Shown here one piece after another: positions 1 to 54,559 of a stretch of 54,559 nt of DNA (the stretch's first letter is position 1; each line of letters starts with the position of its first letter). Origin of the DNA: Opitutales bacterium (GTDB taxonomy: Bacteria; Verrucomicrobiota; Verrucomicrobiia; Opitutales; Oceanipulchritudinaceae); assembly GCA_020831525.1 (NCBI GenBank), contig JAFIGH010000025.1:1-54559 (forward strand), in the 5' to 3' direction. The position numbers and the translations under genes are program-made. The notes under the pieces were generated by a model. The model was given only the letters and a program-made list of their open reading frames with translations, ran no database searches and was not told the DNA's origin.

Positions 1-500
1 AGAATCCCGAAAAAACCTCCACTTTGCTACACTTATTTTTTGACGAACCCTAAGATAAGCGGGTATTTACGCCAATGGATTGAGCGGGTTGAGTCGAATC
101 TCCATTGACGGAAGAATTCCGCGGCCACGGGATCGACTACGTAGCGGATCTTCCCGCGGAGATTCAAGAGGCAAACCGCCTGGGAGGCGGCAGCGAATTG
201 TTTGCCATGCCACACTGTATGGAACCAGGCATGCGTGCCTGTTTACAGGCAATCCGTACACAGACACGAATGTCTGTGTCACGCTCCACGGCAACTTCCT
301 TACGGAATGTCCGTGCTCCGATTTGATTCCGCGCCCCCGTCCGACACGGACTGGAAAGTCCGTGCTCCGTTTTGCTCTTCGAAGGTCGACCACGCCGTCC
401 GCGCAGCTTGCTTCGGCGCAATGGGCTCAGCAGTCGATTGTGCCGTCGACTTCTACGCCGTGGCCGACGATGGAGATCCCGCGGGAGGCGCAGTTGGGCG
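1..500. other. Left-edge stretch without a recognisable gene
   Basis: No convincing gene lies upstream of the SNF2 stop. A 73-codon plus-strand frame at 105-326 begins with a plausible run (GHGIDYVADLPAEIQEA) but then runs into the hairpin repeats at 236-372, so it may be the decayed tail of an older gene overwritten by repeats. I recognise no family in it. The first 60 bases are AT-richer than the rest and may be the end of a neighbouring gene outside the window. Confidence 0.4.
236..372. repeat. Cluster of four short hairpins (REP-like family A)
   Basis: Four small inverted repeats lie in a row: 236-241/246-251 (6 bp), 258-266/271-279 (9 bp, CGAA loop), 302-306/310-314 (5 bp) and 345-352/357-364 (CACGGACT and AGTCCGTG around GGAA). 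The last two are followed by GTGCTCCG. The last hairpin recurs exactly at 33325-33344 and 33429-33448, which marks this as a dispersed palindromic family. The arms differ between hairpins while pairing is kept. The cluster lies downstream of the minus-strand SNF2 gene and could affect its 3' end. A role as a REP/REPIN element is inferred from its form. Confidence 0.7.
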
Positions 501-3431
501 CTACATCGCGGCAACGAGGTTTTTGATGTCCTTGAGGGAGACGGTGGCGGACTGCGCGGCGGATTCGTCGAGGAGGTCGCGGAGGATGCCGGCTTTGGTG
601 CGCTGGAGTTCGAGGACGCGTTCTTCGACGGTGGAGGCCATGATGAGTTTGTAGCTGGTGACGGTGCGCGTCTGGCCGATGCGGTGGGCGCGGTCGGTGG
701 CCTGGGCTTCGACGGCGGGGTTCCACCACGGATCGAAGTGGACGACGGTGTCGGCTCCGGTGAGGTTGAGGCCGGAGCCGCCCGCCTTGAGGGAGATGAG
801 GAAGACGGGGACGGAAGGATCGATATTGAAGCGGTCGACCTCGCCCTGGCGGTCGCGGGTGGAGCCGTCGAGGTAGTTGTAGGTGTATCCACTTTCCTGG
901 AGGAAGGCGCGCAGGTGCGTGAGGACGGAGACAAACTGGGAGAAGACGAGCATGCGGTGCCCGCCGTCGACGGCTTCTTCGAGCAGTTCGCGGAAGGCGA
1001 GGAGTTTGCCGGAATCGCGCGGGCGCAGGGAGTCTTCGAGGAGGCGGGGCTCGGCGCAGACCTGCCGCAGGCGCAGGAGCTGGGCGAGCGCGGCGATGCG
1101 GATGCGGCCCTCGGAAGCCCCGGTGGATTCCAGCTCGGCGATGGTCTGCTCGGTGCGGGTGCGCACGGCGGCGTAGAGCCGGGCCTGCGCGGCGGACATT
1201 TCGCAGAAGACGGTCTGCTCGAGCTTTTCGGGCAGCTCGGGAGCAACGAGTTGCTTGCTGCGGCGGAGAATGTAGGGGGCGGCGCGGCGCATATCCTCGT
1301 TGTCGTGCCAGCGCTTGTCGTCGCCCCGCAGACCGGGCGGCAGGGGGCGCAGGTGCCCGGGGAGAACAAAGGCAAAGAGGGAGCGGAGGTCATCGACACT
1401 GTTTTCCACAGGTGTGCCGGTGAGAACGAAACGGGCGTCGGCCCGCACGCGCCGCAGAGCCTTGGCGGCCTGCGTGCGGCGGTTTTTGATATGCTGCGCT
1501 TCGTCGGCGACTGCAAGGCGGAACGGCGTGGCATTGAAGAGCGCTTCGTCGCGCGTGAGGGTGCCGTAGGAGGTGAGGACGATGTCGTAACGGGCGGCGT
1601 CCTCCGGCGATTCGAGGCGGTTGTTGCCGTGGTGGATAAAGACGGAAAAGGCGGGCGTGAAGCGCGCCGCCTCGCGCCGCCAGTTTTCGAGCAGGCTGGC
1701 CGGGCAGACGACGAGCGACGGTTGCCGTCGACCGGCGTCGGAGCGCGCGGCGGCGAGGAGGGCGAGCGCCTGCGGTGTCTTGCCGAGGCCCATTTCGTCG
1801 GCGAGGACGCCGCCAAGGCCGTTGCGGGCGAGGTGCCACATCCACGCCACCCCGATCATCTGGTAGCCGCGCAGGCACTTGGCGAGGTCGTCGGGCAACG
1901 GAGGGGTGGCGAGGTGCTGGATGGAGCGCAGCGCGGCGGTGCGCGCCTTCCATTCCTCGGGGAGGACGATCTCCTCATCGTCGAAGACGTCTTCGAGCGC
2001 GCTTTCGGCAGGGGCGAGTGCCGGCGTCTTGAGCGTCTGGCGGAACTCGGGCGAAAACGGGCGCGAGGGATTGCCGGAAAGCGCCTGCTGCACCTTCTCG
2101 GCCCGCTCGAGGCTGGCGAGGTCGATGAGAAAAACCTTGTCCGGAGCAAGGATGTAGGGCTGGCCAGAGGCGATGGCGCGCCGGATCGTTTCGGTATCGG
2201 GCGCGCCGCTCCCGGCCTCGACGGAGACGGCGAAGTGGTCGCCGGAGGACTCGCCGCGCACCTTCCAGCGCACCCACTCACGGGCAGCGAAGCGGGCTTG
2301 GAAATTGCCTGTGAACTCTGCGCGGTAGGTTTGGGCAAGGTTGTGCTCGTGCCGGGCGAGAAACGAAAGGACCTTGTGGCGGTCGCGCAGCCACCAGCGG
2401 CCGTTGGAATGTTCGAGGCGGAAGTCGTGTTCCCTGAGAAGCGCGGACAGGCGCTCGTAGAGCGGGTCGTCTTTATCCGGCAGGTGGACGGAGAGAAAGT
2501 GCGGCGAGCCGTCGATCTCGAGGCCGCCGCCGTTACGTCCGGGCGGCGTGCCGGCCGGGGCCGCGCGAAATGCCTCCACCGCCGACGGCCGCGGCGGCGG
2601 GCCGGGACGCCCGCGCTTTACCGTGACGGCTGCGGCGGCTTTGGGCGCATCCGGCTTGGGCAGGTGCTCCGAGACGCCGACGAGCGACTTCCCGTCCCAT
2701 GCGAGGGGCTTGCCGGCGGCGTTGGCCCAATAGAAGGCGTCGCTTCCGGCAAGATCGGCGACGAGGCTACCGAGCTGCCCGGCCTTGAGCTGCATGAAGC
2801 CGTGGGGACGCTCTCCCCCACTCCACTCCGTGAGGCGCGCAAGGGCGCGGCGGGCTCCCGGCGAGAGGCAATAGGCGCGCCCGCGGAAGAGGCGCTCAGG
2901 CGGCGCGGGACGCTCGCCCGCGGCGGCCAGTTCGAGGCGCACCGGTATGGCGTTGCGTTTGGCGGCGGCGGGCAGGTTGGGCGGAAGAATGAAGCGCGGC
3001 GCGAGGGCCGCACCGTCATCCGCCTCGCGCAGCCAACCGACGGCGGCGGGCGGTGCAGGCTGTTCTTCAATCTTCGGGTGGCGCGGCGGTGTCGTTGCGG
3101 GTTTCCGCGCCGCCGCGGCGACTTCCGCCTTCCGGCGCGCCTCAAGGGCAAGGCAGACCGCGATGGCGTGGCGGCAGAAGCGCCCCCGCCGACCGTCGGC
3201 GCACCCGCACCGGTTGGTCGCAAACGTAACCGAGCGCAGGTTCACGGTGACGCCGCGGGTATGTCCGCCGTCGACGACCTCACCCCGGATTTCGGGCGCG
3301 GACCACTCCGCCCGTTTCACGGCGCCCGCCTTGACCAAGGCCCGCGCCTCGCGCAGGACCGTCCACCCCCCGAACTCGACGAGGGCATCCCGCGACAGGT
3401 CGGGAAGATCGGCAAGACCTCCGGCGGCCAT
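501..3431 (-). CDS. SNF2-family ATPase with N-terminal SWIM zinc finger
   Basis: A 976-residue SWI2/SNF2 superfamily protein, an ATP-driven double-stranded DNA translocase. An N-terminal SWIM-type zinc finger is visible (C75, C77, C86, H88). After a long middle region comes the two-lobe motor: Walker A GLGKT at 548-552, a DEAQ form of motif II at 643-646, and the second lobe with the diagnostic RAHRIGQ at 914-920. This HepA/RapA-like layout with SWIM is common in bacteria and is tied in general to transcription recycling or DNA repair; the target here is unknown. The ATG lies six bases after the stop of the enoyl-reductase-like gene, so the two are probably co-transcribed. Family assignment is secure; cellular role is not. 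Confidence 0.95.
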   Translation of the reverse strand: MAAGGLADLPDLSRDALVEFGGWTVLREARALVKAGAVKRAEWSAPEIRGEVVDGGHTRGVTVNLRSVTFATNRCGCADGRRGRFCRHAIAVCLALEARRKAEVAAAARKPATTPPRHPKIEEQPAPPAAVGWLREADDGAALAPRFILPPNLPAAAKRNAIPVRLELAAAGERPAPPERLFRGRAYCLSPGARRALARLTEWSGGERPHGFMQLKAGQLGSLVADLAGSDAFYWANAAGKPLAWDGKSLVGVSEHLPKPDAPKAAAAVTVKRGRPGPPPRPSAVEAFRAAPAGTPPGRNGGGLEIDGSPHFLSVHLPDKDDPLYERLSALLREHDFRLEHSNGRWWLRDRHKVLSFLARHEHNLAQTYRAEFTGNFQARFAAREWVRWKVRGESSGDHFAVSVEAGSGAPDTETIRRAIASGQPYILAPDKVFLIDLASLERAEKVQQALSGNPSRPFSPEFRQTLKTPALAPAESALEDVFDDEEIVLPEEWKARTAALRSIQHLATPPLPDDLAKCLRGYQMIGVAWMWHLARNGLGGVLADEMGLGKTPQALALLAAARSDAGRRQPSLVVCPASLLENWRREAARFTPAFSVFIHHGNNRLESPEDAARYDIVLTSYGTLTRDEALFNATPFRLAVADEAQHIKNRRTQAAKALRRVRADARFVLTGTPVENSVDDLRSLFAFVLPGHLRPLPPGLRGDDKRWHDNEDMRRAAPYILRRSKQLVAPELPEKLEQTVFCEMSAAQARLYAAVRTRTEQTIAELESTGASEGRIRIAALAQLLRLRQVCAEPRLLEDSLRPRDSGKLLAFRELLEEAVDGGHRMLVFSQFVSVLTHLRAFLQESGYTYNYLDGSTRDRQGEVDRFNIDPSVPVFLISLKAGGSGLNLTGADTVVHFDPWWNPAVEAQATDRAHRIGQTRTVTSYKLIMASTVEERVLELQRTKAGILRDLLDESAAQSATVSLKDIKNLVAAM

Positions 3432-3437
3432 TGCGCG

Positions 3438-4418
3438 TCAGGCGGGCGTGAGCAAGACTTTGCCGAGGCGCGGGCGGCCCGCCGCCTCCACCGCCTCGAG
3501 CACCCGTTCCAGCGGAAAGGTCTCCGCCACCGGAGCGCTCACCTTGCCCTCGGTCATGAGATTGTAGAGCCGGTCCTGCATCACTTTGACGCGTTCGCGT
3601 GAATTCTCGCGGTACCATCGGTCAAGCCAGAAGCCGGAGAGAGTAATATTGTTGAAGATCAGCTGGCGCGTGGGAAAGCGGATGGGCGTAAAGTCCATCG
3701 CCCCGAAGGTCACCATCGTTCCACCGTCACCGAGTGATTTGATGAGCCGCAGCGCGCTCTCCCCGCCCACCGAATTGAGCCCGAGGACAACGGGTTGGCC
3801 GCCCGTCAGTTCCTTGACGCGCTTCTCGTAGCCCGAGTCCTCCAGCACCACGACATCCGCGCCAAGGTCCTTGAGCGGCTGCACCAGTTCTTCGCGGCGC
3901 ACGACGTTGACGGTGCGAATGTCGAGGGCGCGCGCCATCTGGATGACAAAGTAACCCACGGCGGAGTTCGCCGCGTTCTGGATCAGCCAGTCGCCCGGCG
4001 AGAGGTGCGCGTCGCGTAGGATGCGCCATGCCGTGGGCGGATTGATGAATGCCATCGCCGCCAGCTCCACGGGAATCGTGTTGGGCGCCTTCATGAGCTT
4101 CTCACCTTCGGCCACTGCGTAAGCTCTCCACGCCCCGTCTTCCGGCATGCGCACCCAGTCTCCGGGCTTGAGGGCCTCAACGCCCTCCCCTGTCTCGACA
4201 ATCTCGCCCACCCCCTCGCGCCCGGCGACAGCCGGCAGCTCCGCCAACCGCCCGTAGGTGCCGGAAATCATGCCGAAATCCGAGGGGTGAATGACAGCGG
4301 CGAGCATCTTGATCAAAACCTTGCCCGGCCCGACTTCGGGCAGGGGCACCGTCTCCACCCGCAGAGTCTCGGCGGGCGGCCCGTGTTCGTGGTAAGTGAC
4401 TGCAAGTGAATCCTTCAC
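3438..4418 (-). CDS. MECR-like 2-enoyl thioester reductase (zinc-free MDR family)
   Basis: A 326-residue medium-chain dehydrogenase/reductase. The N-terminal GroES-like half carries HPSDFGMISGTYG, and the nucleotide-binding half has the QNAANSAVG stretch. FWLDRW near residue 250 matches the trans-2-enoyl-CoA/ACP reductase (MECR/ETR) branch, which reduces enoyl thioesters with NADPH in fatty acid synthesis. No structural zinc cysteine cluster is seen, as expected for that branch. I chose the GTG at 4418 because homology begins at KDSLAVTYHEHG. An in-frame ATG at 4529 would add 37 unlike-looking residues and overlap the nitroreductase end. It is followed after six bases by the SNF2 gene. A general quinone-reductase-like MDR is the main alternative. 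Confidence 0.85.
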   Translation of the reverse strand: MKDSLAVTYHEHGPPAETLRVETVPLPEVGPGKVLIKMLAAVIHPSDFGMISGTYGRLAELPAVAGREGVGEIVETGEGVEALKPGDWVRMPEDGAWRAYAVAEGEKLMKAPNTIPVELAAMAFINPPTAWRILRDAHLSPGDWLIQNAANSAVGYFVIQMARALDIRTVNVVRREELVQPLKDLGADVVVLEDSGYEKRVKELTGGQPVVLGLNSVGGESALRLIKSLGDGGTMVTFGAMDFTPIRFPTRQLIFNNITLSGFWLDRWYRENSRERVKVMQDRLYNLMTEGKVSAPVAETFPLERVLEAVEAAGRPRLGKVLLTPA

Positions 4419-4522
4419 ACGCCCCACTGTGCAGGAATTCCGCCCCGCATCCAGTCGAAATGTGCAGACAGAGCGCCGGGGACGCACGGCGGTCGGTATC
4501 CATGCCAGAAGCCCGCCCCCGC

Positions 4523-5035
4523 CTACCATCCCCCGCGGTGCACGCGCGCTTCGTCGTAGCGATACTCCGGCGGCGGACGCTCCGCCGGATGCCCGAGCGG
4601 AAAGAGCGCGAAAGGCCGGACCGTATCCGGCACACCGAGGACCTGGCGGCAGCCCGCCTCACGCGGAGGCACGCGGATGACGGCGATCCACACTGTTCCG
4701 AGCCCGAGCGCGTGCGCCGCAAGCTGGAGGTTTTGCGCCGCGCAGGCACAGTCCTGCTCTCCGAAGCCCGCAAAGCCCTCCCGCGCCGGATCAAGGCAGA
4801 TCAGGATGGCGGCGCGCGCCTGCCGGAAGAGCGCATTACCGCTGTCCACCTCGTCAGCGAGACGGTCGAGGCGCCCGCGGTCCGTCACCACGACAAAGTG
4901 CCATGGGCGCCCGTCACCTGCGCTCGGCGCGTTCATCGCCGCCTCCAAAAGCTTTTTCAGATCCGCTTCCGCCACCGGAGTCTCCTTGAACATCCGGATG
5001 CTCCGCCGCGTCATGATCGTCTGCATCGTCTCCAT
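4523..5035 (-). CDS. Nitroreductase-family flavoprotein
   Basis: A 170-residue member of the FMN-dependent nitroreductase fold. TRRSIRMFKETPV at the N-terminus is the usual phosphate-binding RRSxRxF signature, followed by the AAMNAPSAGDGRPWHFVVV block and a C-terminal LGTVWIAV...FPLGHPAE region. Such proteins are homodimeric cytoplasmic NAD(P)H oxidoreductases; the natural substrate cannot be read from the sequence. The start is set at METMQ (5035) because the 12 residues before it are low-complexity and outside the family. It lies upstream of the enoyl-reductase-like gene with a gap of about 100 bases and just downstream of the tRNA on the same strand. Confidence 0.9.
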   Translation of the reverse strand: METMQTIMTRRSIRMFKETPVAEADLKKLLEAAMNAPSAGDGRPWHFVVVTDRGRLDRLADEVDSGNALFRQARAAILICLDPAREGFAGFGEQDCACAAQNLQLAAHALGLGTVWIAVIRVPPREAGCRQVLGVPDTVRPFALFPLGHPAERPPPEYRYDEARVHRGGW

Positions 5036-5096
5036 CGGCCCGTACCCAAACGGCCCGCGCCGCGAAGGCAAACCCCAATGGCACCCGGACAGCCGC

Positions 5097-5171
5097 TGGT
5101 GCCCCCGCCGGGACTCGAACCCGGATTAACGGTTTAGGAAACCGCGGTTCTATCCATTGAACTACGGGGAC
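5097..5171 (-). tRNA. tRNA-Arg (anticodon CCT)
   Basis: A 75-nt cloverleaf reads on the minus strand. The 7-bp acceptor stem is GTCCCCG with CGGGGGC (one G-T pair), the D stem GTTC/GAAC, the anticodon stem GCGGT/ACCGT with loop TTCCTAA, and the T arm CCGGG-TTCGAGT-CCCGG. Discriminator A and an encoded CCA follow. The anticodon at the centre of the loop is CCT, which reads the AGG arginine codon. Confidence 0.97.
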
Positions 5172-5350
5172 GGTAACGGGCGGCGCGGCAGGCACGCCAC
5201 GGTGCAAAGACGATGCCGGGCGGGGCAGGACGGGCAAGGCGGAAATGCAGCGCAGGGACAGACGGCGGCGGCACGGCCCGTTTTGCTTTGACAAGGGTAG
5301 GCCGGAGGCGGAAAGAATGGCGTTGCTTGGCCGTACGAAGACCACCGCCC

Positions 5351-6511
5351 ATGCCTTCGACAAAACAGCGCGACGCCGTCGACCTCACCTTCAACGGGAA
5401 CGACCGCCCCACCCTCGGGGTGGAGCTGGAACTGCAGTTGATCGATCCGGAGACGATGGCGTTGAAAAGCGCCATTCTCGACATCGTCGACCGCCTCCCG
5501 GAAGGCTGCGAATGGGCAAAACCGGAGTTGATGCAGTCGTACCTCGAAATCAACACGGGCGTATGCGCGGATGTCGCCGCCGTGCGGCGCGACCTTACGC
5601 AAAAGCTCCTCACTGTCGATAAAGCGGCAGCCGACAGCGGCGTGGATCTGTTTTGGGCGGGGTCGCACCCGTTTTCGCTCTGGATGGACCAGGAAATCTC
5701 GCCGAGCGAGCGCTACCACAAACTCGTGGAGAAAATGCAGGACACGGCACGGCGTATCGTCACTTTCGGGATGCACGTGCATGTGGGCGTGGAGAGCGGG
5801 GACAAGGCAATCATGATTATCGACCGCATGATGCGCTATATAGCGACCTTCCTCGCCCTCTCGGCGAACAGTCCGTTCTGGGTGGGCCGCAACACGGGCC
5901 TGCATTCGCAGCGCTGCAAGATCATGGAGCAGCTTCCCGCCGCAGGCACCCCGCCCTTCTTCCGCAACTACAGTGAATACTGCTGGGTCGTGAACCACTC
6001 AATACAGGCGGGCACCATCAACAGCATTCAGGAAATCTGGTGGGACGTGCGCCCGCACCCGCGCTTCGGCACGGTGGAGGTGCGTATCTTCGACCTCCCG
6101 CCCAATCTTGAAGACGTCCTTGCGCTCACCGCTCTCACGCAGTGCCTCGTCAAGGCCCTGAGCGAGCAGATAGACAAAGGGGTCTATCAATACGACATCC
6201 ACCCCATCATGGTGCGGCAGAACAAGTGGAAGGCCTGCCGCTACGGTATGCGTGCGGAACTCATCGATCCTGTCACGCACAACCCCATACCCGTGCGGGA
6301 CCTCGTCTTTCACCTCTACGAAAAGCTCAAGCCCTTCGCCGGAGACCTCGGCTGCACGCAGGAGTTGGGCCGGGTGCTTGGCATGCTTGAACGCACTTCC
6401 GGGGCGGAGAAGCAACTCGCCCTCTTCGATGCCACGGGTGACCTAAAAGAGGTGGTGCGACGCCTTGTGCGCGAACAGAAAGAAGACCTCTCCCGGTTCG
6501 CGAAAAGTTGA
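5351..6511 (+). CDS. ybdK: Carboxylate-amine ligase, YbdK/GCS2 family
   Basis: A 386-residue ATP-dependent carboxylate-amine ligase of the glutamate-cysteine ligase 2 family. Visible blocks are GVELELQLID at the N-terminus, SYLEINTGV, FGMHVHVGVE with its metal-binding histidines, NYSEYCWVVNHSI, and the RFGTVEVRIFD block. YbdK proteins show weak gamma-glutamylcysteine synthetase activity in vitro and their true substrates are unsettled. The ATG at 5351 gives the family start (MPSTKQRDAVDLTF). The frame is open upstream to 5213, but that segment is arginine-rich and unlike the family. It is transcribed divergently from the tRNA and convergently with the small lipoprotein gene. Confidence 0.9.
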   Translation: MPSTKQRDAVDLTFNGNDRPTLGVELELQLIDPETMALKSAILDIVDRLPEGCEWAKPELMQSYLEINTGVCADVAAVRRDLTQKLLTVDKAAADSGVDLFWAGSHPFSLWMDQEISPSERYHKLVEKMQDTARRIVTFGMHVHVGVESGDKAIMIIDRMMRYIATFLALSANSPFWVGRNTGLHSQRCKIMEQLPAAGTPPFFRNYSEYCWVVNHSIQAGTINSIQEIWWDVRPHPRFGTVEVRIFDLPPNLEDVLALTALTQCLVKALSEQIDKGVYQYDIHPIMVRQNKWKACRYGMRAELIDPVTHNPIPVRDLVFHLYEKLKPFAGDLGCTQELGRVLGMLERTSGAEKQLALFDATGDLKEVVRRLVREQKEDLSRFAKS

Positions 6512-6517
6512 CATGCC

Positions 6518-6545
6518 GCGGCCCCCGGTTGGCCGGATGGGCCGC
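6518..6545. terminator. GC-rich hairpin between convergent genes
   Basis: Directly after the ybdK stop, GCGGCCC (6518-6524) pairs with GGGCCGC (6539-6545), with an inner CCGG-TTGG-CCGG hairpin. There is no T-run on either side, so a terminator role for the convergent ybdK and entericidin genes is only suggested by position. Confidence 0.35.
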
Positions 6546-6577
6546 CGCGGACACTTCGGGCGGCCGACGGGACCGGC

Positions 6578-6718
6578 TCAGTTGGCGGCGTCTTCGATGG
6601 CCTCGCCGGCGGACTGAACGTCACGTCCCGCGCCTTCCATCGTCTCGCAGCCGACGAAGAGGGAGAGAGCAAGGACGCCGAGAGACAGCGCGAGGATGTT
6701 GCGGAGTTTGGTTTCCAT
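6578..6718 (-). CDS. Entericidin EcnA/B-like small lipoprotein
   Basis: A 46-residue reading frame encodes a short lysine/arginine N-terminus (METKLRN), a hydrophobic helix, a lipobox ending FVGC (C24), and then CETMEGAGRDVQSAGEAIED. The GxGxDxxxxGxAIxxAA pattern after the lipid cysteine is characteristic of the entericidin family, small envelope lipoproteins of the EcnAB type. In Escherichia coli these form an antidote/toxin pair, but single copies in other bacteria are mostly of unknown role. No partner gene lies beside it. It is convergent with ybdK and would be processed by Lgt and LspA. Its position next to a LolCDE-type export gene cluster may be chance. Confidence 0.88.
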   Translation of the reverse strand: METKLRNILALSLGVLALSLFVGCETMEGAGRDVQSAGEAIEDAAN

Positions 6719-6814
6719 AGGATTTTGTTACGGGGTCGCGGAAAGTCCACCGACTAAACTGCATATGTAGGCTGAGAATCCTGCGGTGGCAAGCCGGCGC
6801 AACGGAACGCAGGA

Positions 6815-6906
6815 GCCGGCCGTAGCGTGAAGCTTTAGCGAGCGTGCGCCGCGGGCGTGCGCTCTCTCCAGCCGCAGCCGTGCCTCGCTGAAGCTTCAGC
6901 CTACGG
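6815..6906. repeat. REPIN-like palindromic repeat, family B, copy 1
   Basis: About 90 bp beginning CGTAGCGTGAAGCTTTAGCG and ending CGCTGAAGCTTCAGCCTACG, so the two ends are inverted copies of one another around a GC-rich centre with CCGCAGCCGTGCC. The same element occurs at 10532-10617 and 36429-36514, with partial copies at 10637 and 36354. This two-REPs-in-opposite-orientation form is that of a REPIN. It lies between the entericidin and lolD genes, just past the lolD stop. Confidence 0.8.
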
Positions 6907-6930
6907 CCGCGGCCGCACAACGGCTGTAGC

Positions 6931-7632
6931 TCACAGCGGGCGCAGGTGGCCGTCTTCGAGGCGGAAGGCCTTGTCGGTCATGGCGGCGAATCCGCGGTTG
7001 TGGGTGACGAGGAGAAGGCTGGCCCCGGCTTCGCGGGTGGCGTTGAGGAGCACTTCCATGATGGACTCGCCGGTGCGTTCGTCGAGGTTGCCGGTGGGCT
7101 CGTCGGCGAGGATGGCGGCGGGCCGGTTCATGAGGGCGCGGGCGACGGCGACACGCTGGCGCTCTCCGCCGGAGAGCTGCGCAGGATGCGAGCGCAGGCG
7201 TTCGCCCATGCCCACGAGGTCGAGGAGTTCCTTCGCGCGCGCCGTGGCGTCGCGCACGGAGCCGCCTGCGATGCGGGCGGCGAGGAGCGTGTTCTCAAGA
7301 GCGTTTAGCTCGGGGACAAGATAGTAGGCTTGGAAGACCATGCCGATGTAGCGGGCGCGGCGGCGGGCGAGCGAGGAGAGCCCGCGCACGGGGAGCGGAT
7401 CCTCCCCCCAGTAGGCCGTTCCCGCGGTGGGCGTCTCGAGTCCGGCGAGGATGTTGAGAAGGGTGGTCTTGCCCCCGCCGGAGGGACCGCGCACGCTGAG
7501 GGAAGTGCCGGGGAGCAGAACGCAGTCGACCCCGCGCAGGACCTCGATGGTGTCGGGTCCGCTCGGAAAGGACTTGTGGATGCCCTCCGCGCGGAGGACC
7601 GGCGGCGGTTCAGCTGGGGCGGGCGTGCTCAT
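6931..7632 (-). CDS. lolD: Lipoprotein-releasing ABC transporter ATPase LolD
   Basis: A 233-residue ABC ATPase of the LolD/MacB branch, which powers release of outer-membrane lipoproteins from the inner membrane to the carrier LolA. Walker A is GPSGGGKTT, the signature LSGGERQRVAVARAL, Walker B AILADEPTGNLDE, and the switch histidine lies in LLLVTHN. Q-loop text MVFQAYYLVPELNALEN follows the family pattern. It overlaps the permease gene upstream by four bases (ATGA), so translation is coupled. MacB-like export of other substrates is the alternative. Confidence 0.92.
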   Translation of the reverse strand: MSTPAPAEPPPVLRAEGIHKSFPSGPDTIEVLRGVDCVLLPGTSLSVRGPSGGGKTTLLNILAGLETPTAGTAYWGEDPLPVRGLSSLARRRARYIGMVFQAYYLVPELNALENTLLAARIAGGSVRDATARAKELLDLVGMGERLRSHPAQLSGGERQRVAVARALMNRPAAILADEPTGNLDERTGESIMEVLLNATREAGASLLLVTHNRGFAAMTDKAFRLEDGHLRPL

Positions 7633-8873
7633 CCTTCGGACCGGAGCGCCTCGACCGGGCGCATGCGCGCGGCGCGCGCGGCGGGGAGAAAGCTCGCGAT
7701 GAGCGAGACGGTGAGCGTCGCGGCGATGATGATGGCAAAATCGGACACACTGTATTTAACAGGCAAATACGCAAAGTAGTAGAACTGAAGGAGCGTCTCG
7801 CGTTGGCCCGTAACCTCGGCTAGGACCTGAATGATAGGGTCGCGCACGGCGAGGATGCCGAAGGCAAAGAGAATGCCGAGAACGACGCCGAAGGTCCCGA
7901 CAATGAGCCCCTGAGTGCAGTAGAGGGCGAGCATCTCGCGCGGGCGCGCGCCCATCGCGCCGAGGAGTCCGATCTCGCGCGTCTTGCGGATGACAAAGAG
8001 GAGTTGCACGCCGCCGATGGCAAAGACCGCGACGATCATGATGATGAGGACGATGAAGAGCAGGAGCGTTTTTTCGAGGTCCAGCACCCAAAGAAAACTC
8101 GACCAGATCTCGCGCCATGTGATGGCGGAGACGCCGCGCGCGAGGATCGACTCCTCGTAGATCGCCGCCTCCTGAAACTCGTTGGCATGCGGATGGAGCC
8201 ACACCATGATGCCGTGGACAGCGTCGCCGAGGTCATAGAGATCCTGCAGGGCACGGAGCGTGAGGACCATGCCGGGGACAAAAGTGTCCTGCCATTCGAG
8301 GTCAAAGGTGCCGACGACCTCGAGGTCGCGCGGGAGGACAAACTCCTCGCCTTCCATGGCCCGCTCGAACATGGCGGGCGAGGTCACCTCGATGCGGTCG
8401 CCCACCCGCGCCCCGAGTTCGCGCGCGAGCGAGCGGCTGAGGAGCACGCCGTCGTCGTAGAGATCGGCGGCCTCCCCGGTGAGCATGAAGGACTCGAGGC
8501 GGCTGTCGGCTCCGCTCGCGAGGTCGATGCCCATCCCGAGCGGAAAGGCGCGGTGGCCCCGGTGCTCGGCCATGAAAAAGCCGCGCGCGTAGGGCGACGC
8601 CATGCGCACGGTCGGGCGCTCCTCAAGCTCCTCCTGGATGGCGCGGTAGAGCGTGAAAGGCCGCCCCCCGGCGGTGATCTCGATATGCCCGGAGGTGTCG
8701 ACCATGCGCTCGCGGTGCGCCTCGCCGAACCCGCCCATCACACTCTGTGTGACGACGAGAATCATCACCCCGAGGGAGACCCCGAGGACGGCCATGACGC
8801 CGAAGAGCGGATGCCCTCCCTTGCGCCCGAAGGGAAAGAGCTGCCGCCATGCGAGTTGCAGATACCAGGGCAT
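7629..8873 (-). CDS. lolC: LolC/LolE-family lipoprotein-release permease
   Basis: A 414-residue inner-membrane permease of the FtsX/MacB fold. It has one N-terminal transmembrane helix (about 22-45), a large periplasmic MacB-type core domain, and three C-terminal helices (LLLFIVLIIMIVAVFAIGG, GTFGVVLGILFAFGILAV, and a last helix before PAARAARMRPVEALRSEG). The N-terminal SVMGGFG and C-terminal PxxxAxRxxPVEALR are typical LolC/E features. Only one permease gene is present, so it may act as a homodimer (the LolF type) instead of a LolC-LolE pair. It starts 17 bases after lysS and overlaps lolD. Confidence 0.92.
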   Translation of the reverse strand: MPWYLQLAWRQLFPFGRKGGHPLFGVMAVLGVSLGVMILVVTQSVMGGFGEAHRERMVDTSGHIEITAGGRPFTLYRAIQEELEERPTVRMASPYARGFFMAEHRGHRAFPLGMGIDLASGADSRLESFMLTGEAADLYDDGVLLSRSLARELGARVGDRIEVTSPAMFERAMEGEEFVLPRDLEVVGTFDLEWQDTFVPGMVLTLRALQDLYDLGDAVHGIMVWLHPHANEFQEAAIYEESILARGVSAITWREIWSSFLWVLDLEKTLLLFIVLIIMIVAVFAIGGVQLLFVIRKTREIGLLGAMGARPREMLALYCTQGLIVGTFGVVLGILFAFGILAVRDPIIQVLAEVTGQRETLLQFYYFAYLPVKYSVSDFAIIIAATLTVSLIASFLPAARAARMRPVEALRSEG

Positions 8874-8890
8874 CGTGCCGTCGGCGCCGG

Positions 8891-10396
8891 TCAGGCCCCG
8901 CCCTCCCCGGGCGCTTCCTCCGCCCCGGCGCGCGGGAGCGGCTTGAGGGAAGGAAAGAGAATGACGTCGCGGATACTGGAGACGCCGGTAAGGAGAATGA
9001 CGAGTCGGTCGATGCCGATGCCCATGCCGCCGGCGGGCGGCATGCCGTGCTCAAGGGCGAGGAGAAACTCCTCGTCGATATTCTGCACCTCTTCGCCCGC
9101 CTGGCGCTCCAACTGCTCCCGCTGCACGAGAGGATCGTTCTGCTCACTGTAGGCGGGCGCGATCTCCTGGCCGTTGATGCACAGCTCGAAGACCTCCACC
9201 GTGTCGGGATCGTCCGGAGACAGCTTGGCGAGGGGGATGAGTTCCTTGGGCAGGTGGGTGACGAAAGTCGGCTGCACAAGCGTGGGCTCGACGCGCTTTT
9301 CGAAGACCGCATTCGTTACCTCGAAGTCCTCGGCGTCCGGCTTCACCTCGATGTCGTGCTGGTCGCACCACTTCAGCTTCTCCTCACGCGACAGGCCGAA
9401 CCACTCCGGCTCGTTCGTGTACTGCGTGACGAGGTCCTTGTAGCGGACCTCGCGCCACTCCCCGCCGAGGCCGATCTCCACGCCGTCAAAACGGGTGATC
9501 GTCTCCGTGCCGAGGACCTCGTCGCAGATGCGGCGCACCATTTCGCGCACGAGGCGCATCATACCCCGGTAGTCCGAATAGGCCTGATAGACCTCCAGCA
9601 TGGTGAACTCCGGGTTGTGGCGGCGGGAGAGACCCTCGTTGCGGAAGTTGCGCCCGATTTCGTAGACGCGGTCGAACCCGCCGACAAGGAGCCGCTTTAG
9701 GTACAACTCCAGCGCGATGCGCAGGTAAAAGGGGCAGTCGAGGGCGTTGAAGAAGGTCTCGAAGGGCCGCGCCGCCGCCCCGCCCGCCTCGGACTGGAGG
9801 ATAGGGGTTTCTACCTCGAGAAAGCCCTCGCTGTCGAGAAAGCGGCGGATGCAGGAAATGATGGCGCTTCGCGTTTGGAAGACCTTGCGCGAATCAGCGT
9901 TGGCGATGAGGTCGAGGTAGCGCTGGCGAAAAATCGTATCCTCGTCATGCAGCCCGTGCCACTTCTCCGGCAACGGACGCAGGGCCTTCGAAACCATGCG
10001 GAACTCCTTCACCCGCACCGTCGTCTCGCCCGTGGAGGTGCGGAAAAGCGGACCGCGCACCCCGATGAAATCGCCGAGGTCGAGCCGCTTCTTGAAAAAA
10101 TCGTGCGCCGCGTCGCCCACGACATCGCGCTTGAAATACACTTGCAGGGTGCCCGCACGGTCGAGGATGCGTGCAAAGCCCGCCTTGCCCATCTTGCGCA
10201 TGGCAATCACCCGGCCCGCGCAGGAAACCTCCGGGCCTTCCTCCGCGTCCTCCTGCAGCTGCGCAAGCGCCTCCGCCGAGGTGTGGGCCTGCTCCCAGTT
10301 GTTCGCGAACGGATCCTCCCCCGCCGCGCGCAGGTCGGCGAGCTTCGCCTTGCGCACGGCAAACAAATCCGACGTGTCTATCTTCTCTTCGCTCAT
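8891..10396 (-). CDS. lysS: Lysyl-tRNA synthetase, class II
   Basis: A 501-residue class II lysyl-tRNA synthetase. The N-terminal OB-fold anticodon domain (about 60-160) is followed by the catalytic domain with motif 1 (FLEVETPILQSEAGGAAARP), motif 2 (FRNEGLSRRHNPEFTMLE) and motif 3 (GMGIGIDRLVILL). It charges tRNA-Lys in the cytoplasm and is almost certainly essential. The C-terminus has a short GAEEAPGEGGA tail beyond the usual end. It is the first gene of a lysS-lolC-lolD unit. The 130 bases upstream contain no clear Shine-Dalgarno sequence. Confidence 0.98.
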   Translation of the reverse strand: MSEEKIDTSDLFAVRKAKLADLRAAGEDPFANNWEQAHTSAEALAQLQEDAEEGPEVSCAGRVIAMRKMGKAGFARILDRAGTLQVYFKRDVVGDAAHDFFKKRLDLGDFIGVRGPLFRTSTGETTVRVKEFRMVSKALRPLPEKWHGLHDEDTIFRQRYLDLIANADSRKVFQTRSAIISCIRRFLDSEGFLEVETPILQSEAGGAAARPFETFFNALDCPFYLRIALELYLKRLLVGGFDRVYEIGRNFRNEGLSRRHNPEFTMLEVYQAYSDYRGMMRLVREMVRRICDEVLGTETITRFDGVEIGLGGEWREVRYKDLVTQYTNEPEWFGLSREEKLKWCDQHDIEVKPDAEDFEVTNAVFEKRVEPTLVQPTFVTHLPKELIPLAKLSPDDPDTVEVFELCINGQEIAPAYSEQNDPLVQREQLERQAGEEVQNIDEEFLLALEHGMPPAGGMGIGIDRLVILLTGVSSIRDVILFPSLKPLPRAGAEEAPGEGGA

Positions 10397-10531
10397 ATAG
10401 GAAAAACCACCAATGTGGCGGTCCGTCCCCGCCGTGGCAATAGACTTCCGGCACGGTTTCGGCGCGAAAATGGAACCGCTGCCATGGCGGACGCGCCGCA
10501 GCCGGGCGCACTCTCCCGCCGCGCACGCCGC

Positions 10532-10617
10532 CGTAGCGTGAAGCTTCAGCGAGCGTCGCGCCGCGGACGTCCGCTCCTTCCAACCGCAACCGTGCCTCGC
10601 TGAAGCGTCAGCCTACG
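10532..10617. repeat. REPIN-like palindromic repeat, family B, copy 2
   Basis: It has the same structure as the 6815 copy: CGTAGCGTGAAGCTTCAGCG at the left, CGCTGAAGCGTCAGCCTACG at the right, and CTCCTTCCAACCGCAACC in the centre. One arm carries a T-to-G change in the AAGCTTCAG core. Confidence 0.82.
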
Positions 10618-10636
10618 CAGCGGTCGCACATGCGCC

Positions 10637-10709
10637 GCCGTAGCGTGAAGCTTCAGCAAGCGTCGCGCCGCGGGCGTCCGCTCCTTCCAACCGCAACCTG
10701 CCTCGCTGA
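10637..10709. repeat. Truncated family B repeat, copy 3
   Basis: A second copy begins 20 bases after copy 2 with CGTAGCGTGAAGCTTCAGCA and keeps the centre, but the right arm stops at CTCGCTGAAG and then diverges. It is a truncated tandem neighbour. Confidence 0.75.
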
Positions 10710-10836
10710 AGAGCTTATTGCACACCCTACAAGGCTTGTGGAAGGACAAAGCGAGAGTGTCGCGGACTATGCCTGTTCACGTTTGCGTTTGTGCCTGCCA
10801 CGGACGGATGTCCGAGAATACCACGGCAAAGCCGCA

Positions 10837-13800
10837 TCAGGGCTGCAGGAGTGCGCGGAAGAACAAGACGGGGTCGCTTTGAATGCTCATGCGGAAAACG
10901 TCCCAGGCGACGCCGTGCTCGATTTCAACGGATTGAAGGATACCGGTTCCCGTCCAATCGGTGAAAGCACCTGAGCGCTCTCCGGCGAGGGTGAGTCCAC
11001 TTTCGACCGGCGCACGGCGGATGCGAATGACGAGCACGCCGTCCTCCACATCGCTGCGAAAGAGGTCGGCGGCATCGTCGATCAGGGGGTTGCCGCCTGC
11101 GTAAAACTCAATCCCGTTGGGGATTCCGTCCCCGTCCGGATCGGCAAAAAATCCCCAGAGCACGTCCTCCAGAGCGGGATCCGCCATTTCTTCGGCGGAG
11201 AAGAATCCGGCGGCCCACTCGTTGTAGCCGTTCGGCTGCTCCACGGGGACAAACGTCGCCTGCGCGGCGGTCGGGGTCGCTTCGATAAAGCCGAGGCGGT
11301 CACGGGCAACGGAATAGAACCCATACGACCGGCCAACCTCGCCGGTGAAAATAGCGGCGGTGTCGACGGCGGCTTCCAGCCATGTTTCGAAGGGTCCGCC
11401 GTCGACAGAGACGAAGATACTGAACTCATTGATCCCGGCCCCGCGCCCGTCGTCACCGGCCCAGGTCACGGTAAAGGATTCATAGACCGCCCCGGTGGGC
11501 GGGAGGACCGTGGATGAGGGTGCCGCACCGTCGACGATGTTGAGGGTCTCATTCGTGACAATGGCCTGCTCGGCATCGAAAACGATCGTTGCCTTGTTGA
11601 GGATTTCGGTGTCGTCGGGAACATCCTCGCGCACGCGGATGCGGAAGTTGAGATGGCCCTCCCCCCGGCGGGTCTCGTCATTCGGGGGCAGGAAGCCGGC
11701 GAGCGGATCCTCCGGTGCCCCGCCGGTGAGGGCGTCGACCGAGCGCAGTCGGGTGAAGAGACGCCCGGTGGTCTCGTCGAGCGTGATGCGGATCTCCACG
11801 GGATGCGGATCCCAGCCCACGTGCGTGTAGGTCCAGATACCGGATCGCCCGGCGGGGAAGGTAACTTCGGCATCGTTGAAGGCGATGTCGATCAATTCGA
11901 GCGAACTCCAATCGAGGTGCTCACTGAGGAAGTCTTCCACCGTGACCTCCTGCGCGGCCAGTTCGGCAGTGGGGAGATTCTCGAAATAGATCGTGTAGTC
12001 GATCCAATCCCCGGCACGCACGGCACTGTTGGGTCCGGCACCGGAGGTCACTTTCTCATTCGGGTCGACCGAGCGGCGAACGGAGGCATCCATCGACTCG
12101 CCACGCTGCCGCCAATAAGCCTCGCCAAAGACATCCTCGGGGGGCGGCTCACGGTATTTATGATTGAAATACGCCGTAAAGGCTGCCTCTGATCCTTTAT
12201 CGACGGCCCATTCGGCCGCGTCGATGCCCAATCCGGCCAGCGGATTGTTCATCGTGAGGGCCTTCAAGGCCCCGCGGGCAAAGGTGCGGGTCACGTCCCA
12301 GCCAAGGTAGGGATCGCCCCCGGCCATGTAGCGGTCCATATGCCCTCCTTCATTGGTGATGTCCCCGGCAATTTCCGTGAGGATACCGCCCGCGCTAAAA
12401 ATAGTACCAGCGCGTGAGAATTTTGTTGCATTGGTCTGAAGCGAAGCGGCGGTTGGGTTCAGCCCAAATGTGCTCGATACGCTGTTGATAACGGGCGACT
12501 GCTGCAGCATGGGTTTAGCGGCGTTGGCGGCGTATGCAGATACGCCCGCACCAACCACATCGACCGCCCCGCCCACGTAGGAAACCCCATCGGTAACCGC
12601 TTGGCCAACGGTTGTATCGCTTCCGGAGGAGCGGAAGCCGTCGAAATCGATGCGCCCAAGCGGGTTGTTGCCAGTGTAGTGATAAGTGTTGCCAATCGGC
12701 GGGAACGAGGGGTCGCGGGAAGTAAAGCGTCCCAGCTTCGGGGAGAGGTAACGCGCCCCGGCATGGATGAGGCCGGTGGGATCGGCCCGCATGCCCCAGC
12801 GCCCGCCAAAACCGAAGGGCTGCGGGAGCGACTCCTGGTGCTCAAGGGCTTGGCCAAAAAGCCCCCATCGGTAGGTGTTGAGGGCCGCGCCGCCGGCATC
12901 ACGAAGGGAAACCGTGTTGCCGTCCGGGTCAAAGAGATAGAACTGGCGCTGCCCGCCCGGGGCGGCGCGCGCAACCAGGCCCAGCCCGTAATAATAGAAA
13001 ACGGGATTGTTTACGGAGGGATACTCGGCGATGAGCCGCCCGACCGCCGTCGGGTCGTGTAGCAGTTCGGTGCGTTGTCCGTTGTCGATGATGGCGGAGC
13101 GGTTGCCAAAAACATCGTATTCAAAAACGAGGACACGGCCGGCGCTCTCCGCCCGCACCATCCGGTTGGCTGAGTTGTAGTGAAAATTCCACTGCACACC
13201 GTCAGCTTCCATTGCCGTGAGGTTGCCATCGGCGTCCCAGGTGAGCGGCTTGCCCGCACGGGAGACGTAGCGGTTGAGGCCATCGGCGACGTAGGGAATG
13301 GCGGTGCCGTCGACGGTTTCCTCGACGCGATTATGGTCCTCATCGTAGCGGAAGGTGAAGTGAGGGCCACCGGTAAACTCAGCCGAGCGCAACTGCCCGA
13401 GAATGTCGTGGCGGAAACGGTGCGTCCCCTCCGGGGTGACACGGGCCGTCACCCGACCGAGGGTGTCGATCTCGTCCACGAACTCATAGAGAATGTTGCC
13501 GGACGCATCCCGGTGGACCGTGCGGCCGCCGCCGGGATCGCCGAGGTTGCCGAATTCGGAGGTCATCCCGTTGCCCAAAGTTGCGGTCCGCGGCATCCCG
13601 GTGGGGTCGAAGGTGTAGCCCACGACGAGGTTGCCGTTGCCGTCCCGGACTTCGGCCGGGCGACCGCTGGAGTCGAGGATTAACTGTTGGCGAAAGCCTT
13701 CCGCGTTCTGAACGAAGACACTGCCGCCCTGCGCCGGGCGCTCCCAAGAGAGGCTGCGGCTATTCGGAAAGCTAACCTGCTGCAGGCGACCCACGGCATC

Positions 13801-16800
13801 GTAGGCGAGGTCTGTGCGACCGATGAGGGTTTCGCCGTCGCGCTCCTCGATGGCTTCGAGGTAGCGACCGTCCTCACTGTAGAGGTAATGCAGGGAAGGT
13901 TCGTCGGGCGCGTGAACGGCGAGGAGGCGACCCTCGGGGCTATACTCGAAGTGCGTCGTCTGCCCGCGTGCATTCGTGTAGCGGACCGGGCGCGCCTGCT
14001 CATTGGTTTCGAGATGGATGGTGCTCTCATCGGGCAGCCGGAAGGTGGTGGGGATTCGATGAAGCGGGTCAGCCGCGTATTCAATGTGCGTCGTGTAGCC
14101 GCGCGGGCTGGAGATGAGGTAGGCTGACCTCTCGCCAAAGCGGTAGCTCAATCCGGTGCTGTCGCCGAGCGCATTGGTGAAGCGCGTCATATTGGAAAAC
14201 AAGTCGTATTCCATGGTCTGCAAAAAGCCGCTGGAGCGGCTGTAGCGGACAATGTTATTGTCCTCGTCCAATCGAATCTGGCGCTTGTCGCCCTCCGGCG
14301 AAACGGCCTCGACAATGGTTCCCCGCACATCCCGCCGCAGGCGCGTGGAGCGGCCCATCGAATCGGTCAGGATGGTGGTGAGCAGGCCCTCGTAGGAGAA
14401 GTCCAGGACCGTCGCCCCTTCGGCATCGGCCATGGAGGCAGGGCGACCGTAATCATCGTATTGCCAGCTCTGGCGGGCACCGGAAGAGCTGGTGAGGGTG
14501 GCAGGGGCGTGGCTCGCAGGGCCATTGCCGGCGGGCACCCAGGTAATGTCAGTCGTGTTGCCAAAGGGGTCGGTGATGCGTGTGAGCGTATCCCCGGCAT
14601 AGGAGAAGGTAAACGTCGGTCCCAGTTCATCGATCAGCGCGACCACCTTCCCGGTGCCATCGTATTCCAGCGTGGCCCGCCCGGCCATGTCGTCTTCAAT
14701 GGCAACGATCCGGTTGTCCACGCGGATGTAACGGATGGCCCGGCCAATCGGGTCGCGTGTCTCGGTGAGGCGGCCAAGGCTGTCGAAGCGCCACTCGCTG
14801 CCGTCCGGCTCGCGGACCCGGTGACCCCCATTCCAGGGTTCGGCCTCGGCGCGGTCGCGGTCAAGGCCGAGGTATCGGCCCGACTCCCCATCCCAAAGGA
14901 AGGCGCGCACGCGAAAGGGCGTGGCCACAAACTCCAACCGTCGCCCGTCCACATCGGCCTCGCCGAATGAGCGCAAGACCGGCGTGAGCGGGAGACTGCC
15001 ACGCCCAAAGGGACCTATGCTCTGCCGCCTCAGGAGGTCGCCGTAGAGGGATGCGCGGTCGAGGAGCATGCCGATAAGCCGACCGGCGTTCTCCTCGAAA
15101 ATCCCCACTCGGCTCAGCTCGGTGGCAGCGCGGTTGAGCAGGCGGTTGAGGGCGCGGGCATCGGTGTCGCCGGGGCTGTCGTTGCGTTCCGCGTCGATGT
15201 CGCTCTGCAAGTTCTGCAAAACAAGATCCCAGACGGGCACCGAAACCCCCTCCGGCCGCATCGGACGCAAACTATTGACGAGGCTCCAGTCCGGGGTCGT
15301 CGGATTGGCGGGCGTGCCGACCATTTCAAACAGGCTGAACGTGACCCGGTTTGTATCGACTGCAGGGATCACCTCAATCGTGAATCCGGTGTTTTGTCCG
15401 GCCCGGAGGATACCCGCCGGGTGCGTGTCGCCGATGGCCAGCAACGCGGTGGAAAAGACGGTCGGGGGCTGGACCGGCTTGAACAACTCCTGAAACAGGC
15501 CCAGGACACCCCACGGCGGCAGCTCCTGATTGTTGAGCATGGCCAAAAGCGCTTGCTGTTCGCCATCCACGGCACCAACCGACATGGACGCCATCTCCCC
15601 TTCGCTGCCGAGGGGAGCCAAGACCGCCTCGGGGAGTTCCACCGAGTTGCCGCCCGGGAGGACCGCTTGAACACTGCGGCGACCCAGCAGACCGCTGATG
15701 GCCGGTTCCGAGGCGACGATCTTGAGAAGCGGGGCGGGCACGTCGAAACCGTTGTTATTTCTTACACGTATATGGATCTTCGCCGGTCGACCGGCCCGCA
15801 GCGCGTCGGGTGCCTTCATTTCAAACGACACGCCGCCCCCGAAGTCGATGGCCCGCGCGACCTCAAAGAGGCCGCCGTAGACGAGTTCGTTCTCACCATC
15901 GATGGCGATAAAGTCGTAATTGGACACGCCCGGATCGAGCGCCAATGTGTCAAAGCGCACAATGGCCCGTGTGTCATCCACCAGATCGATTTCCTCCGGC
16001 TCCCAGCGGGTCTCCCCATTGGCAATGACAAAGCGGGTGGCGGGACCAAAGCCGGTCCCGGTGACGATGTAGGAGACTTCCGTCGCACGCGCGGCGCGGC
16101 CCGGGACTACGAGGTCGACGGCCAGTTCCGCTTCGAGCAGGGTGACGCGAACGGCGCGGTCGACAGCACTGAGGTTGCCCGGCGCAATGAGCAGGTAGCC
16201 GTTGCGGGCAATGTGCAGGGGGATGACCACATCCGCCTCCGAGCGGTTGGTGAACCACCACCATCCATCGTTGTCCTCCGGCGTGGGCACCCGGCCATGG
16301 GCGATGTAGACATGCAAGCGTCCGCCCTCCGGTCCCCAGTCCAAATGCAAGCGGGGGCTCGAGCTGAAGTCGGCGTCCAGCCGCAAGAGAACCGGCTCCA
16401 TGCCACGAATCTGCGTGTGGACAGTCTCCCCGGGGGGGACGCCATCGACCTCGACCCGCAGGGGCGAGGGGGCAAAGCGAATGTTGTTCTCGCGGTTGGC
16501 CCCCTCAAAGACGGTTCCGCGGCTGTTTGTGGAGACCCCGAGGTACCACGTCCCGGCGGAGACCGGCGGCAGTCGGAAGCGCGTGCTGCCGGAAACGGAA
16601 CCGCCGGGGGGAAGGGTCGCCTCCCCGGCCGTCATCACTTCGGAGAGGAAAACCACGCTGTCATCAAAAACCGGTTGGCGGGCGAGAAATACCATGTCCG
16701 CCCATGGGCCGCGCGCCGTCTCCGAGCCGGTGTTGCCCACCGTCCAGGAGACATCGGCCTCCTCCCCCACGCGCACGCGGGGAGGCGCGCTCACGGAGGT

Positions 16801-19800
16801 CACGACCATGTCGATGGCGGACTCGGCTGTATCGACAAATTCATACGCACCAATGTCGGCGTAGGCACCGCTATCCGTCGGCACGCCGTTATTGGGCGAG
16901 CGCGGATCGGTCACACGCGGATTGCCAACACTATCCGTGGGAGGCGCGAGGGTGCCGTCGGCCGCATCGATGGCGGGTGACCCGATGCGCAACCGGAAGT
17001 TGTCGCGGAAGGCACTGACGAAGCGCGGATCAGCGGAGACGATGCCGTCGGATCCGATGGGAATGTCTTCGTTGATAGTTGAGATTCCCCCGATGTCCCC
17101 GCCGGTGGCCTCCGGGTTCCAGAAGATGACGTGCGACACGTTCATGCCGGAACGACCTAGGTCGCGGTGCACTCCCCAGTTTGTGCTGTTGCTGATGATG
17201 GTGTTGTGCAGGTTGAGCGACTGCCCACCGTGGTCGTGGATCGCGATCCGGTTGTCGTCGAACACGCTGTTCAGCACGGTCAGGCGCATCCCGGTCAGGC
17301 TCACAGCACGGTCGATACGCAGGAGAAGCGAATTTTCAACGAGGACGTTGCCCCCGGCTCCCCGTATCCCGTCAAAAAAGGCGTCGGCGATAACGGAGTT
17401 GCGGATTTGCACGTCGGATCCACTGGCGACGAAGAGCACGCCTGTCCCGGACCAGTTGTTGTTGACCGTACCGCCTCCGTAGCGGATCTCGGTGTGCTTA
17501 AAGCGGACCGTGGTTCCATTAAAGGAGAGCCAGCGCCAGTCGCCCGCCTGCGGCCCGGAGTCATCCTCGATTCCGGCAAGGCGACCGCCCCGCGCGTGGT
17601 CGCGGAAGGACGTGAAAATGATCGGGCGCTCGCGGGTGCCCTCCGCGATGAGCGTTGTGCCGGAGGCAAAGTTTATCTCCCGCTTGAAGCCCATCTTGAT
17701 GACCGCACCGGGCTCAATGGTCAGGGTCGATCCGGAGGCGATATTGACATGGTCGTGAACGTAATGGGTTTGGTCAGCCCGCCAGACGATGTTGCCGCTG
17801 ATCGTGCCCTGCCAGACGGTGCGGGTGTGCCGCAGTTCGACAAACTCCGTCAGCACGGCCGTGCCGTTGGCAGCGACTTCGAGTCCGCGCCAGTCGCCGC
17901 CCTGGGGAAAGGAGGCGTTGCCGTCGCGGTTGGAGTCCCCGCCGACGGTGTCGTCGAGCATGCTCGTAAGAATGACGGGGGCCTCCGCCGTCCCTTCCGT
18001 AATGAGGTTTCCATTGGCCGCAACGATGAGGCCGGTGCCGCGGATAAACTTCAGAATGGCACCCGCTTCAAGGGTGAGGGTGACGCCGGCCGGCACAACG
18101 AGGTCGCTCTCAATGGCGTGCACCGTCCCGCTGCCGAGGACAAGGTCTCCGTCCAGGGTTCCGCCAAGCCAATTGAGGCTGTTGTTCACGCCGTGCGGGC
18201 GGGAGATTTCGGATTCGACGGTTCCGTCCGGACCGCGCAGGACCAGCGTAAAGCGATAGTGGCCGTTGGGTAGCGCACGCGTATCGACGCGCGCCTCGCC
18301 AAGGACCTCATCCGATGTGGCGAGGGGAAATTCGCCGGCGGCGGAGCGGGCCACGAGGGAAACGCTCCGACCGGTCCCCATGCCACGGGCCAGCCAGCTG
18401 AAGGTGACTTCTCCGTGGAGGAGATCGGGCGGTTCGCTCGTCCATTCCAGCAGCGAGGCCGACAGCATCCGGATGGTGCCGGCCGTTCCGGCGCTCTCGC
18501 TCGGGTGCACCGTGATGTTGGCGGCGGGAAACTCCGGAGCCTCCACCGTGTAGACGGCGACGCGTCCGCCGCCACTGCCGCTGTTCGGAATAATGGCACC
18601 GGTCGGGCTGGCGTTGGCCTCGATCGTGCCCGTTCCTGTCAGTGAACCGGCGGATATCCAGATAGAGCCGCCGGAGGCCCCGGAATGCCATGACCCGCTG
18701 TGGGTGATGGCATTGGCCGAAACCCGCCCGTCCAACTGAAAGTCGTTGGCCACCATCAGGCGCAGAGCACCGCCGGCGGCGACGCTTGAATCCCATACAC
18801 CGCTGGCCGAGCCGAGGGCCACGGGTCGTTCGGCCGAGCCGTAGAGAAGGCCCGGCGTGCCCCCGCCCAGGCCGCCGTGGCTGGCACCATGGCTGTAGGT
18901 CTGCACAACAATGCTCGTCCCGGGACCGTTACCGTTGCGGTAGCCAAGGCCGTCCGCGTGAATGATTGCACCCGCTTCCACCTCGAGATCACCGGCAATA
19001 AGGGTCGCCCCCCGGCCAATCCATTCCAAAAAGACCCGCCCGCCATTGTCCTTCCCCGGAAACCGGACCTCGGCGCCCTCCGTAACCGTCAGCCGATCCA
19101 TGCGCACGACGGCACCGCCCCCGAGTTCGACAAGACCACCCGGCTCAACCGTTACGGAGCCCTCCGCCGCATGTTCGTCAGGATAAAATCGCAGCGTTTC
19201 GAACACCGTCAGGGCACCGCCGGGATGCGCACGATCGAGGAGGTAGACCGTGCCCGGATGACCGATCGGGCCGCCCGCCTCGGCTCGTATTTGCGCGAGG
19301 TCGGCAAAGCCGGAAGCATCGTCGTAATAGACGGCCACGCGTCCCCCGGCACTCGTGCCGTAAGTCGGGGACACACCGCCTTCCGCCGCATTGGCGTGGA
19401 TGTGTCCGTCACCCGCGAGCACGGCGGTGTCGATCCAAACAGAGCCGCCGGAAGCTCCGCTTTGCGCATCTCCGCTGGATACACCATCCGCCGAGATACG
19501 GCCGTCCACATGAACACTGTGGCGCGCAACAATGCGAATGGCCCCGCCTCCGCGTGTAAAGGTGCCGGAGCTGGCACCGCCGCCGCTGCCAAGGTCGACA
19601 GGCTGCCGCATCGAGCCGAAAATAGGCATGATCTGGGCGGTGAAACGCCCGCGCCCGCGCCCACCATGACTGGCCCCCGCGAACGCCCAGTTCGCGTCCA
19701 TCCCGGGTCCACGACCGGTGTCATAGCCCTCCCCGTCGGCCGAGATGGCTGCGCCCTCCTCGACCACGACTGCATCCGCCTCGATAACACCGCCGCGCCC

Positions 19801-21912
19801 AACCCAGGCACCCCCCACGCGGCCACCTCTATTGACCGCAGCGACGATCAACTCCGCCCCGGCGCGCACGCGGACTTCGCCCGCCGCCGCGAGGGTCGAG
19901 CGCCCGCCGAGGACCAAACGTCCGCCCTCCTCGATATCAACGCTTTCCACCGTCAGATGGGTGTCCGCCGGAATGATGAACTCCCCGCCTGCTTCGACCC
20001 GCATGTGCCCGAAGCTTTCCGTCGAACCGGGGACAAAGGCCACGCTCCGGTCGATCCGGATCACCGGGTCGGTGCCTGAAGTGTCCACCAGGGCGACCGA
20101 TCCATGCTCATGGCCCCAGGCCTCCACATTCGCCCAGGATTCAAAAGCGGAAGCATCGGCATACTCGATCGAGACGCGCCCGCCCCCACCGTCTCCATTC
20201 CGGCCGGATGCTCCGTTTACCTCAAACCGGCCTGTCCCGCTGAGGACCTGCGTCCGCACCCAGAGCGAACCGCCCGCGCCGCCGGCATTATTCCCTGAGG
20301 AGCTACGCCAGCCGTTGGCGGAAACGGTCCCGTTGTTGTGCAGGATGCCCGACACCTCCAGGCGAATAGCCCCTCCGCCCTGGCTCGACCCGCCATGGTG
20401 CCCGCCTCCACCGGAACCCGGTTCAACCGGTGCCAGGAGGCTTCCGTAAACCGGCCCGGCGAGTGAGATCGATCCCCGGCCCCCGTGGCTTCCCCCGACA
20501 AAGTAATTGGTCACGGAGCCGATGATGGCGCTCCCCCCCGGCCCCCGCCCGGTAACATAACCTTCTCCGTCTGCATGGATTTTGCCCCCTTCGGCGAGGG
20601 TTAAGTTGCCTGCGCTCACCGTAACCCCCTGCGCCCGCCATTCCCCATCGACGCGCCCCGTGTTGTTGTTGGTCTTCAGGGTCGCAGTGGCAGCGGTCTC
20701 CACGGACAAACTGCCGGAAACCGTGAGCGTGGATGCCCCTCCGAGAACAACCTCCGATTCCTCATTTGCCACAAAATCCCCTCCCACCAGCAGGGAAACC
20801 TCATTCCCCGTTTCCAATTTACCGCCCGAAAGAATCTGCAGGTTCCCTTCAATGGAGAGAGCACCCGCATCCGGAAGCGAAAAAACAGAGCCCGGTTGAA
20901 TGGTCAGGGAAGCGAAGGCCAAAGGCATGTCCGGAAGCAGCGCAATGTTCTTGTAGGCCGTAACGTGTAAGCCGTCGCCTGCACGCCGGATAAATGCCAG
21001 GGAGCCGTCCGTGGAGGTCCGGCCACCGTTGCCCGCCGAGGACGTTGCAAACCCGCTGAAACCACCGTCTTGCTCATAGTAGATCGCGATACGCCCACCG
21101 CCGCCCGAGGAATTGAACTCGTTTGCCCCCTCGGCGTGAAAGCTGCCGGCACCGGAAAGCACATGGGTGTCGACCCACAGGGAACCGCCCGCACCCCCGC
21201 CCCGCGAACCGCTGGTGTGGACCCCGCCGTTGGCCGAGATGATGCCATCGTTGCGCAGTTCGCCGGAGACGATCAGGCGGATGGCGCCCCCGCCGGTGGA
21301 TTGGGAGATCGGATGCGATTCGCTGGCTGATCCCGGATCCGTGGGTTCCAGCCAGTTTCCGTAGGGGGATGCCGGATTGTTCCCGGAACCTTGGCCGCCA
21401 TGACTGGCTCCGGTGCCCGCAGATGTGGACCGGCCCGGGCCCTGCCCGCGCGTATACCCTTCACCATCGCCGTGCAGGCGACCCCCCGCTTCCACTGTCA
21501 GCTTCTCCACTTCAATCGTGGACCCTTCCCCCCGCCACTCGCCATCGACCCTGCCATCGCGGTTGATTGTCTCCACGATGACCTCACCACCGGGAGCGAC
21601 GATCAGCTCCTGCGCCGCAAAGACCAGCCCGCCCGCAATGCGCAGCACCCCGTCCGGCTCAACGGTTACGGTTCCGAAGGAAGCGGGCGGGGCGGATTCC
21701 AATAGAACCTCGCCGGTTACGGTCCAATCGCCTTCGGGCACATCCGACGTGATGATCCCATCCGGACCATCCTGAGCGGCTGCGTGACCAGCCGACAGCA
21801 GGAGGACCCCGGCAAGCACACAACCGGCTATTGCCGCCCGGCCAGGATCCAGAAAAAATCTCATCTTCCACCACAGCATTTTGGCAGATTTAGGGCAGGT
21901 GAATCCGGTCAT
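10837..21912 (-). CDS. Giant secreted beta-helix/CARDB/YD-repeat (Rhs) protein
   Basis: About 3,691 residues from the ATG at 21912, chosen because GAAAGGAACC precedes it; 17 more residues are possible. A signal peptide ends near AGHAAAQDG. Four ~260-residue glycine-rich repeats follow (about 130-300, 430-610, 710-890, 975-1150), each with ADGEGY..G.GPG, GASHGG, GGGAIRL and GAGGS.W blocks. Next come a parallel beta-helix-like region (about 1240-1640), a CARDB domain (about 1700-1825), a PPC/IPT-like region, and YD repeats (about 2370-3085) ending in an Rhs core (GRFTSRDP, residues near 3060). The chain continues another 600 residues: helical linker, an SVDPNEK domain common in secreted proteins, an Fn3-like domain, and a DPDGDG-type tail. 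It is likely a cell-surface or secreted adhesin/polymer. No membrane anchor, exosortase signal or toxin domain is recognised. Confidence 0.88.
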   Translation of the reverse strand: MTGFTCPKSAKMLWWKMRFFLDPGRAAIAGCVLAGVLLLSAGHAAAQDGPDGIITSDVPEGDWTVTGEVLLESAPPASFGTVTVEPDGVLRIAGGLVFAAQELIVAPGGEVIVETINRDGRVDGEWRGEGSTIEVEKLTVEAGGRLHGDGEGYTRGQGPGRSTSAGTGASHGGQGSGNNPASPYGNWLEPTDPGSASESHPISQSTGGGAIRLIVSGELRNDGIISANGGVHTSGSRGGGAGGSLWVDTHVLSGAGSFHAEGANEFNSSGGGGRIAIYYEQDGGFSGFATSSAGNGGRTSTDGSLAFIRRAGDGLHVTAYKNIALLPDMPLAFASLTIQPGSVFSLPDAGALSIEGNLQILSGGKLETGNEVSLLVGGDFVANEESEVVLGGASTLTVSGSLSVETAATATLKTNNNTGRVDGEWRAQGVTVSAGNLTLAEGGKIHADGEGYVTGRGPGGSAIIGSVTNYFVGGSHGGRGSISLAGPVYGSLLAPVEPGSGGGGHHGGSSQGGGAIRLEVSGILHNNGTVSANGWRSSSGNNAGGAGGSLWVRTQVLSGTGRFEVNGASGRNGDGGGGRVSIEYADASAFESWANVEAWGHEHGSVALVDTSGTDPVIRIDRSVAFVPGSTESFGHMRVEAGGEFIIPADTHLTVESVDIEEGGRLVLGGRSTLAAAGEVRVRAGAELIVAAVNRGGRVGGAWVGRGGVIEADAVVVEEGAAISADGEGYDTGRGPGMDANWAFAGASHGGRGRGRFTAQIMPIFGSMRQPVDLGSGGGASSGTFTRGGGAIRIVARHSVHVDGRISADGVSSGDAQSGASGGSVWIDTAVLAGDGHIHANAAEGGVSPTYGTSAGGRVAVYYDDASGFADLAQIRAEAGGPIGHPGTVYLLDRAHPGGALTVFETLRFYPDEHAAEGSVTVEPGGLVELGGGAVVRMDRLTVTEGAEVRFPGKDNGGRVFLEWIGRGATLIAGDLEVEAGAIIHADGLGYRNGNGPGTSIVVQTYSHGASHGGLGGGTPGLLYGSAERPVALGSASGVWDSSVAAGGALRLMVANDFQLDGRVSANAITHSGSWHSGASGGSIWISAGSLTGTGTIEANASPTGAIIPNSGSGGGRVAVYTVEAPEFPAANITVHPSESAGTAGTIRMLSASLLEWTSEPPDLLHGEVTFSWLARGMGTGRSVSLVARSAAGEFPLATSDEVLGEARVDTRALPNGHYRFTLVLRGPDGTVESEISRPHGVNNSLNWLGGTLDGDLVLGSGTVHAIESDLVVPAGVTLTLEAGAILKFIRGTGLIVAANGNLITEGTAEAPVILTSMLDDTVGGDSNRDGNASFPQGGDWRGLEVAANGTAVLTEFVELRHTRTVWQGTISGNIVWRADQTHYVHDHVNIASGSTLTIEPGAVIKMGFKREINFASGTTLIAEGTRERPIIFTSFRDHARGGRLAGIEDDSGPQAGDWRWLSFNGTTVRFKHTEIRYGGGTVNNNWSGTGVLFVASGSDVQIRNSVIADAFFDGIRGAGGNVLVENSLLLRIDRAVSLTGMRLTVLNSVFDDNRIAIHDHGGQSLNLHNTIISNSTNWGVHRDLGRSGMNVSHVIFWNPEATGGDIGGISTINEDIPIGSDGIVSADPRFVSAFRDNFRLRIGSPAIDAADGTLAPPTDSVGNPRVTDPRSPNNGVPTDSGAYADIGAYEFVDTAESAIDMVVTSVSAPPRVRVGEEADVSWTVGNTGSETARGPWADMVFLARQPVFDDSVVFLSEVMTAGEATLPPGGSVSGSTRFRLPPVSAGTWYLGVSTNSRGTVFEGANRENNIRFAPSPLRVEVDGVPPGETVHTQIRGMEPVLLRLDADFSSSPRLHLDWGPEGGRLHVYIAHGRVPTPEDNDGWWWFTNRSEADVVIPLHIARNGYLLIAPGNLSAVDRAVRVTLLEAELAVDLVVPGRAARATEVSYIVTGTGFGPATRFVIANGETRWEPEEIDLVDDTRAIVRFDTLALDPGVSNYDFIAIDGENELVYGGLFEVARAIDFGGGVSFEMKAPDALRAGRPAKIHIRVRNNNGFDVPAPLLKIVASEPAISGLLGRRSVQAVLPGGNSVELPEAVLAPLGSEGEMASMSVGAVDGEQQALLAMLNNQELPPWGVLGLFQELFKPVQPPTVFSTALLAIGDTHPAGILRAGQNTGFTIEVIPAVDTNRVTFSLFEMVGTPANPTTPDWSLVNSLRPMRPEGVSVPVWDLVLQNLQSDIDAERNDSPGDTDARALNRLLNRAATELSRVGIFEENAGRLIGMLLDRASLYGDLLRRQSIGPFGRGSLPLTPVLRSFGEADVDGRRLEFVATPFRVRAFLWDGESGRYLGLDRDRAEAEPWNGGHRVREPDGSEWRFDSLGRLTETRDPIGRAIRYIRVDNRIVAIEDDMAGRATLEYDGTGKVVALIDELGPTFTFSYAGDTLTRITDPFGNTTDITWVPAGNGPASHAPATLTSSSGARQSWQYDDYGRPASMADAEGATVLDFSYEGLLTTILTDSMGRSTRLRRDVRGTIVEAVSPEGDKRQIRLDEDNNIVRYSRSSGFLQTMEYDLFSNMTRFTNALGDSTGLSYRFGERSAYLISSPRGYTTHIEYAADPLHRIPTTFRLPDESTIHLETNEQARPVRYTNARGQTTHFEYSPEGRLLAVHAPDEPSLHYLYSEDGRYLEAIEERDGETLIGRTDLAYDAVGRLQQVSFPNSRSLSWERPAQGGSVFVQNAEGFRQQLILDSSGRPAEVRDGNGNLVVGYTFDPTGMPRTATLGNGMTSEFGNLGDPGGGRTVHRDASGNILYEFVDEIDTLGRVTARVTPEGTHRFRHDILGQLRSAEFTGGPHFTFRYDEDHNRVEETVDGTAIPYVADGLNRYVSRAGKPLTWDADGNLTAMEADGVQWNFHYNSANRMVRAESAGRVLVFEYDVFGNRSAIIDNGQRTELLHDPTAVGRLIAEYPSVNNPVFYYYGLGLVARAAPGGQRQFYLFDPDGNTVSLRDAGGAALNTYRWGLFGQALEHQESLPQPFGFGGRWGMRADPTGLIHAGARYLSPKLGRFTSRDPSFPPIGNTYHYTGNNPLGRIDFDGFRSSGSDTTVGQAVTDGVSYVGGAVDVVGAGVSAYAANAAKPMLQQSPVINSVSSTFGLNPTAASLQTNATKFSRAGTIFSAGGILTEIAGDITNEGGHMDRYMAGGDPYLGWDVTRTFARGALKALTMNNPLAGLGIDAAEWAVDKGSEAAFTAYFNHKYREPPPEDVFGEAYWRQRGESMDASVRRSVDPNEKVTSGAGPNSAVRAGDWIDYTIYFENLPTAELAAQEVTVEDFLSEHLDWSSLELIDIAFNDAEVTFPAGRSGIWTYTHVGWDPHPVEIRITLDETTGRLFTRLRSVDALTGGAPEDPLAGFLPPNDETRRGEGHLNFRIRVREDVPDDTEILNKATIVFDAEQAIVTNETLNIVDGAAPSSTVLPPTGAVYESFTVTWAGDDGRGAGINEFSIFVSVDGGPFETWLEAAVDTAAIFTGEVGRSYGFYSVARDRLGFIEATPTAAQATFVPVEQPNGYNEWAAGFFSAEEMADPALEDVLWGFFADPDGDGIPNGIEFYAGGNPLIDDAADLFRSDVEDGVLVIRIRRAPVESGLTLAGERSGAFTDWTGTGILQSVEIEHGVAWDVFRMSIQSDPVLFFRALLQP

Positions 21913-22235
21913 GGTTCCTTTCGCTACAGGTTCTCTGAGTGCAACCCGCACCGATTTTACCACAGCCGCCCAAAACGCCCATACGTAAATCCGCGTATTC
22001 GGCGCGGCTCGCCGGGCAACTCCATTCAGAAATCCCCCGCCCTTCCCATGCTCGAAGAGAAGAAAAAACCCTACACTGAGGCGCGTTGATTTTACCGTGC
22101 AATCCTAGGATGAACCGAAACGACCGCGAACGGTGTACCCGTATAGAAGTGACCGACGCTCTCCACGGTCCTTTGATGAACGTAAGACAAGCGCATTCCC
22201 GCCTGACGGGACTGCGCCAGAGGCATTACCGCGAT
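21913..22235. other. Intergenic region upstream of the giant gene
   Basis: About 320 bases lie between the TonB-receptor stop and the giant gene start. They hold the 22191-22217 hairpin (annotated) and presumably the giant gene's promoter. I see no gene and no repeat-family copy here. Confidence 0.5.
22191..22217 (-). terminator. Possible terminator after the TonB receptor gene
   Basis: GCGCA-T-TCCCG pairs with CGGGA-C-TGCGC around CCTGA: ten base pairs with one mismatch, starting 19 bases past the stop. The following minus-strand run (TTGTCTTACG) is only modestly T-rich, so termination is plausible but not certain. Confidence 0.45.
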
Positions 22236-25200
22236 CTAAAAGCTGTAGCGCATACCCACCTGCGCAGCCCAGCGCGAAGCCAGTCCCGCCGGATGGAAGT
22301 AGAGGTCGCGCTGGGTCAAATCGCGGAAGCGGTAGACGTAGTAGCCGTTTTCACCGCCCTTGCCTGTGCGGGGATTCTGGAAGGGAAAGTGCGAAGCGTC
22401 ATTGAGGACATTGACATGGTTGCCGCCGCGGGGACGTTTCTCCAGACCCCATGAGCTGCGGAGCAGGTTGCCAAAGTTCTGGATGTTGAACATGAACTCC
22501 ACGCGGTGGCCGCCCCACAACTTCACCTCGTGCGTTATATTCAGGTCGAACTGATGGATATTGGGTGAGCGTCCGGTGTTGCGCGGTACGACCTGACCTT
22601 TGTAGGCCGCGAGGCCGGAGTTGTTTTCCACAAACTCCATGAAGGCGACGCCCTCGGTGTCGCGGAACTGGTTGTTGTTGCCCCATGAAACGAGCGGGTC
22701 GTCGAGCCCGGTGGGAACGTAGAGAAGGTCGTTGTCCATGACCCCGTCGCGGTTGAGATCAAGATTCAACCCCCCGACATGGTAGCTGTAGGGGCGGCCG
22801 CTGCGGCCGTCGTAGACGAGAGTGGCGCGCGTGCTCTGGCGCTCGCCCCAGCGGTGCCGGTAGGTGAGCGAGGCGATGACACGGTGCCGTGTCTCGAAAC
22901 TCGATGTGCCGAGAATATCGTCGTTCGGATTGAAGGCGGTGTTGTTCGACCAGTTGGCGAAGGCTCCCGCCGCCGTCCCGTCGGTCACCGTGAGGGCACG
23001 GCTGTAGGTGTAGCCGATGCGCCATCCGACGCTATCGCGGAGCGGACTGTCGACCTGCACGGTGTACTGGTATCCGCGCCCCTTTGTCGTATTGCGCAGC
23101 TCAAATACGTTGCGGTAGCCGGGTTCCCGCCAGCGGTAGGACGGATCGACACCCACCGTCGCATTCGTGTACAGCTCCCTCCCGTCGGGAAGAAACCCGT
23201 TGAACAAATCCTGCTCCTCCAGACGGAGATTTTGATTCACGTAATGGATGTCATAGGCCGTCCAAGACCATGCGCCCTCAATCGTCAGCGTCATCCCGGT
23301 CTCCGGCACGCGGAAGTCGAAGGCGAGGTTCGACTTCCAGTCCGTGGGCATTTTGAAGTCATCGGCAAGGTAGTTGACGTTCACATCCCCCGTTTGGCTT
23401 GGGTCCCCGGCACCATCATAATACACCTCGTTCATCCACTCCGCCGTCGCTTCGGAATCGAGTCCGACCGGCGGGCTGTCCTGACGGGCACCGGTCAGGT
23501 AAAACAACTTTGTGACGCCGTTGTCGACGTAAGTGGACGCAAGCCACACATGCGGCGCCGTCCCGTAGAACAGCCCGGCGCCGCCGCGCATCTGCACGCG
23601 CCGGTCATCGTCGAAGGCGTAGTTGAAACCGGCGCGCGGCTGGATGACATAATTGCCGTCGACCGTATTCTGGTTCGTTGTGCCGAAGACTTCCTCGAAG
23701 GAACGCGGGTTCTCTTCAAGGGAGGCGCGGGCCTCGGGCGGCGCTTCATTGACAATGGGAATGTCAATACGGAGTCCGAGATTGAGGCGCAGGCGGTCGG
23801 TCACATGCCAGTCGTCCTGCACGAAAAAACCGAGATTGGTGAGCTTGAACTCCGCTGCCCCGGTCAGTCCCGGAGCAGGGACTTCCATCTGGAAGCCGGC
23901 GGCATTGCTCGGGTCGAGCGGAATGCCGTTGTTCTCGAAACCCATGGCTTCGAGGAAAAACCTGTGATTGTCGAACCGCCACGAACCCAGAGGGTTGGTG
24001 AGAAAGACGTTTCGGTTGTCCACCGCTTCGTACTGCACACCAAACGAAATCTCATGGCGGTTGCCGCTCCACGAGCCCTTCCAGTGGATGAGTGTGGTAT
24101 CCACCTCCAGTTCGCTCAGCTGGTTGGCGCCGAAAAACAAAGTGACGTTGTCCGGACGGTTGAGCGGGCCGTCGTAGCGGTTCGGAACCGCCTGGATACT
24201 AATATTGGGCAGCAGTTCCTCATAATCACGGATGCGGCTCTGCGTCTTGAGCGAAAAACGCAACTCAGAGCTGAAGCTGTCGCCGAAACGGCTGAACAAC
24301 TCGAGAGTGTAGTCCTCAAGGAGACTTTCGAAGGTGTACCATGACGAAGTGAAACTGGTGTTCGGCGCCCCCGGGAACACAGGGTCGCGCCCGACAACGC
24401 GGTTGTAGCGCGCGGAGAGCCGGTGGTCCTGATTGATAATCCAGTCCAGCTTCAGAAAATACTTGTCGTCCTTGAGGGAGTTCGCGCCCGGTTCACGGAT
24501 TTCGCCGATGTCGAGGGGCGTCTGAAAGAAGCGCGAGGCGTCGCGGATCTGTCGCACGATGTCCGCGTCGGGAACAACATTCACCTCCTCGCCGACAAAG
24601 GTCTCCTCCACCTTTTCATAGAGAGCGAAAAAGAATAGCCGGTCCTTGAGGATCGGTCCGCCTAGCGTGGCACCGGCGGTGTACTCGCGGAATTCGGGAA
24701 ACGTCACGACGATATCCGAATCGACTTGGTTGAGACTGCCGACCATGGAGTCATTGCGGTAAAAGCCGAAGACGCTGCCGCGGAACTCATTCGTTCCGCT
24801 GCGGGTGACCGCGGAAACCGACGCACCGGTGAATCCCGCGCGCTCCACGTCATACGGCGATAGGCGCACCGAAACCTCGGCGATGGCTTCGAGGGAAAAC
24901 GGTTGCTTCAGCGCGGGCAAACCACTCGGGCTCAAGCCAAAGGTATCATTCGTCGGCACACCGTCGATGAGGAGCGAGTTGTAGCGGGTGTTCTTTCCGC
25001 CCGCGGAAATCTGCCCGGTGTCGCGGTCGTAGATGGCTATGCGCGGATCCATCCGTGTGATATCACTGAGCGAGCGCGTCACACTGGGCAGAGCGGCAAT
25101 GGCCTCGCCGTCGAGTGTCGTACCGGAACCCATGAAGTCCGAAGAAAAGAGAAAGCTCTGATCGCGCCCGGAAACCTCAAAGGCGTCGAGTTCGAAGATG

Positions 25201-25568
25201 TCGGCGTCATCGTCTGCGAGCGTCACATCAACGGTCCGGGTCTGCCCGAGGGCGAGATAGACATTGGGTTCGCTCGCCGGCATGTAACCCGGTGCCGTGA
25301 CGGTGATACGGTACGGCCCGCCGACGCGCAGGCCGAGCAAACGGTAGCGCCCGTTGCTTTCCGTTACCACTGTCTGAACGCCCCCCGTCTCTTCGTGCAG
25401 GACCTCCACCGTCGCACCGGCGACCGGTCGTCCTCCGAAATCGAACACGCGTCCGCCCAAACCGGAGGAAGTGACGCTCTGGCCCCATATCCCGGGCAAG
25501 AGAGAGGTCAGCGCAAACAACAAGAACAACGGGAAGCTCCGGACGCGAACGGGACGGGCTGAATTCAT
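22236..25568 (-). CDS. Oar-like TonB-dependent receptor
   Basis: A 1,110-residue outer-membrane protein. A signal peptide (cleavage near GIWGQS) precedes a carboxypeptidase-regulatory-like beta-sandwich (GLGGRVFDFGGRPVAGATV) of about 85 residues. A plug domain (SRSLSDITRMDPR..., LLIDGVPTNDTFGLS) with VTRSGTNEFRGSVFGFYRND follows, then a long beta-barrel ending in MRYSF, the usual C-terminal phenylalanine for BAM insertion. This is the OmpA-related/Oar type of TonB receptor, used for uptake of large ligands or for surface functions; the ligand is unknown. The ATG at 25568 gives a proper signal peptide; the frame is open to 25859 but that leader lies in the terminator and the next gene. No TonB or ExbBD genes are in the window. 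Confidence 0.93.
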   Translation of the reverse strand: MNSARPVRVRSFPLFLLFALTSLLPGIWGQSVTSSGLGGRVFDFGGRPVAGATVEVLHEETGGVQTVVTESNGRYRLLGLRVGGPYRITVTAPGYMPASEPNVYLALGQTRTVDVTLADDDADIFELDAFEVSGRDQSFLFSSDFMGSGTTLDGEAIAALPSVTRSLSDITRMDPRIAIYDRDTGQISAGGKNTRYNSLLIDGVPTNDTFGLSPSGLPALKQPFSLEAIAEVSVRLSPYDVERAGFTGASVSAVTRSGTNEFRGSVFGFYRNDSMVGSLNQVDSDIVVTFPEFREYTAGATLGGPILKDRLFFFALYEKVEETFVGEEVNVVPDADIVRQIRDASRFFQTPLDIGEIREPGANSLKDDKYFLKLDWIINQDHRLSARYNRVVGRDPVFPGAPNTSFTSSWYTFESLLEDYTLELFSRFGDSFSSELRFSLKTQSRIRDYEELLPNISIQAVPNRYDGPLNRPDNVTLFFGANQLSELEVDTTLIHWKGSWSGNRHEISFGVQYEAVDNRNVFLTNPLGSWRFDNHRFFLEAMGFENNGIPLDPSNAAGFQMEVPAPGLTGAAEFKLTNLGFFVQDDWHVTDRLRLNLGLRIDIPIVNEAPPEARASLEENPRSFEEVFGTTNQNTVDGNYVIQPRAGFNYAFDDDRRVQMRGGAGLFYGTAPHVWLASTYVDNGVTKLFYLTGARQDSPPVGLDSEATAEWMNEVYYDGAGDPSQTGDVNVNYLADDFKMPTDWKSNLAFDFRVPETGMTLTIEGAWSWTAYDIHYVNQNLRLEEQDLFNGFLPDGRELYTNATVGVDPSYRWREPGYRNVFELRNTTKGRGYQYTVQVDSPLRDSVGWRIGYTYSRALTVTDGTAAGAFANWSNNTAFNPNDDILGTSSFETRHRVIASLTYRHRWGERQSTRATLVYDGRSGRPYSYHVGGLNLDLNRDGVMDNDLLYVPTGLDDPLVSWGNNNQFRDTEGVAFMEFVENNSGLAAYKGQVVPRNTGRSPNIHQFDLNITHEVKLWGGHRVEFMFNIQNFGNLLRSSWGLEKRPRGGNHVNVLNDASHFPFQNPRTGKGGENGYYVYRFRDLTQRDLYFHPAGLASRWAAQVGMRYSF

Positions 25569-25610
25569 CGACGGACTGGATTCGAGAGAAAGACGAGGAA
25601 AAGAAAATGG

Positions 25611-25649
25611 AAAAAAAGAGCCCGGTCTCCGCCAAAACGGAGACCGGGC
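25611..25649 (-). terminator. Strong intrinsic terminator after the lamin-tail gene
   Basis: Ten bases past the stop, a perfect 12-bp stem (GCCCGGTCTCCG with CGGAGACCGGGC, positions 25620-25649) with a 6-base loop is followed on the minus strand by CTCTTTTTTT. It separates the endonuclease/lamin-tail unit from the TonB receptor. Confidence 0.93.
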
Positions 25650-25659
25650 CCGGAAAGCC

Positions 25660-27456
25660 TTACTGTGGACCGAGGAAGAAATTGTCCGTCGAACCGTCTT
25701 CGTAGTAGAAAGTTCCACCGAGGTCGGTGCGGCTCCACAGATGGCCGAGTGCCTGGCTGTAGAGCCATGCTCCGGTCTGCTCTTCCGGATGGCCGCCGGT
25801 GTGGTAGAGCCAGCCGAAGTCCGGATGGAAGATCCAGGGATAGAGCGCGACATGCACATAGTTCACCATGTCGTGATAGGCCCAAGACGGGGAAAGCAGG
25901 TATGTCGCGCCAAGTTCGGGATGGTCGACCCAACCCGCATCGAAGTCGAATGCCTTGGTGACAAGGAAGTCATGCACTTGGATGGTCGCTCCTTGACCGG
26001 ACTCCGGACCGTCCGAAGTGTAGCGGAAAGCGATCCGGACCGTTTCTCCGGCCCATGTGTCGAGGCTGACCGGTCCGGACGGAACGATATCGTAATTCGA
26101 CGTGGACAAAGCACCGCCGAGCGGGGTCCATGTCGCGGACTGCGGGTTTCCGCCGGTGTAATCGGTCGAAAGGAGCACTTCGAGGGCCGGTCCCGTGAAG
26201 TTGCGCGCGGTGACATAACCGAACACAACATCGCTTGCGTCCGCGAGGTCAAGGGCCGGCGAGATGAGCCAGTCGTCACTCGCGGTGTCCGCCCCGAAAC
26301 CGCTCATCTGGGCAAAACCGTTCTCGCCGAAACGGCGGTACTCCCAGTCCTGATTGCTGGCGAGGCTCACGATGAGGAACTCCCCGAGGTCCGCTTCGAA
26401 GTCCTCGTAATAAACGAAGGAACGGCTCTCGGAGAGCACGCGGATTCCGGACTCGGTTTCCAGCGTATCGGATTCGTTGGTAATTGTGAGCGTGCCTCCC
26501 GTGCTTCCCTGAGCCACAGTCACACGAAGCTCTTCATCATTGATCACTTCGAACGAAGCGGCGGAACCGCCCACGAGTACACTTTCCGTTGTCGTGAAGT
26601 TGCGCCCCGTGACGGTGAATGAGCCACGCTGTTCCACCGTTCGGGGGCTGAAACCGTCGATGATCGGTTCCGTCGGGCTGTTGAGGTTCGGTCCGCCTGG
26701 AGTGTCGGTACCGCCGTCGAGGCTGTAGATGCCGATGTTCCAGCGACCGTCGTTGGCGCCGCGGTAAACGTGCGCCGGAACGAATGCTCCCCGGTCGGGA
26801 CCGATGTCTTCAAAACCCAGCACAGCACCGTAGGCAAATTCGTCGCCCGCGCCGATATCGACTTCCGCATTGAGAACCTGCTTCAGTCCGATGGCATCGA
26901 TCGTCTCGTCCCACGGCAGCGGGTCGATCAATGTTCCGTCATTGTTTGGATCAAGGTCCACCGCGAGGTCGCCGTACTGGTCTGCCATTACGGTGACCTC
27001 AGGGCCTTGGTAACCGCGCACGAGAATGTGTGTCACATTGTCATTGTTTTCAAATTCGAGGTTGGACACAACCTCGCCCCCGCCGGCGATAATCTCGCTG
27101 AACGGAAGGAGCGTGAAATTGGCGATGGCCACGAGGAAAAAACCGCTCTCCGGGATTTCGTAGCCGGTGAGGTCCATGGCAAACTCCACCACGCCGGAAC
27201 GGTAGTCCGGCGGATTGGGGTCGGGGTTGTTGAAGTTGGAATGGTCGCCGAGGACGAGGTACCAGTGGTCGTCGAGGCTATAGCCCGGCGTACCCTCCAG
27301 CTCGAAGTACTCATCAGTGTCTGTGCCGGGCTGCATGATACGGATCTCGCTGATGCGGACCCACGGTTCCTCGTCCGCGTAGGCGGCGGGGGCAAGATAT
27401 AGAGAGGCGGCGGCCAGTGCAAAGGCGGCGGCCTGCGTAGTGTATGTGCGTTTCAT
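25660..27456 (-). CDS. Secreted lamin-tail-like/IPT protein of unknown function
   Basis: 598 residues. A signal peptide (cleavage near AAYADEE) is followed by a lamin-tail-like domain (about 30-220, starting WVRISEIRIMQPGTDTDEYFEL), an IPT/TIG immunoglobulin-like domain (about 255-335, PIIDGFSPRTVEQRGSFTVTG), and a cleaved-adhesin/choice-of-anchor-J-like jelly roll (about 345-500, YYEDFEADLGEF, DDWLISPALDLADA). A ~70-residue tail repeats the WxxHPxxGWLYxxG pattern. Lamin-tail proteins in bacteria are secreted and are often encoded near or fused to nucleases, as here: endonuclease I lies 45 bases upstream on the same strand, so the two probably form an operon ending at the strong terminator. 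Its own activity is unknown; surface binding is inferred. Confidence 0.8.
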   Translation of the reverse strand: MKRTYTTQAAAFALAAASLYLAPAAYADEEPWVRISEIRIMQPGTDTDEYFELEGTPGYSLDDHWYLVLGDHSNFNNPDPNPPDYRSGVVEFAMDLTGYEIPESGFFLVAIANFTLLPFSEIIAGGGEVVSNLEFENNDNVTHILVRGYQGPEVTVMADQYGDLAVDLDPNNDGTLIDPLPWDETIDAIGLKQVLNAEVDIGAGDEFAYGAVLGFEDIGPDRGAFVPAHVYRGANDGRWNIGIYSLDGGTDTPGGPNLNSPTEPIIDGFSPRTVEQRGSFTVTGRNFTTTESVLVGGSAASFEVINDEELRVTVAQGSTGGTLTITNESDTLETESGIRVLSESRSFVYYEDFEADLGEFLIVSLASNQDWEYRRFGENGFAQMSGFGADTASDDWLISPALDLADASDVVFGYVTARNFTGPALEVLLSTDYTGGNPQSATWTPLGGALSTSNYDIVPSGPVSLDTWAGETVRIAFRYTSDGPESGQGATIQVHDFLVTKAFDFDAGWVDHPELGATYLLSPSWAYHDMVNYVHVALYPWIFHPDFGWLYHTGGHPEEQTGAWLYSQALGHLWSRTDLGGTFYYEDGSTDNFFLGPQ

Positions 27457-27501
27457 AATTTTGGTTGTTCGTGTTTCCTAAGTGTGTCGGTTGGAGAAAA
27501 G

Positions 27502-29148
27502 TCAGGGCCGAAGGTCGCCCTCATGCCGGAAGGTTTCACTCGACCAGTCATAGAACCATCGCTGCGGACGGGTCGTGGCGTCGATAAAGGTGATCCATGC
27601 ATCCGCTGAGACCGAATAAAAATGCGGTTGCACGAGCCGACCGGTAAACAACCAGCCAAGAGCTGGATCGTGGACCCAGACCGCTTCCTCGTCCTCCGCC
27701 GAGACCCATAAATCGCCGTGGTGTTCCTGTGTGACAAACGGGTAATCGCCGTCATCGACCTGTCCCCACCAGTCCGTCTCCCGCAAGCCTTCTTCCCCTG
27801 CTTCAAAATACGCAAAAATCGAACCGCTTTCGTTAAATGTGCCTACAGGATCGAAGACCACGCCCGTGGGATCGTCCACCGGGTAGTTCATGTCCACGCG
27901 CAGGCGAAAGTGCCGGGTGCGTTCGGCTCCCGGCAGGCCGAGGTCGGACACACGCAGGTCGCGCGCAAAGTCCGTCGAGCCGGTAACCAGCACCTGCGCG
28001 GAGGTATAGCTGTAGGTCTGCCAGGAGTCCTCGGTCAGCGGAGTCTCCGAATACTCCACGAAATACTCCACGCCGGAACGGGCGTGCTCCCTGAGTTCCG
28101 TAAAGTGGAAGTAGGAAATGCGCCCGGATGAAGTGCGGGCGACAAACGGGAGGTTGCCGCGTTCGCCGGTCCCGGGCGCAAGGTCCTGGCTGAACTCAAA
28201 AAGCATGGGCACCGGAGAAGCATCGGCGAACAGGAGCGGATCGGTCCACTCCGGATCGTTCCACACTTCCATCGGAAAGTGCATCGCCTTATACGATCCC
28301 CATGTGCGGTAAAGGTCCGCCGTGAAAAGCGCGTCGGCGAGGTCGGGATAGTCAATGAATGGGTTGCGGTTGCCTTGAACGATCAACCGGTTCCCGACAA
28401 GAAAACCGTCATAGATCAGGTGGTTGCGGCGACGCTCGCGGAAATCCGGCGGAAACATGCGGTTCCATTCGAGAAGCGCGGGAAGGTTGCCGAAGCGCCG
28501 GATGTCCGGCGAAAAATTATCACGCGTCGTCCCGAGCGTGAGATTCAGCGTTCCCACATCGCTGCCGTCGTAGCGGACGTCCATATACATCATGAGCCGA
28601 CCCACCCGTCCCTTGTCCTCGTCGCGCGGTTCGTAGAGATTGCGGGAGCCGTCGACCTTGGATCCCGGCGCACCGGGGTCGGGGTTGCCGTTGGGTAGCC
28701 AGTCGAAAGAGTAATTGCTGCGCCGCGAGTTCACACCCGGATTGCAGGGATACATGTGGTGGAAGTCGCTGAAGGCGGGACCGCCCTCCGAGGCTCCGAA
28801 AGACCGCGGCCATGTGTGCTCCCGGTTCCACTCCACCCAATTTGAGGTCTTAGGGACGGAAATGCCCGAGTATATCAAGAGGAGATTGTCCGGGTTGTCC
28901 GGATCCTCGTCGAGAACGCGCACCGCGAGTGTCACATCGTTGTAACTCAGAACATTGTGCGGCGCGATGATCCCGTGCAGGGCATCCCGCAACTCGTCGC
29001 CGAACAAGCCTTCGGCATCTTCGTAGTAGGCGGCAGGCGAATCGTAGTTTCCACTCCAGTCGGCAGCGGAGAGCGGAAGGCAAAACAAGGGGATGAGCGC
29101 AAAGAGAGCGACACCCCGCGACACCAGGCGAAAATCCGGAAAGAACAT
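27502..29148 (-). CDS. Secreted endonuclease I (EndA/NucM family) with C-terminal tail domain
   Basis: 548 residues with signal peptide (LPLSAADW). The nuclease domain (about 30-300) shows the catalytic EWNREHTWPRS (H111), SDFHHMYPCNPGVNSRRSNYSF (D128, H130) and RNPFIDYP, as in the Vvn/EndA/NucM His-Me-finger nucleases that cut DNA and RNA nonspecifically outside the cytoplasm. A middle beta-rich domain (about 300-450) follows. The last 85 residues (WVHDPALGWLFTG...RWFYDWSSETF) resemble the tail of the lamin-tail protein encoded just downstream. It probably degrades extracellular nucleic acid for nutrition. Start at ATG 29148 gives a clean signal peptide. A terminator-like hairpin of the upstream gene lies 34 bases before it. 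Confidence 0.92.
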   Translation of the reverse strand: MFFPDFRLVSRGVALFALIPLFCLPLSAADWSGNYDSPAAYYEDAEGLFGDELRDALHGIIAPHNVLSYNDVTLAVRVLDEDPDNPDNLLLIYSGISVPKTSNWVEWNREHTWPRSFGASEGGPAFSDFHHMYPCNPGVNSRRSNYSFDWLPNGNPDPGAPGSKVDGSRNLYEPRDEDKGRVGRLMMYMDVRYDGSDVGTLNLTLGTTRDNFSPDIRRFGNLPALLEWNRMFPPDFRERRRNHLIYDGFLVGNRLIVQGNRNPFIDYPDLADALFTADLYRTWGSYKAMHFPMEVWNDPEWTDPLLFADASPVPMLFEFSQDLAPGTGERGNLPFVARTSSGRISYFHFTELREHARSGVEYFVEYSETPLTEDSWQTYSYTSAQVLVTGSTDFARDLRVSDLGLPGAERTRHFRLRVDMNYPVDDPTGVVFDPVGTFNESGSIFAYFEAGEEGLRETDWWGQVDDGDYPFVTQEHHGDLWVSAEDEEAVWVHDPALGWLFTGRLVQPHFYSVSADAWITFIDATTRPQRWFYDWSSETFRHEGDLRP

Positions 29149-29181
29149 TTGAGTCAGCTTATTGGGAGAGGATGAGAAAGA

Positions 29182-29211
29182 GAGCCCGCCCTTCGCCCGA
29201 AGGGCGGGCTC
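29182..29211 (-). terminator. Intrinsic terminator after PEP-CTERM gene 1
   Basis: A perfect 14-bp inverted repeat (GAGCCCGCCCTTCG and CGAAGGGCGGGCTC) with a 2-base centre lies 33 bases past the stop. The minus-strand continuation TCTTTCTC is short but T-rich. Confidence 0.8.
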
Positions 29212-29243
29212 CCGAAACTCGGGTCATGATATCAGAGGGAAAC

Positions 29244-29951
29244 TCACCGGCGGCGGCGGCGGACGAGAAGGACCGCGGCTACGGCCAACCCGGCGAGCAT
29301 CGCGTAGGTCGAGGGCTCCGGAATCGCCGTGATGGAGAGGTCGATCTGATCCGGATAGGTGTTGTTTTCGATGCCCGCGTAGGTCACGGCGGCGCCGGGA
29401 TCCGACGTAGCGAGGATGATCGAGAACGAGCTGCCGCTGTTGATTGCGTCGACGAGCAGCGACTCCAGCGTACCCGTGAAATCGAGTGTGTAGGCATCCA
29501 CCGTTCCGCTGGAAACCTCCGTGAAGGTTCCCGTCCCGATGACTTGCGTCGTGGGCGAGTCGGAGAACTCGCCGTCGTTCACGCCCGCGCCCGCCCCGGT
29601 GTGGGCGAGTCCGGCGTAGTTTCCGCCTGCGATCGTCGTGTCGAACGAGACATGGAAGCTGATCGGGCCGTCGTTTGTGAAGGCAGCGTTCGATTGCGTG
29701 TACGAAATCGAAGCGGCGGAGATCCCCGTGACGGTGCCAAAACCGAAGTCTCCCGCGGAGAAGCTGAAGCTGGAGATTGCGTACGACGCAAAGTCCCCCG
29801 GCCCTTGGGCCGTGTGAAACCACGGGTTGGTTGTCGGACCGCCCGTGCGGATCGTACCGTTGCTCGATGCTGTTCCCACAGCGGTTTGGGCACTCAGTGT
29901 CCCGACGGCGAAAACCGCGAATACACAGAATAGACGAATCTTATTTTTCAT
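29244..29951 (-). CDS. PEP-CTERM sorted secreted protein 1
   Basis: 235 residues: signal peptide (FAVGTLSAQ), a low-complexity, Ser/Thr/Gly-rich beta domain without cysteines, and a C-terminal sorting signal AIPEPSTYAMLAG, hydrophobic helix and RRRRR. The PEP-CTERM signal directs export and membrane processing by an exosortase (EpsH/XrtA type), linked in many aquatic bacteria with exopolysaccharide production. No exosortase gene is in the window. The protein shares the sorting signal but not clear body homology with the two PEP-CTERM proteins nearby. It has its own terminator and a likely own promoter, so it is probably monocistronic. Confidence 0.9.
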   Translation of the reverse strand: MKNKIRLFCVFAVFAVGTLSAQTAVGTASSNGTIRTGGPTTNPWFHTAQGPGDFASYAISSFSFSAGDFGFGTVTGISAASISYTQSNAAFTNDGPISFHVSFDTTIAGGNYAGLAHTGAGAGVNDGEFSDSPTTQVIGTGTFTEVSSGTVDAYTLDFTGTLESLLVDAINSGSSFSIILATSDPGAAVTYAGIENNTYPDQIDLSITAIPEPSTYAMLAGLAVAAVLLVRRRRR

Positions 29952-30060
29952 GGTTTTTTAGGCGTTGATAGTTAGGATGAAGAGAGGTTGCGGTGCGAAT
30001 CCGCCGGAATCAGACCGGAGAGCAAATAACTCATTCCACTCGAGGTCAATCGTTCCTGCC

Positions 30061-30081
30061 TCACAACTTGTTCACAACTTG
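30061..30081. promoter_or_regulatory. 10-bp direct repeat upstream of PEP-CTERM gene 1
   Basis: TCACAACTTG occurs twice, at 30061-30070 and 30072-30081, an 11-bp period that puts both copies on the same DNA face. It lies about 110-130 bases upstream of the PEP-CTERM gene 1 start and downstream of the next gene's stop. It may be a regulator site; nothing identifies the protein. Confidence 0.35.
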
Positions 30082-30175
30082 GATCGCACGTCGGCCGCGG
30101 ACCCTCGCTACCTTCCGCAGCAAATCCAGTGCCCAAGCGTTCACAGAAACGCAGTCTCCGCGGAAAAACCAATCC

Positions 30176-30865
30176 TCAGGCACGGCGGCGGCGGAAAACG
30201 ACAACCGCCAAGCCGAGGATACCGGCGAGAAGCGCGTAAGTGGAGGGCTCGGGGATGACGCTGACGGTCCCGCCGAAGGTCAAACCGCCGGTGTCAACGC
30301 CGTCGAAGTAATTGGTCAGCCGGAAGGTACCGCCGGCGCCAATGTCCGGATCGCCGTTTGCGCGCACATCCGCCGTCGCAACAATGCGGAACTCGACCAT
30401 GCCGGTGAGGTCCGGCAGAACGCTCAGGTCGATGTTGTCGTTCTTGAAATTGCCGTCTTGGTTGAGGACGGCCAGATCCGTTCCGAATCCGTCGCCGTTG
30501 TAGCGCAGTGCGAGGACTCCCGGCCCGGTGTTGGACGAGCGGCTGCCGATGAGCAGGTTGTCCAAGGTGACAAAATACCCCGGATCCACCTCGAAGCGGA
30601 TGGAAAAGTAGTCCTGCGACGGGTCTGGGCTGTCCCAACCGTTCGAGCTGATCGAATTCATTGCGCCGGCCGGAAAAATCCCCGGTCCCCGGTCGACGAT
30701 CGCGCCCGAGACAAGGGCGCTGCTGGAATCACCGGCGGTGGTGAATTGATCGCCCGGCATGCCCGCGAAATTGAAATTCACGGTGAAGGCGGATTGACCG
30801 GAAGCGTAGGCGGACAAGCCCAGTACAGCGGCAGATACAAGAATGGATAGCTGTTTCATTTTCAT
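30176..30865 (-). CDS. PEP-CTERM sorted secreted protein 2
   Basis: 229 residues. Signal peptide to about YASGQS, then a jelly-roll-like domain with PGDQFTTAG, IVDRGPGI, NSISSNGWD, IGSRSSNTGPG and TLRLTNYFDG-type blocks, and a C-terminal VIPEPSTYALLAG, hydrophobic helix and FRRRRA. It is a clear paralogue of PEP-CTERM protein 3, sharing those blocks in order, which points to local duplication. Its job is unknown; the fold suggests a carbohydrate- or surface-binding shell protein. The start MKMKQLS may alternatively be the second methionine. AAGGAAACC lies 11-15 bases upstream. Confidence 0.88.
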   Translation of the reverse strand: MKMKQLSILVSAAVLGLSAYASGQSAFTVNFNFAGMPGDQFTTAGDSSSALVSGAIVDRGPGIFPAGAMNSISSNGWDSPDPSQDYFSIRFEVDPGYFVTLDNLLIGSRSSNTGPGVLALRYNGDGFGTDLAVLNQDGNFKNDNIDLSVLPDLTGMVEFRIVATADVRANGDPDIGAGGTFRLTNYFDGVDTGGLTFGGTVSVIPEPSTYALLAGILGLAVVVFRRRRA

Positions 30866-31084
30866 TTACTTTGGTTTCCTTGAGTTAGGTGGACGGAGGG
30901 TCGCCGACCGCGCGGAGGCTACCGCGGCGATGAAATCGACAACTCTCTCCAGACACAATAGCGATGCGACTCCCGCTCTACTGCGTCAAGCGGATGTTTG
31001 TTACGGGCGCGTTAATTTCCAAATGTTAATCTGCGTGCTTGCCCCCTGATACAAATATCGGCGGCCACCCGCTGTACCTTTTTT

Positions 31085-31115
31085 AAAAAAACCGCCCTCC
31101 CCGGAAGGAAGGCGG
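31085..31115 (-). terminator. Intrinsic terminator after PEP-CTERM gene 3
   Basis: On the minus strand CCGCCTTCC pairs with GGGAGGGCGG across a TTCC-centred loop (31092-31115), and the run TTTTTTT follows immediately. It sits 32 bases past the stop. Confidence 0.9.
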
Positions 31116-31146
31116 CTTCACATAGAAAAATCGCGATGCGACGTAC

Positions 31147-31830
31147 CTATCGCTTCATCCGCCGACGCAGACCGACAACCGCGAGGGCGAGGAGGCCGGC
31201 GAACGCAGCGTAGGTCGACGGTTCCGGAATGGCGGTGAAGGTGATCCCGCCCGTGTCGCCTCCGTCGAAGTAGTTCGTCAGACGAAGGGTGCCGCCGGAG
31301 GTGATACCGGTCGCTCCGTCCGCCCGCGTATCGCTCAGCGCGATCACCCGGAATTCCACGTCACCGGTCACACCGGTGAGCGAGGTCAGGTCGACCTCTG
31401 AATTCAGGAAATTGGTCCCGCTCTGCGTAAAGGTATTGAGATTCGAGGCGAACCCGTCTCCGCTGTAGAAAAGCCCGAGATCACCCGGACCGGTATTCGA
31501 CGAGCGGGTGCCGATGACGAGCGACTGCATGTCAATGGATTCTCCCGGTGCGACCGTAAAGCGGAGGGAAAAGAAATCCTCCGCCGGAGTGAGCGAATCC
31601 CACCCGTTCGAGCTAATCGAGTTGCCGGCGGCCGTGGCACCGATACCGGGGCCGCGGTCGACGATCACACCCGAAACGAGCGGGCTGTTGGACGTCCCGG
31701 CGGTGGAAACCTGGTCACCCGGTTGTCCCGCAAGGTCGATGTTGATCGAAATCTGCTGGGCGTGGGCCGACGCAAGAAAGAGCGTCGAAGCCACCGCGCC
31801 GGCGACAGACAGAAGCATTTTTGTGTTCAT
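31147..31830 (-). CDS. PEP-CTERM sorted secreted protein 3
   Basis: 227 residues from the ATG at 31830, which gives a normal signal peptide (MNTKMLLSVAGAVASTLFLA, cleavage near AHAQ). The body repeats the PEP-CTERM protein 2 pattern: PGDQVSTAG, SGVIVDRGPGI, NSISSNGWD, IGTRSSNTGPG, GTLRLTNYFDGGDTGG. It ends in AIPEPSTYAAFAG, a hydrophobic helix and RRRMKR. An in-frame extension upstream to 32043 is not signal-peptide-like and is rejected. It is divergent from the second endonuclease I gene, and the 220 bases between them would hold both promoters. Confidence 0.9.
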   Translation of the reverse strand: MNTKMLLSVAGAVASTLFLASAHAQQISINIDLAGQPGDQVSTAGTSNSPLVSGVIVDRGPGIGATAAGNSISSNGWDSLTPAEDFFSLRFTVAPGESIDMQSLVIGTRSSNTGPGDLGLFYSGDGFASNLNTFTQSGTNFLNSEVDLTSLTGVTGDVEFRVIALSDTRADGATGITSGGTLRLTNYFDGGDTGGITFTAIPEPSTYAAFAGLLALAVVGLRRRMKR

Positions 31831-32051
31831 GAGTATATTGTTTTGGCACTGCGTTTTCGGAAGCCGGGATCGTGCCATCGGACACCGGCAACGTCCCGGT
31901 AAAAATAAGCATAATGCACGGAGCCGAAACCGCGTCAATCCCCCTGAGAGGCGATTTGTGCAACAAACCGGTGACAAATCCTTCTCGCGAAGCCCAATAG
32001 CTTTGACACCGCGAGGCATCGGCGAAACGTCGGCAACAACCAATCTCCTGA

Positions 32052-33260
32052 ATGCAAACGATCCGCTTCCCGTTTCCCCGTCCGTCCCCCCGACGGATTG
32101 CGCTCATTCTTTGCTGGGTCTTTTCGGCCCCCATCCTCTTCGGCGCGATGCCCGCGCAATACTACGCGACCGCGGAGGGCAAAACGGGTGAGGAACTCCG
32201 GGCGGCCCTCGCCTCTATTATAAGCGGTCACCAGCGCGTCAGCTACTCATGGCCGCCCTTTCACCGGCTGGACGAGGATCCGGAGAATCCGGACCACGTC
32301 ATCCTCATCTATTCGGGGTTCTCCCTCCCGAAACTGCCGAACAATATTTACTGGAACCGTGAACACATGTGGCCGCGTTCGCGGGGTCTGGGAAACTCCG
32401 GTGCGGCATACGAGGATTTGTTCAATCTTGTTCCGTGCAACGCGGGTATCAACAATGCACGGGGCAACCTTCCGTTCGGCTATCCCGACCCGCTCGATCC
32501 GGGTTATGTACCGGTAGGCCACTACTACCACGCACCCCTCGCTTCAAAGGACCGTTTTGTCTGGTTGTCGCCGGAGTTCGAGCGGGGCTTCATTGCCCGG
32601 GCGATGTTCTACATGGCGCTGCGCTACAACGGTGTCGGCGCCGAGCCGGATCTCTCCCTTGTTGACGATCCGCCCGCCTCGACGCCATGGGGCTCCGTCA
32701 TGGGGAACCGCGGCGTTCTTCTCAACTGGAACCGCGCCCATCCGCCCGAATCCTTCGAACTGCGCCGCAACAACCTCATCTACGACGAGTTCCAGCACAA
32801 CCGAAATCCCTTCATCGACTACCCGGACCTCGTCGACGCCGTCTTCACATACGATCTCTACCTCGCTCCCGGAACCTGGCGGGTGGCCCACTTCTCCTTC
32901 TCGGAACTCGACGATCCCGGAGTGTCCGGTTGGGACGCGGACCCCGACGGAGACGACCGCACGAACCTCTTTGCATACGCCTTTGGGCTGGACCCGCGTG
33001 AGCCCAGTGACGCCTCCCCGGTGGAAATCCGTTTTGAGGACGGGCAGATCGTCCTCGCTTTCCGCAAGGTCCGCGACGCCGCCGCGTTTGGGCTCACCTA
33101 CACCATCGAAACGTCCTCCGATCTACAAGAGTGGAACGAAGCCGCATGGGAACCCGTGTCGAAGACAGCCGACGGCACCTACCATTGGCAGAAGGTCGTG
33201 TCGCTGCCTTCCGGGGACACCATGTTCGCACGGGTGCGGGCGAGTCTGGCTGGAGATTAG
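32052..33260 (+). CDS. Second endonuclease I-family secreted nuclease
   Basis: 402 residues with a signal peptide (cleavage near LFGAMPAQ). The nuclease domain has the catalytic YWNREHMWPRS and HNRNPFIDYP, but the second motif reads YEDLFNLVPCNAGINNARGN where the family has DLHNL...N.RRSN. So a usually conserved histidine is Phe and the RS is altered, while the catalytic REH is intact. After about residue 270 comes a WDADPDGDDRTNLFAYAFGLDP calcium-binding-like linker and a short Fn3-like tail common on verrucomicrobial secreted proteins. The linker and tail differ from the other endonuclease here. It is probably active on extracellular nucleic acids, with altered specificity possible. It is divergent from PEP-CTERM gene 3. 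Confidence 0.88.
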   Translation: MQTIRFPFPRPSPRRIALILCWVFSAPILFGAMPAQYYATAEGKTGEELRAALASIISGHQRVSYSWPPFHRLDEDPENPDHVILIYSGFSLPKLPNNIYWNREHMWPRSRGLGNSGAAYEDLFNLVPCNAGINNARGNLPFGYPDPLDPGYVPVGHYYHAPLASKDRFVWLSPEFERGFIARAMFYMALRYNGVGAEPDLSLVDDPPASTPWGSVMGNRGVLLNWNRAHPPESFELRRNNLIYDEFQHNRNPFIDYPDLVDAVFTYDLYLAPGTWRVAHFSFSELDDPGVSGWDADPDGDDRTNLFAYAFGLDPREPSDASPVEIRFEDGQIVLAFRKVRDAAAFGLTYTIETSSDLQEWNEAAWEPVSKTADGTYHWQKVVSLPSGDTMFARVRASLAGD

Positions 33261-33289
33261 GACCCGTCGCTCGTGCCCGCTCGCCCACT

Positions 33290-33453
33290 GGAGCACGGGT
33301 TTTCCTACCCGTGCCCGCGCCCGCCACGGACTGGAAAGTCCGTGCTCCGCTTCAACCCGTGCTCCGGTTCAACCCGTGCCCGCTCCGCCCACCGGAGCAC
33401 GGGTTTTCCTACCCGTGCCTGCGCCCGCCACGGACTGGAAAGTCCGTGCTCCG
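33290..33453. repeat. Two copies of a 60-bp paired-hairpin repeat (family A)
   Basis: A 60-bp unit occurs at 33290-33349 and 33394-33453 with one difference. Each unit has two hairpins facing each other: GCACGGGT-TTTCCT-ACCCGTGC (stems 33293-33300/33307-33314 and 33397-33404/33411-33418) and CACGGACT-GGAA-AGTCCGTG (33325-33332/33337-33344 and 33429-33436/33441-33448). Written from GGAGCACGG inward, the two hairpins are the same element on opposite strands, with changed but still paired stem bases. It lies between the convergent second endonuclease and AraC genes and touches the AraC stop. Confidence 0.85.
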
Positions 33454-33455
33454 GG

Positions 33456-34277
33456 TCAATCCGTGCCCCGGTGCCGGGTCGGGGGGTGGCCGAAGCGGCG
33501 GCGGAAGCGGCGCGAGAAGTAGAGCGGATCGGCGAAGCCGCACTGCGCGGCGACCTCGTTGATTCGCAAGGTAGACTCGCGCAGGAGAAAGGAAGCGTGG
33601 GCGAGGCGGGCCGCCTCACTGTATTGCTGCGGCGTTGTTCCGGTGGCTTCCTTGAAAAGATGGCTGAAGCGCGTGACGGAAAGTCCGGCGGCGCGCGCGG
33701 TCGGCTCAAGATCGAAGGGTCGGCTCGGCTCGCCAGAAAGATAATCCATAGATGCGCGGATACGCGGGTCGATCCGCAATGTGTCGTCGCGCCGCACTTC
33801 GAGATCGGCCCAGAGGAGCGCTTCCTCCAGACGGTTGAGGGCGAACTCGACAGCGGTGGCGGCGGGGCGGCGCGCGGCAACGACCATGGCATTGACCGAC
33901 TTCAAAAAGTTCTCGCGCACTTCCGCCGTCGGCAGGGAGAGGACGCCCGTCCCGCCCCGCCACGTCGGCCAGCGCAGCCACGGCAGCCAGTGCGCACGCG
34001 GCTGGAAATGGGCCCACGCCAGCTCCCATCGCCCCGTCTCCGGATCCGTGCCGTAGTCCTGCGGCGCGCCCGGCGCGTAGAGAAGCGCCTCAGTCGGCCC
34101 CACGACCCGCTCCGCCCTGCCCCGCCGCACAATCCCCGCGCCCCCGAGGGTGGCAATGACAAGGTAGTCCCCGCTGCCGGCGGTCCGGACTGTGCGGTAG
34201 CGCGGGCCCTGCGTGAACCGCCCGAAGCGGAAGGCCGGGAACTCCATGAAGATGAGACAATGGCACGCTCCGTTCAT
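33456..34277 (-). CDS. AraC-family transcriptional regulator
   Basis: 273 residues. An N-terminal cupin-like ligand-sensing half (SGDYLVIATLGGAGIVRRG, LLYAPGAPQDYGTDPETG) is followed by a C-terminal double helix-turn-helix (about 170-268: AAGLSVTRFSHLFKEATGTTPQQYSEAARLAHA... and INEVAAQCGFADPLYFSRRFRRRFGHPP). The last block is the diagnostic AraC/XylS signature. Such regulators usually sense a sugar or its derivative. It is transcribed away from the PhyH and UroD-like genes with about 70 bases between, which suggests it controls them. The start may instead be the second methionine at 34247, as neither has a good Shine-Dalgarno sequence. Confidence 0.93.
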   Translation of the reverse strand: MNGACHCLIFMEFPAFRFGRFTQGPRYRTVRTAGSGDYLVIATLGGAGIVRRGRAERVVGPTEALLYAPGAPQDYGTDPETGRWELAWAHFQPRAHWLPWLRWPTWRGGTGVLSLPTAEVRENFLKSVNAMVVAARRPAATAVEFALNRLEEALLWADLEVRRDDTLRIDPRIRASMDYLSGEPSRPFDLEPTARAAGLSVTRFSHLFKEATGTTPQQYSEAARLAHASFLLRESTLRINEVAAQCGFADPLYFSRRFRRRFGHPPTRHRGTD

Positions 34278-34349
34278 ATTGCAAGATAATCCATAAATAT
34301 GGCGGAATCACCCATTGCCGCGCGCGGCGGATTCGGCTACAGTCGCATC

Positions 34350-35183
34350 ATGACTGTATCCTATACACAAAAGCAAAACGCCGCACCGGCTATCGATCCG
34401 TCACAATTGACTCAATACCGCGAACGCGGCTTCTGTGTCATCGACGGACTGTATGCCGAAGGACATTTGCGGGACATCGAGGCTTTCTTCGAAGAATACA
34501 AGAGCAGCGGCGTGGCCGTGTTCGACGGCGATTCGCGCTTCGAGGAGATCGACAAAACCAAGCGCCAGGTCCGCGCCATGCACCCGCACCGGCACAGCCG
34601 CAAGGCCCTCGGCTGGGCGCTCAACCCGAACGTGCTCGATGTCCTTGAGACACTCATGGGAAAGCCGCCCCTGCTCGCGCAAACGATGTACTATTTCAAG
34701 CCGCCCGGGAGCAAGGGCCAGGGCATGCACCAAGACAATTTTTACCTCCTTGCCAAGCCCGCGACTTGCGTGGCGGCATGGACTCCGCTGGACGACGCCG
34801 AAGTGGAGAACGGATGTCTTTACGCCGCCCCCGGCTCGCACCGCGGCAAGATCCACTGTCCCGACGGAGAAGCAACGGGCTGGATGGAATACGGCGACAG
34901 CCACATCCGCCCCTTTCCGCGCGAGTTCAAGCCGGTTCCCGTGCCCGTGAAACGGGGGCAGACCCTCTTCTTCGGCGGGCAGCTGATCCACGGCTCCGGC
35001 CCCAACCGGCATCCCTCACGCAGTCGCCGCACCTTTATCGGGCACTACATCGACTCCGCCTCCGAAGAAGTTTCGCACTACTACCACCCCGTCATTGACC
35101 GCGACGGCAACACCGTCTCCCGCGTGCGGGAAGCCACCGGGGGCGGTCCATGCGGCGATGGCGCGGGCGGCGGCGTACACTGA
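34350..35183 (+). CDS. Phytanoyl-CoA dioxygenase (PhyH) family protein
   Basis: 277 residues from ATG 34350 (the frame is open to 34299). It is a non-haem Fe(II)/2-oxoglutarate oxygenase: the metal triad H127-x-D129 in MHQDNFY and H214 in LIHGSGPNRH is visible, with an arginine cluster at 224-227 for 2-oxoglutarate. The PhyH family hydroxylates diverse small molecules; the substrate here is not predictable. It is followed 57 bases later by the UroD-like gene and is divergent from the AraC regulator. The last dozen residues (GGGPCGDGAGGGVH) are low-complexity and outside the domain. Confidence 0.9.
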   Translation: MTVSYTQKQNAAPAIDPSQLTQYRERGFCVIDGLYAEGHLRDIEAFFEEYKSSGVAVFDGDSRFEEIDKTKRQVRAMHPHRHSRKALGWALNPNVLDVLETLMGKPPLLAQTMYYFKPPGSKGQGMHQDNFYLLAKPATCVAAWTPLDDAEVENGCLYAAPGSHRGKIHCPDGEATGWMEYGDSHIRPFPREFKPVPVPVKRGQTLFFGGQLIHGSGPNRHPSRSRRTFIGHYIDSASEEVSHYYHPVIDRDGNTVSRVREATGGGPCGDGAGGGVH

Positions 35184-35240
35184 GCACACATGCGCCCGCG
35201 GCGGTTGAAATATCCGACCACGACAAACCGATCCCATTTT

Positions 35241-36353
35241 ATGAAAACCGCCGCTCTCCGCGAACCATGGCCCGGCACCCTGACGGCGCGCGAACGTTTC
35301 TGCCGCCAGATGCGGCGCGAACCCGTCGACCGATCCTTCAACATGGAGTTCGGCTATTGGAACGAGAATTTCGAGCGCTGGGCGCTCTTCCGTGACAACG
35401 GTATCCGCAACAACGCCGAAGCCGACCGCTTCTTCGGTTTCGATCCAATGGCGGTCGTACGCGTTCCGTGGATACATCCGCCCTTTCCCCTCGAGGAGAT
35501 CTCCCGCTCGGCAACAACCCGTATCCTGCGCAATGCCGACGGCCTCCTTGCCGAGGTTCCCCTCGACGGGCACGACACCATCCCGCACTTCTTATCCTCC
35601 TCCATTCAGTCCCCCGCCGACTGGGAGCGCGTCAAAGCGGAGCGATTCGACCGGTCGCATCCGGACCGCCGCGCCGACCCCGCAGCCATCCGCAGGCAAA
35701 ACCCGGACGGCCGCGATTACCCGCTCGGTGTCGACTGCGGTTCCATGATCGGCAAGGTCCGCGACATGCTCACCGTGGAGGGGCTCGCCTACGCCGTCCA
35801 TGATGAACCGGAGATGGTCGAGGACATGGTGGAGACCTCGTGTCTCCTCATTGAGGATTTTCTCGATACCGTCCTTCCCGCGATCCCGTTTGATTTCGCC
35901 TCCGGGTGGGAGGATATCTGCTACAACGCCGGTCCGCTCGTTTCGCCCGCGTTTTTCCGCGATGTCGTGGTGCCCCGCTACCGAAGAATCCGCGACAAGC
36001 TCTCTGCCCACGGCGTCGATACGTGGTGGATCGACTGCGACGGCGACGTGCGTCCGCTCATTCCGGACTTTCTCAACGGCGGTGTGAACACCCTCTTCCC
36101 GTGGGAGGTCAACGGCTCCGGCCACCCCGGCCCGGCGTTGGAAAAGTGGGGACCGGACCTGCGCATTATGGGCGGCGTGGACAAAATGTGTCTCCTGCGC
36201 GGGCGCGACGAAATCCGCCGCTACCTCGACTCCATCGCACCGCATGTCGCCGACGGCGGGTACATCCCCTTCTGTGACCACCGCTGCCCACCCGACGTTG
36301 ATCCCGAAGACTACCTCTTCTACCTCGACCTGAAACGCGAATACTTTGGATGA
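35241..36353 (+). CDS. Uroporphyrinogen decarboxylase-like (URO-D/MtaA superfamily) protein
   Basis: 370 residues from ATG 35241 (MKTAALREPW). The chain has the URO-D TIM-barrel features: TARERFCRQMRREPVDR at the start, FFGFDP, GSMIGKVRDMLTVEGLAYA, ISPAFF-like LVSPAFFRDVVVPRYRRI, and GGVDKMCLLRGRDEI. True HemE substrate residues are not evident. A cysteine in IDCDGD and another in FCDHRC could be zinc ligands as in the methyltransferase branch (MtaA/CmuA-like), where zinc activates a thiol. So methyl transfer is more likely than haem synthesis. It is the second gene after PhyH under a putative AraC regulator; the stop codon abuts a family B repeat. Confidence 0.82.
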   Translation: MKTAALREPWPGTLTARERFCRQMRREPVDRSFNMEFGYWNENFERWALFRDNGIRNNAEADRFFGFDPMAVVRVPWIHPPFPLEEISRSATTRILRNADGLLAEVPLDGHDTIPHFLSSSIQSPADWERVKAERFDRSHPDRRADPAAIRRQNPDGRDYPLGVDCGSMIGKVRDMLTVEGLAYAVHDEPEMVEDMVETSCLLIEDFLDTVLPAIPFDFASGWEDICYNAGPLVSPAFFRDVVVPRYRRIRDKLSAHGVDTWWIDCDGDVRPLIPDFLNGGVNTLFPWEVNGSGHPGPALEKWGPDLRIMGGVDKMCLLRGRDEIRRYLDSIAPHVADGGYIPFCDHRCPPDVDPEDYLFYLDLKREYFG

Positions 36354-36514
36354 GCGTCCGCTCCTTCCAACCGCACCCGTGCCTCGCTGAAGCTTCAGCC
36401 TACGCCGCGGACGCCGCACACGCGCCGCCGTAGCGTGAAGCTTTAGCGAGCGTGCGCCGCGCGCGCCCGCTCCTTCCAGCCGCATCCGTGCCTCGCTGAA
36501 GCTTCAGCCTACGC
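36354..36514. repeat. Partial plus full family B REPIN-like repeats
   Basis: A right half-copy (36354-36404, GCGTCCGCTCCTTCCAACCG through TTCAGCCTACG) begins at the base after the UroD-like stop. A full copy (36429-36514) follows, starting CGTAGCGTGAAGCTTTAGCG. A further CGCCGCCGT stub ends at the xerD stop. The tract fills the whole space between two convergent genes. Confidence 0.82.
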
Positions 36515-36539
36515 CGCGGCCGCCGCACACGCGCCGCCG

Positions 36540-37478
36540 TCACGAATCCGCCCGGTTCCTTGGGTGGTAGCGGGCGTGGGTGTCGAGGAGGCGCTCGGTA
36601 TCCACTTTTGTGTAGATTTCGGTAGTGGCGATGTCGGCGTGGCCGAGCATTTCCTGGATGGCGCGGAGGTCGGCGCCGTTGCTGAGGAGGTGGGTGGCGA
36701 AGGAATGGCGCAGGAGGTGGGGCTTGACCGGCTGGCCGATACCCGCGCGCTCCGCGTATTGACGGATCCAATGCCACACGGTCTTGCGCGAAATGGCGGT
36801 GCCACGGTTGCTGAGAAAGACAGCGCCACCCGTCTTCGCGCGGACAAAGTGCGGGCGCCCGGCGGACGACAGGTAGTCCCGCAGCGCCGCAACGGCCTTG
36901 GAACCCACGGGAACGATGCGGTCTTTGGCGCGCTTGCCCGCGACGACGCGCACGTAGCCCTCGTCGAGGTCGATCTCCTGCAACTGCAGGTTGCAGAGTT
37001 CGCTCACGCGCAGGCCGGAGCTGTAGAAGAGTTCAAGGAAGGCGCGGTCGCGCAGGCCCTGCGGGGAGAAGCGGCTCGGTGCGTCGAGGAGCCGCCCGAC
37101 TTCTTCCGGCGTGAGCGTTCCGGGCAGGCGGCGCATGAGCTTGGGCGCATCGAGCAATTCGGTGAAGTCCGCGTCGCGCCTGCGCTCGCGCACTAGAAAG
37201 CGGGCAAAGGCGCGAAGCGCGCACAACTTGCGGGCGAGGCTGGCGGGCGTGTATTCGCGGTCGGTGAGCGATCCCAGCCAGTCGCGGCAGTCCTCCACGG
37301 CGACCGCACCCCAATCCGTCCGCCCGCGCCGCGAGACGTGCGCCGCGCATTGCGTGAGGTCCCGCTCGTAGCCCTCGACGGTGTGGCGCGATAGACCGCG
37401 CTCCAGTTCGATGAACACCATGAACGCCTCAACGGGTTCGAGGAGCGCTTCGGGCAACTGTGCTGTCGCGGGGCTCAT
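36540..37478 (-). CDS. xerD: Tyrosine recombinase XerD-like
   Basis: 312 residues, typical XerC/D size. An N-terminal SAM-like core-binding domain (about 13-100) precedes the catalytic domain with all residues: R157 (SGLRVSEL), K182 (AGKRAKDR), H254 and R257 (HLLRHSFATHLL), H280 (LGHADI) and nucleophile Y289 (EIYTKV). Xer recombinases resolve chromosome dimers at dif. The GHADIATTEIYTKV and HARYHPR ending favour XerD over XerC. The start overlaps the antiporter stop by four bases, which suggests coupling. No dif-like site was identified in the window, and nothing marks it as a phage integrase. Confidence 0.9.
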   Translation of the reverse strand: MSPATAQLPEALLEPVEAFMVFIELERGLSRHTVEGYERDLTQCAAHVSRRGRTDWGAVAVEDCRDWLGSLTDREYTPASLARKLCALRAFARFLVRERRRDADFTELLDAPKLMRRLPGTLTPEEVGRLLDAPSRFSPQGLRDRAFLELFYSSGLRVSELCNLQLQEIDLDEGYVRVVAGKRAKDRIVPVGSKAVAALRDYLSSAGRPHFVRAKTGGAVFLSNRGTAISRKTVWHWIRQYAERAGIGQPVKPHLLRHSFATHLLSNGADLRAIQEMLGHADIATTEIYTKVDTERLLDTHARYHPRNRADS

Positions 37479-39742
37479 TCCTCGGCGAGGGCCTGGATGC
37501 GGTCGGTGCGGCCCATGAGGAGCAGCGTATCGCCGGCTTCGATACGCGTGGAGCCGTCGACCGAGACCGCCACGAGCCCCTCGCGGCGGAGGGCAACCAC
37601 CTGCACACCATAGCGGCCCGTCCAGTCCAGCTCCGCGAGTTTACGCCCGACGGCGGCGTCATTCTCTGGAATAACAATCGACTCCAGCACAAGATCGCGC
37701 TGCGGCGGCGGTCGCTCCTCTTCGGATTGCGCCGCGCCGCCCAAAAACCGGCGGGCGGCAGTGATCTGCGCACGCGACCCGAGGAGGAGCAACTCATCGC
37801 CCGGAAACAACTGCGTTTCCGGTCCGATGGAGCGGAGGGCATAGCCGTGCCGCTCGATACCGACAAGAGAACATCCCGTGCGGGCGCGCAGATTGCAGTC
37901 GCGGAGCGACAGGCCGCCCAAGGCCGTGTCGTCAGGCAAGGTAAATTCTTCGATATTGAGCTTCCATTCGTCTTCACGGTGGCTTTCAAAGAGCCGCCGC
38001 GCTCCTTTTTCGCCGCCGGCGGAGAGGTTTTCTTTCAGCGCGACTTCGACCCGGCTGTGCCATTGCACCATGTTCCGCCATCCCGCGGCGACGAGGAAAA
38101 CCGTCAGGGCCACCACTGCGGCGAGGATCCAGACGCGCGTTGTTCCGACGGGCAACAGGTTCCAGATGGCGATGGAAAGGATGGCGAAGTAACCGAAGTG
38201 GAAGACCGCCGCAAGGATTCTGCCCGGCACCGTCCCGCGGCCGCGGAAATCCTCAAGGATCATGGCCATGGCGGAGAGGTTCCGCCAAATCGCCACGAGC
38301 GGGACAAGACAGAGCAGGCAGACACCGACCCAGAAGACGACAACGATCAGCGCTTCGGGAAAATAGTCGGGGAGCGGCAAGGCGGAGTGAATCCACCGCA
38401 AGACGGGTTCGGCAAAGACCAAAACCATCAGGACAAACACACTCTCCAGCACCACCTGTGCGATACGCACCTTGAAAATGCGCCAAAAGGTGGAAGACCG
38501 CGATGCGCCCCCGCCCTTCCAGAGGCCCGCGTAGACAGCGTGCCACTGGTCGAGACGCGGATACCTGCCCTCTGCGAGAAACGCCGTGAGGCGCGGCGCA
38601 TTCTTCGCAAGGAGGGGCGACACCATGCTCGTGAGAAGGGCGGTGCCCACGACAGCGACTTGAAAGGTCTCGGAAAAAATCCCCCCCGCCACGGCGATTC
38701 CCGCGATGATGAAGGAAAACTCCCCGATGGGCGTGAGACACAGGGCCGACTGCAAGGCCTGGCGCGGGCGCTCGCCCACCGCGACGAGCGCGACAAAGGC
38801 GGCGGCGCCGCGGCCGACAAGCGCACCGGCGGTGCCGAGGAGGATCCACTTGAGCGCTCCGGGGATGGCCTGCACCTCGATGGTCATGCCGATCGTTACG
38901 AAAAAAACGGTAAGAAAGACGTCCTTCAAGCCGCGGAAATTCCGCTCGATCCAGCCGCGCTGCGACGTCTCCGCCACGATCATGCCGAAGAGGAACGCCC
39001 CGAGGGCGAGCGAATACCCGGCGCGCACGGCGATGAGGGCGAGCGTGAGGAGCGAGCCTGCGACAAAGATGCTCGCGAGGTCGGCCTGCCCGGAGCGACC
39101 AATCCGCCGTAGAATTCGGGGAATGACAAGCAAGCCGACGAGCAGCACAAAGACCGCAAACCCCGCCAGCATGACAATAATGCCAGCAGGCGACTGCTGC
39201 GCGCGATCCACCTCAAGGGCGAGGTACGACCCGAGTACCGCCAACATGACGACCGAGACAATATCCTCCATAAGCGTGATCCCGAGTGCGACCTGCCCGT
39301 AGCGCTCATGGCCGAGCCCTTCGTCGCCGATTACCTTGCCGATAATGGCCGAGCTGCTGTTCATGAAGACGGCCGCGAGGCAAATACCGGCGACGCCCGA
39401 AAGAGCGAGCAAGTCCGCCGAGCCGCGGGCCATCGTCAGCACGAGAACGGCGAGCACCGCCGTAGCGAGGACAATCCGCCCACCCAGCTCGCGGACCTTG
39501 CGCAACTGGAACTGCAGCCCGATGGAAAACATGAGGAAGACCACGCCCAGTTGCGCAATCACCTCCAGCCGGGCGGTGTCCGTGACGTACGGAACAGTGA
39601 TCTCCGGCGTGCCGACAACCAGTCCCGCCATCAAGTACCCCACCACCGGCGAAAGCCCTGCCCGCCCGCACAGGTAGCCGAAGACCGCCGCCGATAGGAG
39701 GATCACCGCAAGGTCTTGTATGAAATAAACCGGATCAATCAT
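37475..39742 (-). CDS. CPA2-family cation:proton antiporter with two TrkA-C domains
   Basis: 755 residues from ATG 39742 (MIDPVYFIQDLAVILLSAAVF); the frame is open further upstream but with no membrane-like sequence. About 12 helices form a Na+/H+ exchanger domain (1-380, with VGYLMAGLVVGTPE, MNSSSAIIGKVIGDEG, LALGAFLFGMIVAETSQ). A second hydrophobic region of several helices (about 440-570) follows, then two C-terminal TrkA-C/RCK-C domains (about 600-670 and 680-750), each ending in a GD.LLL.G motif. The NAD-binding TrkA-N domain found in KefB/C is absent. TrkA-C domains often bind c-di-AMP or other ligands. It likely exports K+ or Na+ in exchange for H+. It overlaps xerD by four bases. Confidence 0.88.
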   Translation of the reverse strand: MIDPVYFIQDLAVILLSAAVFGYLCGRAGLSPVVGYLMAGLVVGTPEITVPYVTDTARLEVIAQLGVVFLMFSIGLQFQLRKVRELGGRIVLATAVLAVLVLTMARGSADLLALSGVAGICLAAVFMNSSSAIIGKVIGDEGLGHERYGQVALGITLMEDIVSVVMLAVLGSYLALEVDRAQQSPAGIIVMLAGFAVFVLLVGLLVIPRILRRIGRSGQADLASIFVAGSLLTLALIAVRAGYSLALGAFLFGMIVAETSQRGWIERNFRGLKDVFLTVFFVTIGMTIEVQAIPGALKWILLGTAGALVGRGAAAFVALVAVGERPRQALQSALCLTPIGEFSFIIAGIAVAGGIFSETFQVAVVGTALLTSMVSPLLAKNAPRLTAFLAEGRYPRLDQWHAVYAGLWKGGGASRSSTFWRIFKVRIAQVVLESVFVLMVLVFAEPVLRWIHSALPLPDYFPEALIVVVFWVGVCLLCLVPLVAIWRNLSAMAMILEDFRGRGTVPGRILAAVFHFGYFAILSIAIWNLLPVGTTRVWILAAVVALTVFLVAAGWRNMVQWHSRVEVALKENLSAGGEKGARRLFESHREDEWKLNIEEFTLPDDTALGGLSLRDCNLRARTGCSLVGIERHGYALRSIGPETQLFPGDELLLLGSRAQITAARRFLGGAAQSEEERPPPQRDLVLESIVIPENDAAVGRKLAELDWTGRYGVQVVALRREGLVAVSVDGSTRIEAGDTLLLMGRTDRIQALAEE

Positions 39743-40007
39743 CGCCGTCTTTAGAAGCGCGGATAATCTCGCCCGTTGCATGCCGGAAAACAACGGAAAA
39801 GCGGCCAGCGGTGTGAAATTCCGACCCACCACGGCTACAGGGCAGCTTCGATTCACCGCTTCCGCCTCTATGGCTCCAGCCCTCACGTGACGGAACGGAA
39901 CGGCCCCTTCAATGTTCCCGAAGGAGACCACCCCGGTACAGATCTCCCGTTGCCCGATTTATTCTTGACATCGGCACAGCTCAATAAATCATTCTATTCC
40001 CCTCTTA
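39743..40007. other. Intergenic region between antiporter and kinase genes
   Basis: 265 bases divergent between the antiporter and the first kinase. A perfect TTGACA (39965-39970) stands 38 bases before the kinase ATG, but the -10 choice (ATCATT or TCATTC at 17-18 bases) is weak. Nothing else is recognised. Confidence 0.3.
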
Positions 40008-41267
40008 ATGAATAACTCCGTATGCATCTGGCCGCGCACCCGTACGGAGGGTGAAAACCCTCCGCCGCGAAAGCCTTTTGTGCTCCGGAGTTCCGCGATA
40101 AATCGTGACGAGGCAACGGATGCCCAATTGCTCCGTGCTGCCGCAAGGATGAACAAGCTCGGAGCATGGAGCCTGTCGCTGCCGGACGGCGGACACCGCT
40201 GGACAGAAGAAGCACTTAAGATCCACGGGCTTCCCGCGGGCCGAAGCACGAGTCTTGATGAACTGATCCGCGTCTATATTCCGGAGCACCGTAACCTGAT
40301 CCGATCCGCCTTCGAAGCCTGTGGGGGTGAGGGAACGCCGTTCGACCTGACGCTTGCGCTGAAAAACCATGAAAGCAAACGCGTCTGGGTCCGCTTTACC
40401 GGCGAGGCCGTGCGCGATGCAAGCGGACGGATCCTCCAGGCGCGGGGCGGCATCCAGGATGTCACCGGGCAGGTTGAGTCGACGGAGGGCAACGGCGTCT
40501 TATCCCACAGCATCGATATCACCGAAGAGAAAGCCCTTGCGAAGACCCTCCTGCGCAGCCAGCGGCTCGAAAACATCGGCGCGCTTGCGGGCGGCGTGGC
40601 GCATGACCTGAACAACATTCTTTCGCCCATCATCATCGCAACCGATCTTTTGGAACGCAACCTTCCGGACAAACGTCAGCGGGAACTCCTTTCGACTATC
40701 CGCAACAGCGCTCTCCGCGGGTCGGAAATGGTCAAGCAAATCCTCACATTCGCCCGCGGAGCCGACGGTCAGACATCGATAATCGACTTCAATCTCATTC
40801 TCAAGGAAATCCGCCGTCTTGTCGCCGAGACTTTTCCGAAGGAGATCCATTACACCTTTTTTGACTGTCCGCACCCATGGAGCGTGGAGGGCGACGCCAC
40901 GCAACTGCACCAGGTGCTCCTCAATCTGTGCGTGAACGCGCGCGATGCGATGCCCATGGGCGGAAGGCTGAACGTCGGAATCGAGAATTTCCGCCTCACG
41001 GAGGGAGACGCGGCGCCTGTGCGGGGGATGGCGCCGGGAACCTATGTCCGGATGTTCGTCGCGGACGACGGCGAAGGTATCGCGCCGGGAGACCTCGACC
41101 GGATATTTGATCCATTTTTCTCGACGAAGCCGCCGGGCGCGGGCACCGGCCTCGGTCTCGCCACATCGCGCGATATTATCAAAAAGCACGGCGGGTCGAT
41201 AACCGTGCAAAGCGAACCCGGCAACGGCGCGATCTTCCAAGTATTTGTTCCCGCGAAGCCCCGGTAA
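40008..41267 (+). CDS. PAS sensor histidine kinase, internally deleted paralogue
   Basis: 419 residues: N-terminal PAS-like domain (about 50-155, LGAWSLSLPDGGHRWTEEAL), then directly the dimerisation/phosphoacceptor helix with H-box ALAGGVAHDLNNILSPI and an HATPase_c domain with N-box, G1 (DDGEGIAPGD) and G2 (GTGLGLATSRD). No membrane segment, so it is a cytoplasmic sensor. Compared with the kinase at 41485, it lacks two PAS domains (junction at about residue 158, VESTEGNGVLSHSID) and the receiver domain. The ATPase part is base-for-base identical over 40722-41239. Its stop TAA arises at a junction with a receiver-gene remnant. It could still phosphorylate a partner protein; it may also be a decaying copy. 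Confidence 0.88.
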   Translation: MNNSVCIWPRTRTEGENPPPRKPFVLRSSAINRDEATDAQLLRAAARMNKLGAWSLSLPDGGHRWTEEALKIHGLPAGRSTSLDELIRVYIPEHRNLIRSAFEACGGEGTPFDLTLALKNHESKRVWVRFTGEAVRDASGRILQARGGIQDVTGQVESTEGNGVLSHSIDITEEKALAKTLLRSQRLENIGALAGGVAHDLNNILSPIIIATDLLERNLPDKRQRELLSTIRNSALRGSEMVKQILTFARGADGQTSIIDFNLILKEIRRLVAETFPKEIHYTFFDCPHPWSVEGDATQLHQVLLNLCVNARDAMPMGGRLNVGIENFRLTEGDAAPVRGMAPGTYVRMFVADDGEGIAPGDLDRIFDPFFSTKPPGAGTGLGLATSRDIIKKHGGSITVQSEPGNGAIFQVFVPAKPR

Positions 41268-41293
41268 TGGGCGGAGCGCCGACCATCCGCGCG
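41261..41293 (+). pseudogene. 33-bp remnant of a receiver-domain gene
   Basis: The bases at the end of and just after the first kinase gene match 43552-43584 in the second kinase's receiver domain (encoding the PVMGGVPTIRA stretch) at 31 of 33 positions. One substitution (C to A) makes the TAA stop of the first kinase. This shows that the first kinase once carried a receiver and lost it by deletion. Confidence 0.75.
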
Positions 41294-41484
41294 CCACTGC
41301 CGTTCAGTTCGGAGGTGCCTCCGGTATGGCCAAAACATTCGTTGACGATAGCATTTTCGCGTAAATAATCCCTTTCATTGAAGAGGCGTACCGACATAGG
41401 GCAAGGGGTCCAGACAATCCAAATCGCCAACGGCGGGCAGACGAACCCATTATGCCTTAAGCTCCTTACCGACAACATTTTGCG
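41268..41484. other. Spacer between the two kinase genes
   Basis: About 217 bases. Apart from the receiver remnant at its start I see no gene. The region from about 41340 is AT-richer than its surroundings and may carry the promoter of the second kinase. Confidence 0.4.
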
Positions 41485-43752
41485 ATGATCCCGGAGGAAG
41501 AAGAGAATGCCTTACTGCTCCGCGTCGCCGCCAAAATCGGTAAATTCGGGGCGTGGAGCGTCTCGCTCCCGGACGGCAAACACCGCTGGACGGAGGAGGC
41601 GCGGCAAATCCACGGAGTTCCCGCAGGCGAGCGGCCGGACCTCGGTGAGTTGATCCGCTTCTACATTCCGGAACACCGTGCCCTCATCCAATCCGCCTTC
41701 GAAGCCTGCGCACAGGAGGGCACGCCGTTTGACCTGACGCTCGCGCTGGACAACCGCGCAGGCGAACGCGTGTGGGTCCGGTGCACGGGCGAGGCCGTGC
41801 GCGACGCGTCCGGGCGAATCGTCCAGGCGCGGGGAGGCGTCCAGGATGTCACCAGTCAAGTGGAGGCATCAAAGCGACTTCGCGACAGCGAGAGCCGCAA
41901 CCTCGCACTTTTCGAAAACCGACACATCGCCATGCTGCTTGTCGATCCGGGAGACGGGTCAATCATCGACGCCAATCCAGCCGCTGAAAGCTTCTACGGC
42001 TGGACACGTGACGAACTCCGCACCAAACGCATCGAGGAGATCAACACACTATCCCCCGCCCGCACTCGCGGGGAGATCGAGGACGCCCTTCGTCTTAAGC
42101 GCACCGATTTCCAGCACCGCCACCGGCTGGCGAACGGAGATATCCGTGACGTCGAGGTCCTTTCGGCGCCCATCGAACACGGGGAACGCCCGCTGCTCTA
42201 TTCGATTATCCGCGATCTGACGCAGCGCAAACTCGCGGAGGCGAAAATCCGGCTTTTCGCGCGGATGGTGGAAACCATCCCGCACCCCATGGCCTATATC
42301 AACTGCGAATACCGTTACGAGGTGGTCAATCCGGCGTACGCCAGCTGCTTCGGCGCTGTGCCCGAAGACATGGTCGGGAAAACCATCCCGGACTTCTTCG
42401 GCGCCGATGTCTTCGAAAGCGAAATCAAGCCCCGCGCCGACCGGGCGCTGTCCGGCGAGGACGTCCGCTTTGAGGCGGCGTTTCAATTTCCCGCTTATGG
42501 CCTCCGGTGGACCCTGCGGAGCTATTTTCCGTACACCGACGAGACCGGAAGTGTGATCGGCGTCTTTTCCCACAGCATCGATATCACCGAAGAGAAGACC
42601 CTCGCGAAGACCCTCCTGCGCAGCCAGCGGCTCGAAAGCATCGGCGCGCTCGCGGGCGGCGTGGCCCATGACCTGAACAACATTCTCTCGCCCATCGTCA
42701 TGGCATCCGACCTTCTCGAGCTTGACCTAACGGACAAACGCCCGAGGGAACTCATCTCGACCATCCGCAACAGCGCCCGCCGCGGCTCGGAAATGGTCAA
42801 GCAAATCCTCACATTCGCCCGCGGAGCCGACGGTCAGACATCGATAATCGACTTCAATCTCATTCTCAAGGAAATCCGCCGTCTTGTCGCCGAGACTTTT
42901 CCGAAGGAGATCCATTACACCTTTTTTGACTGTCCGCACCCATGGAGCGTGGAGGGCGACGCCACGCAACTGCACCAGGTGCTCCTCAATCTGTGCGTGA
43001 ACGCGCGCGATGCGATGCCCATGGGCGGAAGGCTGAACGTCGGAATCGAGAATTTCCGCCTCACGGAGGGAGACGCGGCGCCTGTGCGGGGGATGGCGCC
43101 GGGAACCTATGTCCGGATGTTCGTCGCGGACGACGGCGAAGGTATCGCGCCGGGAGACCTCGACCGGATATTTGATCCATTTTTCTCGACGAAGCCGCCG
43201 GGCGCGGGCACCGGCCTCGGTCTCGCCACATCGCGCGATATTATCAAAAAGCACGGCGGGTCGATAACCGTGCAAAGCGAACCCGGCAACGGCGCGATCT
43301 TCCAGATATTTCTCCCCGCGGAGCCCAGAGAGCGGGCGGATGCGGCACCCGAACCAGCGGGGCCTGTCGTGCCCGGCAACGAAAAGCGCATACTCGTGGT
43401 GGACGACGAGGCCTCCATCCGCAGCATCATCAAGCAAGTGCTGGAAGCCCACGACTACACGCCTGTCACCGCCGCCAACGGGGCCGAAGCGCTTGTGTTT
43501 CTCGCGGAGGATCCCGGCGGATTTTCCGCCGCCCTCGTCGACGCCCACATGCCGGTCATGGGCGGAGTGCCGACCATCCGCGCGATCCGTGCCATCCGGC
43601 GCGACCTCCCGGTCATCCTCGTAAGCGGCGACACTCAGTTAGTCACCCCCGAGAACGTCAAGGCCATCGGAGCGACGGGAAGCTTGTCGAAGCCCTTCAC
43701 CACCCAAAATATGCTGCACGCCCTTGAGCAGGTGTTGCCGGTGGCGCACTGA
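41485..43752 (+). CDS. Hybrid histidine kinase: three PAS, HATPase, receiver
   Basis: 755 residues, no transmembrane segment. PAS 1 (about 10-115, FGAWSVSLPDGKHRWTEEAR), PAS 2 (about 140-245, FYGWTRDELRTKRIEEIN) and PAS 3 (about 255-370, SCFGAVPEDMVGKTIPDFF). Then comes the kinase core with H-box GGVAHDLNNILSPIV and HATPase_c (about 385-610), and a C-terminal receiver (about 635-755) with VVDDEA, phosphoacceptor Asp in ALVDAHMPVMGG, and LSKPF. The receiver is fused to the kinase without an Hpt domain, so the output is unclear; hybrid kinases of this form often hand phosphate to a separate Hpt protein. A 518-bp identical block (42787-43304) shared with the upstream kinase shows recent duplication or gene conversion. 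Confidence 0.93.
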   Translation: MIPEEEENALLLRVAAKIGKFGAWSVSLPDGKHRWTEEARQIHGVPAGERPDLGELIRFYIPEHRALIQSAFEACAQEGTPFDLTLALDNRAGERVWVRCTGEAVRDASGRIVQARGGVQDVTSQVEASKRLRDSESRNLALFENRHIAMLLVDPGDGSIIDANPAAESFYGWTRDELRTKRIEEINTLSPARTRGEIEDALRLKRTDFQHRHRLANGDIRDVEVLSAPIEHGERPLLYSIIRDLTQRKLAEAKIRLFARMVETIPHPMAYINCEYRYEVVNPAYASCFGAVPEDMVGKTIPDFFGADVFESEIKPRADRALSGEDVRFEAAFQFPAYGLRWTLRSYFPYTDETGSVIGVFSHSIDITEEKTLAKTLLRSQRLESIGALAGGVAHDLNNILSPIVMASDLLELDLTDKRPRELISTIRNSARRGSEMVKQILTFARGADGQTSIIDFNLILKEIRRLVAETFPKEIHYTFFDCPHPWSVEGDATQLHQVLLNLCVNARDAMPMGGRLNVGIENFRLTEGDAAPVRGMAPGTYVRMFVADDGEGIAPGDLDRIFDPFFSTKPPGAGTGLGLATSRDIIKKHGGSITVQSEPGNGAIFQIFLPAEPRERADAAPEPAGPVVPGNEKRILVVDDEASIRSIIKQVLEAHDYTPVTAANGAEALVFLAEDPGGFSAALVDAHMPVMGGVPTIRAIRAIRRDLPVILVSGDTQLVTPENVKAIGATGSLSKPFTTQNMLHALEQVLPVAH

Positions 43753-43861
43753 TCCGCCCGGAGGCGGGTCTCCCCGCAGCGGCAATTTCGGCATATCATT
43801 GTGTTGCACATGGTTGACGCCAATGTTTTAACCTGCGATCATGCGATGGTAACAAACCCCT

Positions 43862-45166
43862 ATGAGCGAACCGGATGCACCAAAAACCGAAGCGTCCCGG
43901 CGTGACTGCCTGCGCGCGGCCACGGCGAAGGCGCACAGCGCGTTGGAGGCCCTGCCGTTTTTCGAGGCCCTGGAGGCGCGGCAACTGCCGCTCCAATCCT
44001 ACGCCACCTACCTGCGGGCGTGGACGATGGGGATGGCGGCCTTTGAGGAGTGCCTCGCGGAATGCCCCCACGCCGGAGTGAAGCGCCTTGCCGCTCTGCG
44101 CACACCCGTGATGGAGGCACTGCACCACGATCTCGTCTACCTCTCGCAGCGGTGCCCGGCGGATATTCCGGAGGCGGTGGAGGCGGCGGCCCGCTGGTCG
44201 GCGCGCATCCGCCGGAGCGCGGGCGCAAATGCCGCTGCGCTCGTCGGCATACTCTATGCCGTGGAGGGCTCGGGCCGGGGCGCGGCGGTCCTCGGGCCGA
44301 TGGTGCGGGAGTGTTTCGGCTTCGGCGCGGACGGGGGCGCGGAAGCATTCGCCGTTGCCGCCCGCGGCGGAGAAGAGTATTGGGGCGAATTCGTTGCCTG
44401 CCTCGACGCGCTCTCCCTCACGGCGGAGGAAGAGACCGCCGCGGCGGACGCGTCGATGGAGTTTTTCGAACGGTTCGCGGAGGTCGCGGACGCCCTGTAT
44501 CCCTATATCGACGGCGCGCCGCGAGCCCTCGCGGTAACGCTCAACCCCCACGCCGGAAGCCATCCGGTGCCCGACGACCCGCGCGAGATCGAGGCGGCCC
44601 GCACGGCCGCGCTGGAGTGCTGGCGGGCGTTTCCGTATTTAGAACACCGCTACGGAGCGCGCGGCCGGCTCTACGCCGAAAGCGACGGCGCATGGCTGGC
44701 CACGCTCTGCCGTATCGAGGCGAAAACCGCGCTGCGCCAGGTAGACTGGCTCTCGCGCGTCCTCGCCACCCGCGGCATGCCTTCGGTAATTCTTGAGGAC
44801 AAGCTGCGCCGTCTTGCAGACGCCTACGGCACCGCTTTTCCGGAAGATCCGGAGCGGGCGGCGCGCTTCCGCGAATTGGCGGACCACCTGCGCTCGGGTC
44901 GTCTCCGGCGTCTCACGGAGTCCGCCGCCGCCGAACTCACCCGCGAGTTCCGCGCCGGAGCGCACGCGGAGTGCGACCGCCTTCCCGAGGCACCCGCTCT
45001 CCTCGCCGCGGCTGTGGCCGACGAGGCCAACAGCGCCGAAGGCGCGGTGGCCAAGCTCCGCGACTGGCTGGCCGACAGTGAGCGCTTTTCTCCGTCATGG
45101 GCCGCCGCCGTCGACGGATTCCTCGAAGGGGCGCGTAAACGACTGGAGACACTGCACCATGGGTAA
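43862..45166 (+). CDS. Heme-oxygenase-like protein with C-terminal helical extension
   Basis: 434 residues. The first ~200 resemble bacterial heme oxygenase (BphO/HemO fold): LRAATAKAHSALEALPFF places H25 at the position of the haem-ligating histidine, YATYLRAWTMGMAAFE follows, and VGILYAVEGSGRGAAVLG matches the LYVLEGSxLGG distal-helix motif. Active enzymes open haem to biliverdin, Fe2+ and CO. The next ~230 residues are helical and unrecognised (CRIEAKTALRQVDWLSRVL, MPSVILEDKLRRLADAYG). It overlaps the following B12-protein gene by eight bases, so the two are translated together. It may make or bind a tetrapyrrole for the sensor system; a non-catalytic haem sensor is the alternative. Fold assignment is moderately sure, activity unproven. 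Confidence 0.72.
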   Translation: MSEPDAPKTEASRRDCLRAATAKAHSALEALPFFEALEARQLPLQSYATYLRAWTMGMAAFEECLAECPHAGVKRLAALRTPVMEALHHDLVYLSQRCPADIPEAVEAAARWSARIRRSAGANAAALVGILYAVEGSGRGAAVLGPMVRECFGFGADGGAEAFAVAARGGEEYWGEFVACLDALSLTAEEETAAADASMEFFERFAEVADALYPYIDGAPRALAVTLNPHAGSHPVPDDPREIEAARTAALECWRAFPYLEHRYGARGRLYAESDGAWLATLCRIEAKTALRQVDWLSRVLATRGMPSVILEDKLRRLADAYGTAFPEDPERAARFRELADHLRSGRLRRLTESAAAELTREFRAGAHAECDRLPEAPALLAAAVADEANSAEGAVAKLRDWLADSERFSPSWAAAVDGFLEGARKRLETLHHG

Positions 45167-45818
45167 GCCCTCCATCGTCAGTGAGGAGACCTTCGCAGAT
45201 TACCTCGACGCCGTATTGACGGGCGACCTGCCGCGTTGCCGGCGGATCGTTCAATCGCTCATCGATGCGGACGTGGAAGTGGCGGACCTCTACAAGAACC
45301 TCTTCCACCGCGCGCAGTACGCCATCGGCGAACTGTGGGAAAAGAACCGGATCTCCGTGGCAAAGGAGCACCTCGCGACCTCTATCACAGAGAGTCTCAT
45401 GACCCTCGTGTACCCAAAACTCTTTCGCGGCGAGCGCTCGGGGCGCAAGGTGGTCGTATCGTCCGCCCCAAACGAGTATCACCAAATCGGAGGAAAGATG
45501 GTGGCCGACATTTTCGAAGCGCATGGCTGGGACAGCCACTTCCTCGGAGCAAACACCCCGGTGGAACGCCTCCTCGATGAGCTTCGGCGGCGGCAGCCTG
45601 ACCTCCTTGTCTTCTCCGTCGCCCTGCCAACGGGTGTCCCGCGCGTGCTCGGCGCGCTGCATACTGTGCGCACCGAGTTCCCCGCCCTGCCCGTTCTCGC
45701 CGGGGGCAAGGCCATCGCGGACGGAGCGGGCGAAGAACTGGCCGCCGAACCCGGCGTCACCCTTATGACCACTCTCGACGAACTCGAAGCCTTTCTCACC
45801 GAAGCAACTCCAGCATGA
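45159..45818 (+). CDS. Cobalamin-binding protein with CarH-type Wx9EH motif
   Basis: 219 residues: a four-helix cap (about 5-90) and a Rossmann B12-binding domain (about 95-215). The cap ends LWEKNRISVAKEHLAT, where W60 and E70-H71 form the Wx9EH motif that in CarH senses light through adenosylcobalamin. The B12 domain has EYHQIGG (E106, H108, G111; the family motif is DxHxxG, so the lower-ligand His is kept but D is E), SVAL at the SxL position and AGGKAIADG for the GG motif. No DNA-binding or catalytic domain is attached, so output must go through a partner, most likely the kinase whose gene overlaps by four bases downstream (ATGA). B12 level could be sensed in place of light. Confidence 0.88.
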   Translation: MGKPSIVSEETFADYLDAVLTGDLPRCRRIVQSLIDADVEVADLYKNLFHRAQYAIGELWEKNRISVAKEHLATSITESLMTLVYPKLFRGERSGRKVVVSSAPNEYHQIGGKMVADIFEAHGWDSHFLGANTPVERLLDELRRRQPDLLVFSVALPTGVPRVLGALHTVRTEFPALPVLAGGKAIADGAGEELAAEPGVTLMTTLDELEAFLTEATPA

Positions 45819-46945
45819 ACCCAAAGGACTTTGACGCTGACATCGCCGCCTACGCCCGCACGGAAGCGCCCGCCCTCCTCATCGCCTTTGACCGCGGCGG
45901 GTGCATCCTCTGGTCGGGGGACCACATCCGCTCGGTCCTCGGCGGGGATCCCGCGGGCAAGCCCTTCACGGAGATCTTCGCACGCGTTCCGGCGGACCGG
46001 ACCTTCGAAGAATGGCGGCCCGCCGAGGGAGAGGAAACGAATGTGGACATCCGGGTGTCCGGAAACCTCCCGCAGACATGGAAGGTCATCTTCCGTACGC
46101 GCGGGGACAAAGTCCTCGCAGCGGGCCGCCGCGACACTGCCGAGATCGAAGGCCTTGAGCAAAACCTTCTCTCCCTCAACGCCGAGCTGAGCAACCGGAC
46201 CCGCGAGTTGCACAAGGCCAATGCCGAACTGGAGCGGCTCAATACGCTCAAGAACCGCTTCCTCGGCATCGCGGCGCACGACCTGCGCACACCCCTCGGT
46301 GTCATCATGGCCTACAGCGAACTGCTGGAAGACGAGGCGGCACCCGCCATGGAGGCGGAACACCGCGGGTTTGTCTCCGCCATCCGCAGCAGCAGTGAGT
46401 TCATGCTCACGCTGATTAACGACCTCCTCGACGTCGCCACCATCGAGTCAGGAAAGCTGACGCTGGAACGCGAGACCGTCGACCTGCCGGTCGTGCTCGC
46501 CGCAAACGTCGCCCTCAACCGCATCCTCGCAGCACGAAAAAATATCGCCCTCGCCTTTGCTCCGCCGCCGGACTTCCCCGCCGTGTCCCTCGACCGCGTC
46601 AAGTTCGAGCAGGTCATGAACAACCTCCTCGGCAACGCCGTCAAATATTCCGAACCCGGAACAACCACGACCGTCGCGCTCACGCGCCGCGACGGCAAGG
46701 CGGAGATCACCGTGAGCGATGAAGGTCCCGGGATTCCGCGCGAGAAGATGGACCAGCTCTTCCAGCCGTTCAGCCGCGTCGGCACGCGCACAACCGGCAA
46801 CGAGCCAAGCACCGGGCTGGGCTTGCTCATTGCCCGCAAGATCGTCGAAGGCCACGGCGGCCGCATTCGCGTGGACCCAACGGCCAAACGCGGGACGACA
46901 TTCGTCCTTGAACTGCCCCTGCGCGCCCCAGCCCCGCGGGCGTAG
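45815..46945 (+). CDS. PAS histidine kinase coupled to B12 protein
   Basis: 376 residues, soluble. PAS-like domain (about 15-110, [26 protein letters not shown]), a coiled-coil helix (about 110-145), HisKA with phosphoacceptor H155 ([16 protein letters not shown]), and HATPase_c with N-box [17 protein letters not shown]1 SDEGPGIP and G2 [17 protein letters not shown]. No receiver is attached and no response-regulator gene is adjacent, so the partner lies elsewhere, or the receiver of the hybrid kinase at 41485 serves. Translational coupling with the B12 protein suggests that protein is its input. The gene closes the three-gene unit. Distinct family from the HDLNN kinases upstream. Confidence 0.92.
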
Positions 46946-46968
46946 TCGCCAGAAGGCGAAAGTCTGCC

Positions 46969-48306
46969 GTGGACGCCGGCCTTTTGCACTTGAGTTGGAT
47001 GGTCTTTGTGTGGCGGAATCCAACTGTGCGCAGAACACACGACTTCACCCCTTTTTTCCGCGCGGCTCTATTGCCGCTCCTCGCCGTTGCTTTACTTTGC
47101 TTGCTGGCGGCCCCCGCGCAGGCGCAGCGAGTCTACCTTGGCATCGATGTCCTCGCCGAGCGGGGGTTCGCGCCTCTCGAAGGCAAGCGCGTCGGGCTCC
47201 TCACCCACCCCGCCGGAGTCAACCGCGAAGGTGTCTCGACGATTCAGGTCCTGCACCGCGATCAGCGGGTGAACCTCGTTGCTCTCTTCGGTCCGGAGCA
47301 TGGCATCTACGGCGACGAACGCGCCAATGTTCCTGTCGACGACCGCATCGACGAGCGCACGGGCCTGCCCGTGTTTTCGCTCTACGGGCGCTACCGGCGG
47401 CCCACCCGCGAAATGCTCGACCGCATCGACGTGATGGTCGTAGACCTGCAGGACCTCGGCGTGCGCAGCTACACGTATGTGAGCTGCATGCGCTACGTTA
47501 TCGAGGAGTGCTTCAAGGCGGGCAAGGAGGTTATCGTCCTCGACCGCCCCAATCCCATCGGCGGGCTGAAGGTCGACGGACCGCCGCTCGAAGAGCGCTG
47601 GATGAGCTACGTGGGAGCGTTCCGCGTCCCGTATGTACACGGGCTGACGATCGGAGAACTCGCCCGCATGTCGAAAGAAAAGCCGGGCGTCCTCGACCTT
47701 CCCGACAACATCCGCCGCCGCGGCAACCTCACGGTCATCCCCATGCGCGGCTGGCGGCGCGACATGATGTGGCCGGAGACCGGCTTGCGCTGGATCCCCA
47801 CCTCCCCCGCCATCCCCGACCTCTCCGCCGCCATGGGCTACAGCATGACCGGCCTCGGCACCCAGCTCGGCAACTTCCGGCACGGCTACGGCACGCTCTA
47901 TCCCTTCCGGCTTCTCTTGTATTCAGGCCGCTCACCCGAGGAAATCGCCCGCGCACTCACCGCGCGAAACATCCCCGGGCTGGAGTTCCGTGTCATCCGC
48001 TTCGAAGAGAACGGGCAGGCCCGGCGCGGCGTCTATGTGTTTGTCGACGACTGGGAGGCCCTGCGTCCGACGGAGGTCAGCTTCCACATGATGGCGCTGG
48101 CCTGCGCGTGGGCCGACCGCAATCCCTTCACGGCGGCCACCAGCGCCCAGCGCGAACTCTACCTCAAACATGTCGGCGACAGCGACTGGTGGGAGGAAAT
48201 CACGACACGCGGCGCGGACGCCGATGTGCGCGGCTTTGTCGAGCGCTGGGCCCGGCAGGCGCGCGCCTTCCAAGCCGAAAGCCGCCAATGGTGGCTCTAC
48301 CAATAG
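46969..48306 (+). CDS. DUF1343/NamZ-like exo-beta-N-acetylmuramidase
   Basis: 445 residues at most. A hydrophobic signal segment ([21 protein letters not shown]) marks export; the real start may be ATG 46999 or GTG 47026, which would shorten the basic leader. The mature part has [62 protein letters not shown] and [17 protein letters not shown], all hallmarks of DUF1343. The characterised member NamZ removes terminal N-acetylmuramic acid from peptidoglycan fragments, so this may serve cell-wall recycling or predation on debris. It is followed after 27 bases by the rhamnosidase-like gene. Family call is firm; activity is by homology. Confidence 0.88.
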
Positions 48307-48333
48307 TGCGGCGGGCCCGCCCGCCTAGCCGAG

Positions 48334-50649
48334 ATGGACGAACCGCATTTCAAGGCATCGGGAGACGTTATGCACCCCCGCCATCCCGCCCGCCACAGCC
48401 ACGGCCTCTGGTATCCCGGCGCTCCGCGTGATTGTTTCTCGTTTGTCCTGTTCCGGCAGGAGATCGAGACCGGCCCCGCGACGGACGAGGCGGCGACACT
48501 GTGGGTGACGGCGAGCCAAAGATTCCGGATGTGGCTGGACGGCCGCGAAATCGCAGCGGGGCCGTCCCGCGCGGGGCGTGAACATTGGGGCGTCGTGGAA
48601 ATCCGGCTACCCGTCCTTGAAGCGGGGCGCCATATCCTCGCGGCGGAGGTCGTCCACTGGGGACGGTTTGCGGGCAAAGGACAGGTGGGCGGACCCGGAT
48701 TTTTCCTCGCCGCCGGAGTAGGCATCCGCGAAGGCGCGTGGCGTTGTTATGTCGATACAAGCCGCAAGCCCCTGCCGGAATCCAAGACCATGGGTCTCTC
48801 CGGGCACCGTGCCATCGGGGCGGGCGAGGATTTCGAAGCATCAAAATACCCGTGGGGATGGCAGGAAGCGGACTTCCACGACAGCGCATGGCACCGCGCG
48901 GAGGCCGTTTCAAAGGAGACAGAGGCCAATCCGTGGGGCAACCGTCCGCTGGGCTGCCGACTCGTCGAGGAACCGCTCCCGCCCATGAAAATGGAGCCGC
49001 ATCCGTGGCGACGGCGGTTCGCCGGAGGCGTGTGGTCCGGCGGCACGGAGGAAGCCGTCCGTCTTCCACCGCATGAAAGGGCGCGGTTTGTCTACGACGC
49101 CGGCGGCGTCCTGACCGCCGTGCCCGCCGTCCGGTGGTCGGGCGGCGCGGGCGCCACGATCCGGCTTACGTGGTGCGAAGCGCCGCTTGGGAGTGACGGA
49201 CGCAAAGGCGACCGCGATTGTACCAAAGGCTGCATGCTCCCCGGCCAGACCGACCGTATCGTATGCGACGGGGGTGAGGCGCGATGCTGGTCGCCACCGT
49301 GGATCCGCGCCTTCCGCTACCTCGTCGTCGACGTGGAAACGGAAGGCGACCCCCTTCGTCTCGATCCGCCGACGCTCCGGCGCGCGGGCTTCCCGATTGA
49401 ACCGACGCTGCGTATCGATTTAGAGGATACGGAAAACCGTCCATGGGACCGATTGCACCGCGTGAGCCTGGACACCGCGCTGGCCTGCGCGCACGAGACC
49501 TTTTTCGACTGTCCCTCCTGGGAGCAGGCGCAGTTTCCGGGCGACGCCCGCATCCAGGCGCGTCATCACTACCTGCTGGCCGGAGAAGAACGCCTCGCCC
49601 TCAAAGCCATCCGCGACCTTGCGGCATCGCCCCTGCCCTCCGGTCTCCTGCCAAGTCACGCGCCCTCGTCCTTTCATCAGGTGATCGCCACCTACAGTCT
49701 TCAGTGGATCGGCATGCTCGAAGATTACCGTGTCTACCGCGGCCGCGCGGAGGCGATTGCGCCCTATCTCCCGCAGGCGCGCGCGGTCCTTGAGTGGTTT
49801 CTCGCACGGCGGCGCTCCGACGGCCTGCCGGGATTTATCGACGAACCCCTCTTCTTCGACTGGGCGCCGGGTTTTGCAGCGGGGTGCGCGCCGCAGGATG
49901 CCGACGGCGGATCGGCGGCGGCGGGCGCGCTCCTCGCCGAGGCCTGCGGCTGGATGGCGGCTTTGGAAGAATTCGCGGGCCACGCCGCGTTCGCCGGGCA
50001 CTGGAGGGAGTCGAAAGACGGACTGCTGAAAGCCATCGCCGTCTGCCGGGACCCGCGCAGCGGTTTGCTCGCCGACACGCCCGCCCGCCTTTCCTACAGC
50101 GTTCACGCGCAGGTGCAGGCGACTTTGGCGGGATTTTGGACGGATGCGGAAGCCGCCGACATCCTCGCCCGCGCGCTCGACGATCCGTCGGTCACGCAAC
50201 CGGGCACGCTCTACTACCGCGCGCACCTCGCGGAGGCGCTCCGGCGTTGCCGCAGCCACGCGCGCGCCTTCCACCTCTTCCGCCATTGGTTCGGCATGCT
50301 GGAGACCGGCGGCATCACGACCTGGCCCGAGAGCGACGAAAATCCGCGCAGCGACTGCCACGGCTGGGGGGTCATGCCCGACATCGAATGGGTCCATACC
50401 GTCGCCGGGCTCGCCCCCGATCCTTCGCGGCACGGGTGGGGGCGCTGTCTCCTCGATCCGTATCCCGGCACCCTCCGCACCCTCTCGGCCACCGTTCCGC
50501 ACCCGCTCGGCGAGATTCGCTTGGAAGCCGGACGCGCGGCGCGGCAGCTGCAACTGAAGATCGATTCGCCCGTGGAAATGCTCGTCGTTCCGACGGGCAC
50601 CGTCCTCGCACCGGGAGTCCATTCATTCACCCTCGCGGCTCCCGACTGA
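48334..50649 (+). CDS. GH78-like alpha-L-rhamnosidase family protein
   Basis: 771 residues, no signal peptide. N-terminal beta-sandwich regions (about 1-360, with AATLWVTASQRFRMWLDGREI and PWIRAFRYLVVDVE) precede an (alpha/alpha)6 barrel. ETFFDCPSWEQAQFPGDAR near residue 390 is the rhamnosidase signature with the acid residues, and FIDEPLFFDWAPG and NPRSDCHGWG complete the catalytic face; a short beta-sandwich closes the chain. It likely frees L-rhamnose or a related deoxysugar from oligosaccharides inside the cell. The neighbouring sulfatase suggests a sulfated glycan such as a rhamnan. Substrate is inferred. The start at ATG 48334 is the first in frame after the NamZ stop. Confidence 0.83.
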   Translation: MDEPHFKASGDVMHPRHPARHSHGLWYPGAPRDCFSFVLFRQEIETGPATDEAATLWVTASQRFRMWLDGREIAAGPSRAGREHWGVVEIRLPVLEAGRHILAAEVVHWGRFAGKGQVGGPGFFLAAGVGIREGAWRCYVDTSRKPLPESKTMGLSGHRAIGAGEDFEASKYPWGWQEADFHDSAWHRAEAVSKETEANPWGNRPLGCRLVEEPLPPMKMEPHPWRRRFAGGVWSGGTEEAVRLPPHERARFVYDAGGVLTAVPAVRWSGGAGATIRLTWCEAPLGSDGRKGDRDCTKGCMLPGQTDRIVCDGGEARCWSPPWIRAFRYLVVDVETEGDPLRLDPPTLRRAGFPIEPTLRIDLEDTENRPWDRLHRVSLDTALACAHETFFDCPSWEQAQFPGDARIQARHHYLLAGEERLALKAIRDLAASPLPSGLLPSHAPSSFHQVIATYSLQWIGMLEDYRVYRGRAEAIAPYLPQARAVLEWFLARRRSDGLPGFIDEPLFFDWAPGFAAGCAPQDADGGSAAAGALLAEACGWMAALEEFAGHAAFAGHWRESKDGLLKAIAVCRDPRSGLLADTPARLSYSVHAQVQATLAGFWTDAEAADILARALDDPSVTQPGTLYYRAHLAEALRRCRSHARAFHLFRHWFGMLETGGITTWPESDENPRSDCHGWGVMPDIEWVHTVAGLAPDPSRHGWGRCLLDPYPGTLRTLSATVPHPLGEIRLEAGRAARQLQLKIDSPVEMLVVPTGTVLAPGVHSFTLAAPD

Positions 50650-50706
50650 GCCCCGCGGTAAACGGGCTTGTCGTCGGCCCGACCGCACAACCACACTGAT
50701 CCCGCG

Positions 50707-52143
50707 ATGCAACAACCGAACATTCTCCTGATTGCAACCGACCACTGGCCGTGGAACCTCTTCAGCGGGATGGGCCATCCCGTCGTGCAGACGCCCACTC
50801 TCGACAGGATCGCCCTCGCCGGTACCCGCTTCGGCTCCGCCTACTCCGAATGCCCCGTATGCATTCCGGCCCGGCGCACACTCATGACGGGCATGACCCC
50901 GCGCAGCCACGGCGACCGCCTCTACAAGGACAAGCTTGAAATGCCGGACGGACCCACCCTCGCCGGCTCCCTTGCGGGCGCGGGATACCAGTGCTACGCC
51001 ACGGGCAAGCTGCATGTCCATCCGCAGCGCGACCGTATCGGCTTCCACGATGTGCAGTTGCATGAGGAGGGACGGCGCAAACCCGGCGTCATCGACGATT
51101 ACGAGTGGTTTCTCGCCGACGCCGGTCAGCACGGGCAGGCCTTCGCCCACGGCATGGGCAACAACAACTATGAAGTCCGCCCGTGGCATCTCGCCGACAA
51201 CCTCCACCCCACAAACTGGACGACCGAGCAGACCGTCCGTTTCATCAAACGACGCGACCCGCGCAAGCCCGGCTTCTGGTATTGCTCCTACGCGGCGCCC
51301 CACCCGCCCCTGACACCCCTGCGCGAATACCTCGATCTCTATCGCCGCCTTCCCGTCGAGCTTCCGGAGTCCGCCGCGTGGGCGGCCGTCGCCGACGCGC
51401 TTCCCTTCGGCCTCCAGCAGCGGATCCATGGCTTCCGTCACCTCACGCCGGAGATGATCCGCGACGCGCTGCGCGGCTTCTACGCCCTCGTCACCCACAT
51501 CGACCACCAGATTCGCCTCCTCATCGGCACCCTGCGCGAAGAAGGCCTCCTGAGTAACACTGTCATCGCCTTCACCTCCGACCACGGGGACATGCTCGGA
51601 TGGAACGGCCTCTGGGGGAAGCGCATGATGTATGACGGCAGCAACCGCGTCCCGCTTATCTTCGCGGGCAATCCATTCCGCGCCCGATACGGGGCAGCGG
51701 GCACCGACGACCGACTCACCGGTCTCCAGGATCTCATGCCCACGCTTCTCGACCTCGCGGGCGTGCCCGTCCCCGGAAGCGTGGACGGGCTCTCCCTCCT
51801 TTCCCCGGACCGCCGCGCCTACCTCTACGGCGAGTGCAGCGAAGACGAAACCGCCGTGCGTATGATCGCGACCGAAGACTACAAGCTGATCTACCATCCC
51901 AGCGGAAACCGTTTTCAGCTCTTCGACCGCCGCGCCGATCCCCGCGAAGGCAACGACCTCTGGGGACAAGCGGAGTTCCGGGAGATCGGTCAACAGCTCG
52001 CCGAAACCCTCGCCGGCGAGCTTTACGGGGACGACCTTTCATGGCTCGACGACGACCGAAACTGGCGCGGCATCCCCCTGCGGACGGCGGGTCGTCCCGC
52101 GGATCTCGGGCTCCAGGGGCAGCGCGGCATCCACTTTCCGTAA
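50707..52143 (+). CDS. Type I sulfatase
   Basis: 478 residues from ATG 50707 (MQQPNILLIATDHW). The formylglycine signature is CIPARRTLMTG with C52-x-P54-x-R56, so it needs a formylglycine-generating maturation enzyme, which is not in the window. Metal and substrate residues include D12, the GKLHVHP histidines, and SDHGDMLG. No signal peptide is seen even though the family often has one, so it appears cytoplasmic, like the rhamnosidase 57 bases upstream. It probably removes sulfate esters from imported oligosaccharide. The exact glycan is unknown. Confidence 0.93.
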   Translation: MQQPNILLIATDHWPWNLFSGMGHPVVQTPTLDRIALAGTRFGSAYSECPVCIPARRTLMTGMTPRSHGDRLYKDKLEMPDGPTLAGSLAGAGYQCYATGKLHVHPQRDRIGFHDVQLHEEGRRKPGVIDDYEWFLADAGQHGQAFAHGMGNNNYEVRPWHLADNLHPTNWTTEQTVRFIKRRDPRKPGFWYCSYAAPHPPLTPLREYLDLYRRLPVELPESAAWAAVADALPFGLQQRIHGFRHLTPEMIRDALRGFYALVTHIDHQIRLLIGTLREEGLLSNTVIAFTSDHGDMLGWNGLWGKRMMYDGSNRVPLIFAGNPFRARYGAAGTDDRLTGLQDLMPTLLDLAGVPVPGSVDGLSLLSPDRRAYLYGECSEDETAVRMIATEDYKLIYHPSGNRFQLFDRRADPREGNDLWGQAEFREIGQQLAETLAGELYGDDLSWLDDDRNWRGIPLRTAGRPADLGLQGQRGIHFP

Positions 52144-52145
52144 AG

Positions 52146-52163
52146 GCCGGGAGACCGCCCGGC
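52146..52163 (+). terminator. Weak hairpin after the sulfatase gene
   Basis: GCCGGG pairs with CCCGGC across six bases, starting two bases after the stop. There is no T-run, so it is only a possible terminator. Confidence 0.25.
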
Positions 52164-52242
52164 GCGCCCGCGCGCGGCGGGAGGCGGCAAAACCGGCGGG
52201 CGGGTGAATTCGGGGTCGACAATTAGGATGACTTCTACGAAT

Positions 52243-52270
52243 TTCAAAGTGACAGAAAGAAACCTTATAC
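52243..52270 (+). promoter_or_regulatory. Candidate sigma-70 promoter of the adenylate kinase gene
   Basis: TTCAAA (52243-52248) and TTATAC (52265-52270) are separated by 16 bases, 28 bases before the ATG. The match is moderate. The region is AT-richer than the flanking coding DNA. Confidence 0.4.
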
Positions 52271-52298
52271 ACGTCACCCTACGCAATCACCCGACCCG

Positions 52299-53468
52299 AT
52301 GCTCAATATAGCGCTCTTCGGCCCGCCCGGCGCGGGCAAAGGCACTCAATCCGAGCGATTGATCCGCCAGTACAACCTGTTCTACATCTCCACGGGAGAC
52401 CTCTTGCGCAAAGAACTTGCCGAAGGCACCGCCCTCGGTAAGGAAGCCGAGAGCATCATCGCTTCCGGCGGTCTCGTGCCCGACGAAATCATCGTGCAGA
52501 TCATCGAAAAGACGATCACGAACAATCCCGACGCCGACGGCTTTCTCTTCGACGGATTCCCCCGCACCTACATCCAGGCGTACATCCTCGAAGGGCTCAT
52601 GATCAAACTGAACACCTCCCTCACCTGCCTCATCAACCTGCAGGTGCCCGAGGAGGTATCCGTCGACCGCCTCCTCAAACGCGGGCAAAGCTCCGGCCGC
52701 AGCGACGACAACGACAAAGTCATCCGCAACCGCCTGCGGGAATACAACGAGAAGACCGTCCCCGTTCTGCGATTCTACAAAGAAAAGGGCCTGCACCACG
52801 AGATCGACGCGACAAATTCCATCGACGAGGTCAACGCCGGCATTGTCGACATCCTGCGCGGCGAGTTGTCCAAACGCCTCTACAATGTCGTGGTCTTCGG
52901 ATACCCGGGCTCCGGACGGGGCTCGCAGGGCCGCGCCCTCGCCGAACGCCACGGCCTCGAATACGTCGCCACCGGCCCCATGCTCGAGGCGGAGATCGCG
53001 GCGGGGACGGAAACCGGAAGACGGGTCAAGGAACTCTACGAGAGCGGCCAACTCGTGCCCGACGAGATCGTTGTTCCGCTCATCGAGGAGCGCCTGCGCA
53101 ATCCGCGGGGCGTCAAAGGATTCATCTTCAAAGGCTTTCCCCGCACTCTCGTGCAGTCCTACATCCTCGACGGTCTGCTGCGGAAGCACGACTCCTCCAT
53201 CTCCAAGATCATCGAGATCGAGGTGCCCACACTCGAACTCATCCGCCGCCTCGACGAACGCAGCAAGACCGACCGGCGCATGCCGTATGACAGCAGCACC
53301 TCGAAGATCGTCCAGCGCCTCCACGAGCACGAGGCCAAGACCGTCCCTGTCATCCAGAAATACAATCAGCGCCACAGCGTCACGAAGATCGACGGCATGG
53401 GCCCGTTCGAGGACGTCTTCGAGAAAATCTCCGCCGAAATCGAGGAAGGGCTCAAACGGATGCGGTGA
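52299..53468 (+). CDS. Tandem adenylate kinase, second domain degenerate
   Basis: 389 residues made of two adenylate-kinase-like domains. Domain 1 (1-190) is intact: P-loop GPPGAGKGT (8-16), STGDLLR (31-37, with the AMP-site arginine), FDGFPRT (84-90), and a short-lid GRSDDN region. Domain 2 (195-389) aligns along its length but has lost key residues: P-loop GYPGSGRGS (201-209, K to R, T to S), ATGPMLE in place of STGDLLR (D and R lost), FKGFPRT (D to K), and no DD in the lid. So domain 1 should interconvert AMP, ADP and ATP, and domain 2 is probably a pseudokinase or nucleotide sensor. Usual bacterial Adk has one domain of about 215 residues. Whether another adk exists elsewhere cannot be seen. 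Confidence 0.9.
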   Translation: MLNIALFGPPGAGKGTQSERLIRQYNLFYISTGDLLRKELAEGTALGKEAESIIASGGLVPDEIIVQIIEKTITNNPDADGFLFDGFPRTYIQAYILEGLMIKLNTSLTCLINLQVPEEVSVDRLLKRGQSSGRSDDNDKVIRNRLREYNEKTVPVLRFYKEKGLHHEIDATNSIDEVNAGIVDILRGELSKRLYNVVVFGYPGSGRGSQGRALAERHGLEYVATGPMLEAEIAAGTETGRRVKELYESGQLVPDEIVVPLIEERLRNPRGVKGFIFKGFPRTLVQSYILDGLLRKHDSSISKIIEIEVPTLELIRRLDERSKTDRRMPYDSSTSKIVQRLHEHEAKTVPVIQKYNQRHSVTKIDGMGPFEDVFEKISAEIEEGLKRMR

Positions 53469-53491
53469 GTTGCCCGCGGTCCCGGTCAGCT

Positions 53492-53753
53492 TCAGCCGTT
53501 GTTCGGCTGGTGGTCATGATGCCGGAACCGGTCCGCTCCGATCTCTTCCAACGCATCCACGGTAAACGAAAAGCTTGGGGTGGTCCATGAATTGATAAAA
53601 TGCTGCAAGAATCCACCATTCAATCACTTCAGATTCAAATTCCCATATGGCAGAAAACACCTTCTGGGGATCCGATTGATCCGAAAAGTCCCGCTTTCCG
53701 AAATCGCTTCTTTTGCTTTCGGAAAGTTCGATTAGAAATGTATCCTTATCCAT
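53492..53753 (-). pseudogene. Frameshifted DUF4375 (DMP19-like) gene
   Basis: It starts well, with GGAAAGAAT before ATG 53753 and MDKDTFLIELSESKRSDFG. At QKVFSAIWEFESEV it matches the DUF4375/DMP19 family start, but the next frame is wrong: the family motif NGGFLQHFINS continues in the +1 frame (LNGGFLQHFINSWTTPSFSFTVDALEEIGADR) to a stop at 53492. Read without the shift it gives an unrelated 79-residue protein ending at 53514. A one-base insertion near 53626 explains it. The function of the family is unclear (a DNA-mimic protein in Neisseria is the named member). The gene is AT-rich against its neighbours, which suggests transfer. Confidence 0.72.
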
Positions 53754-53769
53754 ATTCTTTCCGCCATTA

Positions 53770-54236
53770 AGGCAGGACTCGCCGTTGCCGACGAGCCCCC
53801 TCGCAGATCCCGGCGTGCGGTTTGGCGGGGTGTCGCTGACGCTCGGAACCCGCACCGGGCTCCTCACCCCGTCCCGGTCGGTACCCTTTGCTCACATCAA
53901 GGAAGTCCGCTTCGTAAATCGCCTGAAGCAACTTGCCCGCGGCCTGTTGGACAATCTTATCCTCCAAGGCATCCCCAGCGGGCGGGTTTTCCCGCCGCCT
54001 TTGGGAATGTGCTTCCTTCTGATGTGCTGCGCCCGTGTACGCTTCGCACATGCCGTTCCGCCATCCTTCCGCCAAGCCTTCCGGCCTGGGTTCCGGTTAC
54101 GATCATTGTAGAGCGATCCACTCGTTTCAATCGCTTAGCTGACATACACGCAACACTCGGTAGTTTATGTTTGGTTATTACTTTGAAACGTCCGGACTTT
54201 CACCGGACAAGAAGCGCCTCGCTTCGCTCGGCGCAC
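53770..54236 (-). mobile_element. Collapsed group II intron
   Basis: On the minus strand a 5' end GTGCGCC at 54236 fits the GUGYG intron start, and GTCCGGTGAAAGTCCGGAC (about 54190-54208) resembles domain I. An internal reverse-transcriptase fragment follows. The 3' part resembles domains V and VI: GAGCCCGG-TGCGG (from 53863) pairs with CCGCA-CG-CCGGG (53804-53820) with the two-base CG bulge, then GATCTGCGAGGGGG and a small hairpin (CTCGTCGGCAACGGCGAG, 53778-53795). The usual size is about 2 kb or more; here only ~467 bases remain, so most of the ORF and domain I are gone. The domain V loop is too long and its GAG arm mispairs, so it is not active. Ends are approximate. Confidence 0.65.
53866..54011 (-). 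pseudogene. Group II intron reverse transcriptase fragment
   Basis: Two frames carry neighbouring pieces of the LtrA-type reverse transcriptase: [15 protein letters not shown] (54011 to 53969), then after a frameshift [35 protein letters not shown] (53970 to 53866). Together these are the continuous RT motif RPLGxPxLEDKIVQ...IYExDFxxxSxGYRPGR. The catalytic YADD region, maturase and endonuclease domains are missing, so it is a dead remnant. Confidence 0.8.
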
Positions 54237-54304
54237 CAACGTAGAGGGTAGGCATGGAGTGGAGGCGGAGCCGTAACGGAATTGATACCACCGCCTGGAT
54301 GGAG

Positions 54305-54559
54305 CTATTTTTTGAAGAGGTCACTATGGCTACCGGAGCGTTCTAAGTATAATAACTCGGGTTCATTTCGATAAATCAAGACCCAATCTGGCTCGATGTG
54401 GCAATCCCTCGAACCAACCCACCTGCCAATTAAAGGATGATCGCGGTGCTTTTCTTCGAGAGGCTCATCTGCCGCAAGTAGTCGGACGACATCTCCCAGC
54501 TTTTGTATCCGTCCGGCAAACGACCCCCTGTCATGAAGCGGCGGCGGTGTGGTAGACTG
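54305..54559 (-). CDS. YafQ/RelE-type toxin, C-terminal part (cut by window edge)
   Basis: 85 codons with no start inside the window; the 5' end lies beyond 54559. It reads SFAGRIQKLGDVVRLLAADE, HPLIGRWVGSRDCHIEPDW, VLIYRNEPELLYLERSGSHS, DLFKK. The RDCHIEPDW, LIY and R-GSHSDLF blocks are the YafQ branch of the RelE/ParE toxin superfamily, ribosome-dependent mRNA endonucleases (catalytic His in SHSDLF). The antitoxin (DinJ-like) would normally lie just upstream, outside the window. The gene is AT-rich against the chromosome, as is usual for mobile toxin-antitoxin pairs. The N-terminal residues before LHD (TTPPP) look atypical, so the start region needs the neighbouring sequence. Confidence 0.87.
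   Translation of the reverse strand, partial: QSTTPPPLHDRGSFAGRIQKLGDVVRLLAADEPLEEKHRDHPLIGRWVGSRDCHIEPDWVLIYRNEPELLYLERSGSHSDLFKK

Follow-up and report, generated by a model that had tools for sequence, protein, structure and literature searches.

Three overlapping genes of an Opitutales bacterium appear to form a light sensor in pieces, and the sensor may produce its second pigment itself, starting from heme. We put the probability at roughly two in three that they encode a split photocobilin two-component system, the bilin subunit of which makes its own biliverdin. The domain identities, the motifs, the gene linkage and the pairing of a heme oxygenase (HO) with a globin in one chain, on which this reading is built, are direct observations.

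In the window, i.e. the whole stretch of 54,559 nucleotides analysed, the three ORFs lie on the plus strand, encode 434, 219 and 376 amino acids and overlap successively by 8 and 4 bases (Table 1). A preliminary description of this DNA had claimed these overlaps and, from them, joint translation; the ORF coordinates bear out the former, and translational coupling of the B12 core and the kinase is supported. The overlap of reading frames is also present in the two nearest relatives of the window. When a cobalamin riboswitch was sought in the window, the sole Rfam match at gathering scores was a tRNA.

Table 1. Features of the locus, with positions in the window and supporting evidence.
Feature	Position	Strand	Evidence
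PAS-histidine kinase-REC hybrid, upstream	41485..43752	+	Response_reg 7e-19
HO-photoglobin fusion gene, 434 aa	43862..45166	+	Pfam Heme_oxygenase; alignment A5, 20 rows; AlphaFold model
Heme oxygenase domain, residues about 11-217; proximal His25, distal-helix Gly136/Gly140	43892..44512	+	
Predicted photoglobin-like globin domain, residues about 223-335; Asp275, Trp296	44528..44866	+	hhalign, conserved residues
Helical C-terminal extension of the fusion, residues about 336-434	44867..45163	+	conservation in A6; model helices
Standalone adenosylcobalamin-type sensor protein, 219 aa	45159..45818	+	Pfam PF02607 + PF02310; PDB matches; motifs
Histidine kinase, 376 aa, probably soluble	45815..46945	+	HisKA + HATPase_c
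Kinase N-terminal region, 139 aa	45815..46231	+	phmmer matches

The Pfam model Heme_oxygenase (PF01126) covers residues 17-209 of the first protein with an E-value of 1.9e-13 and 51.1 bits, for a cut-off of 23. The AlphaFold model of the 434-aa protein has a pLDDT of 92.4, and its HO domain superposes on rat HO-1 (1dvg) with a VIA Z score of 24.3 over 205 residues (rmsd 2.5); a fold search with the whole model gave HO or HO-like entries among the matches listed. In the 20-row alignment, His25 is kept in all 18 rows with a complete HO domain, a count that omits L019, in which the domain is cut at the contig end, and L088, which is without it, while Gly136 and Gly140 are kept in 19/19 rows covering the region. 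These data support a genuine HO domain, predicted to be an enzyme. The likeness to HO proposed in the preliminary description is thus confirmed; the description had overlooked a further conserved domain, some 210 residues long.

No Pfam or NCBIfam model matches residues 222-434 of the fusion. In hhalign, the first 110 or so residues of this second domain match globins from globin-B12 proteins of photocobilin-like type with P 4e-7 and 2e-5, for a background of 0.06-0.27 in controls and 0.02 in the best of 60 column shuffles. The two sets of fused globins comprise 10 of the 12 plasmid loci L092-L103, with L097 and L103 left out and L101 and L102 identical in sequence. Asp275, Trp278, Trp296, Arg304, Gly305 and Pro307 are invariant (20/20 rows). 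By hhalign, Asp275 and Trp296 align with an Asp and a Trp of the fused globin-B12 proteins that were equated, by spacing, with Asp270 and Trp296 of SasPcob, through which the SasPcob globin binds biliverdin (Zhang et al. 2024, PMC10979010); the two residues are 21 positions apart here vs 26 in SasPcob and its Streptomyces relatives. The window reads YAESDG at the Asp, and the CXRD attachment motif is absent. The C-terminal extension shows conservation over the 20 A6 rows (e.g. Trp402, 20/20) and is helical in the AlphaFold model. Taken together, the second domain is predicted to be a photoglobin-like, i.e. bilin-type, globin that would hold biliverdin. Photoglobin, of Schneider et al. (CSBJ, 2022), is reportedly a predicted bilin-type globin tied to B12 and signal-transduction domains.

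The 219-aa protein consists of two B12 domains alone (B12-binding_2, 4.8e-14; B12-binding, 3e-16), the first from residue 13, as a cap with W60, E70 and H71 followed by a Rossmann core with E106 and H108. Among the best 80 of 309 relatives, W60, E70, E106 and H108 are conserved in 80/80 and H71 in 79/80. The best PDB matches of the profile are the photocobilins 8j2x/8j2w (4e-32) and 8j2y (8e-24), vs 3e-10 for CarH. The W-x9-EH cap and the ligand histidine, found as H108 in ExH, had been recognized previously, and this motif and the lack of a DNA-binding domain stand; the closest solved relatives, however, are photocobilins and not CarH. Membership of CarH/LitR, which share the cap and the ExH motif, was rejected on the absent MerR domain and the weaker match. 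An equivalent of SasPcob His137, which touches biliverdin from the other monomer (PMC10979010), was sought in the B12 protein as a salt-bridge residue and is not conserved: it is Arg in the window and Asp in 12 of the 19 globin-C loci among the best 80 of 309.

As described by Zhang et al. (2024, PMC10979010), photocobilins (SasPcob, 8j2w/8j2x; AbPcob, 8j2y) likewise combine a CarH-type B12 core with a globin, and light alters their output partner, as is predicted here. Their B12 core and globin form one polypeptide, whereas here they are encoded by separate genes, the globin is fused to HO and a histidine kinase serves as partner. Since core and globin are on separate chains, we say that the system would work like a photocobilin and do not class it as one.

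The 376-aa kinase contains HisKA (2.3e-16) and HATPase_c (3.9e-30) domains in Pfam, and its His155 is invariant among the 5 kinases aligned. With a highest 19-residue Kyte-Doolittle mean of 1.5, it is probably soluble. Its N-terminal region, which has no Pfam match even at E 10, is common to the kinases in most related loci (phmmer). At E 1e-10, a small REC profile matches no frame of the window except the upstream hybrid, whose REC domain is a possible phosphoryl acceptor for the kinase; among the best 80 of 309 loci, 42 have a REC gene on the same strand no more than 3.5 kb away.

These 80 loci are the closest of 309 confirmed in a single scan of genome contigs. Some genomes contribute two of them (e.g. 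L022/L029, L050/L087), and alignment A4 (29 rows) contains one sequence twice (L006, partial, and L021). A search for conserved gene order, proposed in the preliminary description, found HO-B12-kinase in two more Opitutales loci, L012 and L013 (B12 protein identity 75% and 70%; L013 is identical to L005), and other arrangements of the three genes in L040, L086 and L105. HO-globin fusions are found with no B12 gene in the examined stretch, some stretches being short, in L106-L109, L112 and L113. By the record labels of the best 80 of 309 loci, which name sulfate reducers, spirochaetes, Verrucomicrobia, Bacteroidales and proteobacteria, the linkage reaches other phyla. HO often serves as an iron-release enzyme, and an ordinary gene of heme iron acquisition might happen to precede the B12/kinase pair. 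With linkage in several gene orders and across phyla, a fused globin and frames that overlap also in the two nearest relatives, this is highly improbable; the fused globin and the linkage led us to discard an HO devoted purely to iron acquisition.

In 77 of the best 80 of 309 B12 loci, a same-strand kinase is found at a distance of up to 1.5 kb. Within the same 80, a globin-C domain is found in 19, a standalone globin in 37 and both in none; neither kind was detected in the examined stretch of the remaining 24, 22 of which have a kinase. These 24 loci fit a sensor in which the kinase is controlled by the B12 protein by itself, in green light only, with the HO-globin in an accessory role, as a store or scavenger of bilin or a shield for the cobalamin, and a photocobilin loaded with AdoCbl only does respond to green light (PMC10979010). 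We consider this quite unlikely, as some globin is present in 56/80 loci and the Asp/Trp pair is invariant; that a locus has one globin kind or the other, never both, suggests an exchangeable working partner.

HO and globin were compared in 50 genomes, 18 picked for a globin-C locus (the window included; L013 stands as G010) and 32 others, L032 and the remaining loci lying outside these searches. HO is present in 22/50, and all 22 have HO and globin-C in one frame. Among the 32 genomes not picked for globin-C, 5 of 5 with HO have the fusion, vs 0/17 in other HO genomes of the window's phylum (Fisher 4e-5), a contrast that sets genomes of different phyla against each other, from phylum samples of unequal size (387, 374 and 361); the 17 control genomes were scored for fusion by the length of the open frame (197-282 aa, vs 437 aa for the window). 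The phytochrome PHY domain occurs in 3/50 genomes, the same three that have an additional, clear unfused HO, which adjoins the PHY frame in two of them. In BphO-bacteriophytochrome operons, an HO gene likewise lies beside a photoreceptor and supplies biliverdin, but this HO stands unfused and a phytochrome acts as receptor; L119 and L120 are examples of an unfused HO next to a phytochrome. The window genome has one HO, no PHY domain and a PF01923 adenosyltransferase. PF00115 genes are present in 19/22 HO-positive vs 13/28 HO-negative genomes (Fisher 0.007), a family to which NO reductases also belong. A weak second HO match was seen in genome G431 (22.9 bits), which a separate HO profile did not recover. 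In G407 (L115), the HO frame enters the globin domain and then breaks off, and is read as a truncated or misassembled fusion.

The standalone globin of related loci has a match (1.7e-23) in the globin part of an Ilyobacter protein that fuses globin and B12 domains. Direct comparison with the globin of the fusion was not significant (P 0.047 and 0.041; best of 60 shuffles 0.003). Its model (pLDDT 94) resembles phycobilisome globins, smURFP and heme globins among the matches listed, where 8j2w is absent, and Foldseek gave none at E 0.001. In VIA, the heme-globin domain of DosC scores the same as smURFP (13.2 each), so that the fold alone is no proof of bilin binding. PDB sequence searches with the standalone globins, as with the globin domain of the fusion, did not find a photocobilin; the link of the globins to photocobilins runs solely through profile-profile comparison with the fused proteins. 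PF01126 HO is absent in 13 of the 15 genomes searched that carry a standalone globin at the locus and in 16/20 genomes with any standalone-globin match; HO-made biliverdin is therefore not their general ligand.

This scarcity of HO also fits an input other than light, in which the HO domain would sense heme instead of acting as an enzyme, while corrinoid or redox state would be sensed by the B12 protein. Many relatives are, by record labels, sulfate reducers and sediment bacteria, which live anaerobically where light and O2 are scarce, and AbDPcob, a photocobilin, binds biliverdin only weakly (PMC10979010). Such a sensor nevertheless seems unlikely: the HO keeps His25 and the distal glycines and shares a chain with a relative of biliverdin-binding globins, PF00115 genes are commoner in HO-positive genomes, and the Trp/Glu/His of the adenosyl pocket are kept in 79-80 of the best 80 of 309 loci.

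Globins and B12 proteins encoded by separate genes have been published. BBAG-2 binds biliverdin and is accompanied by an FDBR (pre-2), and in the Myxococcales sets HO is a separate gene, clustered or elsewhere in the genome, whereas here it is fused (Rockwell et al. 2023, PMC10151467); the available part of that paper names neither a kinase partner nor an HO-globin fusion for these sets. Photoglobin and BBAG-2 resemble the present globin in the profile relation via fused globins, the absence of CXRD and, here, the adjacent B12 gene. The earlier statement that no described system has this arrangement was too strong, given these sets (PMC10151467) and the photocobilins (PMC10979010). No description of an HO-photoglobin fusion was found in the literature consulted; the photoglobin paper (Schneider 2022) or its supplements could contain one.

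In the split photocobilin system that we favour, the HO domain would open heme to biliverdin with O2 and a reductant, as its fold and kept residues suggest, and the globin behind it would hold this biliverdin, consistent with its homology and invariant Asp/Trp pair. Heme chemistry would belong at the locus because the fused oxygenase would make biliverdin, the second chromophore. The globin would dock on the AdoCbl-carrying B12 protein, rebuilding in trans the photocobilin core, which is one chain in SasPcob. Light, absorbed either by the cobalamin itself or, at red wavelengths, by biliverdin, would break the Co-C bond, loosen the B12 dimer and shift the activity of the partner kinase via its N-terminal region, and the kinase would phosphorylate a REC domain; in this reading the kinase would be under light control. 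More tentatively, and with some doubt, biliverdin might pass from oxygenase to globin in cis, so that the red arm would be armed only with heme and O2 and the kinase would act as a light/oxygen coincidence detector; related systems with a standalone globin, in genomes lacking HO, would use a different bilin, made anaerobically, or none.

A bilin-making enzyme physically within a bilin-binding subunit would give a genetic and structural reason for B12 and bilin photochemistry to meet, and makes a question about photocobilins, the source of biliverdin and its importance in vivo, directly testable. The locus places a histidine kinase as output, suggests that separate proteins can make up the core, and offers a possible self-chromophorylating red/green part for optogenetics. 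The range of taxa in the record labels suggests a widespread, little-studied sensory family.

The three overlapping genes reported in the preliminary description are present at 43862-46945, all on the plus strand, with overlaps of 8 and then 4 bases; in the two nearest Opitutales relatives (L012 and L013) the first two genes overlap by 4 bases. The first protein had been likened to a heme oxygenase (HO); the HO domain is real, but a second, globin-like domain behind it (globin-C) had been missed. Among the best 80 of the 309 B12 loci confirmed in one scan of genome contigs, the linkage to the kinase is kept, with a same-strand kinase within 1.5 kb of the B12 gene in 77, but the gene order itself varies. 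The globin-C gene lies upstream of the B12 gene on the same strand in 14 of the 19 globin-C loci within these 80, downstream in 4 (one, L088, without the HO part) and on the opposite strand in one. The order is B12-kinase-HO-globin in loci L040 and L086 and B12-HO-globin-kinase in L105, while in L114 a lone globin-C precedes B12-kinase. Because the same genes stay together in differing orders, we argue that the HO-globin, B12 and kinase genes form one working unit. No B12 gene was found in the stretches examined around several fusions (L106-L109, L112 and L113). At L006/L021, a B12-kinase-globin set has upstream, with a 4-base overlap, a 354-aa protein with a Fic-type look, as judged by eye. 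An Rfam search of the window at gathering scores returned nothing besides one tRNA.

Table. Coordinates of the operon and of other features of the window.
Feature	Position	Strand	Description
Tandem PAS histidine kinase, first	40008-41267		long stretches identical to the second
Tandem PAS histidine kinase, second	41485-43752		with REC domain
HO-globin gene	43862-45166	+	434 aa; Pfam Heme_oxygenase, residues 17-209
Conserved helical extension behind the globin domain	44867-45163		about 100 residues, with Phe, Asp-Glu and Trp invariant; no known family
B12 protein gene	45159-45818	+	219 aa; Pfam B12-binding_2 and B12-binding
Histidine kinase gene	45815-46945	+	376 aa; Pfam HisKA and HATPase_c
tRNA	5100-5171	minus	Rfam

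The Wx9EH cap (W60, E70, H71) and the ligand histidine (H108) described for the middle protein were confirmed, and E106 is also present; W60, E70, H71, E106 and H108 are kept in 80, 80, 79, 80 and 80 of the 80 relatives (best 80 of 309). The proposed likeness to CarH holds for the shared cap residues, but the nearest solved relatives are photocobilins. The best structure matches of the B12 profile are 8j2x/8j2w (4e-32) and 8j2y (8e-24), with CarH far behind (3e-10); 8J2W-8J2Y are photocobilins, with a B12 core fused to a globin (PMC10979010). An equivalent of His137 of the photocobilin SasPcob was sought in the B12 proteins and is not kept. The window genome contains a PF01923 adenosyltransferase, which could supply adenosylcobalamin; PF02572 was sought there and not found. 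The kinase lacks any strongly hydrophobic stretch and is therefore probably a soluble protein. No Pfam family matches its N-terminal 139 residues, and this region is common to the kinases of most related loci. A same-strand REC gene lies within 3.5 kb in 42 of the 80 loci (best 80 of 309); the sole REC found in the window is within the hybrid kinase upstream of the operon. The tandem PAS kinases directly upstream look like a recent duplication.

No Pfam or NCBIfam model matches residues 222-434 of the first protein at E 10, yet an alignment of the window sequence with 19 relatives (20 rows) shows the region to be well conserved. For profile comparison, fused globin-B12 proteins were taken from plasmid records, as a globin-last set (Streptomyces, Nonomuraea) and a globin-first set (Azospirillum, Skermanella, Ilyobacter). 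Matches of the globin-C profile to the two sets reach P 2e-5 and 4e-7, compared with 0.06-0.27 for control comparisons with the HO domain and 0.02 for the best of 60 column shuffles. D275 and W296, invariant in 20/20 rows, align with the conserved Asp and Trp of the fused globins. SasPcob contacts biliverdin through globin Asp270 and Trp296 (PMC10979010), and the Streptomyces Asp would correspond to Asp270, judged by the equal 26-residue spacing to Trp; in globin-C this spacing is 21 residues versus 26 in the Streptomyces fused proteins. At the level of sequence, globin-C thus looks photoglobin-like. The B12 protein or the kinase could dock on the helical extension behind it. Seven of the 20 rows (L023, L028, L032, L038, L045, L062, L085) have a Cys two residues past the invariant Asp (SDTCW or SDACW), where the window reads SDGAW; a covalent bilin link is conceivable in these seven.

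The oxygenase belongs with globin-C. Its domain folds as an HO (VIA Z 24.3 against rat HO-1). His25 occurs in the 18 rows whose HO domain is complete, and the two distal glycines occur in the 19 rows that include that region. Fifty whole genomes with this B12 family were searched, 18 of them picked for globin-C; HO occurs in 22, and in 22/22 an HO match and a globin-C match share one open frame. Among the 32 others, 5 have HO, all as fusions, and 27 have neither (Fisher 5e-6). As background, HO occurs in 18/361 genomes of the window's phylum, where the window's open frame (437 aa) is the sole long one, the other 17 spanning 197-282 aa; globin-C occurs in 1/374 phylum genomes, the window's own. 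A phytochrome PHY domain was found in 3 of the 50 genomes, the same three that have an extra, clear unfused HO, which adjoins the PHY frame in two; in the window genome the operon's HO is the sole one and no PHY domain was found. PF00115 genes are commoner in HO-positive genomes (19/22 versus 13/28), as expected if HO needs O2. At L120 (G442 contig 18, 1-5215), a B12-domain gene, whose N-terminus looks CarH-like by eye, neighbours an unfused HO and a phytochrome, all three in the same orientation.

At other loci the globin is a separate protein. Within the best 80 of 309 loci, 37 have a separate, standalone protein (about 150 aa) beside the B12 gene, globin-C takes its place in 19, neither kind was found within the stretch examined in 24, and both together in none. 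Its AlphaFold model, from 29 rows (pLDDT 94), resembles heme globins as well as phycobilisome globins and the bilin-binding smURFP; Foldseek matches have probability 1.00, yet E about 0.03, and the model gives VIA Z 13.2 both to smURFP (126 residues, rmsd 2.4) and to the DosC globin. The family's profile matches the first half of the Ilyobacter polytropus fused globin-B12 protein (1.7e-23) and the globin-first set (2e-11), but the Streptomyces set only at 0.0098; direct comparison with globin-C is not significant (P 0.041-0.047). The family's Asp is kept in 28/29 rows and the Trp in 29/29. Of the genomes searched, 15 carry the standalone globin at their locus, and PF01126 HO was not found in 13 of these (L014-L017, L021, L022, L027, L039, L058, L067, L070, L083, L090; L015 and L039 lie outside the 29-row alignment), nor in 16 of 20 with any standalone-globin match, so HO-derived biliverdin cannot be assumed there.

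The preliminary description knew of no described system of this kind. Published work already covers photocobilins, bilin globins and their ties in genomes to HO and B12 proteins (PMC10979010, PMC10151467), but neither the HO-globin fusion nor the split three-protein set was found in the available text of the literature searched, the 2022 photoglobin paper lying outside it. In plasmid records, the gene directly downstream of a globin-first globin-B12 chain is either annotated GGDEF (L093, Ilyobacter polytropus plasmid, 3473-5564) or encodes a histidine kinase (L094 and L098, Azospirillum), and a photocobilin-like gene lies immediately upstream of gas vesicle genes (L099, Streptomyces plasmid, 1456-3513).

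Beyond the domain assignments, we infer the following mechanism by analogy with the photocobilin work. The oxygenase domain would turn out biliverdin, which would be retained by the globin fused to it, and this globin would sit on the adenosylcobalamin protein like the globin half in SasPcob. Green light via the cobalamin, or red light via biliverdin, would then cleave the Co-C bond, and the resulting rearrangement of the B12 dimer would be read by the kinase.
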